This document shows positions 1 through 35,889 of a DNA stretch of 35,889 nucleotides, piece by piece. The stretch lies in IMG/VR virus record IMGVR_UViG_3300035703_000244, positions 1-35,889 of that record; one strand, 5' to 3'. The position numbers were made by a program, and so were the translations under genes. Positions within the stretch are counted from its first letter, which is position 1. Every line of letters starts with the position of its first letter. Under the pieces are notes generated by a model. That model made no database searches, had not been told where the DNA came from, and saw only the letters and a list, made by a program, of their open reading frames with translations. This stretch comes from a virus.

Positions 1-6
1 GCTACT

Positions 7-771
7 ATGATGACTAAAGTAAATCCAGAGGTTAAGAAACAATTAGAAAAAGACATGAAGCTTGCTCAGGATATGTTATATCGTGGTGATCCTATGTCTA
101 GCATTGAAGCTCGTACTGGTTTTGCTTTTGATGAACAAGGCAAGATCATGAAAGAGATTGATGATAATGCTGCTACTTTAAAAGTTAATTTTGAAGATTT
201 AGAAAAAGAAAAGGAATATGATCTTGGAGATGTGTTTGACCACAAAGCTTTCTTTACAATTTATCCTGATTTAGCTGACACACGTATTAGGTTTTACAAA
301 GGCGAAGGTAAACCAGAGAATGGTTTTTTTGATATTCAAACAGGATTAATTGGTGTTAACACTAGCAAAGAATCTTTTAAAAAGAAAGACCCTATTGCTT
401 TGACTAATACTATTCGTACAATTCTTCACGAATCACAGCATTTAATTCAACAAATTGAAGGTTTAGAAGGCGGTGGTAATCCTGCTATGTTTAGACCAGG
501 AGGAAAGTCTAAGTTAAATTTATCTGAAAATGAAGCATACCAAAGATATCTAAAACTAATTGGAGAAGCTATGGCACGTAACGTAGCTTTTCGTTATGGT
601 CGACAAAACTCTCGAGATTTTTTTAAAACATTAGCTACTGATCCTGCATCAGTAAGGTATAATATTAATAAATATAGATTGATTAAAAGTAATGGTATAC
701 CTTACAAAGCTGTATCTCAAGATGAAATAGTTGACCCATCGTATCAAGACCCGATTGAAAGGACAATTTAA
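7..771 (+). CDS. HExxH-containing polyvalent-type phage protein (LPD23-like), possibly 5'-partial
   Basis: The frame is open to the window edge, so the ATG pair at 7/10 may be internal to a longer gene. The protein has an N-terminal segment with TGFAFDEQGKIMKEIDD, then LGDVFDHKAFFTIYPDLAD, then LHESQHLIQQIEG followed by GGGNP. That order matches, from memory, the large polyvalent-protein-associated domain LPD23, whose HExxH (here HESQH) is a zincin-type metal-binding motif. A metallopeptidase-like activity is inferred only. It lies directly before the portal gene and its TAA overlaps the portal ATG by one base, so it belongs to the virion operon and could be packaged and ejected. No clear ribosome site precedes the ATG within the window. 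Confidence 0.7.
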   Translation: MMTKVNPEVKKQLEKDMKLAQDMLYRGDPMSSIEARTGFAFDEQGKIMKEIDDNAATLKVNFEDLEKEKEYDLGDVFDHKAFFTIYPDLADTRIRFYKGEGKPENGFFDIQTGLIGVNTSKESFKKKDPIALTNTIRTILHESQHLIQQIEGLEGGGNPAMFRPGGKSKLNLSENEAYQRYLKLIGEAMARNVAFRYGRQNSRDFFKTLATDPASVRYNINKYRLIKSNGIPYKAVSQDEIVDPSYQDPIERTI

Positions 772-2762
772 TGGCTGACTTTGCTGAAGACAAGATGACA
801 GAACCAGACAAGGATCTGGTAAACTTTGTTATCTCTCACACTGATCGGTGGCGTGAGTGGCGAGACAATAACTACCAGCGTAAGTGGGATCGTTATGAGC
901 GACTGTACTACGGTGTGTGGTCAGACGAGGATAAGGTTCGTAAGACTGAACGCTCTAAGATTGTAACGCCTGCTATTCGGCAAGCAGTAGATAATAAAGT
1001 TGCTGAGCTTATCGAAGGTATTACAGGTAACGGTAAGTTGTTTGACATTAAAGATGACAACATGGATCAGTCTGGTCCACAAGATGTCTACCTAATGAAG
1101 AAACAACTAACGGAAGATCTGAAGCGTGATAAGTTTGAGAAGGAAATTCATAAAGTAATTAAGATGGGAGAAATCTTTGGTACTGCTGGAGCAGAGATTC
1201 TAGTTAAAACCAAGGTACAGATGTCTCCTGCGACACAAACAATGCCTGGTCAGGGTATGGCAGCGGTAGGAGTAATGGAAAACGAACGTGTTTCGGTACA
1301 AATTAAAGCAATTCATCCACGAAATCTTCTTGTTGACCCCAATGCTGAAGACATTAATGATGCTTTGGGTGTAGCAATCGAGGAGTATACCTCATTGCAT
1401 AAGGTAGTTAAGGGTATTGAGGACGGGATTTATCGTAAAGTTACCATTGAACCCTTCTATGATGACAACGATCTTGAGCCAACCACCCAGGATTCAGTGT
1501 TTACTGATGACAAAGTACGTGTTATGCGCTACTATGGTCTGGTTCCTCGTGAATACCTGAAGAATCTTGAGGGTAAAGACAAGGAAATTGTAGATCTGTT
1601 CCCTGAAGACAGCGCTGCGGATGAGGTTTCTGACCTCGTAGAGGCTGTTATAGTCATCGCTAATGGGTCGTTACTGCTTAAGGCAGAGGAAACCCCTTAC
1701 ATGATGAAGGATCGCCCTGTATTAGCGCATAGACCTGAGACTGTGCCTGGATTATTCTGGGGTGTAGGTACGGTTGAAAAGGGTTACAACATGCAAATGG
1801 CTATTGACGCTCAGATGCGCTCACATCTAGACAGTCTAGCACTGACTACTGCACCTATGATGGGTATTGACGCTACCCGCTTACCTCGTGGTGCTAAGTT
1901 TGAAGTCATTCCTGGTAAGTCTATCCTTACTAACGGTAATCCAGCAGAGATTCTTCAACCATTTAAGTTCGGTGTTACTGATCCTAGTAACTATGAGACT
2001 GCCAAAGGGTTTGAAGCTATGCTTCTGCAAGCTACAGGAACCCTAGACTCTGCTGAGCTAACACGTGCTGCAGCAGGCTCACAGGGCGCTGGTGGGCTTG
2101 GTATGTCTTTGGCTATGTCTGCCATCGTCAAGAAGAACAAACAGGCACTGACGAACTTCCATGAGGATTTCCTGATGCCTATGATTACGAAAGTAGCTCA
2201 TAGGTACATGCAGTTCGATCCTAACCGTTATCCAAGCCAGGACTTTGTGTTTATCCCTGTTACTTCGGTAGGTATGATTGCCAGGGAGTACGAGCAGCAG
2301 CAGTTCATTGGGTTGCTGCAGACGCTTGGACCTGAGTCTCCTGTGGTTCCTTTAGTACTACAAGGAATTGTTGAGTCATCCAGTCTGGGTAACAAAGAAG
2401 AGTTGGTAGCTGCACTGCAGCAAATGAACCAGCCTAATCCAGAACAGCAGCAGATGCAGCAGCAACAGATGCAACAGCAGATGGAACTGATGAACGCTCA
2501 GATCCAACAGCTTATGGGTCAAGCTGCTGAGTCTAACGCTGACGCACAGGAAGCACAAGCTCGAGCACAGAAGATTATGGTTGAAGCTCAGATGATACCG
2601 CAGCAGATGCAGGTAGATCTAATGAAAGCTATTACCCAGAACCTAAAAGAAGAAGACAAAGACGCTTTCGAGCGTAGGGTTGAGATAGCTAAGTTGCTAC
2701 TGAAAGAACGTGAAATGATGTCAAATGAAAAAATAGTTCAAAATCAGATGCAAACTACTTGA
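771..2762 (+). CDS. Portal (head-tail connector) protein
   Basis: This 663-residue protein is of podovirus portal size and sits between the polyvalent-type gene and the scaffold and capsid genes. Its N-terminal part (WREWRDNNYQRKWDRYERLY, then SKIVTPAIRQAVDNKVAEL) and central part (RPVLAHRPETVPGLFWGVG, then YNMQMAIDAQMRSHLDSL) look like portals of T7-like and P22-like aquatic podophages. The C-terminal ~130 residues are Gln/Met-rich and predicted helical, the usual portal barrel/crown type. It would form the dodecameric ring for DNA entry and tail attachment. The ATG overlaps the previous stop (TAATG). The last codons overlap the -35 box of a promoter for the next gene. Confidence 0.85.
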   Translation: MADFAEDKMTEPDKDLVNFVISHTDRWREWRDNNYQRKWDRYERLYYGVWSDEDKVRKTERSKIVTPAIRQAVDNKVAELIEGITGNGKLFDIKDDNMDQSGPQDVYLMKKQLTEDLKRDKFEKEIHKVIKMGEIFGTAGAEILVKTKVQMSPATQTMPGQGMAAVGVMENERVSVQIKAIHPRNLLVDPNAEDINDALGVAIEEYTSLHKVVKGIEDGIYRKVTIEPFYDDNDLEPTTQDSVFTDDKVRVMRYYGLVPREYLKNLEGKDKEIVDLFPEDSAADEVSDLVEAVIVIANGSLLLKAEETPYMMKDRPVLAHRPETVPGLFWGVGTVEKGYNMQMAIDAQMRSHLDSLALTTAPMMGIDATRLPRGAKFEVIPGKSILTNGNPAEILQPFKFGVTDPSNYETAKGFEAMLLQATGTLDSAELTRAAAGSQGAGGLGMSLAMSAIVKKNKQALTNFHEDFLMPMITKVAHRYMQFDPNRYPSQDFVFIPVTSVGMIAREYEQQQFIGLLQTLGPESPVVPLVLQGIVESSSLGNKEELVAALQQMNQPNPEQQQMQQQQMQQQMELMNAQIQQLMGQAAESNADAQEAQARAQKIMVEAQMIPQQMQVDLMKAITQNLKEEDKDAFERRVEIAKLLLKEREMMSNEKIVQNQMQTT

Positions 2763-2787
2763 CAAATGATTAAATTTATGGTATAAT
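2759..2787 (+). promoter_or_regulatory. Consensus sigma70 promoter with extended -10
   Basis: TTGACA at 2759-2764, a 17-bp spacer ending in TGG, and TATAAT at 2782-2787. Both hexamers are perfect and TGn makes an extended -10. The expected start of transcription is near 2794, before the scaffold and capsid operon. The sequence TTTATGGTATAAT is shared exactly with the promoter at 10304. Confidence 0.85.
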
Positions 2788-2812
2788 GTATTATATAAAT
2801 AGGGACTCCGCA

Positions 2813-3055
2813 ATGGATAAAGACCTACAAGAGTATTATGAATCTCGATTTGAGATGATGTCTTCTAAAGGTTGGAAAGATTTTATAGAAGACGTAGATA
2901 ATATAATTAAACAATATAACAATGTTCTTTCGTTGAACTCTGCTGAAGAGTTTCACAAACGAAAAGGACAACTAGACATTCTCTACTGGGTTTTAAATCT
3001 TAAGCAGGAATCTGAAGCTGCTTGGAAAGAGTTAAACAATGAAGAGAATTTTTGA
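2813..3055 (+). CDS. Hypothetical small protein upstream of scaffold
   Basis: This is an 80-residue acidic, helical protein of unknown function (MDKDLQEYYESRFEMMSSKG). The frame also has an ATG at 2786, but that ATG lies inside the -10 box and would not be transcribed from this promoter. The ATG at 2813 follows an AGGGA ribosome site, so I place the start there. Its WVLNLKQESEAAWKEL end resembles small proteins found between portal and scaffold in other podophages. It overlaps the next gene by 17 bases. Confidence 0.65.
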   Translation: MDKDLQEYYESRFEMMSSKGWKDFIEDVDNIIKQYNNVLSLNSAEEFHKRKGQLDILYWVLNLKQESEAAWKELNNEENF

Positions 3056-3272
3056 ATTTAGGTGTGTTAAAGATCACGTAAGTGAAAAACTTGTTGATGA
3101 TGAGGTCAGATCTATAGAATGTCCTCATTGTCGCAATGAAGCTTCTCGTATTATCTCGTCACCCCGTATTTGGTTGGAGGGCATCACTGGTGCGTTTCCT
3201 TCAGCGGCAGATGCATGGGCTAGAAAACACGAAGAAGCAACAAGAGTCGCCTACAAAAAACAAGAAGCATAG
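3039..3272 (+). CDS. Small zinc-ribbon-like protein
   Basis: The 77 residues start with MKRIFEFRC and carry C9-x3-H13 followed by C28-P-H-C31, a four-ligand pattern like an FmdB-type zinc ribbon with one Cys replaced by His. The C-terminal half includes WLEGITGAFPSAADAW and ends in a Lys-rich helix. The role is unknown. Small zinc-ribbon proteins next to head genes recur in podophages. The start overlaps the upstream gene by 17 bases and is preceded by GAAGAG-type purines. Confidence 0.7.
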   Translation: MKRIFEFRCVKDHVSEKLVDDEVRSIECPHCRNEASRIISSPRIWLEGITGAFPSAADAWARKHEEATRVAYKKQEA

Positions 3273-3325
3273 TTTTCAGGTGGCATTTTAAATTTCCTAG
3301 AATCCATTGTGGACAGGAGGATAAT

Positions 3326-4129
3326 GTGGCAGCTACTTTTTTTGACCCGCCAGTAGAAGATGATGAGCCAGTAGACCAGGTTACTGAAGCTGAGGAAGAA
3401 ACTCAGGTAACTCCAGAACCAGAACCGCAGCCAGAGCCAGAAGAACTTCCTTCTAAATACAAAGGTAAGTCTTTATCTGAGATTGTCAAGATGCACCAAG
3501 AGGCTGAGAAGCTGATTGGTAGACAAGCTCAGGAGGTAGGTGAGGTACGTAAACTTGCTGATGAACTTCTTAAGCGACAACTCGATACTCCCAAAGCGGA
3601 GGCAAAGGCTGCTACAAAAGAAGACGAGATTGATTTTTTTGCAGACCCTGACAATGCTGTAAACAAGAAGATTGAGAAGCATCCTGCTATTTTGGAAGCT
3701 AGGCAGCAAGCCTTGGCTCTGAAACAGATGCAGACCTTGAATCGATTACAGCAAGAGTTTCCTGATTTTCAGGCAACAGTCAACGATCCTGAGTTTGCAG
3801 ATTGGGTTAAAGCATCACCTGTACGGTTACAGTTGTACGCACAAGCAGACGCTCAAGGCGATTATAACTCTGCTGCTGAGCTACTAAGTACCTGGACATA
3901 TGTTAAACCTAAAACTGCTCCAGCACCTGCTGAACAAGAAGTTAAGAAGCAGCAACGTGCAGCAGTAAAGCAAGCTACAGTAGATGTTGGCGGTCCTACT
4001 GGTTCTGCACCTTCGAGTAAAGTATATCGGAGGGCTGATCTTATCCGACTACAATTGGAAGATCCTGATAGATACGCTCAACTACAGCCAGAAATTATGG
4101 CAGCGTATGTAGAGGGACGAGTTAAATAA
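3326..4129 (+). CDS. Capsid assembly scaffolding protein
   Basis: This 267-residue protein is very acidic and Pro/Glu/Gln-rich at the N-terminus (repeated PEPEP/QPEPEE) and then has LPSKYKGKSLSEIVKMHQEA and LIGRQAQEVGEVRKLADEL, a signature typical of podophage scaffolds. The middle is helical and the C-terminus basic (YVEGRVK), as expected for capsid contact. The gene lies immediately before the major capsid gene. The start is GTG at 3326 with AGGAGG ending six bases upstream. The overlapping ATG at 3324 is in another frame. Confidence 0.85.
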   Translation: MAATFFDPPVEDDEPVDQVTEAEEETQVTPEPEPQPEPEELPSKYKGKSLSEIVKMHQEAEKLIGRQAQEVGEVRKLADELLKRQLDTPKAEAKAATKEDEIDFFADPDNAVNKKIEKHPAILEARQQALALKQMQTLNRLQQEFPDFQATVNDPEFADWVKASPVRLQLYAQADAQGDYNSAAELLSTWTYVKPKTAPAPAEQEVKKQQRAAVKQATVDVGGPTGSAPSSKVYRRADLIRLQLEDPDRYAQLQPEIMAAYVEGRVK

Positions 4130-4150
4130 ACTTTATAAAGGAAATATAAA

Positions 4151-5095
4151 ATGCCTCTCGGAACAGCACATGTAACAAAGACTACCGCCGATAAATTTAT
4201 CCCAGAGATTTGGAGTGATGAGATTATCGCTGCCTATAAGAAGAATCTTGTAGCAGCTAATCTGTTCTCCAAAATGTCTTTCCAGGGTAAGAAAGGCGAC
4301 ACGCTTCATATTCCTAAACCCACTCGTGGTAACGCTTCTGAGAAGACTGCTCAGACTCAAGTAGCTTTGATTGCTGCTACTGAGACTGAAGTTCAGGTTC
4401 TTATTAACAAGCACTACGAGTACAGCCGACTGATCGAGGACATCGTCGAAGTGCAAGCTCTTTCGTCTATGCGGAAGTTCTACACTGATGACGCTGGCTA
4501 CGCCCTGTCTCGTCAAGTTGATACTGACCTAGTTCGTCTTGGTCGTGGTATCAATGGCGCTACGGTTGGTACGAATGACTACGCTACTTCTTCTGCTACT
4601 ACCAATGCTTTCATTGGTTCTAACGGTACGACAGTGTATAACTCCACCACCTCCAACGCTGCTGCCCTGGCAGATGACGCTATTCGTCGCAGCATCCAGC
4701 GTCTTGATGATGCTGATGTTCCTATGACGGATCGTTTCCTGATCGTTCCTCCCACCACTCGTCGCACCCTTATGGGTCTTGCTCGCTTCACTGAGCAGTC
4801 CTTTACTGGTGAAGCCGCTGGTGCTAACACGATCCGTAACGGTCAGATTGGTGATGTATACGGTGTTAAAGTATACGTGACCACCAACGCTGATACTGCT
4901 GCTGGTGCTTCTGGTACGGACCGTATTGTTCTGCTAGCTCACAAAGATGCTTTTGTGCTGGCTGAGCAAATGGGTGTTCGTAGTCAAACGCAGTACAAGC
5001 AAGAGTACCTCGGAACGCTGTTTACTTCCGACATGCTCTACGGTGTTGCTGAGCTTCGTGATGATGCTGCAGTAGCGCTGGCTGTGCCTGCCTAA
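4151..5095 (+). CDS. Major capsid protein
   Basis: This 314-residue protein follows the scaffold gene and precedes a strong terminator. Features seen are FIPEIWSDEIIAAYKKNLVAA near the start, the LHIPKPTRGNAS segment, RLIEDIVEVQALSSMRKFYTDDAGYAL, and a C-terminal GTLFTSDMLYGVAELRDDA. These recur in T7-like/HK97-fold capsid proteins of marine podophages. Fairly high GC and favoured codons fit a highly expressed protein. AAGGAA lies 8 bases before the ATG. Confidence 0.9.
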   Translation: MPLGTAHVTKTTADKFIPEIWSDEIIAAYKKNLVAANLFSKMSFQGKKGDTLHIPKPTRGNASEKTAQTQVALIAATETEVQVLINKHYEYSRLIEDIVEVQALSSMRKFYTDDAGYALSRQVDTDLVRLGRGINGATVGTNDYATSSATTNAFIGSNGTTVYNSTTSNAAALADDAIRRSIQRLDDADVPMTDRFLIVPPTTRRTLMGLARFTEQSFTGEAAGANTIRNGQIGDVYGVKVYVTTNADTAAGASGTDRIVLLAHKDAFVLAEQMGVRSQTQYKQEYLGTLFTSDMLYGVAELRDDAAVALAVPA

Positions 5096-5102
5096 GTAAC
5101 CT

Positions 5103-5136
5103 CTGCCCAGGCTCACAAGGTCTGGGCAGTTTTCTT
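5103..5136 (+). terminator. Rho-independent terminator after capsid gene
   Basis: CTGCCCAG at 5103-5110 pairs perfectly with CTGGGCAG at 5122-5129 and is followed by TTTTCTT. The hairpin begins seven bases after the capsid stop and would set a high capsid to fiber transcript ratio. A smaller hairpin, CTTAGtgctCTAAG, follows around 5147-5160. Confidence 0.9.
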
Positions 5137-5181
5137 AGCGCATTAACTTAGTGCTCTAAGCAAACTGTAAAAGGAAACTAA

Positions 5182-7344
5182 ATGGCTATCTATCGTGGTC
5201 CTGGTGGTCCTGGTGATGCAACAACTGATGCTGCTAGTGAGGCAGCGTTAGTATCTACACTTGTAACTCAAGCACAAACTTCAGCAGATAACGCTTCAAC
5301 CTCAGCTAACAACGCTAACACTTCTGCAAATAGTGCTAGCACATCAGCAAACAACGCAGCCACTAGCGAATCTAATGCTGCCTCTTCTGCTAGTAATGCT
5401 TCTTCTTCTGCATCAGGAGCGTCTACATCAGCTAGTAATGCTGCATCGTCAGCATCTTCTGCAGCAACTTCAGCTACTAACGCAGCTAACTCAGCAACCA
5501 GCGCAGGAAGCTCTGCAACGTCTGCTACAGCGTCTGCTAGCTCTGCAACCTCCTCTGCGTCAGCAGCCTCTACATCGGCCTCTAATGCCGCTTCCTCGGC
5601 ATCTTCTGCAGCTACCTCTGCTAGTAATGCTGCATCGTCTGCAAGTACTGCATCTACTGCAGCAACTAACGCATCTAACTCAGCTACTGCCGCAGCTACT
5701 TCAGCAAGTAACGCAAGCACTTCTGCGACAAATGCTGCTAGTTCTGCGTCGAGTGCTACAACATCTGCTACTAATGCAGCTACTTCAGCATCGCAAGCTT
5801 CAACTGCTGCTGGTCAAGCGTCTGCTTCTGCTAGTAATGCTGCTACTTCAGAGACTAACGCTGATACATCAGAAACAAACGCAGCTAACTCTGCATCATC
5901 GGCAGCAACATCTGCTACTAACTCTAGTAATTCTGCTACTGCTGCTGCCACAAGTGCTACTAATGCTACTAACTCCGCAACTGCTGCTTTAACTTCAGAA
6001 ACAAATGCGGCTACTTCTGAAGCTAATGCAGCAACTTCTGCAACTAGTGCCAGCAATTCAGCTAGTGCCGCATCAACATCAGCAAGCAATGCAGCAACTT
6101 CAGCTACTAACGCAGCTACAAGTGCTTCTAATGCGACAACCTCTGAAACTAATGCAGCTAACTCAGCTAGTTCTGCATCGACTTCTGCTACTAACGCTAG
6201 TAATTCTGCAGCAGCAGCGTCAACTTCTGCTAGTAACGCAGCTACATCGGCTTCAAATGCAGCTGCATCTTATGATGCTTTTGATGATCGTTATCTTGGT
6301 GCTAAGTCTTCTGCTCCTACATTAGACAATGATGGCAATGCATTGTTAACAGGTGCTTTGTATTGGAATACTACTGGTAATCAGTTGTATGTATGGGATG
6401 GTAGTGCATGGGATGCGGCAGCTTTTGATGTTTCTGGTGGTTCTGTAACATCAGTAGCAATGACAGTACCTACAGGATTAACCGTTTCTGGTAGTCCTAT
6501 TACTAGTACAGGTACACTTGCTGTATCTTATTCTTCTGGATATTCGATACCAACAACCACAAGTCAAAGTAACTGGGACACTGCTTATTCTTGGGGTAAT
6601 CACGCTTCTGCTGGTTATCTTACTTCTGTTAGTTTGACAACCAATGTTACGGATACATTGCCTATTGCTAATGGTGGTTCTGGTCAAACCACTGCTCAGT
6701 CTGCAATGAACGCTTTTGCTGGTGCAGTTACATCTGGACAGTACTTACGTGGCAACGGTACTAACGTAGTAATGTCAACCATTCAAGCCGCTGATGTTCC
6801 AACGTTGAATCAAAATACTACCGGCACTGCTACTAATGCAACCAACGTTGCTGTTACAACTTCAACAACATCCAGTGCCTTTAAAGTTCCATTTGCTAAT
6901 ACGACAGCAAGTACAACTGGTAATTATGGACTGCTGCAAGACAGCACAGCTACTTTTACGTATAACCCAAGTACAAATACATTAGTTGTTGGTACGGTTT
7001 CTGGGGCTTTAAGCGGGAACGCTACTACCGCAACAACTCTTCAGACAGCTAGAACCATTCAAACGAATCTAGCAAGCACATCTTCAGCTTCATTTAACGG
7101 ATCTGCCAACATTACTCCTGGCGTAACTGGCACTCTTGCTGTCGGAAACGGCGGGACTGGCGGTACTACATTTAGCGCAAACAGTGTTTTATTAGGAAAT
7201 AACGGATCTGTTTTTCAAACAGTAGCGCCAGGATCAAGTGGTAATGTGCTTACTTCTAACGGTACTACTTGGACAAGCACTGCACCAGCCGCTTCAGGAA
7301 TTACAACAGGTAAAGCCATTGCAATGGCTATTGTGTTTGGATAA
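5182..7344 (+). CDS. Long tail fiber with heptad-repeat shaft
   Basis: The protein has 720 residues. Residues ~33-361 are about 47 uninterrupted seven-residue repeats of the type TSASNAA/TSATNAA/SSASSAA. Ala recurs at two positions per repeat, which fits a long trimeric alpha-helical coiled shaft. Then comes YDAFDDRYLGAKSSAPTLDN with GALYWNTTGNQLYVWDG, a module common in tail fibers of aquatic phages, and a C-terminal part with IANGGSGQTT and VGNGGTGG fiber repeats. It likely projects from the tail and contacts the host surface. Start ATG 5182 follows AAAAGGAAAC. No terminal chaperone domain is seen, so the adhesive tip may be supplied by the next genes. Confidence 0.88.
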   Translation: MAIYRGPGGPGDATTDAASEAALVSTLVTQAQTSADNASTSANNANTSANSASTSANNAATSESNAASSASNASSSASGASTSASNAASSASSAATSATNAANSATSAGSSATSATASASSATSSASAASTSASNAASSASSAATSASNAASSASTASTAATNASNSATAAATSASNASTSATNAASSASSATTSATNAATSASQASTAAGQASASASNAATSETNADTSETNAANSASSAATSATNSSNSATAAATSATNATNSATAALTSETNAATSEANAATSATSASNSASAASTSASNAATSATNAATSASNATTSETNAANSASSASTSATNASNSAAAASTSASNAATSASNAAASYDAFDDRYLGAKSSAPTLDNDGNALLTGALYWNTTGNQLYVWDGSAWDAAAFDVSGGSVTSVAMTVPTGLTVSGSPITSTGTLAVSYSSGYSIPTTTSQSNWDTAYSWGNHASAGYLTSVSLTTNVTDTLPIANGGSGQTTAQSAMNAFAGAVTSGQYLRGNGTNVVMSTIQAADVPTLNQNTTGTATNATNVAVTTSTTSSAFKVPFANTTASTTGNYGLLQDSTATFTYNPSTNTLVVGTVSGALSGNATTATTLQTARTIQTNLASTSSASFNGSANITPGVTGTLAVGNGGTGGTTFSANSVLLGNNGSVFQTVAPGSSGNVLTSNGTTWTSTAPAASGITTGKAIAMAIVFG
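5278..6264 (+). repeat. 21-bp-period degenerate repeats coding for fiber heptads
   Basis: About 47 tandem units of 21 bp code for TS(A/E)xNAx-type heptads. Units differ at synonymous and some non-synonymous positions, so no two neighbours are long identical copies. The low complexity leaves several alternative frames open on both strands. Confidence 0.85.
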
Positions 7345-7355
7345 GGAGAATTTAA

Positions 7356-7730
7356 ATGGCTGCACCAAATATTGTAAACGTAACTACTATTACAGGAAAG
7401 ACTGCTGTAGCAGACTTAACTACTACAAGTGCTACTTCTGTAGTAAGTAACGCTGCATCTAGTAATAAAGTATTTAAAATTAACTCACTAATTGTCTCTA
7501 ATGTAGATGGTACTGCAGCAGCTAACATTACAATTAACTATTATTCTGCGGCAGCATTAGGAGGAACTGCAACACAAATTTGTAGTACCGTAGGCGTACC
7601 AGCAGATGCTTCATTAATTGTAATTAGTAAAGATACACCCCTTTATCTCGAAGAAGATAGAAGTATTGGCGCAACCGCAGACACCGCAAGTGACCTTAAA
7701 GTAATTTGCTCTTATGAGGAAATTAGTTAA
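7356..7730 (+). CDS. Fiber-associated structural protein, hypothetical
   Basis: This is a 124-residue, beta-rich protein without Cys pairs or membrane segments of note (SSNKVFKINSLIVSNVDGTA, then a Leu-Glu-Glu-Asp turn near the end). It resembles small virion proteins of aquatic podophages and myophages that sit next to fiber genes. It shares a general layout with the product at 9274. Function is inferred from position only. The ATG follows AAGGAGAA. The stop overlaps the next ATG by one base. Confidence 0.6.
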   Translation: MAAPNIVNVTTITGKTAVADLTTTSATSVVSNAASSNKVFKINSLIVSNVDGTAAANITINYYSAAALGGTATQICSTVGVPADASLIVISKDTPLYLEEDRSIGATADTASDLKVICSYEEIS

Positions 7731-8695
7731 TGGCTAAGCCTTTAGGTAATTTTATTGGAGCTACTCCAGCTCCTTCTCTTAGCGCAGCTTCTGGTATATG
7801 GGATTTAGTAGAGCAACAGCGTTATCAAAATGCTGGTACGTGGCCTTTTTATTCACCTGGGTTTGATGTTCAGTACTTAGTAGTTGCTGGTGGTGCTTCT
7901 GCGGCTCACGGAGATTACGTAGCTGGTGCTGGAGGCGCTGGTGGAGTTTTAACATCTACGTTAGTTGGTGTTCTTGGAGGAACAAACTATACTGTTACTG
8001 TCGGTGCAGGCGGTGCTGGACAAAGTACTTCACAAGCTCGTGGTAATAACGGATCTAATTCTGTATTTTCCACATTTACTGCAATAGGCGGAGGAGGTGG
8101 TGGTACATACAGCGGGCCTACTAGCGGTATATCAGGTGGTAGTGGTGGCGGTAACTCTGCAAATGGCAGTAGTGGAGATGGTAACGGGGGCGCAGGAACT
8201 GCTGGTCAAGGTTATGCTGGTGGTGGCGGTGGCGGTTATACTGGACTGTATCCATCAGGAGGTGGGGGTGGTGCTGGTGCTGTTGGAAAAGGCGGTAGTC
8301 AATCAACAGGCGGCGGTGATGGTGGTATAGGAATTCAATCTTCAATTACAGGTACTGCAACTTATTATGCTGGTGGTGGCGGCGGTCAGGTACTTAATGG
8401 TACAGCAGGTAACGAGGGTGATGGTGGACTAGGCGGCGGAGGAAAAGGTTCAACATATTCCGGTGTTACTGATATATCTACTGCAGGTGCTGCTAATACT
8501 GGAGGCGGTGGCGGCGCTCCAGCAACTCACATCGGTGCTACAAGTAAACCAGGAGGTTCTGGTGTAGTTATACTTAGGTATCCTAATACTAAGACAATTA
8601 CTTTAGGAGCTGGTTTAACAGGAAGCACAACAACTGTTGGATCAGACAAAGTTACAACTATTACGGCAGGTACTGGTACTGTTTCTTGGAGTTAA
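7730..8695 (+). CDS. Glycine-rich adhesin / receptor-binding protein
   Basis: This 321-residue protein has a short N-terminal attachment part ending in GTWPFYSPGFDVQYLVVAGG. Then come many runs of GGGGGG, GGSGGG and AGGGG type that extend to about residue 290, and it ends in a beta-rich tail (VVILRYPNTKTITLGAG). Glycine-rich surfaces of this type form polyglycine-II-like receptor-binding tips in phage adhesins such as T-even gp38. The gene is translationally coupled to 7356 (TAATG) and follows the long fiber gene, so it is a good candidate for the host-range determinant. Confidence 0.7.
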   Translation: MAKPLGNFIGATPAPSLSAASGIWDLVEQQRYQNAGTWPFYSPGFDVQYLVVAGGASAAHGDYVAGAGGAGGVLTSTLVGVLGGTNYTVTVGAGGAGQSTSQARGNNGSNSVFSTFTAIGGGGGGTYSGPTSGISGGSGGGNSANGSSGDGNGGAGTAGQGYAGGGGGGYTGLYPSGGGGGAGAVGKGGSQSTGGGDGGIGIQSSITGTATYYAGGGGGQVLNGTAGNEGDGGLGGGGKGSTYSGVTDISTAGAANTGGGGGAPATHIGATSKPGGSGVVILRYPNTKTITLGAGLTGSTTTVGSDKVTTITAGTGTVSWS

Positions 8696-8698
8696 TAA

Positions 8699-9085
8699 AT
8701 GGCTCATTATGCACTATTAGATGAAAATAATATAGTTACTGAAGTTATCGTTGGTAAAGAAGAAGGTGAAGACGGTGTTGACTGGGAAGCTTGGTACGGC
8801 GAGTTTCGTGAACAAACTTGTAAACGAACAAGCTATAACACTCAAGGCGGTATTCATTTGAACAATGGTACGCCTTTTAGAAAAAATTATGCTGGAATAG
8901 GGTATACATATCGTGCTGATTTAGATGCTTTTGTTCCGCCTCAACCTTATCCTAGTTGGATTCTAAATCAAGAAACTTGTACATGGAATCCGCCTATACC
9001 TAAACCACAACACATAGGATTAGAAATGTATTTTTGGAATGAAAATATACTTTCTTGGGATGTTGTAAACGAACCTAATAATTAA
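8699..9085 (+). CDS. Conserved phage protein of fiber block, hypothetical
   Basis: The 128-residue product begins MAHYALLDENNIVTEVIVG and has a Trp/Tyr/Pro-rich C-terminal part (PQPYPSWILNQETCTWNPP). Proteins with this layout are common beside fiber genes in aquatic tailed phages. I know of no assigned role. It starts three bases after the adhesin stop. No signal or membrane segment is visible. Confidence 0.65.
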   Translation: MAHYALLDENNIVTEVIVGKEEGEDGVDWEAWYGEFREQTCKRTSYNTQGGIHLNNGTPFRKNYAGIGYTYRADLDAFVPPQPYPSWILNQETCTWNPPIPKPQHIGLEMYFWNENILSWDVVNEPNN

Positions 9086-9101
9086 TATAGGGTATAGTAT
9101 A

Positions 9102-9290
9102 ATGGCAATAGAACACGAAACTGCTAAAGCTGCTGGTGATGCAGTATCTATCGTAACAGTGGTAGGTACACTAGCAGAAGTGTTACCAGCTATTGCTGCG
9201 TTGCTTACTATTGTTTGGACATGCTTTCGTATATATGAAACTGAAACCGTTCAAGGTTGGTTAGGAAAGAACAATGTCAAGAAAGATTAG
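9102..9290 (+). CDS. Small single-TM protein, holin-like candidate
   Basis: The protein has 62 residues, with a hydrophilic N-terminus, a hydrophobic span at about residues 15-44 (VVGTLAEVLPAIAALLTIVW) and a polar C-terminus. Similar small one- or two-span membrane proteins appear near tail genes of podophages and some are called holins. A clearer holin is present at 20855, so this call is weak. The gene overlaps the next by 17 bases. Confidence 0.55.
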   Translation: MAIEHETAKAAGDAVSIVTVVGTLAEVLPAIAALLTIVWTCFRIYETETVQGWLGKNNVKKD

Positions 9291-9627
9291 TAAAGGTAAG
9301 ACTAAGAACACTGCTGCTAAGGAAACTATCTACACAGTTCCTACGCATCAGACAGCATTGTGGACATTGTTGTATGTAGCTAACATCGGTGCTAACAACA
9401 AATCAGCAGCAGTATATTGGTATGATGCTTCTACCAACGAAGAGTATGGAATAGTTAATACAACATTCAACACTGGTACAGGGTTAGAGTGGGGTGGTAA
9501 TGGTAAGTATGTTGTACTAGAAGAAGGTGATGAGATACGAGTAGAGCAACAAGATAACCTTACTACCTTTAGTTTTATTATATCAGTAGAGTTAGATCCT
9601 AAGTTAGCAGTTCAGTTTAATACCTAA
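9274..9627 (+). CDS. Small beta-rich virion-associated protein, hypothetical
   Basis: The 117-residue product has a basic N-terminus (MSRKISKGKTKN), then TIYTVPTHQTALWTLLYVAN and a C-terminal VVLEEGDEIRVEQQ. The pattern recurs in small structural or decoration proteins near fiber and neck genes in aquatic phages. No enzymatic motif is seen. AGGAAAG precedes the ATG inside the upstream gene. Confidence 0.6.
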   Translation: MSRKISKGKTKNTAAKETIYTVPTHQTALWTLLYVANIGANNKSAAVYWYDASTNEEYGIVNTTFNTGTGLEWGGNGKYVVLEEGDEIRVEQQDNLTTFSFIISVELDPKLAVQFNT

Positions 9628-9637
9628 AGGAGTTACT

Positions 9638-9724
9638 ATGTTTAAACCTTGCCCTGGTTGTCCTAGTCCTGCAAAGTGTAAGAAAGCTGGTAAGTGTATG
9701 AAGAAGTCTAAAGGTAAATACTAA
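9638..9724 (+). CDS. Tiny Cys/Lys-rich protein, 28 aa
   Basis: The product is MFKPCPGCPSPAKCKKAGKC followed by a Lys-rich end. The four Cys (residues 5, 8, 14, 20) could hold one zinc ion. AAAGGAG lies seven bases before the ATG, and the stop overlaps the next ATG (TAATG), so translation is very likely. Function is unknown. Confidence 0.65.
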   Translation: MFKPCPGCPSPAKCKKAGKCMKKSKGKY

Positions 9725-9852
9725 TGCCGTTAGCTAAAGGTAAATCAGATAAGACTGTATCTAAGAACATTCGTACTCTGAAGAAAGAAGGTTATCCTCA
9801 GAAGCAAGCAGTAGCAATAGCTCTTAGCAAAGCAAAGAGGAAAAAGAAATGA
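9724..9852 (+). CDS. Small basic protein, 42 aa
   Basis: The product begins MPLAKGKSDKTVSKNI, contains KKEGYPQKQAVAIALSKA and ends in a run of Lys and Arg. The GYPQKQAVAIAL segment recurs in small proteins of many podophages. The high positive charge suggests nucleic acid contact, which is inference. It is coupled on both sides (TAATG upstream, ATGA downstream). Confidence 0.75.
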   Translation: MPLAKGKSDKTVSKNIRTLKKEGYPQKQAVAIALSKAKRKKK

Positions 9853-10043
9853 ATATATGGATCGCTGTAGTTGTTTTCTGTGTTAATGGTGAGTGTGCCT
9901 TCTGGAAACCTAATGAAAACTTTTATAGCGAACGAGAGTGTCAAGCTGTTGCACAGAAGTTTATGTACAAAATAGAATCAGAATTACCTGTAGAACTTGT
10001 AGAAGGCGTGTGCTTACAAGTCAATACTAAGGATCAGACATGA
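9849..10043 (+). CDS. Small Cys-containing protein, possibly secreted
   Basis: The 64 residues begin MNIWIAVVVFCVNGECAFW and contain four Cys (two in the first 16 residues, one in SERECQAVA, one in GVCLQV). The hydrophobic start could be a short export signal or membrane anchor, and the Cys could form disulfides in the periplasm. ATGA overlaps join it to both neighbours. No family function is known to me. Confidence 0.6.
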   Translation: MNIWIAVVVFCVNGECAFWKPNENFYSERECQAVAQKFMYKIESELPVELVEGVCLQVNTKDQT

Positions 10044-10300
10044 AGAAAGATTCTCGACTAACTAATGCAAAAGTATCTGGATATAATCAGCCTAAGCGTA
10101 CACCTAATCATCCTACTAAGTCTCATGTGGTGGTGGCTAAAGAAGGAGACAAAGTAAAAACTATTAGGTTTGGTCAGCAAGGTGTGACAGGCGACAAGCA
10201 GCCAACTAAACGACAAGCTTCCTTTAAAGCTAGGCATGCAGCTAACATTGCTAAAGGTAAGATGTCTGCGGCGTATTGGGCAGATAAAGTTAAGTGGTAG
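10040..10300 (+). CDS. Conserved basic phage protein, 86 aa
   Basis: A Lys-rich protein with the sequence FKARHAANIAKGKMSAAYWA close to its end. The ARHxxNIAKGKMSAAYWADKVKW ending is a hallmark of a small protein family seen in many podophages and siphophages. Its function is unknown to me, and virion association is plausible from the context. It is the last gene before the promoter at 10304 and has no membrane segment. Confidence 0.75.
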   Translation: MKKDSRLTNAKVSGYNQPKRTPNHPTKSHVVVAKEGDKVKTIRFGQQGVTGDKQPTKRQASFKARHAANIAKGKMSAAYWADKVKW

Positions 10301-10303
10301 GTA

Positions 10304-10332
10304 TTGACATTCAATTTACTTTATGGTATAAT
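10304..10332 (+). promoter_or_regulatory. Consensus sigma70 promoter with extended -10, start of tail operon
   Basis: TTGACA at 10304-10309, 17-bp spacer ending in TGG, TATAAT at 10327-10332. The predicted transcription start (about 10339) falls on the ATG of the adaptor gene at 10338, so the transcript would be leaderless. The -10 region is near-identical to that of the promoter at 2759. Confidence 0.85.
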
Positions 10333-10337
10333 ATATT

Positions 10338-10985
10338 ATGACATACTTAGAAGCTGTTAACGATGTACTGGTAAGACTTAGAGAGCAAGAGGTTACTGCT
10401 GTAACTGATAATGCTTACTCTAAACTTATTGGTAAGTTTGTCAATGATGCTAAGCGTCAAGTAGAAGATGCTTATAACTGGAATGCTTTGACTGAAACAC
10501 TAACAGTCACTACTGCTAACCAAGTATTTAACTATGTACTAACTGGTATTGGTCAACGCTTTCGTGTTATGGATGTCATTAACCAAGAGAAGGATTGGTT
10601 TCTAAACAATGAAACTACTTCTCGTATGAATGAATTGTTTCTTAATGAAACATTTAGGTATGGTTCTCCAGATCGTTATAACTTTAACGGTGTAGATGTT
10701 AATGGTGATACTCAGGTAGACTTGTATCCTGTACCCGATGGAGTATATAATATTTACTTTAACGTAATCAAACCTACTGATAAGCTTACACTTAGTGCTG
10801 ACATTATCAAAGTACCGTCTGAACCAGTAGTATTCTTAGCATACGCTAAAGCACTGGTAGAGCGTGGTGAGGACAACGGTGTAATGAGTAATGAAGCATA
10901 TCAATTGTTTAAAGAATCTTTAGCAGATCATATTTCTGCAGAAGCTAATCGTTATCCTGATGAGATTACTTGGGTAGCTAATTAA
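10338..10985 (+). CDS. Head-to-tail adaptor (tail tubular protein A-like)
   Basis: This 215-residue protein begins MTYLEAVNDVLVRLREQEV and continues YSKLIGKFVNDAKRQVEDAY, the characteristic start of podophage tail tubular/adaptor (T7 gp11-type) proteins. It joins the portal ring to the tail tube encoded next. There is no Shine-Dalgarno sequence before the ATG. The only upstream bases are the -10 box of the promoter at 10304, so it probably starts at or near the mRNA 5' end. The family's usual N-terminus matches this ATG. Its stop overlaps the next ATG. Confidence 0.85.
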   Translation: MTYLEAVNDVLVRLREQEVTAVTDNAYSKLIGKFVNDAKRQVEDAYNWNALTETLTVTTANQVFNYVLTGIGQRFRVMDVINQEKDWFLNNETTSRMNELFLNETFRYGSPDRYNFNGVDVNGDTQVDLYPVPDGVYNIYFNVIKPTDKLTLSADIIKVPSEPVVFLAYAKALVERGEDNGVMSNEAYQLFKESLADHISAEANRYPDEITWVAN

Positions 10986-12592
10986 TGAAACCATTACAAA
11001 CTGCTTCTATAGGTGCGCCAGGGTTCCTTGGTCTAAACAGCCAAGAAAGCAGTGTACAACTATCTTCAGGATATGCATTAAAAGCAGAGAATTGTGTTAT
11101 CGACAAGTACGGTCGTATTGGTGCTAGACGTGGTTGGGTTCCTGTAAACACCACAGTTAACACTGATCTTGGTAGTGGTAACCCTGTACAGTTTTTGTTT
11201 GAAGTAATTATTCCTGGTAACAATGTTTTAATCAGTGGCGGTAATAATAAGTTGTTTACTGGTACTACCACTATGACTACTGCTGCAGTACGTAATGCTA
11301 CTAACAGCGGTAACTTAACCTATACTATTACTTCTAATAACTGGCAAGCAGCAGCATTGCCTTTTGGTGACGGTGCAGCCGCATTGCCTCATGCTTACCT
11401 TGTTCAGTCTGGACATGAAGTATTGGTGTTCCATAACCTAAGTAGTTCTGGACATAACCATGATGGGTCTTATGGGTTTCAAAGGCTAGGGGATGTTGGT
11501 TCACTACCAGCAGGATATTCTACATCTACCTTTAAACCTAATTGTGCATTAGCAGCGTATGGTCGTATATGGGTTGCTGATATTGTTGGCGATATTCAAA
11601 CAGTGTACTTTAGTAGATTGTTAGACGGTTCTGATTTCAGTGGTGGTGATAGTGGTTCTTTGTCACTTAACGCTGTGTTTCCTAGTAATGATAAGATAGT
11701 TGGTCTTGCTGCACACAACGGATTCTTAATTATATTTGGTCGAAATAACATTGCAATTTATGGTAATCCGATTGATGTTACTCAATTAACATTACAGGAT
11801 TACATTCCTAACATTGGTTGTATTTCTCGAGACTCTATAGTATCTACTGGTACAGATATTGTTTTCTTATCTGACTCTGGTGTTCGTAGTTTAACACGTG
11901 TTATTCAAGAAAAGTCATTACCGTTTCGTGATATATCTAAGAATGTACGGGATGAGTTAATACTAAATGTTGCATCAGAAACAGCATCAAACATCAAAGC
12001 AGTATATTATGACCGTGATGCTTTTTATTTACTTTCGTTGCCTACTACAGGTGTAGTATATTGTTTTGATACACGGACAGTTTTAGATAACGGAGCAGCA
12101 AGGGTAACCACTTGGAATAGTATTGATCCAAAAGCTTTCTTTGTTAACCAAGCTAAAGAATTATTAATAGGTAAGCCAGGATATATTGGTAGATACTCTG
12201 GATTTTATGATAACGGTTCTACGTATCGATTGTCTTACTTTACAAACCACTTTGACTTTGATAGTCCTACTACTTTAAAAATATTAAAAAAGATTGGTTT
12301 TATTGTTATTGGTGGTGGCGGCGCACAAGTAGCAGTTAAATATGGTTTTGATTACGAAGATAATTACTTATCCCAGACTAAGATACTTGCTGGTGGTTCT
12401 GCTTTTGAGTATGGTATTGCAGAGTATAACATAGCAGAATACTTTGGTGGTATAATCCTAGAAAGATTCTTTGTTAATGTTACTGGTGCTGGTACTATTG
12501 TTCAGGTTGGATTAGAAACAGAAATTACTGGTAATCCTTTCTCAATACAAAAAATAGACATTGCGTCGAAAGTTGGCAAGACAGTTATTTAA
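10985..12592 (+). CDS. Tail tube/nozzle protein (tail tubular protein B-like)
   Basis: This 535-residue protein starts with TASIGAPGFLGLNSQESS, followed by GYALKAENCVIDKYGRIGAR, typical for podophage tail tubular B or stabilisation proteins. The middle holds beta-propeller-like repeats (GFLIIFGRNNIAIYG, DIVFLSDSGVRSL). It is shorter than T7 gp12 but lies in the same order after the adaptor gene. It would form the distal tail channel. It is coupled to the adaptor gene (TAATG). Confidence 0.85.
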   Translation: MKPLQTASIGAPGFLGLNSQESSVQLSSGYALKAENCVIDKYGRIGARRGWVPVNTTVNTDLGSGNPVQFLFEVIIPGNNVLISGGNNKLFTGTTTMTTAAVRNATNSGNLTYTITSNNWQAAALPFGDGAAALPHAYLVQSGHEVLVFHNLSSSGHNHDGSYGFQRLGDVGSLPAGYSTSTFKPNCALAAYGRIWVADIVGDIQTVYFSRLLDGSDFSGGDSGSLSLNAVFPSNDKIVGLAAHNGFLIIFGRNNIAIYGNPIDVTQLTLQDYIPNIGCISRDSIVSTGTDIVFLSDSGVRSLTRVIQEKSLPFRDISKNVRDELILNVASETASNIKAVYYDRDAFYLLSLPTTGVVYCFDTRTVLDNGAARVTTWNSIDPKAFFVNQAKELLIGKPGYIGRYSGFYDNGSTYRLSYFTNHFDFDSPTTLKILKKIGFIVIGGGGAQVAVKYGFDYEDNYLSQTKILAGGSAFEYGIAEYNIAEYFGGIILERFFVNVTGAGTIVQVGLETEITGNPFSIQKIDIASKVGKTVI

Positions 12593-12603
12593 GGAGAATT
12601 AAG

Positions 12604-13746
12604 TTGACAGACTATGTTAAAAGTACCAACTTTGCTATTAAAGATGGTTTAGCATCTGGTAATGCAGCAAAAGTTGTTAAAGGCACAGAGATCGATGTTG
12701 AGTTTAACAACATTGCCTCTGCTATCAGTTCTAAATTAGATGCTTCAAACCCAACTATCTCAGGTAATATTACCGTTACTGGTAACGTTACTACTAATGC
12801 TTTAGTTGTTGGTACGCAAGCAGGGAAAGCCACACTTAATTACTCAACCAACGCTGCTCGTACACTGACAGTGCCTGCTGTTGCTGGTAACAGAACCTTT
12901 GCTTTTATTGATGAAGCACAGACATTTACCACAAATCAAACTATTGATGCAAATTTAGTTTTTACTAACAGTCAACGTCGTTTACAAGCACCTTTTAATT
13001 CTCAAACGTCTAATGCTTTTTTGTTGCAAAACTCTGGAACAAACTTAGGGACCTCTGTAGGTGTTATTCCTAACGGAACTTCTAAAGAATCATCTTTAAT
13101 TTTATATTCTTCAACAGATCCAGCCAATTCAAATTATTTAGTTTTGTATGCTTCAGATTCACAAACTCGTTTAGATTCAGATTCTGTTGGCACAGGCACG
13201 ACACAACGTATTCGTCTTGATACGGATAACTTTGAGCGCATTACCATTGCTCCTACTGGAGAAGTAAGTATAAACACTTCTACAGCATCAAACACTGCTC
13301 TTAAAATAGCTGCTGATGGGCGTACATATTCATTACAAGCTGATAACAAGATTCTGTTTAATGATACCTACGGCAATACAGTAGGTGCTACTAATAGAAC
13401 ATTGTATATAGATAACGGTGGTGTTCTTGGTGGTTTATCATCCACCCGTGAATCCAAGACAAATATTACTCCTATCACTGACACTGATTGGATTATGTCT
13501 TTAGAGCCAGTATCATATAATCGTAAACTAAAGAACAATGATGATACTTACTCTGATGTAGCAAGCCCCAACACAGAGTTTGGTCTTATCGCTGATGATG
13601 TTGCTAATGTTCGTCCAGAGGTTTGTGTGTTTGTTGATGGTAAAGTCTCTGGTATCAACTACGAACAGCTTATTTCACCGATGCTAAAAGAGATTCAAAA
13701 GTTACGAGCAGAAGTAGAGTCGCTCAAGGAGAAAGTAAATGTCTAA
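12604..13746 (+). CDS. Tail fiber/spike with C-terminal S74 intramolecular chaperone
   Basis: The 380-residue protein starts at TTG (AAGGAG seven bases upstream). Its N-terminus YVKSTNFAIKD with KGTEIDVEFNNIASAI is common to fibers of aquatic podophages. The C-terminal ~100 residues hold SSTRESKTNI, EFGLIADDV and a final coiled coil (ISPMLKEIQKLRAEVESLKE), the layout of the Peptidase_S74 autoprocessing chaperone. The Ser/Lys pair of the dyad is present. The chaperone trimerises the fiber and cleaves itself off. This is a second host-contact protein, without the heptad shaft of the one at 5182. Confidence 0.85.
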   Translation: MTDYVKSTNFAIKDGLASGNAAKVVKGTEIDVEFNNIASAISSKLDASNPTISGNITVTGNVTTNALVVGTQAGKATLNYSTNAARTLTVPAVAGNRTFAFIDEAQTFTTNQTIDANLVFTNSQRRLQAPFNSQTSNAFLLQNSGTNLGTSVGVIPNGTSKESSLILYSSTDPANSNYLVLYASDSQTRLDSDSVGTGTTQRIRLDTDNFERITIAPTGEVSINTSTASNTALKIAADGRTYSLQADNKILFNDTYGNTVGATNRTLYIDNGGVLGGLSSTRESKTNITPITDTDWIMSLEPVSYNRKLKNNDDTYSDVASPNTEFGLIADDVANVRPEVCVFVDGKVSGINYEQLISPMLKEIQKLRAEVESLKEKVNV

Positions 13747-14050
13747 CGCACTGAATTGGAAAGTATACAACCTTATACGAACAGTACCAGAAGGTGTTGT
13801 TACTACTGTATGTTGTCAAGTGTTTATGGTTGATGGTGATGATAGAGTAGGTGGTAACATTAACCAAGATGTTCCATATAAGAATCCGTCAGATCCTGAC
13901 TTTGTTCCTTTTGATAGTCTTACTGAAGCACAAGTTATTCAGTGGGTACAGAATCAACTTGGTCCTGAAAAGATAGCAAAGATGGAGCGATCATTACAAG
14001 CATCATTGAATCAAAGGAAGACACAAAAAGCAGAGGGTGTTCCTTGGTAA
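13739..14050 (+). CDS. Conserved phage protein, 103 aa, hypothetical
   Basis: The product begins MSNALNWKVYNLIRTVPEG and contains VIQWVQNQLGPEKIAKMERS. Proteins of this layout are widespread next to fiber genes in aquatic and other podophages. No function is assigned that I know of. The start lies within the end of the S74 fiber gene, after AAGGAGAAAG, with an 8-base overlap. Confidence 0.7.
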   Translation: MSNALNWKVYNLIRTVPEGVVTTVCCQVFMVDGDDRVGGNINQDVPYKNPSDPDFVPFDSLTEAQVIQWVQNQLGPEKIAKMERSLQASLNQRKTQKAEGVPW

Positions 14051-14344
14051 ATGAAAATACCAATAGTACAGAATAACAACTACATAATATACTTAGAATA
14101 CTTTAGTGATCTTTACTGGCTACATACAGATGTGTTTAACTGGACAAGTAAAGTAAAGACAGACTACCTAGATAAACTAAATAAACTTCAGTTACTTCTT
14201 AATGATGATTTGTTTGGTCTAGTTGATAACGATAAGCTTGGTAAGTTTGGTGGTACAATAGGATTTAAATATTTACATGATGTCACTGGAGCAGATAATA
14301 ACCAGTACAAAGTTTATACTAGGAGATTAGAATGGGTAAAGTAG
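14051..14344 (+). CDS. Hypothetical protein, weak acetyltransferase resemblance
   Basis: The 97-residue product is Leu/Asp/Lys/Tyr-rich (YLDKLNKLQLLLNDDLFGL) with a later KLGKFGGTIGFKYLHDV. The KF..xIGF pattern recalls the end of GNAT acetyltransferase-like phage proteins, but the fold is not complete here. It starts directly after the preceding stop and overlaps the next gene by 13 bases. The function is unknown. Confidence 0.6.
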   Translation: MKIPIVQNNNYIIYLEYFSDLYWLHTDVFNWTSKVKTDYLDKLNKLQLLLNDDLFGLVDNDKLGKFGGTIGFKYLHDVTGADNNQYKVYTRRLEWVK

Positions 14345-15504
14345 TCGGGTCTATATTAGAACCTTTTACTGGTGCTAAAGCTACTCGTAGGGCGGCAGAT
14401 GCGGCTGCTCAGCAACAAGCAGAAGCTGCGAGACAATCTGGATACGCTGCTGCATTTAGACCAGTAGGGTTTACTACTCGCTTTGGTACTTCTCGTTTCA
14501 CTGAGGAGATTGATCCTGTTTCTGGTCTTCCTCGTGTCACTGGTGGCGGTTACGAGATATCTCCTGAATTAAAAGTTCTACAAGATCGGTTAATGGGTCT
14601 GACTGGAGGAGCCGTAACTACTGCCGAAGAAGCTGCATTAGCAGGGCAACCACTAGGAGAAGCTGCTCAAAGTTTGTTTGGTTTAGGTTCTAGGTTCTTG
14701 CCTACTGACATCTCTCGTCAAGCTTCACCAGAGGCAATGGCTCAAGCACAGCGTTTCTATGGTCTAGCTAATCAGGTTACTCCTACTAGCTATGATCCTC
14801 GTGCTGCTGCTCAGAGCTACTACCAAGAAGCTCAGGCAATGCTTGATCCTACTCGTCAACGTGAAGAGGCACGCCTGGGCGCTGGTGTCTTTGGGCGTGG
14901 TAGGGCAGGATTGAATATTAGTGGTCAAGGTCAACCAGAACTCTTTGCACTAGCACAAGCACGAGAGGAACAGAATACTGCATTGGCTGCTCAAGCTCGT
15001 GAGCGTGCTCGTGCAGAACTACAGCAAGATATTGGTCTGGGTACTCAGCTTGGGTTGTCTGGTTTGTCTACTCAGCAGCAGGCAGAGAATCTTGCTAGAG
15101 CTAGACTAGCAGAAGACATAGGTCTAGGAACAGATCTATTCGGCACAGGAGCGTCTCTCTTGGGTCAACGGTATGCCCTACCTACTCAGGCGTTGGGACC
15201 GTTACAGAGCTATCTAGGCACGATAGAGAGCATTGAACAGCTAGGGCAACAGCCATTCCAACTTGGTATGCAGCTTGGTGGACAAGTTCAAGCAGGCGGT
15301 GAAGCAGGCGGTAGATTACTTGGTGCTGGTTTAACTCAAGCTGCTGATACTAGGTATCAAGGTATTCGAGCAGGCAACGCTGCTAATCAAGCTTTCTTAC
15401 AAGCTATGATGGGTTCTGCTGCTGGTGGGTTTAGTGGAGGTGGTGGTGGAGGTGGTGGAGGTGTAGGAATGCGTCCTGGTACAACTGGATACGGTACATT
15501 CTAA
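14332..15504 (+). CDS. Internal virion protein, Ala/Gln/Gly-rich
   Basis: This 390-residue protein begins MGKVVGSILEPFTGAKATRR, followed by an Ala/Gln-rich helical segment (ADAAAQQQAEAARQ). A long helical body with many LGTQLGLSGL-like turns follows, and the protein ends in a poly-Gly run (about residues 366-376) plus MRPGTTGYGTF. The size, composition and position after the tail genes fit podophage internal or ejection proteins that leave the capsid ahead of DNA and build the channel across the envelope. No catalytic motif is seen. Confidence 0.65.
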   Translation: MGKVVGSILEPFTGAKATRRAADAAAQQQAEAARQSGYAAAFRPVGFTTRFGTSRFTEEIDPVSGLPRVTGGGYEISPELKVLQDRLMGLTGGAVTTAEEAALAGQPLGEAAQSLFGLGSRFLPTDISRQASPEAMAQAQRFYGLANQVTPTSYDPRAAAQSYYQEAQAMLDPTRQREEARLGAGVFGRGRAGLNISGQGQPELFALAQAREEQNTALAAQARERARAELQQDIGLGTQLGLSGLSTQQQAENLARARLAEDIGLGTDLFGTGASLLGQRYALPTQALGPLQSYLGTIESIEQLGQQPFQLGMQLGGQVQAGGEAGGRLLGAGLTQAADTRYQGIRAGNAANQAFLQAMMGSAAGGFSGGGGGGGGGVGMRPGTTGYGTF

Positions 15505-15514
15505 AGGAAAGAAT

Positions 15515-16351
15515 ATGGGAATTAGCGCTCAACAAATGCTACAGAATGATCCAGACTATCTTGCTAGGCAAGCTGCTAGGCAAGAGATTCAACAATATCA
15601 AAACTTTCAAAATCCTCAACTTGGTTTAGCTGCTACTAGTGGAGCACTTATTGGTCGAGGCTTGGCTAATCTGTATCAAGGTCGAGGGTTTTTTGAAACA
15701 AGTGATCCTGCACTGCGTAGAGTATCTGAGATACAATCATTATATAACAATGCAATGCAATCCTTTGATCCTATGGATCCTTCTAAATCTTATGCTACGT
15801 TAGCTACCACATTAGCACAACGTGGATACGGTAGAGAAGCTGCTCTTGCTGCTGCGGAAGCTAATAAATATATGGGGCAAGGAGAAGATCGTGATCTTAA
15901 ACGGCAAGAAATAAGCGCACGTATCAGCGCTACAGAAGCACAAGCAGAAGCTACAAAAGAAACTGCAGCACAACGAGCAGCCGCCGCTGAAGAAGCTCGA
16001 AATAAAATTACTACAATAGGTACTACAACTAAACGATTAACTACTTATCGTAAAGGAACTGAGCCTCAAATTTATGTAATGAATGAAAAAGGTGAAGAAG
16101 AAAAATATAAACCTTCTATTCATGGTGGGTATGAGGTTGCAGAAGATCGACGTACACCACCTGCTGCTAGACCTGTATATCAAAGAGATGCTTATCAAAA
16201 CGTATATCAAATGAATCCTGACGGTACAAAAACTCTTGTCATTCCTGGTTTAGTTACTCCAGGACAAGCTGCTCCTGGTGCTGCGCCTGCGCCTAAAAAC
16301 GGTGTTAGAACTGTAGATCAGCTTCTTCAAGATCTATCTAAAGCCAAATGA
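15515..16351 (+). CDS. Internal virion protein, hypothetical
   Basis: The 278-residue protein has Gln-rich helices at the N-terminus (DYLARQAARQEIQQYQN), a long Ala/Glu helix at about residues 130-165 (ISATEAQAEATKETAAQRAA) and a Pro-rich C-terminal tail. It lies between two putative ejection protein genes. Its stop overlaps the next ATG by four bases. AAAGGAAAGA precedes the ATG. The role is inferred from position and composition. Confidence 0.65.
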   Translation: MGISAQQMLQNDPDYLARQAARQEIQQYQNFQNPQLGLAATSGALIGRGLANLYQGRGFFETSDPALRRVSEIQSLYNNAMQSFDPMDPSKSYATLATTLAQRGYGREAALAAAEANKYMGQGEDRDLKRQEISARISATEAQAEATKETAAQRAAAAEEARNKITTIGTTTKRLTTYRKGTEPQIYVMNEKGEEEKYKPSIHGGYEVAEDRRTPPAARPVYQRDAYQNVYQMNPDGTKTLVIPGLVTPGQAAPGAAPAPKNGVRTVDQLLQDLSKAK

Positions 16352-17715
16352 AAATTATTGAGCTTCCGATTTTTGGGCCAATTGGTTTTCCTGAAGATAT
16401 GTCTGATCAGGAGATATATGATACTATTCAAAACAAAGTATTTAAAGGACAGCTAAGAGACTATAGCAAAGCTGAGACTGCCGTTATGGGTCTTGAGCGT
16501 GGATTTACTTCATCTGCTAGAACTCTTGCAGGTGGTAGATCTGAAGAAGTTACTCCTGGGTATGAAGATCCGTTAACCAGTATGATGTCTGTTGCTCCTG
16601 TATCCTCTACTGAAGAGACAGACGAACAGAAAGAATTAAAGTTTAGGATTGCTCGAGATCAAAACCCAATCACTGGATACGGCACACAGATACTAGGTTC
16701 TATTGCTGATCCTGCTGGTCTTGCTATTCCACTAGGTAAAGCTGCTACCTTTGGTTCTTTTGTTAAACAGGGTATAGGTACTGGTGCTATTGGTGGTGTG
16801 CTCGAGCCTACATATGAACAGTTTGGAGACAGTCGGTTAGAGAACATTGCTTATGGCGCTGCAGGTGGCGGTCTATTAACTGCTGCTGTTGGTAAAGTAT
16901 TTAAGAAACAGTTGTTTCCTGATGAAGCAGCAGCTAAGACTGTACCTGATGATGGTCCTAAACCTACAGAAACTCCTGCTGCTACTACTGCATCACAAGC
17001 AGATGAACCAGACATTAAACCTTCTATCGTAGAAGATCCTGTTAATCTTACTGATGAGATTAATGCACTACCTAAACTACCACAATACTTGTCTGGCTTA
17101 AAACCTAGGTTTGCTAAGTCTGAGATTTCTTTTGAATCTGACTTAGATGCCGCACTCTATGCAGTTGGTAATCCTAAAACTAAATCTGCAAGGCACGACG
17201 ATTATATGCAATTCTTGCAACAGTCTTTGCAATTACCAGAAGATGAAGTAGTTAAACTTGCTTCTGCTGTGCGTAAAGAAGTAATTGAAGCTGGCATGAA
17301 AGCACAGAAAGATGCTGGTATGGCAGGACAAAAAACACTTGACTCTTTTACTTTTAATCTGTCATCTAACTTAGATAATTTATTGTTTCCTGTAACAAGA
17401 AAGCTTGACGATTCATCAAAATTCGTGTATAATTTTGGTAAAGCTATTCAGCCAGATGCTAAAGGACTGTACAGAATTAACGAACGTAGTCCTGATATAC
17501 AGACTTTGGTTACAAAAGTAAAAGAAATTGATCCTGCTTTTACTTCACAAGACGCTGTACTAGCTGCACGTGGTTACTCTCAGTTGCTGGATACAATGAA
17601 GACAACAATGGGTAGGCAGTTTAAACCACGGTCTTTTGATGACATACTCATTAACAAGTTAGATGAAGAGTCTTGGATCAAACTCTTTGGTCAAGGAGCG
17701 TTTGATGGCTGCTAA
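16348..17715 (+). CDS. Large internal virion (ejection) protein, part 1 of 3
   Basis: The 455-residue product starts MKIIELPIFGPIGFPEDMSD, an N-terminus like other large podophage internal virion proteins. It has a hydrophobic, glycine-rich region at about residues 115-190 (GTGAIGGVLEPTYEQFG, AAGGGLLTAAVG) that could enter the membrane. It ends abruptly at the TAA at 17713. The next gene starts inside it and continues with similar composition. The three genes 16348-20370 together equal the size of one T7 gp16-like protein (~1,340 residues). No transglycosylase motif is evident. Confidence 0.7.
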   Translation: MKIIELPIFGPIGFPEDMSDQEIYDTIQNKVFKGQLRDYSKAETAVMGLERGFTSSARTLAGGRSEEVTPGYEDPLTSMMSVAPVSSTEETDEQKELKFRIARDQNPITGYGTQILGSIADPAGLAIPLGKAATFGSFVKQGIGTGAIGGVLEPTYEQFGDSRLENIAYGAAGGGLLTAAVGKVFKKQLFPDEAAAKTVPDDGPKPTETPAATTASQADEPDIKPSIVEDPVNLTDEINALPKLPQYLSGLKPRFAKSEISFESDLDAALYAVGNPKTKSARHDDYMQFLQQSLQLPEDEVVKLASAVRKEVIEAGMKAQKDAGMAGQKTLDSFTFNLSSNLDNLLFPVTRKLDDSSKFVYNFGKAIQPDAKGLYRINERSPDIQTLVTKVKEIDPAFTSQDAVLAARGYSQLLDTMKTTMGRQFKPRSFDDILINKLDEESWIKLFGQGAFDGC

Positions 17716-18337
17716 GTGTGACTTAAAGTTTTATAAGTATTTTGCTCCAGCAAAGAACCCAAGTGCTTTGTCTGCTCGTCAACTAGATATGATTGCTAAT
17801 CTAGGTGAGCATAGAGCAACAAAGTATTTGTCTTCTCGTGATTATCTAAATGATGATACGACTAAAGTATTAGAATCTTTGGCTGCTATAGCTCCTCAGC
17901 GATTTGCTAGAACCACTAACATAGGTAGACCTATACCTGAAGTAATGCAAGAGGCTCAGCAAGCAGGAGAGCGCCTTGCCAGAGCTACTAGCGAAGGATC
18001 GGATTACCTTGAAGAAGCAGCAGAAAACATAGCAAGGAACTTCCGTAAAGGTAGTCCTATGTCAATGGAAGAACGATCAGTAATTTATCCTGCATTTAAG
18101 AATCGCATGGATAACCTACCTCTATTGACTCGACAGATTCAGTACGCACATCAGAATAATAACACTCAGACTGCTTCTGTATTAGCTATGGAATTAGTTA
18201 AGACAATGGGAATGTCTGCTGCTGTGTTTGGGGATAAGAATGCTGTGTCTGTTGCTATGAATTCTATGAAGTATTTAAATAGGCAAATTAAACAAGCTGA
18301 GACTATTAACAGATTATTTCAGAATGGTGAGTGCTAA
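17705..18337 (+). CDS. Large internal virion (ejection) protein, part 2 of 3
   Basis: This is a 210-residue helical protein (YKYFAPAKNPSALSARQLDM). I place the start at ATG 17705 because AAGGAG lies seven bases upstream. The frame is also open further back, to 17663. It overlaps the first part by 11 bases and is in the +1 frame relative to it. The stop (TAA at 18335) overlaps the ATG of part 3. Either the genes are a natural fission with coupled translation or two frameshifts split one gene. The good ribosome site favours fission. Confidence 0.65.
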   Translation: MAAKCDLKFYKYFAPAKNPSALSARQLDMIANLGEHRATKYLSSRDYLNDDTTKVLESLAAIAPQRFARTTNIGRPIPEVMQEAQQAGERLARATSEGSDYLEEAAENIARNFRKGSPMSMEERSVIYPAFKNRMDNLPLLTRQIQYAHQNNNTQTASVLAMELVKTMGMSAAVFGDKNAVSVAMNSMKYLNRQIKQAETINRLFQNGEC

Positions 18338-20370
18338 TGGTAAACCTTTCTAAAAAGTGTTTAGATTTTATTGCAAGAATGTCTGACAGTATTAACGAAC
18401 TGTATACTAATCCTGCTGTGTCCCCTGCTGAGGCTGCTCAAGCTGCAGCAGAAGGAATGACAAAAGCACTAAAGACTCCTGGTATTCGAGATAGGATTGG
18501 TTCGTTTATTCGTAATAGTTACTTGAGTGCTATGTCAACCCAAGCAATTAACTTTGTTAATAACCTTGTCCCTATTATTACTTCACCTATTATTCGTACA
18601 CTATCAGGTAAACCACGAGAAGGTTTGGCAATGCTCGAGGGAATTACTGAAGGATTCCTTGAAGCATTCCCTAGATTCTTTGCTGGTTTGTCTAAGCGTA
18701 CTGAAGACTTTGATGGTAATACACATAATGCTTTTGACATAGTACGTAATAAATATGCTGATGCTGCTCTTACATATCCACAGAAATTGACAGGTGCTTT
18801 AGACCAAGCATTCTCTGCTGTGCTTGAGCGGATGGAATTTAAAGCTATGCTACATCGTATTAAGAATTCTTTTCCTGATGAATACTTTACTCGTAATGGA
18901 TTAGATAAAACAAAGTTTGTACAAGAATTAGAACAAGTAGCGTTGAAGAGAGGTGATGGTAACCTTGCTTTCTTACGTTTGTTAGAGAATCAAAGTCCTG
19001 AGTTGTATCAACAGTTACAAGAGTTTGCTGCTGTTGGGACATTCCGTACACCATTGGGTAGATCTTTACTTGATCAGATGGGTAAGAAAATATCTGATGC
19101 AAAGAATGTAGCTCCTGAGTTAAACCTTGTTGTTCCGTTTGTTCGTACTGGTATTAACGTAGCTAAATATGCTGGCGGGTTTATTCCTGGTCTAGGTCAA
19201 TTACGTGTTAGACAAGCTAAGAAAGACATTGAGCTTATTGACAGTCAGATTAATTCTCTACTACAACGGGAAACTAAAGCTAAAGAGAAAGCCAATCAAG
19301 CTCTCTTCCCTGGTCAAGCAGAAAGCTGGAGAGCTAAAGCTCAAGCATTAGAAACACGCAGGCGTAAACTTGAAGGTACTCGTACATTTAAAGAAGAACA
19401 GATACCTGAGTTCTATGTCCAACAGGTTGTTGGTGCTGGTATGATGCTGTCTACCTACGGGTTAGTTAACGCTGGTCTGTTAACTGGTCACTACTCTTCT
19501 GATCCTGCAACAAGGCAGAAACAAATGGCATCCGGTATGCGTGAGATGTCTATTCGAGTAGGAGATAGGTGGATTAGTTATGATCGAGTAGAACCATTCT
19601 CTACAGTCATGGGTCTAGTAGCAGATGGCATGACTGCTCTTAAAGAAGGTAGAATGAAAGGTGAATCTCCTGGTGTTGGAGACATAGCAAAGATTGTAGG
19701 ACGTAACTTGTTAGATAAAACTTTTACTGAAGGTCTTGGTAAAATGTTTTTAGCTATTCAAGAATCAGATCGTTACTTAGAAAGTTATTTAGTAAGTCTA
19801 ACCAATCCATTAGTACCAGCTATTGTAAATCAAATAGCAAGGTTGCGTGATCCTTTGGTCCGAGAAACTAAAGATCCTGAACTAGCAGACTGGATGCTTA
19901 ATAGTATTAAATCTCGTATACCAGGGTTAAGGGAACAATTACCTGCTCGTCCTGATGTCTTAGGTCAAGAGCAACCATTATATGGCGTGTCTACTGGTAT
20001 CGCTGTAGCTCCAGTAAATCAAGATGAAGTACGTGCTCTCCTTGATAATCCTTATCTTACTATTGACAGACCAGATAGAAAGATTGGCGGTATTGAGCTA
20101 GACATGGAACAGTTTGCTGCTCTTGAACAGCGTGTTGGTCAGCGAGTGTATGAAGTATTTGGTATGATGGCAGCTAATCCTGGGTTTGCTAGTGTTCCTA
20201 AATCTTTACAAGCAAAGTTCTTAAAAGAAATGGTAACTGAGATTAGGCAACAAGAACGTCTAGCTGCGCTTGGTACTTTAATTCAAGATCCAGCTTTACG
20301 AGCACAGTACATACTGAAGGAAATGCAAAAGATGGGCCTTGGTTCGTTAGTAGAAGAAGAGGAAGAGTAA
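18337..20370 (+). CDS. Large internal virion (ejection) protein, part 3 of 3
   Basis: The 677-residue protein is mostly helical and has IGSFIRNSYLSAMSTQAINF near the N-terminus, where several large internal virion proteins have a membrane-active stretch. A Lys/Glu/Ala coiled segment lies at about residues 295-355. Then come GAGMMLSTYGLVNAGLLTGH (a hydrophobic stretch) and an acidic end (VEEEEE). The TAATG overlap couples it to part 2. A GTG at 18331 is an alternative start, and a stop at 18328 bounds the frame. Confidence 0.72.
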   Translation: MVNLSKKCLDFIARMSDSINELYTNPAVSPAEAAQAAAEGMTKALKTPGIRDRIGSFIRNSYLSAMSTQAINFVNNLVPIITSPIIRTLSGKPREGLAMLEGITEGFLEAFPRFFAGLSKRTEDFDGNTHNAFDIVRNKYADAALTYPQKLTGALDQAFSAVLERMEFKAMLHRIKNSFPDEYFTRNGLDKTKFVQELEQVALKRGDGNLAFLRLLENQSPELYQQLQEFAAVGTFRTPLGRSLLDQMGKKISDAKNVAPELNLVVPFVRTGINVAKYAGGFIPGLGQLRVRQAKKDIELIDSQINSLLQRETKAKEKANQALFPGQAESWRAKAQALETRRRKLEGTRTFKEEQIPEFYVQQVVGAGMMLSTYGLVNAGLLTGHYSSDPATRQKQMASGMREMSIRVGDRWISYDRVEPFSTVMGLVADGMTALKEGRMKGESPGVGDIAKIVGRNLLDKTFTEGLGKMFLAIQESDRYLESYLVSLTNPLVPAIVNQIARLRDPLVRETKDPELADWMLNSIKSRIPGLREQLPARPDVLGQEQPLYGVSTGIAVAPVNQDEVRALLDNPYLTIDRPDRKIGGIELDMEQFAALEQRVGQRVYEVFGMMAANPGFASVPKSLQAKFLKEMVTEIRQQERLAALGTLIQDPALRAQYILKEMQKMGLGSLVEEEEE

Positions 20371-20396
20371 ATAACTAATGTATACTGGGAGATATA

Positions 20397-20858
20397 ATGT
20401 TAGTAGAACTGGCAGCAGCCAATGCAGCCTTTCAAGTAATCAAGACTGCCATCAAGAATGGAGGTGAGATAGTCAGTGCTGGTCAAGCATTACTTGAATA
20501 TTTCAACAACAAATCAAAGCTACAAGAAAAGGTAGAGAGTAAACCAGAACATAAGCGTAACGATCTCGAAGAGTTCCTAGCGCTGGAGCAGTTAAAGAAA
20601 CAAGAGCAAGAGTTAAAAGAGTTAATGATTTACAATGGTAGACCTGGACTATGGGATGATTGGCAGTCCTTCCAAGTCAAAGCAAGACAACAACGAGAAG
20701 CAGAGCATCGACAACAACTTAAAGAAAAGCTAGAGAAGAAAGCAAAGCGTGACAGAATAATACAAGATATGCTGCTTACCTTCTGGATTCTTGTCTTGAT
20801 ACTGGTTGTTGTTGGATGTATTAGTGGTGCTATATATTTAACCTTGGAGTACCAATGA
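20397..20858 (+). CDS. Coiled-coil protein with C-terminal TM segment (spanin-like?)
   Basis: The protein has 153 residues. The N-terminal part is Ala-rich (MLVELAAANAAFQVIKTAIK). The centre is charged and helical with MIYNGRPGLWDDWQSFQ, a motif shared by lysis-cassette proteins of other aquatic phages. The C-terminus holds one hydrophobic span (LTFWILVLILVVVGCISGAI). It lies directly before the holin and endolysin genes, so a role in outer or inner membrane disruption is possible. The topology (C-terminal TM) is the reverse of a classical i-spanin, so I hold the spanin label loosely. The ATG follows GGGAGATATA. Confidence 0.65.
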   Translation: MLVELAAANAAFQVIKTAIKNGGEIVSAGQALLEYFNNKSKLQEKVESKPEHKRNDLEEFLALEQLKKQEQELKELMIYNGRPGLWDDWQSFQVKARQQREAEHRQQLKEKLEKKAKRDRIIQDMLLTFWILVLILVVVGCISGAIYLTLEYQ

Positions 20859-21262
20859 TTCCTATACCGTTAATATTAGAGATTGGTTCTAAGATACTGG
20901 ACAAGGTTATTCCTAATCCAGAGGTAAAAGCACAGGCTCAGTTAAAGTTACTAGAGATGCAGCATCAAGGTGAATTACAAAAGATGCAAGCAGACATCAC
21001 TGAGCAAGAAGAACTAACTAAGCGTCTACAAGCAGACATGGGTAGTGACTCTTGGTTATCTAAGAACATTAGACCGATGACCCTGATAGCGATCTTAGCT
21101 GCTTACTTTATCTTTGCCTTTATGTCTGCCTTTGGATATAATGCTAACAGTAACTATGTAGAACTATTAGGTCAGTGGGGTATGTTGATCATGTCCTTCT
21201 ACTTTGGTGGTAGAACTCTTGAGAAAATTCTTAACATGAAAAAGGAAAAGAACAATGATTGA
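20855..21262 (+). CDS. Holin, 3-TM GTA-type
   Basis: The 135-residue product has an amphipathic N-terminal helix (LEIGSKILDKVIPNPEVKA), a charged coiled segment, then SWLSKNIRPMTLIAILAAYF and a last hydrophobic stretch with LGQWGMLIMSFYFGGRTLEK. The RPMTL and YFGGRTLEK features are typical of the 3-TM holin family described from gene transfer agents. It would permeabilise the inner membrane at lysis time. It overlaps the upstream gene by four bases and the endolysin gene by eight. Confidence 0.8.
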   Translation: MIPIPLILEIGSKILDKVIPNPEVKAQAQLKLLEMQHQGELQKMQADITEQEELTKRLQADMGSDSWLSKNIRPMTLIAILAAYFIFAFMSAFGYNANSNYVELLGQWGMLIMSFYFGGRTLEKILNMKKEKNND

Positions 21263-21629
21263 TTGGGGTAAGTATCCTAACTTTAAACGATCAGAGTTTG
21301 CTTGTCAACACTGTGGGTCTGAGGGTATCAAGGAAGAACTAGTAGCTAAGATACAAGAGTTACGTACTCTCTATGGTAAACCCATGCCAATAACTTCTGG
21401 CTATCGCTGTCCACTCCACCCTATCGAGCGACAGAAGAATGTCCCTGGAACGCACGCAGAGGGCATTGCTGCCGATATAGGGGTACAAGGAGAGGCAGCT
21501 ATTGAGCTCCTACACAAAGCCATTACAGTGGGTTTTAAGGGCATTGGCGTGCAACAGAAAGGTACTGGTAGGTTTATCCACCTAGACATAGGAACTGGAC
21601 CTACTAGACCTGCTATCTGGAGCTATTAA
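21255..21629 (+). CDS. Endolysin, M15-type D-Ala peptidase
   Basis: The 124-residue protein has SEFACQHCGSEGI at the N-terminus, ITSGYRCPLHPIE in the middle, GTHAEGIAADI (the H-x6-D zinc ligands) at about residues 63-73 and FIHLDIG close to the end (second His ligand). That is the Peptidase_M15_3 pattern. It likely cleaves peptidoglycan peptide stems and completes the lysis cassette with the holin upstream. It is the last plus-strand gene before the convergent boundary. AAAAGGAAAAG precedes the ATG. Confidence 0.85.
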   Translation: MIDWGKYPNFKRSEFACQHCGSEGIKEELVAKIQELRTLYGKPMPITSGYRCPLHPIERQKNVPGTHAEGIAADIGVQGEAAIELLHKAITVGFKGIGVQQKGTGRFIHLDIGTGPTRPAIWSY

Positions 21630-21650
21630 AAAAGGGGCATTGCTGCCCCT
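21628..21650 (-). terminator. Rho-independent terminator for the minus-strand operon
   Basis: AGGGGCA (21633-21639) and TGCCCCT (21644-21650) form a hairpin with a four-base loop. On the minus strand it is followed by TTTTTT (21633-21628). It abuts the endolysin stop, and it may also stop plus-strand transcription weakly. Confidence 0.8.
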
Positions 21651-21682
21651 ATCAAGACTAAGTGGACTGGGAACCAGCTTAG

Positions 21683-21811
21683 TTATTCATCATCTGCTTT
21701 AGAGATCAGGATACGTATAATACCTAGATCAATTACTACATAACCTTTTTCTAGTTCCTGATACTCTAAACCAAACGCAATACCTGTAATCATACAAAAT
21801 TCTATGTCCAT
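21683..21811 (-). CDS. Small conserved acidic protein, 42 aa
   Basis: The product begins MDIEFCMITGIAFGLEYQE and contains GYVVIDLGIIRILIS. The YVVIDLGIIRI stretch recurs in tiny proteins of other podophages. Function is unknown to me. CTAGGAGATAAC precedes the ATG. It is the last gene of the minus-strand unit, downstream of the reductase, and sits between the two opposing terminators. Confidence 0.72.
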   Translation of the reverse strand: MDIEFCMITGIAFGLEYQELEKGYVVIDLGIIRILISKADDE

Positions 21812-21824
21812 GTTATCTCCTAGT

Positions 21825-21848
21825 TTACTCAGTATGCTGAGTAATTTT
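21825..21848 (+). terminator. Probable terminator for the plus-strand late operon
   Basis: TTACTCAG (21825-21832) pairs perfectly with CTGAGTAA (21837-21844), loop TATG, followed by TTTT. The T-run is short. On the minus strand the same hairpin lies just before the ribosome site of the 42-aa gene and could lower its translation. Confidence 0.6.
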
Positions 21849-21854
21849 ACTCAA

Positions 21855-23744
21855 TCAAATCTCGCAGGTTCCTGACACACACGCAAGCATCTGCGCTCCC
21901 TCTACATTGTCATCCTGCTCTGACAATACATCCCAAGTAATAGTAGCAGGCATCTTATCTAGCAGTGCTTTGTACTGATCCTCACCACACTCTTCATAGG
22001 GTGCTTGACGATACGTACCACCATCCCAGGGTAGGAAAGAGATACCACTAATCTCATCGAAGTTATTCCACACCCAAGCTCCTACGTCCATCCACTCATC
22101 TTCTTTGACTGAGATAGTCACAGAAGGTTTGTGCTCACACCAGTAACGCTGGTACTGCATCCACAGATCCAGGTGCTGCAGCGCTGTCAGTGCTTCCCTG
22201 GTGCGTGCTCCTTCTGGTGCTTTCTGTGGGAATGAGAACACCACAGTAGACTCAGGACGCATCACACAATCCTCTGCAGGGATACCAGCATTCACCATAA
22301 ACTGCGAGAGAGGATCTTTCTTATCGCCTCTAACCCTACGAATATAATAAGGACTATGTCGAGTATGAATGCCAGAGGCAGAGTTAACAAGCTGGCTAAC
22401 AGTACCACTAGGTTTAACACAAGTGATTGCAGCGCTCTGAGGAATGCCAAGCACAGAGCTATACTGAACATTGGTATCCACGGTGATCTGTCGTAGTTGT
22501 TCAAGATTCTTCGCAGTTGATTCACAGACTTTACCCATCCATTCGTTATCTAAGATACCAGTCAATGACACACCAAGCAGACGCTCCTCCTCAGTGTTCT
22601 TCTGCCACACTTTACGCAGGTATGGGAAGTGTGTCATAGTGGCTTGGAACGTACCCAGGATAGTAGCAAGACGTACCTTGTTTGCTAGCGTCTCAAGCGT
22701 GTCCTCAGCACGTACAACCACCTCAGTTAGGTTGCAGAACTGGTAGGGTCTGAGGATGATCTCGGAACAGGGATTAGTACCGAACTCGTAATTAGGATTC
22801 CTTCTGCCGTTCTTAGCAGCTTGAGACTTACTGGCTGCTCGAGAGAAGATTCCTCGTTCCCCAGAGTGAGAATGGTAAAGGCTAGTCCATTCTTGTAGAA
22901 ATTGTCCAATGTCTGGTTTAGCTTCGTAAGTTGCTGAGTTGTTAGCCAAGGCACGTTGTCCATTTTGTTCCCACCAATTCCCTGATTTCGCATGACGCAT
23001 CCGATCATCTTCTAGTTCTGACAACGAGATCATTGCTGACCGACGAACACCACCAACGACAACAACCTCCCCGATCTTGCAGAGAATATCATGGCACTCG
23101 ATTGATGACAAACGCCGACCAACTGCCCCTTTGAACTTGGATACCGTGAAGCGAAATAGTTCTTCCAATGGGCGAGGTCCACTTGCTCGTCCCCCAAAGG
23201 TCTTGAGTCTCTCACCCGCTGGACGTACTTTGGATATATCCCACTTTGCAATCTCACCAGAGTATAGAAGAGCAATGAGTTGACGTAAAGCTTTTGCCCA
23301 TCCTTCTTTGGAGTCGGCAACCACGATAGTAGTTTGACTATCGAATAACTGCTCAGGCACTTCAGGTAATTGATTAACATACTTCTGCTCCACAGAGAAA
23401 CCTACCCCTGTACCACAGAGCAGGATATACATAGCTTCATCGAATGACTTAGGATCATCGATAGGAATGTAGCTGCAGTTATATCCAGCAGTGTTGTCAC
23501 GCTCGAGTGCTTTGCCTGCTGTCATCAGTGACCGCATACTAGGCATAACTTCCAGATTAAGTACAGCATTCTCTAGCTCAGTGCGTAGCTCACGAGTCAG
23601 CGCATAGTTGTTTGTCTTGGCAAGATGATCTTCCAAGAAGTTGAAGTAACGTGCTACAGTTTCAGTCCAGTTCTCTCGACGATTCTTCTCAGGCATGAAG
23701 CGAGCATAACGTGACTTTGCAATAAATTGTTGGTAAAGATCCAT
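21855..23744 (-). CDS. nrdJ: B12-dependent (class II) ribonucleotide reductase, monomeric
   Basis: The enzyme reduces ribonucleotides to deoxyribonucleotides with an adenosylcobalamin-generated thiyl radical. The 629-residue protein has C90 in GYNCSYIP, GGVRRSAMISL at about 231, then NPCSEI (C326, thiyl site, with E328) and C337 in YQFCNL. Its C-terminus carries the reductant Cys pair C622/C627 (CVSGTCEI). That is the full set for the Lactobacillus-type monomeric NrdJ, which is about 110 residues longer. No NrdA/NrdB is present. The gene lies in an operon with two small upstream genes driven by the promoter at 24117. The host must supply cobalamin. Confidence 0.92.
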   Translation of the reverse strand: MDLYQQFIAKSRYARFMPEKNRRENWTETVARYFNFLEDHLAKTNNYALTRELRTELENAVLNLEVMPSMRSLMTAGKALERDNTAGYNCSYIPIDDPKSFDEAMYILLCGTGVGFSVEQKYVNQLPEVPEQLFDSQTTIVVADSKEGWAKALRQLIALLYSGEIAKWDISKVRPAGERLKTFGGRASGPRPLEELFRFTVSKFKGAVGRRLSSIECHDILCKIGEVVVVGGVRRSAMISLSELEDDRMRHAKSGNWWEQNGQRALANNSATYEAKPDIGQFLQEWTSLYHSHSGERGIFSRAASKSQAAKNGRRNPNYEFGTNPCSEIILRPYQFCNLTEVVVRAEDTLETLANKVRLATILGTFQATMTHFPYLRKVWQKNTEEERLLGVSLTGILDNEWMGKVCESTAKNLEQLRQITVDTNVQYSSVLGIPQSAAITCVKPSGTVSQLVNSASGIHTRHSPYYIRRVRGDKKDPLSQFMVNAGIPAEDCVMRPESTVVFSFPQKAPEGARTREALTALQHLDLWMQYQRYWCEHKPSVTISVKEDEWMDVGAWVWNNFDEISGISFLPWDGGTYRQAPYEECGEDQYKALLDKMPATITWDVLSEQDDNVEGAQMLACVSGTCEI

Positions 23745-23747
23745 GTA

Positions 23748-23909
23748 TTAGTCCCAGTCTACAATATTAGTTAGTTTGTCTTGTTTGTCTTCAATAACAT
23801 CAGAGAACCTATCTACTAAGTCCTCTGATGTTATTCCTAGTAACTCTAACAAGGTTATCTCATCTAACTGTTTTAGTCTCTCAATTAGTTCAGGCAGTGT
23901 TAGAGTCAT
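23748..23909 (-). CDS. Small acidic protein, 53 aa
   Basis: The product begins MTLTLPELIERLKQLDEITL and continues LLELLGITSEDLVDRFSDVI, two predicted acidic helices. Proteins with ERLKQLDEITLLELL-SEDLVDRFSD are frequent in aquatic podophages and cyanophages. The role is unknown. It ends three bases before the reductase ATG and starts nine bases after the 55-aa gene upstream. Confidence 0.75.
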   Translation of the reverse strand: MTLTLPELIERLKQLDEITLLELLGITSEDLVDRFSDVIEDKQDKLTNIVDWD

Positions 23910-23918
23910 GTGTTATAG

Positions 23919-24086
23919 TTACGCCTTCTGAATTACGTACCCCAGGGTAGTGTAACCTTTGTTACTGTCATGTCCCAAGCTACGAATGTATTTACGTAGG
24001 GTTTGACGTGCTGCGTTGTAGTTATCAAAACCAGTCTTGAAAAGTTTCAATGTAAGTTTACGTCCATTAAGTTTTACAATATACAT
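23919..24086 (-). CDS. Small basic protein, 55 aa
   Basis: The product begins MYIVKLNGRKLTLKLFKTGF and continues with YNAARQTLRKYIRSLG. It is basic with mixed beta/helix character. It is the first gene after the promoter at 24117, and AAAGGAT precedes the ATG, which supports expression. I do not recognise a function. Confidence 0.7.
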   Translation of the reverse strand: MYIVKLNGRKLTLKLFKTGFDNYNAARQTLRKYIRSLGHDSNKGYTTLGYVIQKA

Positions 24087-24116
24087 ACTATTATCCTTTC
24101 GGTAGTTAGACTTAAT

Positions 24117-24145
24117 ATTATACCATCAATTATAGAACTTGTCAA
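24117..24145 (-). promoter_or_regulatory. Consensus sigma70 promoter with extended -10, reductase operon
   Basis: On the minus strand TTGACA (24145-24140), 17-bp spacer ending in TGG, TATAAT (24122-24117). The predicted start is near 24110, giving a ~25-base leader before the ATG at 24086. It overlaps the last codons of the DUF3310 gene. Confidence 0.85.
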
Positions 24146-24389
24146 CAAGCATGTCATAATTTTGTATCGCAAAAGTAAGATAGTGTTGAGCTTTCTTTAG
24201 ATCCTCTAACCCGTTCTTACTATCGTGACGATGTACATACTTGATGACGTTACACAACCAGGGGTCTAGCTTCCAATCTTCCCAGACATCCCACGGTTGA
24301 ATCTTATGGGAGATATAGTGATTACCTCCAACCTGCATATTCTTTGCTTCTATTTTTTCTTTCAACAAATCACCTAATGTCTTATCCAT
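24126..24389 (-). CDS. DUF3310 family protein
   Basis: The 87-residue protein contains QVGGNHYISHKIQPWDVWED and VIKYVHRHDSKNGLEDLKKA followed by QHYL. This is the diagnostic QVGGxHY...IQPxD...KYVxRHxxKxGxEDLxKAxHYL pattern of DUF3310, common in phages and often near nucleotide metabolism genes. The biochemical role is unsettled. It overlaps the phosphoesterase gene by eight bases. Its end overlaps the promoter of the reductase operon. Confidence 0.9.
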   Translation of the reverse strand: MDKTLGDLLKEKIEAKNMQVGGNHYISHKIQPWDVWEDWKLDPWLCNVIKYVHRHDSKNGLEDLKKAQHYLTFAIQNYDMLVDKFYN

Positions 24390-25164
24390 ATCGTTTCCTT
24401 AAGTACCGTAGCGAGACTGGCATCTCATCGAACTGTCCATCATCTACCTCATGAAGCATCCAGATCCCTCGCCAGTAGTTGTTACCTTGTGCTCCTAGAT
24501 AATCCTCATCATGCAGGTAGCAGCAGCCAGAGAACAACCCTGTGATCTGCTTACCATCTGCCCTGTTAGCGTAAGCTATCTGCCTACCCTGGACATGCCC
24601 CATAACTGCAGACATGTGGCGCTTGGTTAGCAGCGCAGCAGCAGAGGTCACTGGTCTACCCATCACCCCACTGGTAAAGAAATGACAATATACCACACCG
24701 TCAATAACAACAGGACTAAGATAAGGATACACCTCCCAACCAGCTTGTTCGTATCCGAGATCATCGATACCAATAGTGCCGTGGAGTTTAGGATCTCCTT
24801 CGACTGCTCTGTTAATTCTGTCCTCGTGGTTACCAAGCGTGAGAACCATTCGGGGTCTATATTGTTTCTCTTTTCTTTTTCTTCGCTGCTCATTTAGTTC
24901 CCTCATAGGTGCTAGGAGTTGGTCCATTGCCTTCTTCGTTACTTCGATGTCAGTCTTGTATCGTCTACCTTCAAAGCTCTTACGTCCAACATCGTAGCTC
25001 GAGAGGGCAGGCATGTCAGCAAAGTCACCTATGTTAATGATTACATCTGGTTGCTTGTCTGCTATGTATTGCCCCACCCAGGTTAAGTAAGACAGGTCAA
25101 CACCTGCCTTGACTTGCATATCAGGTAGTACTAGGTGTGTCTTCATCTGACTCTTCTTCATCAT
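24382..25164 (-). CDS. Calcineurin-like metallophosphoesterase
   Basis: The 260-residue protein has the ordered metal-binding motifs LVLPDMQV (first Asp), INIGDFADM (second Asp), LTLGNHEDR and MGHVQGR (His ligand). It therefore belongs to the calcineurin-like phosphoesterases. Substrate is unknown. In phages such enzymes may act on nucleic acid ends or nucleotides, which is inference. The frame begins with ATGATG at 25164, but the ATG at 25146 (MKTHLVLPDMQV) gives the usual family start and a shorter overlap with the upstream gene, so it may be the true start. Confidence 0.85.
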   Translation of the reverse strand: MMKKSQMKTHLVLPDMQVKAGVDLSYLTWVGQYIADKQPDVIINIGDFADMPALSSYDVGRKSFEGRRYKTDIEVTKKAMDQLLAPMRELNEQRRKRKEKQYRPRMVLTLGNHEDRINRAVEGDPKLHGTIGIDDLGYEQAGWEVYPYLSPVVIDGVVYCHFFTSGVMGRPVTSAAALLTKRHMSAVMGHVQGRQIAYANRADGKQITGLFSGCCYLHDEDYLGAQGNNYWRGIWMLHEVDDGQFDEMPVSLRYLRKRYG

Positions 25165-25408
25165 CTAAACGTGAACGTAAACGCTCAAGCTTATCTTCTA
25201 GTGTTTCGTAATGTACCTGATCACTAATGTTATAACCATAGATACCTTCTAGGAAGTGTACGAACTGGTTAAGTACAGCGTGCCATGTAGTACTAGACTC
25301 AAAGGCATGAGTAGCAGTGTGCTCTGAGCTTATAGGATACTCACTATCTGGTGTACCACAAGTATCTACATGACTAAATCGATATATAACTGTGTCATCC
25401 TTTTTCAT
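25121..25408 (-). CDS. Hypothetical protein, 95 aa, acidic C-terminus
   Basis: The product begins MKKDDTVIYRFSHVDTCGTP, has a middle helix (WHAVLNQFVHFLEGIYGY) and a very acidic tail (about residues 80-92). I recall similar small proteins in phage replication modules but no function. TTGGAGAAG lies before the ATG. It overlaps the nuclease gene by 14 bases and the phosphoesterase frame by up to 44. Confidence 0.65.
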   Translation of the reverse strand: MKKDDTVIYRFSHVDTCGTPDSEYPISSEHTATHAFESSTTWHAVLNQFVHFLEGIYGYNISDQVHYETLEDKLERLRSRLDDEEESDEDTPSTT

Positions 25409-25745
25409 TTGACTTCTCCAATACTGTTAAAAAATATTCTGCATCTACTACTACAAGGGGCTTCGCTCTATTCTGCTTAATAAAAACGACAGGCTCTCCT
25501 TTTCCTTTCGCATTTGTTTCCGCTTGCTCGTAGTATCCGTATACTGCAATTCGATCCCTTGACTTACATTCCACAGAAAGCGGGCATCTTCCTCTTGCTG
25601 TTGGTGAGAGCAGGATGTCTTCCCCTCCCGCACCCATACTGACTGATCGTACATCATCACTCTCCAGTTTGAACTTCGCAATTATCTGATCCCTCACCCA
25701 CTGCTGGAACGTTCTGCCCTTTGCTTTTGCGCTGCTTGGTTTCAA
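25395..25745 (-). CDS. PDDEXK-type nuclease (phage Holliday-junction resolvase/endonuclease)
   Basis: The product starts (L/M)KPSSAKAKGRTFQQWVRDQI, followed by VSMGAGGEDILL, then PLSVECKSRD and a C-terminal FIKQNRAKPLVVV. The Glu/Asp...Glu-x-Lys set (GGED, VECK) is the PDDEXK nuclease core. The size and position in a T7-type replication cluster fit a resolvase-like enzyme replacing T7 endonuclease I, which resolves or debranches replicated DNA. The open frame extends to an ATG at 25808, but family members begin at KPxSAKAKG. A TTG at 25745 has AAAGGA ten bases upstream, so I start there. Confidence 0.75.
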   Translation of the reverse strand: MKPSSAKAKGRTFQQWVRDQIIAKFKLESDDVRSVSMGAGGEDILLSPTARGRCPLSVECKSRDRIAVYGYYEQAETNAKGKGEPVVFIKQNRAKPLVVVDAEYFLTVLEKSNEKG

Positions 25746-25983
25746 TATGTAAAGTTCCTTTTGTTTTGATCCATCTCTTTGGTATATGAATAATACAGCA
25801 AGCGTCATTTGCTTCGTTAATGGTACTTGCTACTGACAATCCTTCTTTACTTTCTGCTACCAAATAACCTACAGTATACGTATCTAGTATTGTGGGAGTG
25901 ATACTACCCAAGTGTGTCCATTCGTCCTGGCTACAAGCATCCACCCAATGCACATACACTAGCTTGTTACTGGTGGTTGCCAC
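25657..25983 (-). CDS. Hypothetical phage protein, overlaps nuclease gene
   Basis: The 108-residue frame begins (GTG) ATTSNKLVYVHWVDACSQDE and has TYTVGYLVAESKEGLSVA and CCIIHIPKRWIK, a layout shared by a small protein common in phages of Proteobacteria. Residues after about 72 lie in the region that also codes for the nuclease start and are low-complexity. Purine-rich GGAAGGTGAG precedes the GTG. It overlaps the exonuclease gene by 25 bases and the nuclease gene by 89 or more. Function is unknown. Confidence 0.65.
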   Translation of the reverse strand: MATTSNKLVYVHWVDACSQDEWTHLGSITPTILDTYTVGYLVAESKEGLSVASTINEANDACCIIHIPKRWIKTKGTLHIETKQRKSKGQNVPAVGEGSDNCEVQTGE

Positions 25984-26639
25984 ATCTCACCTTCCTTTCT
26001 ACGTATCCAGAGCAGCTGCGCCATCTCTGTCATGCGGCGAATATCATTATCATACGCCTTTAATACTGCGGTGAATAGTTCCATCTCTTCCTTGGCTTCT
26101 CCAAGAATCTTTTCTGCTTTCTTATCACCAATGCCTTTAAGACCTGGGATGTTATCCACTCGATCTCCAGTGAGGACTTGTTTATAGAAAGTTCGCAGGG
26201 TATCTTCTTCTTTAACATAGTACTCTACATCCTGTGTAAACTTACAGTGCCAACCTCTAATCATATCCAGGTCTTTATCGATAGTATAGATCACATAATC
26301 ATCTGGGTCCATAGTATATGCTTTAATACCTATGGCATCATCAGCTTCTTGATCTTCCTGTACGACAAACCCCCAAGACTTAACTAAGTACTCACGCATC
26401 AGGTCATAGTGTTGTGGCTTAGCTTGTGTCCTGTTACCCTTGTACGGTGCTTCCTTTGCTATCTCTTTGCGGTAGTTGTTAGAGCCAGTGAGATACCCTT
26501 GATAGTCTCCTATCTTAGGCATCATCACCAGACTCTCTACAAACTCTGCCATGCGAGAGATAGCGATTCCCTCTGACTCACCCTCGGAAGCGAATCCGAT
26601 TCGATAGACAAAGATATCACCATCAAGCAGAGCTAGCAT
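25959..26639 (-). CDS. 5'-3' exonuclease (FEN/T7 gp6-like)
   Basis: The 226-residue enzyme begins MLALLDGDIFVYRIGF (first acidic ligands), has YKGNRTQ, EADDAIGI, YTIDKDLDMI and the helix-three-turn-helix GDRVDNIPGLKGIGDKKAEK, which together define the flap/5' exonuclease fold. It removes RNA primers and degrades host DNA in T7-type systems. It supplies the activity missing from the DNA polymerase encoded at 27332. The ATG lies directly after the stop of the small upstream gene. Confidence 0.9.
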   Translation of the reverse strand: MLALLDGDIFVYRIGFASEGESEGIAISRMAEFVESLVMMPKIGDYQGYLTGSNNYRKEIAKEAPYKGNRTQAKPQHYDLMREYLVKSWGFVVQEDQEADDAIGIKAYTMDPDDYVIYTIDKDLDMIRGWHCKFTQDVEYYVKEEDTLRTFYKQVLTGDRVDNIPGLKGIGDKKAEKILGEAKEEMELFTAVLKAYDNDIRRMTEMAQLLWIRRKEGEMWQPPVTS

Positions 26640-26861
26640 TTACTTCTTCTTGCCCTGGTTCTCGAGGAAAGTAGCGATACTCTTGAGCACAGCGATTGCA
26701 GCTTCACGAGATGAGAACGTGTTGTCGTTAATAACAATATCTCCATCAGCATGAATAGCAAACTCATACGTGCTACCCCAGAACCCTGTAATCTCAGGAT
26801 TATCTACAGAAACGCTGAACACGTTACGATCTGCTTTTACTTCTACGCTAGGTACTTTCAT
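26640..26861 (-). CDS. Hypothetical protein, 73 aa
   Basis: The product begins MKVPSVEVKADRNVFSVSVD, is beta-rich in the first half, has a helix SSREAAIAVLKSIATFLEN and a basic end (QGKKK). It sits between the SSB-like and exonuclease genes, preceded by AAGGAGCAGAC. The function is unknown. Position suggests a replication accessory. Confidence 0.65.
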   Translation of the reverse strand: MKVPSVEVKADRNVFSVSVDNPEITGFWGSTYEFAIHADGDIVINDNTFSSREAAIAVLKSIATFLENQGKKK

Positions 26862-26870
26862 GTCTGCTCC

Positions 26871-27272
26871 TTACAGTACATCGTCAGCATCAACAACTGA
26901 CTCACCACCAGTATACTCAACAAGCTTAGTAACTACAAGTTTGTTGATACCGATACCCACACCAGACTTACCATTGACCTTATAAGGATAAGGTTTGATA
27001 AGAGCGATACCACGTGAACCATTACCTACCTTAGCTTCGATTACCTTACCTTGAGGATCTTCTGCTTTGATGGGATAGTTCTTAGACTTTGCAGTAATAA
27101 AGAATCCTTTGTCTTCTTTGTTACGTACATTCACACCTGAGTCTTCCAATGCTTTGATAGCATTCTTAGAGAGGTTACAAAGATCGACTTGATACTTACC
27201 ACTCATTTGGTTAGGTGTATCAAGGAAAGCCCACATCAAGTCAGCTTCGATCTTAAGAGGTTTCAAATCCAT
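26871..27272 (-). CDS. Single-stranded DNA-binding protein (T7 gp2.5-like), short
   Basis: The 133-residue protein begins MDLKPLKIEADLMWAFLDTP followed by NQMSGKYQVDLCNLS and later VGNGSRGIALI, KLVEYTGGE and an acidic end (VVDADDVL). The WAFLDTPxxxSGKYQVDL start and acidic tail resemble OB-fold SSBs of T7-like aquatic phages. T7 gp2.5 is about 100 residues longer. The acidic tail would contact polymerase and helicase. It is first after the promoter at 27307 and has AGGAGAACATT before the ATG. Confidence 0.72.
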   Translation of the reverse strand: MDLKPLKIEADLMWAFLDTPNQMSGKYQVDLCNLSKNAIKALEDSGVNVRNKEDKGFFITAKSKNYPIKAEDPQGKVIEAKVGNGSRGIALIKPYPYKVNGKSGVGIGINKLVVTKLVEYTGGESVVDADDVL

Positions 27273-27306
27273 AATGTTCTCCTGAACAAGTTAAGTTAAC
27301 AGTAAT

Positions 27307-27335
27307 ATTATACCACGCTTACAACTAGAAGTCAA
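27307..27335 (-). promoter_or_regulatory. Sigma70 promoter with extended -10, SSB operon
   Basis: On the minus strand TTGACT (27335-27330), a 17-bp spacer ending in TGG, TATAAT (27312-27307). The -35 has one mismatch. The predicted start near 27300 gives a 28-base leader. The -35 box overlaps the end of the polymerase gene. Confidence 0.83.
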
Positions 27336-28984
27336 TGGGTTTCTGCCCAAGTATTTCCTACTCTGTATTCACCAGTTAGAGGACACCTGAGTTGTAAAAC
27401 TTCACCAGCTTCTTTGATCGCTTCCACTGCCATACTACCAACAGTCTCAGCATTCTCCTTACGAACTTCAATCTGCCATTCATCATGTACATTCGCCACA
27501 AAGTGTGCATCAATTTTATTCTTCTTGATCTTACCATCTAGTAAGACAAGTGCCTGCTTCATTACTATCGCACCAGCACCCTGGAGTAACGTGTTAAGTG
27601 CTGCGTGTGGGGAACGAACGTGAAGTTTCCTACCGTCCAAAGCTGGTAGGTAGCCCTTCTCTGCCAACCTCTCAACCTTTGACCTAAGTGCCTTGAGCGC
27701 AGGCGTGTTATCCAGAAAAGACTTAATGAGTTTCCTCCCTTCTTCTGCTCCACCACCCACAACTGCCCCGATCTTAGCTGGGCCAGCCCCATATAGGAAT
27801 GCGTAGATGAATGTCTTTGCTTGCGGTCTAGTTTGAAGACCTGCTGCATTTTGGTTTTTGGTATGAATGTCACCTTCACAGACTTCTTTAACATAATCCT
27901 TATCCCTCATGTAGTGAGCCAGCATCCTTAGTTCCAAGCCACTAGCGTCAGCACCTACTAACATATACCCATCATCAACAGTCCAGCAATCCCTACACTC
28001 TGTACCCCAGGGACTAGATCCACTAGGAACCTGTGCCATGTTGGGACTATGGTGGGTCATACGTCCTGTGACTGCGCCATTGGTGATGACCTTACCATGT
28101 ACCCTGCTGGTGTCAGATACAGCGTCAAGCCAGGAGCTAACTTGAGCCACCCTTTTCTGAAGGAGTAGGTACTCGGTAATTGCTCTTGCTTCTGGTATAT
28201 CAATTCCATCCAAGACTTTTTCATCTACAATCACTGATCCCTTCTCTGTAAACTTCTCAGGTTTCCATCCTAACTTGATAAGTCTATCAGCTATTTGTGC
28301 TCTACTACCTGGGTTAAACACCTCTATATGATCCTTTAACTTCTTGCCTGTCTTCTCAGACACACGCTCTGTTATGATAGGCGGGAAGATACCCTGTAGT
28401 TCTTCTTCGATCTCCGAGAGTCTAGTCTTCCAAGTTGCCACCAAGTTAACAGCCTTCGCAACGTCAAGCTTAAACCCATGTTTCTCCTGCCTCGATATGA
28501 TTGCAGCTACGTTGTGCTCGAGATCGATACAGCGTTGATCCCATCCCTTTAGTTCGCTGGACAAGTGGGTGTACAGATCATGTGTTACCTCTACGTCCTG
28601 CTTACAGTACATCAACATCTCATCGCTTAGTCCATCGTTGAAGCTCGTGAAGTTCCCTTTGAATTTCCCTAGCCTCTTTCCCCATGCGTCGAGACTGTGT
28701 CCTCCCTCTAGGCTTGGGCTGAGCAACCTCGACATCACTAACGTATCCAACACTTGGCTCAAACGAATCTTCAAGCTCCATTGCTGATTCAAGATCGGTG
28801 CATCGAATCCAATGATGTTGTGTCCAACTAACAGATCGTCCTGCCTTAGATAACTTCTCAAACTTTTTGCTTCCGTCCATACATTAATCTCACCAGTAGT
28901 TATATCTTTAGTTACGCAGCACCAGATGGTGTCGTGCTTTGTGTTGGTTTCAATGTCAAGTATGATTGTCCTAGAGCGGCTCAT
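27332..28984 (-). CDS. DNA polymerase I family (T7-type), with 3'-5' exonuclease
   Basis: The 550-residue enzyme has exonuclease motifs D10-I-E12-T, GHNIIGFD (55-61, Exo II) and YCKQD (126-130, Exo III). Polymerase motif A is GADASGLELR (D346), motif B is R386...K390-TFIY394-AFLYG399 and motif C is VHDEW (H500, D501). The residue equal to E. coli F762 is Tyr394. There is no 5'-3' exonuclease domain. At 550 residues it is about 150 shorter than T7 gp5, so the thioredoxin-binding insertion is probably missing. The start is ATG 28984, overlapping the helicase gene end. A TTG lies one codon upstream. Confidence 0.93.
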   Translation of the reverse strand: MSRSRTIILDIETNTKHDTIWCCVTKDITTGEINVWTEAKSLRSYLRQDDLLVGHNIIGFDAPILNQQWSLKIRLSQVLDTLVMSRLLSPSLEGGHSLDAWGKRLGKFKGNFTSFNDGLSDEMLMYCKQDVEVTHDLYTHLSSELKGWDQRCIDLEHNVAAIISRQEKHGFKLDVAKAVNLVATWKTRLSEIEEELQGIFPPIITERVSEKTGKKLKDHIEVFNPGSRAQIADRLIKLGWKPEKFTEKGSVIVDEKVLDGIDIPEARAITEYLLLQKRVAQVSSWLDAVSDTSRVHGKVITNGAVTGRMTHHSPNMAQVPSGSSPWGTECRDCWTVDDGYMLVGADASGLELRMLAHYMRDKDYVKEVCEGDIHTKNQNAAGLQTRPQAKTFIYAFLYGAGPAKIGAVVGGGAEEGRKLIKSFLDNTPALKALRSKVERLAEKGYLPALDGRKLHVRSPHAALNTLLQGAGAIVMKQALVLLDGKIKKNKIDAHFVANVHDEWQIEVRKENAETVGSMAVEAIKEAGEVLQLRCPLTGEYRVGNTWAETH

Positions 28985-30554
28985 CAAATCGTTCCGTCAT
29001 TCGTCCTGTATCCTTACTATAATACAACGAACATGCTGGTCCTGTCAAGCCACTGAAACGATTCTTCAATACACGCACCCTGGTAGTATGCCTATCCATG
29101 AGGTCTTCAGCCTGTCCATTACGCTCCAGACCCAGGACTATGTCAGACAGTTGACCAATCGAACCTGAGCCTCGTAGCTGGCTTAGAGAGGTGGCTGCTC
29201 CCTCCTCGTGACCCTTACTATCTGGACGCTTGAGGTGAGACACTGCGAACAAAGCTATGCCAGTTTCTGCCACGATCATGCGAAGTCTTGTCATGATCTC
29301 GTCTAACGCTTTCCTCTCGTCCCCATTATCCTGAGAAGATACGACGATGCTAACGTGATCAAGGAAGATATACTTGCACGACAGCGCCTTAGCCATAAAC
29401 CGAACACGATTAATGATGTTGTCAACTGCAGTCGATCCAAAGTGGTCAAAGAAAAATAGGCGATCAGTGCCAAGAGTATCGTCAAAAGCATTTCGTAGTT
29501 CATCTGTTGTTACCTCGCAGTCAGGCAGGTGTAGTGGTTTACTGGCAGACAATGACATCAGACTCTTGGCAGTCTTCTTAACTGACTCCTCGAGAAACAT
29601 CAGTCCAATGTTATCATTTGTATTCTTAAGAATGTGATACACAATCTCACGCAGGAACTGTGACTTACCTAGACCAGACCCTGCAGTGACAGTGATAAGC
29701 TCTCCTGCCCTGATACCATAGGTCAGATCGTTCATACCTTGGTAGGGGTAGAGCACATCAGCTTTCTCTACTGGTTGGTTGACAAGATCCCACAGTCCCT
29801 TGCCTGCAATGATACCATCAGGTACGTACTGCTCAGCTTGCCACCACTTGTCTACGAATCGCTTGCCTTGTGCTCCTGATAGATAGTCACACGCATCCTT
29901 GTACCCTTGCTCGTGCTTGAAGATACGAGTCTTGGGTCCAAAGAGTTCTGCCACTTGAGAAGCTGCGTCTGCACCTTGTTGGTCACTATCAAAACAGACC
30001 ACCACATTCTCGAACGAATCGATCCATTCAAAGTTCGCCTTACAATCTGCGAGTGCAGATCCAGCGCCATTCCTGATAGATACGACAGGATACTTAGACC
30101 CCAACATCTGATACGCTGCGAGAGCATCGAACTCTCCTTCCACTATGGTTACGTACTTACCACCCTTGTTGAATAGCTGCTGCCCAAAGAGCTTAGCTTC
30201 CTTCCAAGATCCCTCGATACTAAACTTCTTCTCAGTTACACCACGCTTCTTGTATGCAGCTACTCGATTATCATCACTGTAATAAGGGAAGTAGTAACTG
30301 TTGTTGAAGATACCTACACCATAGTCCTGGCAGGTAGTCTTGGTAATACCACGATCAGTCACTGATTCATAAGCTAGATCAGTGGGTTCTACCAGTGCAG
30401 TATGCACAGTGAAGTTCCTTTCCATTGGTTTTCTATCATTATCAAAGTGAGTTGCACCACAAGAGAAACACTTAGTACCCCAATCATATACTGCCAGTGC
30501 ATCGCTAGATCCACAGTCATCACATGGTTGATGGGATGCTAATTGTTTAGACAC
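28971..30554 (-). CDS. Bifunctional primase-helicase (T7 gp4-like)
   Basis: The 527-residue protein has an N-terminal zinc ribbon (C11-x2-C14, C29-x2-C32), the TOPRIM motifs VEGEFDALAAY (139-149) and CFDSDQQG (187-194), then the helicase Walker A GSGLGKS (292-298) and FLDHVSIV Walker B. It forms a ring on the lagging strand, unwinds DNA and makes RNA primers. The start is GTG 30554, with AAAGGAG at seven bases. This start lies in a cassette that repeats at the two upstream junctions. The gene is followed by the polymerase gene with a 14-base overlap. Confidence 0.93.
   Translation of the reverse strand: MSKQLASHQPCDDCGSSDALAVYDWGTKCFSCGATHFDNDRKPMERNFTVHTALVEPTDLAYESVTDRGITKTTCQDYGVGIFNNSYYFPYYSDDNRVAAYKKRGVTEKKFSIEGSWKEAKLFGQQLFNKGGKYVTIVEGEFDALAAYQMLGSKYPVVSIRNGAGSALADCKANFEWIDSFENVVVCFDSDQQGADAASQVAELFGPKTRIFKHEQGYKDACDYLSGAQGKRFVDKWWQAEQYVPDGIIAGKGLWDLVNQPVEKADVLYPYQGMNDLTYGIRAGELITVTAGSGLGKSQFLREIVYHILKNTNDNIGLMFLEESVKKTAKSLMSLSASKPLHLPDCEVTTDELRNAFDDTLGTDRLFFFDHFGSTAVDNIINRVRFMAKALSCKYIFLDHVSIVVSSQDNGDERKALDEIMTRLRMIVAETGIALFAVSHLKRPDSKGHEEGAATSLSQLRGSGSIGQLSDIVLGLERNGQAEDLMDRHTTRVRVLKNRFSGLTGPACSLYYSKDTGRMTERFDEPL
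29019..29048 (-). promoter_or_regulatory. Possible internal promoter before DNA polymerase gene
   Basis: On the minus strand TTGACA (29048-29043), 18-bp spacer, TATTAT (29024-29019), inside the 3' end of the helicase gene. The predicted start is about 30 bases before the polymerase ATG. The -10 is non-consensus at one base and no TGn is present, so this call is weaker than the others. Confidence 0.5.
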
Positions 30555-30717
30555 TATCTTTCTCCTTTAATTTAGCTTCACGCTTTTCAATATAGTCAGC
30601 AGCTTCTTCTAACAAGTCTGCTATACTATCAGGCTTACCTTCTTGTACAGACTTACGATCAGGAATCTGCCTACGAATCTCTGCTCGTTTACGAAGGCGA
30701 TAGACTAGATCATCCAC
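30547..30717 (-). CDS. Small helical protein, 56 aa
   Basis: The product starts at GTG 30717 (VDDLVYRLRKRAEIRRQIPD) and has SIADLLEEAADYIEKREAKLKEKDSV. The frame extends upstream to 30759, but the GTG has AAGGAG placed seven bases before GTG and this repeats the neighbouring junctions. The L-x2-EAADYIE pattern is common in small phage proteins. It overlaps the previous gene by eight bases and the helicase by eight. Confidence 0.65.
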   Translation of the reverse strand: MDDLVYRLRKRAEIRRQIPDRKSVQEGKPDSIADLLEEAADYIEKREAKLKEKDSV

Positions 30718-30892
30718 TACCTTTCTCCTTGTATTCACTGTTATCCCAAAACATCTCACACGTTTGTTCGTTCACATCGTAGGGTGGGTGAACAAAGTAA
30801 GTCTGCATATACTGAGATGGTTTGGCTGTGTGCCTGTAGCAGTCTTGTTTCTTAGGACAGTTACCACCAGCGCACATTGAAATGTCAGGCAC
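30710..30892 (-). CDS. Small Cys-rich protein, 60 aa, zinc-binding candidate
   Basis: The product starts at GTG 30892 and contains MCAGGNCPKKQDCYRHTAKP, then TYFVHPPYDV and CEMFWDN. Four Cys (residues 7, 12, 18 and 45) plus His suit one zinc site. Similar small proteins (CPxKxxCYRxTAxP...C) are widespread in phages of Proteobacteria. The role is unknown. GGAG lies seven bases before the GTG. The C-terminus YKEKGSG overlaps the next gene's start. Confidence 0.7.
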   Translation of the reverse strand: MPDISMCAGGNCPKKQDCYRHTAKPSQYMQTYFVHPPYDVNEQTCEMFWDNSEYKEKGSG

Positions 30893-31268
30893 TATTCTTC
30901 TCCTTTAGTTTTGCTTCAATGGCTCTGGACAACACACGAACATCAAGATGCCCGTACTTCTTATCCATGCTGGCAAACTCCAAGTCTTCAAGCTCGTCTT
31001 CAGTCAGCCCAACCCATGACAAGTTGTCACGCTTTGTGGGTGGTTTCTCACCCCACACGCCAACCTCGCCCACCTTGGCTAGATCAACAGGCTGCTGGTC
31101 ATCATACAAACCAAGTCGCTGATTCTCAGCCACCATTCTGTCCAATGCCTCATGCGCTAGTGCTTGGCGTAGTGCTGATGCTGCGTTGTGTGTTTTGTAA
31201 GTATCCCCACAATCCAAAGATTCCAAAGCCTCCAACGCCTGCTCTGCTGCTTTGCGTAGGTCAGTCAT
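30885..31268 (-). CDS. Hypothetical protein, two-part helical, 127 aa
   Basis: The product has AAEQALEALESL and ASALRQALAHEALDRM at the N-terminus, a Pro/Gly-rich middle (GEVGVWGEKPPTKRDN) and WVGLTEDELEDLE followed by SRAIEAKLKEKNSA. EQALEALE...ALRQALA segments are very common in phages and prophages of Burkholderiales, so this points to a betaproteobacterial gene pool. GC appears higher than in neighbouring genes. Function is unknown. It starts immediately after the stop of the 50-aa gene. Confidence 0.7.
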   Translation of the reverse strand: MTDLRKAAEQALEALESLDCGDTYKTHNAASALRQALAHEALDRMVAENQRLGLYDDQQPVDLAKVGEVGVWGEKPPTKRDNLSWVGLTEDELEDLEFASMDKKYGHLDVRVLSRAIEAKLKEKNSA

Positions 31269-31421
31269 TTAATCTCTCCACTCCCTTTCGTTAAGTGAAC
31301 TTAGTGCTTGATTTACTATATTATAAGCACGTTCATAATAACCGTCTTCAAAATCGTCATCACAAGTCCAAGCAGTATCTATAGCATCAAGAGCAAACTC
31401 TAAAGTTTCTTTGATATCCAT
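31269..31421 (-). CDS. Small acidic protein, 50 aa
   Basis: The product begins MDIKETLEFALDAIDTAWTC and has a very acidic middle (CDDDFEDGYYERA). GGAG lies seven bases before the ATG. The stop directly abuts the ATG of the 127-aa gene. I do not recognise a family. Small acidic proteins in early phage regions may bind host factors, which is only inference. Confidence 0.65.
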   Translation of the reverse strand: MDIKETLEFALDAIDTAWTCDDDFEDGYYERAYNIVNQALSSLNEREWRD

Positions 31422-31442
31422 GAACGTCTCCAATTAATTTAA

Positions 31443-31604
31443 TTACTTGCTAGTAGCACAATGATATACATTGTTACCAAAGTAGAAACCACCTAGCTTA
31501 GCACACTCGTTCTCTACCACTAGCTTCTGGGTCTGCATACCAGCAAGGAACCCAAAGAGGACAGAGACAAGGACAATGATAACATAAGTAGTAAAGCTTT
31601 TCAT
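31443..31604 (-). CDS. Small membrane protein, 53 aa
   Basis: The product begins MKSFTTYVIIVLVSVLFGFL, one N-terminal hydrophobic span at about residues 5-24 with Lys in front, then a polar tail with two Cys (NECAKLGGFYF...YHCATSK) probably outside the inner membrane. The frame extends further upstream to 31667, but AAGGAAG precedes the ATG at 31604. Its function is unknown. Confidence 0.65.
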   Translation of the reverse strand: MKSFTTYVIIVLVSVLFGFLAGMQTQKLVVENECAKLGGFYFGNNVYHCATSK

Positions 31605-31617
31605 AGTTGATGCTTCC

Positions 31618-31827
31618 TTAGAAGGGTGAGTACTGTTCGTCAGTTGCTGCTTTGGTAGTCTTGGCATAGCTCTCCTGTAGGTTACGTGCTCGTAGAATGT
31701 CCATCAATACTTTGTCCCACCCATGCTGCTTGACATAGAAGACAACGTCAGCAATGATGCACTCGTATTCAAACTGATCTTGCTCTTCACGTAGCATCTT
31801 CTCATCAATCTCATTAGATATAAACAT
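31618..31827 (-). CDS. Hypothetical protein, 69 aa
   Basis: The product begins MFISNEIDEKMLREEQDQFE with YECIIADVVFYVKQHGWDKV, mainly helical. It is the first gene after the strong promoter at 31882, with AAGGAACATAAG before the ATG, so it is likely well transcribed. I do not recognise the family. Confidence 0.65.
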   Translation of the reverse strand: MFISNEIDEKMLREEQDQFEYECIIADVVFYVKQHGWDKVLMDILRARNLQESYAKTTKAATDEQYSPF

Positions 31828-31868
31828 CTTATGTTCCTTATAGATAATAATTACTATGTACTAAGTAT

Positions 31869-31878
31869 CTCTTAAGAG
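31869..31878. promoter_or_regulatory. Operator-like palindrome at promoter start site
   Basis: CTCTTAAGAG is a perfect 10-bp dyad that covers the predicted start of transcription of the promoter at 31882-31910. It could bind a dimeric repressor or form a small hairpin in the leader. Confidence 0.35.
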
Positions 31879-31881
31879 TAC

Positions 31882-31910
31882 ATTATAGCAAACTTAGTCC
31901 AGCTTGTCAA
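31882..31910 (-). promoter_or_regulatory. Consensus sigma70 promoter with extended -10
   Basis: On the minus strand TTGACA (31910-31905), 17-bp spacer ending in TGC, TATAAT (31887-31882). The -35 and spacer overlap the last codons of the zinc-ribbon gene at 31894. The leader to the ATG at 31827 is about 48 bases. Confidence 0.85.
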
Positions 31911-32112
31911 GATCAATGTCCATAAAATCAGTGTCAGTATGATCAACCAGGGTATCTTCATCGTGCTCCAAATCAGTTCGCTCTAACGCTAGGACATCAC
32001 CATCAATAGTATAGAAGCAATGGTTACATAAGTCAAGGAATTCTTCTGTCACTGAAGACTTGCGTGTTGCCTCAAAGTCTGATAGAATAGTATTGCAGCT
32101 AGCACACCTCAT
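31894..32112 (-). CDS. Small zinc-ribbon protein with acidic tail, 72 aa
   Basis: The product begins MRCASCNTILSDFEATRKSS and has EEFLDLCNHCFYTI, two CxxC pairs for one zinc, followed by an acidic, Asp-rich tail (DTDFMDIDLDKLD). The (K/R)CxxCNxxLSDFEATRK...LCxxC pattern is frequent in aquatic T7-like phages and cyanophages. The true start is ATG 32112, where ATGA overlaps the upstream stop and GGGAGA precedes it. The frame also runs back to 32127. Confidence 0.75.
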   Translation of the reverse strand: MRCASCNTILSDFEATRKSSVTEEFLDLCNHCFYTIDGDVLALERTDLEHDEDTLVDHTDTDFMDIDLDKLD

Positions 32113-32324
32113 TGAATTGTCTCCCATATGTGGTGCTCACTAAGACGATACACTTTACCGTCACCACCAAGACCATAGAATGTACCATGATTGCTGATAG
32201 CTAAAGAGATTATAGTTACTGGTTGAATAGGACTTTTAACTGTAACAGTTCTGTCATCCTCTCGTTTCGCTGCTGCTGTGTCATGGTTGACCACTTCTTT
32301 AAGTCGTTCACTGTTCTTAGGCAT
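32109..32324 (-). CDS. Hypothetical protein, 71 aa, overlapping DUF1289 gene
   Basis: The product begins MPKNSERLKEVVNHDTAAAK and ends with VTIISLAISNHGTFYGLGGD followed by GKVYRLSEHHIWETI. The second half looks like a real beta domain (IxSLAxSxxGxxYxLxxDGKVY). The first half coincides with the 3' part of the DUF1289 gene in another frame (109 bases shared). AAAGGAT precedes the ATG, and a GTG at 32294 is an alternative. It is coupled downstream by ATGA. Confidence 0.6.
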   Translation of the reverse strand: MPKNSERLKEVVNHDTAAAKREDDRTVTVKSPIQPVTIISLAISNHGTFYGLGGDGKVYRLSEHHIWETIQ

Positions 32325-32413
32325 GATCTACAATATCCTTTATCGTTATCAAAGTTACATTCTAAAGTACAAGGGGTTAAAGGGAGTTCATTACTGTTGG
32401 GCATAGTTGACAT
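32216..32413 (-). CDS. DUF1289-like zinc protein
   Basis: The 65-residue product has PCTLECNFDNDKGYCRSCLR and then TVNDLKKWSTMTQQQRNERM. C-x3-C, GYCRSCLRT and W-x-xMTxxxR match DUF1289 (a predicted small zinc-binding family). The function is unknown. AAGGAT lies six bases before the ATG. It overlaps thyX by 37 bases upstream and the next gene by 109. Confidence 0.82.
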   Translation of the reverse strand: MSTMPNSNELPLTPCTLECNFDNDKGYCRSCLRTVNDLKKWSTMTQQQRNERMTELLQLKVLFNQ

Positions 32414-33099
32414 AAGATATCCTTACATTGCTGTGCAACAATCCTGTGCTCCTTCTGTGTCTCAGGTCCAGTACGTAGCTGCACGTAGTGAATCCATGAC
32501 CTCAGAGTACCATTCATATACATCTTACTCATGGTTAAACCCTCTGGCAATACCTTACGTGCTACCTCCTTCGCTATACCTGCCCGTAAAGCCCCTTTAT
32601 AGGCTCGCTGTGCGGTTTCTAGTACCTCTTGCTGGAGGTAGTACCAGTTACCCTTCAGAACCTCGTCAGCAGTCTCTAAAGAGGCTTGACGATTCTTCGT
32701 ATCTTGGAGGCGTGCCTCTGAGGTAACGAAGTCAGTGCTCTCAGCGTAACGTTGACTGAACTCTTGGAATGTAAAGCTACGATGACGCAAGATCTGACGA
32801 GCGATATCCCTGGTACAATTAATCTCCATACAAACGTTAACCATCTCGAAAGGTGACCAGTGCTGGTGTTTGATTAGGTACTTGATCAGCTTCTCATAGT
32901 CTGGGTTATCCTGATTGGCAGGGTTGGATACTCGAGCCATAGCTGCAATGTATCCTTCCATGCCCTCAGTAGACCAGACAAGCTTAGCACTAGCATGTAC
33001 ACCTGAGCGTAGCGAACCACTAACAGAGACATCTTCCTCTGTAGGGAGGTTCTCCGAACCTAGATCTACATCATAAGGTACACCTGATACCCTTACCAT
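32377..33099 (-). CDS. thyX: Flavin-dependent thymidylate synthase
   Basis: ThyX makes dTMP from dUMP with methylene-tetrahydrofolate and FAD. The 240-residue protein has HWSPFEMVNVCMEI and the diagnostic RHRSFTFQEFS motif (RHR-x7-S at residues 105-115), then SQRYAES, GLTMSKMYMNGTLRSW and LRTGPETQKEHR, so all substrate and flavin contact regions are present. An N-terminal extension of about 38 residues precedes the core. The start is ATG 33099 (GGAAG upstream, TAATG overlap with the previous gene). With NrdJ it adds to dNTP supply. Confidence 0.94.
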   Translation of the reverse strand: MVRVSGVPYDVDLGSENLPTEEDVSVSGSLRSGVHASAKLVWSTEGMEGYIAAMARVSNPANQDNPDYEKLIKYLIKHQHWSPFEMVNVCMEINCTRDIARQILRHRSFTFQEFSQRYAESTDFVTSEARLQDTKNRQASLETADEVLKGNWYYLQQEVLETAQRAYKGALRAGIAKEVARKVLPEGLTMSKMYMNGTLRSWIHYVQLRTGPETQKEHRIVAQQCKDILCQLCPTVMNSL

Positions 33100-33293
33100 T
33101 ACTTCCAATCCTCATGACTCTGCTCTCGAGGAATCAGAGCGTCGCCCTCAGCATCACGAGAGAACAAAGTGATTGTAAACTCCTGATGATCTTTACCATA
33201 GGTAATGACGATGTCACGTACAAAACTACCACTGAACTGTTCTTTGATATCACTTAGTTCTATCTTCTTAATATCATGTACATTAGTATACAT
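33099..33293 (-). CDS. Hypothetical protein, 64 aa
   Basis: The product begins MYTNVHDIKKIELSDIKEQF and has GSFVRDIVITYGKDHQEFTI, an alternation of polar and hydrophobic residues that suggests a beta sheet. It is the gene directly before thyX and is joined to both neighbours by TAATG overlaps. AGGAG precedes the ATG. The function is unknown. Confidence 0.65.
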   Translation of the reverse strand: MYTNVHDIKKIELSDIKEQFSGSFVRDIVITYGKDHQEFTITLFSRDAEGDALIPREQSHEDWK

Positions 33294-33532
33294 TATTCTA
33301 TCTCCTGTTTCATTTTACGATAACCATCAAGCTCATACACTCTACAGAATGTATCCCATAGACTACGACAACGAAGGTCTAAGGTCTGCTCGATACCCAT
33401 AATCATATTAGATATCTCATCTTCTGTCAAGGGTTCAGCACCATCTAAGACAAGTTTATTTACAATCTTAAGATCTTCTGCAGTTGCCCAGACATTCATT
33501 ATATCTTGCTCTAAATCAAATCGATCACTCAT
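33293..33532 (-). CDS. Hypothetical helical protein, 79 aa
   Basis: The product begins MSDRFDLEQDIMNVWATAED and has PLTEDEISNMIMGIEQTLDL. The LEQDIMxVWxTAEDL start is shared with small proteins of other podophages and some myophages. The start is ATG 33532 (GGGAG upstream, overlapping the TGA of the previous gene). The frame also reaches 33538. Role unknown. Confidence 0.7.
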   Translation of the reverse strand: MSDRFDLEQDIMNVWATAEDLKIVNKLVLDGAEPLTEDEISNMIMGIEQTLDLRCRSLWDTFCRVYELDGYRKMKQEIE

Positions 33533-33743
33533 ACTCACGCTCCCTCTCTTCGCCTGTAAGGTACTTCACTCGCAATAATATCTCATGAATATCATCTCTA
33601 GCTTGCCTGATTTCAAAGTCTACCTCAGACAATAATCCAGGGTTCTTAAGAATATACTCATGAATATAATACAAATCGTCTTCAATCTCTTTACGATAAT
33701 CGAACATAATGTTATTAATTTTAAACTCCTGATCGATACTCAT
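33525..33743 (-). CDS. Hypothetical helical protein, 72 aa
   Basis: The product begins MSIDQEFKINNIMFDYRKEI and has EVDFEIRQARDDIHEILLRV. It is helical and highly charged. AGGAG lies before the ATG and the ATGA joins it to the 33-aa membrane gene upstream. Its function is unknown. Confidence 0.65.
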   Translation of the reverse strand: MSIDQEFKINNIMFDYRKEIEDDLYYIHEYILKNPGLLSEVDFEIRQARDDIHEILLRVKYLTGEEREREYE

Positions 33744-33841
33744 GATATAACAGCTCCTATAGTCATACCCAACAAAGCAATCATAGCAACAAACCAGATA
33801 AAAGTCAATAGACTTGACAACGCAAACATAATTATTTTCAT
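33740..33841 (-). CDS. Tiny membrane protein, 33 aa
   Basis: The product begins MKIIMFALSSLLTFIWFVAM and ends IALLGMTIGAVIS, almost all hydrophobic (one TM span). Its TGA overlaps the next ATG (ATGA). The start follows GGGGTAACGAA, where GGGG lies in the last codon region of the 25-aa gene. The pair is likely translated together. Function unknown. Confidence 0.6.
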   Translation of the reverse strand: MKIIMFALSSLLTFIWFVAMIALLGMTIGAVIS

Positions 33842-33845
33842 TTCG

Positions 33846-33923
33846 TTACCCCAAGTATATAGAAAGTAATACTATAAAAACAATAGGTGCTAACCCTAAC
33901 AACAAACCAGCTAAAGCTTTCAT
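33846..33923 (-). CDS. Tiny membrane protein, 25 aa
   Basis: The product is MKALAGLLLGLAPIVFIVLL with end SIYLG, a single hydrophobic span. Its ATG overlaps the stop of the gene at 33920 (ATGA), the normal coupling in this operon, and its stop lies four bases before the next small gene. Such a short peptide is easy to miss in automated calls. Role unknown. Confidence 0.55.
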   Translation of the reverse strand: MKALAGLLLGLAPIVFIVLLSIYLG

Positions 33924-34141
33924 GCTAATACTTCTACCTCTCCATCAGTCTGAATCCAGACATGAGCACCACAAGACAAAGGTTTATCAGGACTGTATAC
34001 AATCTCTGAATCCCCATGAATCTTTACCTTATGAGCATACACATTACTCTTATATGTCTTCACTGTCAAGACTGGTAAAGATAAATTTTCCTTACGATTC
34101 TTTTTAATATTGTGCTGGTTCACATGTACAATAGTTTTCAT
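33920..34141 (-). CDS. Conserved small phage protein, 73 aa
   Basis: The product begins MKTIVHVNQHNIKKNRKENL and continues LPVLTVKTYKSNVYAHKVKI with PDKPLSCGAHVWIQT. The HVNQHxIxxNRK...LTVKTYKSNxYxHxVxIxG...CGAxVWIxT pattern is one of the commonest small early proteins in phages of Proteobacteria. No function is settled that I know of. It is coupled to genes on both sides (TAATG upstream, ATGA downstream). Confidence 0.85.
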   Translation of the reverse strand: MKTIVHVNQHNIKKNRKENLSLPVLTVKTYKSNVYAHKVKIHGDSEIVYSPDKPLSCGAHVWIQTDGEVEVLA

Positions 34142-34791
34142 TATGCCACCTTTACAAGTTTAATAACCTTCGCCTTCGACGTACCATGATAAGGGTATGC
34201 AATGACCTTGACATTCTTGGACCAACACGCACGACAATCTCCACACCTACCCTCTCGAGTGTAAGCTTCACACTCTACAGTGTCATTAGGTCTACTAGTA
34301 GGATACTTCGCATAAGGCACAATAACACTAGAAGTCATAGGCGTATCGAGACACTCGCCAGTCACACTATCACTAGACAAGCGAACCACTACATTAGACA
34401 AACAAGACATGTCAAATAGTACGTCTTTGAACTTGTCAAACTTGTGCATGCGAGTAGGAAACCAGTGCTGAGTCTTGGGTGTTCGTCTCATTACTTCGAG
34501 AATCTTTAAAGCTAACTCTCGATGATAACAATCGCCACTATCGAACCACCTAAAATAAGGGTCTTCGCCTATAGCGTCAACCATTCTATCGCACCAGTCA
34601 TCTAACTTCCAATCTTCTAGGTTACGTGCTCGAACTGCTTTAACATTGGAATAAACATAATTCCCACGCCTAGCATAACAAAACTTACATGCGTCTACTG
34701 CTTCGCCATTGTCATCCCTAGCGCCAGGACAAGTGTCCCATGCCTGTAGTGACCAGCTATAACAGCCTAGTTTACTAGTCTTCGATAACAT
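34141..34791 (-). CDS. GP88-like Cys-rich protein
   Basis: The 216-residue product begins MLSKTSKLGCYSWSLQAWDT and has CPGAR, ACKFCYARRGNYVYSN, then FRWFDSGDCY, TPKTQHWFPTRMHKF and CEAYTREGRCGDCRACW. SKTSKLGxYSWSL...CPGA...CxxCYA...RWFDSGD...FPTR is the signature of proteins like mycobacteriophage gene 88 (GP88). Many Cys could bind metal or an iron-sulphur cluster. The biochemical role is unknown. The ATG at 34791 follows GGAG, and a TTG-started extension to 34803 is less likely. Confidence 0.8.
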   Translation of the reverse strand: MLSKTSKLGCYSWSLQAWDTCPGARDDNGEAVDACKFCYARRGNYVYSNVKAVRARNLEDWKLDDWCDRMVDAIGEDPYFRWFDSGDCYHRELALKILEVMRRTPKTQHWFPTRMHKFDKFKDVLFDMSCLSNVVVRLSSDSVTGECLDTPMTSSVIVPYAKYPTSRPNDTVECEAYTREGRCGDCRACWSKNVKVIAYPYHGTSKAKVIKLVKVA

Positions 34792-34821
34792 TACAGTCTC
34801 CAATAAGTAACCATTGAGTAC

Positions 34822-34849
34822 ACTATAACATAAAAAACCTAGATGTCAA
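34822..34849 (-). promoter_or_regulatory. Sigma70 promoter with extended -10, GP88-like operon
   Basis: On the minus strand TTGACA (34849-34844), 16-bp spacer ending in TGT, TATAGT (34827-34822). The leader to the ATG at 34791 is about 25 bases. The -10 has one mismatch. Confidence 0.75.
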
Positions 34850-34857
34850 GCTTTATT

Positions 34858-35094
34858 TTACAATCCTACCATTGCCGCACGTATACTCGAAATCGAATAA
34901 GGCGCACCATCAGGTGTATGCGTAATCCTAGTTCCGAAATCTCCACTGGTAAGAGCATAATAAAAAGCTCTAGCTGCCTTGTCACGATTATTAGTACATT
35001 TTACCCATGAACGCATGGAAGAATAAAGATTCTCATCATTGTTCAACCATAACGACACGTTCCAATGATTCCAATTCTTATGACCATTATACAT
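34858..35094 (-). CDS. Conserved small protein, DUF7249-like
   Basis: The 78-residue product begins MYNGHKNWNHWNVSLWLNND. The NGxKNxxxWNVxLWxxND start is characteristic of a family found in many phages and prophages (DUF7249, as I recall it). The rest is AARAFYYALTSGDFGTRIT and a short end. The role is unknown. AGGAG lies before the ATG. It is in the early region near the right end. Confidence 0.75.
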   Translation of the reverse strand: MYNGHKNWNHWNVSLWLNNDENLYSSMRSWVKCTNNRDKAARAFYYALTSGDFGTRITHTPDGAPYSISSIRAAMVGL

Positions 35095-35129
35095 GATGCA
35101 ATACTCCTATAAAAGGTTTACTGCTACAG

Positions 35130-35165
35130 ACCCTCGATGCTCTGAGGGTTTCGTCGATTAACGAC
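35130..35165. other. Two short hairpins between early genes
   Basis: ACCCTC (35130-35135) pairs with GAGGGT (35144-35149), and GTCGATTAACGAC (35153-35165) forms a second short stem. No T-run follows on the minus strand, so this is a weak terminator or an RNA processing or stability element in the ~85-base gap between two genes. Confidence 0.4.
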
Positions 35166-35178
35166 TCGTCAGTGTAGC

Positions 35179-35403
35179 TTAGAAGTGTACAGAGTGATCT
35201 GCCACTACCAGATTGACATTCCAATTCTTAACCCATTCTACTTTACCAGTGGAAGCATGCTGGAATTTAACCCAAAGAAATGCATTTGTCAATACTTTAC
35301 CATTAATTCTTTTACCTTGACTATTGTAGATAGATAGGAAGCGACCACCACGATTACCAAGGATACGATTAAACTTAACAGATACTTTGAAGAGCTTGAT
35401 CAT
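35179..35403 (-). CDS. Small basic protein, first early gene
   Basis: The 74-residue product begins MIKLFKVSVKFNRILGNRGG and has LWVKFQHASTGKVEWVKNW. It is basic and beta-rich. It is the first minus-strand gene after the right-end control region. AGGAG lies seven bases before the ATG. The frame also runs back to 35430, which the ribosome site argues against. Function is unknown. Confidence 0.65.
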   Translation of the reverse strand: MIKLFKVSVKFNRILGNRGGRFLSIYNSQGKRINGKVLTNAFLWVKFQHASTGKVEWVKNWNVNLVVADHSVHF

Positions 35404-35423
35404 TTTAAATCTCCTAAAGGTTA

Positions 35424-35506
35424 ACTGCATTGTTTACTGCATGGATTGAATAGTACTCTGAATCTACTGCATTGTCTACTAGGGAAAACCCTTACTGCTA
35501 CTGCAT
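35424..35506 (+). repeat. Four copies of ACTGCAT
   Basis: Exact copies start at 35424, 35436, 35466 and 35500, three of them as TACTGCAT. Spacing is irregular. They flank the candidate early promoter. The small inverted repeat AGGGaaaaCCCT (35481-35492) lies between the third and fourth copies. Confidence 0.55.
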
Positions 35507-35540
35507 CGCTGTATTGCTTGCTGCGATGATTGAATAGTAC
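35444..35540 (+). repeat. 13-bp direct repeat GATTGAATAGTAC, two copies
   Basis: Identical copies at 35444-35456 and 35528-35540, 84 bp apart. On the minus strand each holds TACTAT, which can act as a -10 box. Confidence 0.7.
35450..35478 (-). promoter_or_regulatory. Candidate early promoter
   Basis: On the minus strand TAGACA (35478-35473), 17-bp spacer, TACTAT (35455-35450), about 45 bases before the first early ATG at 35403. The -10 matches consensus in four of six positions, so it would be weaker than the other promoters. The second repeat copy at 35528 offers TACTAT with a poor -35 (TTGTAT). Confidence 0.45.
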
Positions 35541-35593
35541 CAGTGTGCAGTGCAACATACAATAGGTACAAACCCTAATGTCTAAACATACAG

Positions 35594-35637
35594 TGTGGTA
35601 CGGAAGAGACACCTATGTGGTACTTTAGAGACACTCT
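35594..35637 (+). repeat. 22-bp tandem direct repeat, two units
   Basis: Units 35594-35615 and 35616-35637 share TGTGGTAC, three variable bases, AGAGACAC and three variable bases. Sixteen defined positions per unit are identical. Head-to-tail placement with a two-turn period suggests a protein-binding site or iteron. Confidence 0.6.
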
Positions 35638-35716
35638 CTTGTTGCTCTGCAGCATGGCATAGTCTGTGCCTAGCAAGAAGCATGCCAGAGCAAGAACTGT
35701 GCCAACATAACCCTAC

Positions 35717-35728
35717 GGGGGGTGGGGG
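35717..35728 (+). other. G-run (G6-T-G5)
   Basis: GGGGGGTGGGGG is the only long G-run in an AT-rich window. With nearby G-doublets it could fold into a G-quadruplex or mark a packaging or origin element. An assembly artefact is less likely but possible. Confidence 0.5.
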
Positions 35729-35872
35729 TAATGAGCAATGTAGTCGTATGCGGGACCATATCAGACACAAAAGAGAGCAAAGTAGAAAACACTATATAAT
35801 TAATGTAATTGTATAATGAAAGAAGAGTAGGTAGTTCTGCATAAATACCTGCATAATCAACTGGTTAGGATA

Positions 35873-35889
35873 ATGAGCACTGCGAAGCA
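35873..35889 (+). CDS. Start of a plus-strand gene, runs off the window
   Basis: ATG at 35873 follows TTAGGATA, a usable ribosome site, and reads MSTAK before the window ends. It is in the orientation of the virion operon, and two TATAAT sequences lie upstream at 35795 and 35812 without good -35 boxes. It may be the first gene of the packaging module (terminase), which is otherwise absent from the window. That is inference. Confidence 0.35.

What the first reader, a model, noticed from the sequence alone, without database searches (positions are those of the whole stretch)
16348..20370. One large ejection protein apparently split into three coupled genes
Three consecutive genes (455, 210 and 677 residues) occupy the place of a single gp16-like internal virion protein and have continuous composition. 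Borders overlap by 11 and 1 base, in frames 1, 2 and 1. The first border has a clear AAGGAG site, which favours real gene fission over sequencing errors. Splitting would let the three parts be ejected as separate subunits.
Basis: partly seen in the sequence, partly recalled or inferred. Interest (0 to 1): 0.5.

Follow-up and report, generated by a model that had tools for sequence, protein, structure and literature searches.

The report
Split phage ejection protein, cysteine-capped ends
A large protein that short-tailed phages inject ahead of their DNA is encoded here as three separate pieces whose only cysteines sit at the cut ends, which suggests that the pieces are tied together again by disulfide bonds, a new and testable way to build and perhaps later dismantle a DNA-injection machine.

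Summary
Observation confirmed. Three coupled genes (455, 210, 677 aa) replace one gp16-like internal virion protein. It is no sequencing error: two other IMG/VR records share the borders, with 124 substitutions and no indel over 4,023 bases, mostly at third codon positions of each gene's own frame.

Relatives as distant as 24-33% identity keep this. In 24 distinct systems 66 of 66 cysteines are at split ends; in 39 of 39 distinct gene-2/gene-3-type borders both sides are capped. Twenty-eight ORFs counted as unsplit hold 6 Cys in 36,322 residues. Against: three of 26 phage-collection records examined have splits without caps, and none has caps.

Best explanation: old gene fission whose ends are rejoined head to tail by inter-chain disulfides, perhaps opened again in the reducing host cytoplasm. 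The cysteine pattern is shown; the bond is inferred.

The parts
16348..17715 (+). Gene 1, 455 aa, N-terminal part of the gp16-like ejection protein; its only Cys is the last residue
   Evidence: profile match of the gene-1 family to the upstream gene of two-part relatives, E 6.7e-41
17693..17698 (+). AAGGAG, Shine-Dalgarno-like site of gene 2, six bases before its ATG
17705..18337 (+). Gene 2, 210 aa, middle part; only Cys are residues 5 and 210 (last)
   Evidence: weak profile match of its C-terminal half to the end of the upstream gene of two-part relatives (E 0.048)
18337..20370 (+). Gene 3, 677 aa, C-terminal part; its only Cys is residue 8
17710..17712 (+). J1 upstream cap: codon TGC of Cys455, last residue of gene 1
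17717..17719 (+). J1 downstream cap: codon TGT of Cys5 of gene 2
18332..18334 (+). J2 upstream cap: codon TGC of Cys210, last residue of gene 2
18358..18360 (+). J2 downstream cap: codon TGT of Cys8 of gene 3
14332..15504 (+). Upstream gene in the place of a gp14-like internal protein, 390 aa, no Cys (named by position only)
15515..16351 (+). Upstream gene in the place of a gp15-like internal protein, 278 aa, no Cys; overlaps gene 1 by 4 bases (named by position only)

Best explanation
A gp16-like ejection protein was cut by gene fission. The cut between genes 2 and 3 (J2) most likely arose once in the ancestor of a clade of uncultured podoviruses, and the cut between genes 1 and 2 (J1) once in the sub-clade of this window. 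At each cut the upstream chain carries a Cys as its last or second-last residue and the downstream chain carries one within its first ten residues; no other Cys exists in the protein. I propose that each pair forms an inter-chain disulfide, head to tail, so that the pieces act as one continuous chain in the oxidised virion and while they are threaded through the tail. If T7 topology applies, both cuts come to lie on the cytoplasmic side, where the bonds would be reduced and the pieces set free. Shown here: the fission and the position, exclusivity and conservation of the cysteines. Inferred: the bond, its partners, its timing and its release (the release step alone I put at about 0.35).
For: Window: 4 Cys in 1,342 residues, all within 8 residues of a border. 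24 distinct systems: 66 of 66 Cys are caps, none elsewhere in 33,066 residues (25 systems given, one a duplicate). 39 distinct J2 borders: all 39 have Cys in the last two residues upstream and one within residues 7-10 downstream; a further eight loci that the script missed are capped too. 19 of 19 clusters at 90% identity keep both; the terminal Cys is the only column at 90% or more among 79 of the upstream tail, and M1 and the Cys are the only ones in the first 50 columns downstream. Background in ORFs counted as unsplit: 6 Cys in 36,322 residues, so one doubly capped border has a chance near 6e-7 if residues are independent (from 5 in 29,103). J1 and J2 are two different cuts with the same signature. 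Codon (TGC or TGT), stop (TAA or TGA) and spacing (overlaps of 11, 4 or 1, gaps of 8-10 bases) vary while the Cys stays, so selection acts on the residue. The last residues of a two-part upstream protein are predicted to be disordered (689-693, pLDDT under 50), as a tether would be.
Against: No bond was observed and none can be with these tools. Splits without caps exist in S-CBP3 (two records), S-CBP2 and MEP301, so caps are not needed for every split gp16, unless these are sequencing errors. The many rows descend from perhaps two fission events, so they show conservation rather than many independent gains. Assembly takes place in a reducing cytoplasm, so the bond would have to form later. 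No thioredoxin-like family was hit among ten early ORFs scanned. Structure models were too poor to test distances (pLDDT 47 and 65). Virions of this clade have not been studied.
Confidence: 0.6

Rival explanations
1. The border cysteines bind a metal ion or iron-sulfur centre between chains. Several copies of the protein meet in a ring, as T7 gp16 does, so two cysteines per border could make a four-ligand site that holds the pieces together without a disulfide.
For: Strict conservation of both cysteines at each border fits a ligand role too; T7 gp16 is seen as a tetramer in the virion (PMC8954989, passages).
Against: No His, Asp or second Cys is conserved near the caps: Cys is the only column at 90% or more in the upstream tail. 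One Cys at an extreme C-terminus is an unusual ligand set.
Confidence: 0.13
2. The caps serve another thiol chemistry: bonding to a host or phage partner, disulfides between like chains around the ring, or a transient thioester or ligation step, rather than head-to-tail joining of neighbouring pieces.
For: Only the pattern of the cysteines is known; pairing partners are not.
Against: Caps occur as facing pairs: all 39 J2 borders have one on each side and J1 repeats the pattern. The downstream Cys is at residues 4-10, not at the N-terminus, which speaks against ligation of the native-chemical kind.
Confidence: 0.15
3. Ordinary gene fission: the three parts bind without covalent links, and the cysteines are a by-product of a DNA or RNA signal at the border, such as TG(C/T)TAATGG for coupled translation.
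For: Many borders share TGYTAATG. Cap-less splits of gp16 exist.
Against: Borders with a TGA stop, with a residue after the Cys, or with gaps of 8-10 bases and no overlap keep both cysteines; the Cys at residues 4-10 of the downstream gene is not explained; the proteins hold no other Cys.
Confidence: 0.08
4. Sequencing or assembly error, or a frameshift that yields one fused protein.
For: S-CBP3 and MEP301 show what a possible error looks like: an open downstream frame or a long out-of-frame overlap.
Against: Same borders in other records without indels, third-position substitutions in each frame, conserved borders across 19 clusters, gaps of 8-10 bases after a stop in some relatives.
Confidence: 0.02

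Closest known systems
T7 gp16 and gp16-like internal virion proteins (PHROG 342, PHROG 6651; Syn5 gp45, 1415 aa)
   Same: Gene 3 is homologous to their C-terminal part (Syn5: 23% identity over 89% of gene 3); gene 1 matches PHROG 342; place in the virion module before the lysis genes.
   Different: They are one chain; Syn5 gp45 has no Cys. Here there are three chains with Cys at each cut end. No lysozyme or transglycosylase domain was hit.
P22 gp16 and other short gp16-like proteins without a transglycosylase domain (PMC8954989, passages)
   Same: Lack of the N-terminal enzyme domain.
   Different: Single short chain; homology to the window was not tested.
Cap-less split gp16 genes of S-CBP2, S-CBP3 and Methylophilales phage MEP301
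   Same: gp16-like protein encoded by two neighbouring ORFs; S-CBP2's border (about Syn5 residue 694) is not far from J2.
   Different: No cysteine caps; two of the three may be frameshift errors.
crAss001 tail: disulfides between tail hub and ring proteins (PMC10172136, passages)
   Same: Inter-subunit disulfides in a phage virion.
   Different: They stabilise the outside of the tail, not pieces of one ejected protein.
N4 virion RNA polymerase gp50 (PMC12633501, preprint, passages)
   Same: Very large ejected multi-domain protein; the authors note that the ejectosome must become inactive or disassemble.
   Different: Single chain; the words cysteine and disulfide do not occur in the text that was searched.

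Membership tests
gp16-like internal virion (ejection) proteins | Sequence homology to gp16-like families | tested here: met
   PHROG 6651 E 1.7e-26 (gene 3), PHROG 342 E 3.4e-7 (gene 1); gene 2 alone has no match
gp16-like internal virion (ejection) proteins | Position in a podovirus virion module behind tail tube and two internal-protein-like genes | tested here: met
   the two upstream genes are named by position, they have no PHROG match
gp16-like internal virion (ejection) proteins | One chain of about 1,000-1,800 residues | tested here: not met
   Three ORFs, 455+210+677 aa; unsplit homologues are one ORF
gp16-like internal virion (ejection) proteins | N-terminal transglycosylase domain (T7-type; absent in P22-type) | tested here: not met
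   No such domain hit in Pfam at E<=1 or PHROGs; not universal in the family
gp16-like internal virion (ejection) proteins | Present in virions and ejected | not testable with these tools
   Needs virions and an infection assay
Disulfide-joined split protein | Cysteines facing each other across every border, none elsewhere | tested here: met
   66 of 66 Cys in 24 distinct systems; 39 of 39 J2 borders
Disulfide-joined split protein | Covalent bond between the chains | not testable with these tools
   Needs non-reducing gels or mass spectrometry

The most novel reading that the evidence does not exclude
A redox-timed ejection machine: a gp16-type protein cut into pieces whose only cysteines splice the chain head to tail by disulfides in the oxidised virion, so that the parts are threaded in order, and whose bonds open in the reducing host cytoplasm, freeing the middle piece and helping to dismantle the channel after DNA entry.
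Probability: 0.35. Interest if true: 0.85.

Novelty: new variant of a known kind. Interest (0 to 1): 0.74.

Why it matters
How very large ejection proteins pass a narrow channel, reassemble in the envelope and are later shut down is an open question (PMC8954989, PMC12633501; passages read). Here nature seems to have replaced chain continuity by cysteine pairs in proteins that otherwise hold no cysteine. That makes the question testable with two or four point mutations, or with oxidant and reductant. It also gives a simple sequence rule, a terminal Cys facing an N-proximal Cys across a gene border, for finding other split proteins that may be rejoined by disulfides.

Tried and rejected
Sequencing error: rejected. 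A DNA signal as the cause of the terminal Cys: rejected, since borders with other stops, an extra residue or gaps keep it. L208-L210 begin MPAKC and looked like another capped border: rejected, because the first codons form a terminator-like hairpin followed by a T run and MAYSN is the likelier start.

Limits of the counts. One search gave 87 Cys, 85 as caps and 2 as 'other'; the two are gene-2 Cys5 of the window and its twin (L005, L001), counted as 'other' only because the script took the longer 224-aa ORF. Distinctness there means different last 150 residues upstream or first 250 downstream; one upstream chain (L087) and four downstream chains are partial. Its 28 'unsplit' rows include L126, which is really the downstream half of the cap-less S-CBP3 split, and L208/L210 trimmed to the later start. 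Split-type ORFs without a found upstream gene (L086, L222) and 5'-open ORFs (L185, L189, L200, L203, L207, L227, L250, L007) were not counted. L176, L177, L232, L238, L240, L241, L242 and L257 were missed by the script's search for the upstream gene; all eight are capped on both sides, L176 and L177 being. Downstream starts were chosen as the ATG nearest the border, by hand; in L230 a longer ORF would add a Cys. In one search the Cys column is 18 of 19 because L243's Cys is two columns off.

Tools that led nowhere: gene-3 structure pLDDT 47, not searched further; fused two-part upstream protein pLDDT 65, no PDB match at E<=0.001; profile searches of PDB sequences gave no convincing match; genome-contig scan, no relative; tblastn of genes 1 and 2 in the phage collection, none. 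J1 could not be placed exactly on the fused homologue: the gene-1 profile matches its columns 10-333 and the gene-2 match is weak.

Literature: searches were seen as listings; passages of PMC8954989, PMC10172136 and PMC12633501 were read. None of what I saw describes cysteine-capped splits of an ejection protein. The library lacks most subscription papers.
Full report
Observation. The window is a 35,889-base IMG/VR virus record with a podovirus virion module: portal, major head protein, tail proteins, two Cys-free genes in the place of gp14 and gp15, the three genes in question, then holin and endolysin. Genes 1-3 lie at 16348-17715, 17705-18337 and 18337-20370 in frames 1, 2 and 1, with overlaps of 11 and 1 base and an AAGGAG six bases before gene 2.

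It is real. Two further records carry the region with 124 substitutions and no indel in 4,023 bases. Third codon positions take 50 of 67, 8 of 13 and 32 of 44 of them in the frames of genes 1, 2 and 3. Gene 3 is homologous to the C-terminal part of gp16-like internal virion proteins (PHROG 6651, E 1.7e-26; Syn5 gp45, 23% over 89% of gene 3) and gene 1 matches PHROG 342 over residues 92-186. Gene 2 has no family match.

The key feature. The three proteins hold four cysteines in 1,342 residues: C455 (last) of gene 1, C5 and C210 (last) of gene 2, C8 of gene 3. Relatives were gathered with gene 3, gene 2, the portal and profiles of genes 3 and 1 in viral contigs (all eight scans used). Three-part relatives (about 56-61% identity in gene 3) end gene 1 in GC or GCR, begin gene 2 with MARC or MSRC, end it in NGxC and have Cys 8 in gene 3. 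Two-part relatives (24-33% identity to gene 3, by aligner) have one upstream gene that ends in C, CK, CN, CQ, CL or CA, and Cys at residues 7-10 of the downstream gene.

Counts. In 24 distinct systems (25 given, one duplicate) all 66 cysteines are caps, none elsewhere in 33,066 residues. An automatic pass over all loci gave 39 distinct J2 borders, all 39 capped on both sides; it counted 87 Cys, 85 as caps, the other two being gene-2 Cys5 under a longer start. Eight more capped loci were missed by the script. Clustered at 90% identity, 19 of 19 clusters keep both caps; the terminal Cys is the only column at 90% or more among 79 of the upstream tail, and M1 and the Cys (18 of 19 aligned) the only ones in the first 50 columns downstream.

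Controls. The 28 ORFs counted as unsplit hold 6 Cys in 36,322 residues; one of them (S-CBP3) is half of a cap-less split. The set (22 phage records) holds 5 in 29,103. In remote hits to the gene-1 domain 18 of 19 retrieved ORFs (793-4,034 aa) hold no Cys; L160 holds 5. In sister genomes with related portals the proteins in the gp16 place lack Cys and do not match genes 1-3. Against this background one doubly capped border has a chance near 6e-7 if residues are independent. Codon, stop and spacing vary while the Cys stays.

Against. Of 26 phage-collection records whose gp16 I looked at, three are split, S-CBP3 (389+863 aa), S-CBP2 (1051+773 aa) and MEP301 (464+586 aa), and none has caps; MEP301 has two Cys near the end of its upstream ORF, in a stretch that overlaps the downstream ORF out of frame. 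Whether these splits are real is open. A tree of 62 gene-3 rows puts all split rows in one group with 99% SH-aLRT that also holds one poorly filled unsplit row (L214, 16% of columns); three-part systems are one group (99%), two-part systems one side of a branch with 65% only. So the many rows are conservation after perhaps two fission events.

Mechanism. T7 gp16 is thought to unfold to leave the capsid, span the periplasm and inner membrane and put its large C-terminal part into the cytoplasm between two membrane regions (PMC8954989, passages). Both borders lie between the profile-matched regions of gene 1 (92-186) and gene 3 (250-542). If the topology is the same, bonds formed in the oxidised virion would be reduced after entry. 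The bond, its partners and its release are inference. A flexible tail fits: the last five residues of a two-part upstream protein are predicted to be disordered, in a model of modest quality.

Verdict. An old, real fission of a gp16-like ejection protein with a strict cysteine signature at its ends, which I did not find described in searches. Disulfide rejoining is the likeliest reading (0.6); a metal site or another thiol use are the chief rivals.

Noticed in passing
L129 5933-7372 and L130 5855-7372: Two records with 100% identical gene 3 have quite different N-termini of gene 1 (479 against 505 aa), as if the N-terminal domain had been swapped.
   Followed up: no
L089, L090, L091, L092, L093, L094, L098: Sister genomes with related portal and tail tube genes carry, in the gp16 place, Cys-free proteins of other sizes (502-1,015 aa) that do not match genes 1-3 at E 1e-3: module exchange at this place.
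   Followed up: partly
L095 8922-11300: The tail tube B-like protein is 792 aa instead of about 520-540, with an insert of about 200 residues between matching parts.
   Followed up: no
L155-L173: Very large proteins (up to 4,034 aa, several cut by the locus end) that share the gene-1 domain hold no cysteine in 18 of 19 cases.
   Followed up: partly
window 27332-28987 and 771-2762: The DNA polymerase is closest to those of pelagiphages HTVC103P and HTVC104P (about 51% identity), whereas the portal has no match in the phage collection at E 1e-5.
   Followed up: no
window 21855-23744 and 32377-33108: A ribonucleotide reductase (PHROG 367) and a Thy1 thymidylate synthase lie on the minus strand.
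   Followed up: no
window 34141-34803: A protein of the family 'Gene product 88' (PF17338, E 1.2e-29), function unknown to me.
   Followed up: no
L260 3000-6099, L262 269-5745, L126 2290-6104: gp16-like genes of MEP301, S-CBP2 and S-CBP3 are split without cysteine caps; they may be errors or true cap-less splits.
   Followed up: partly
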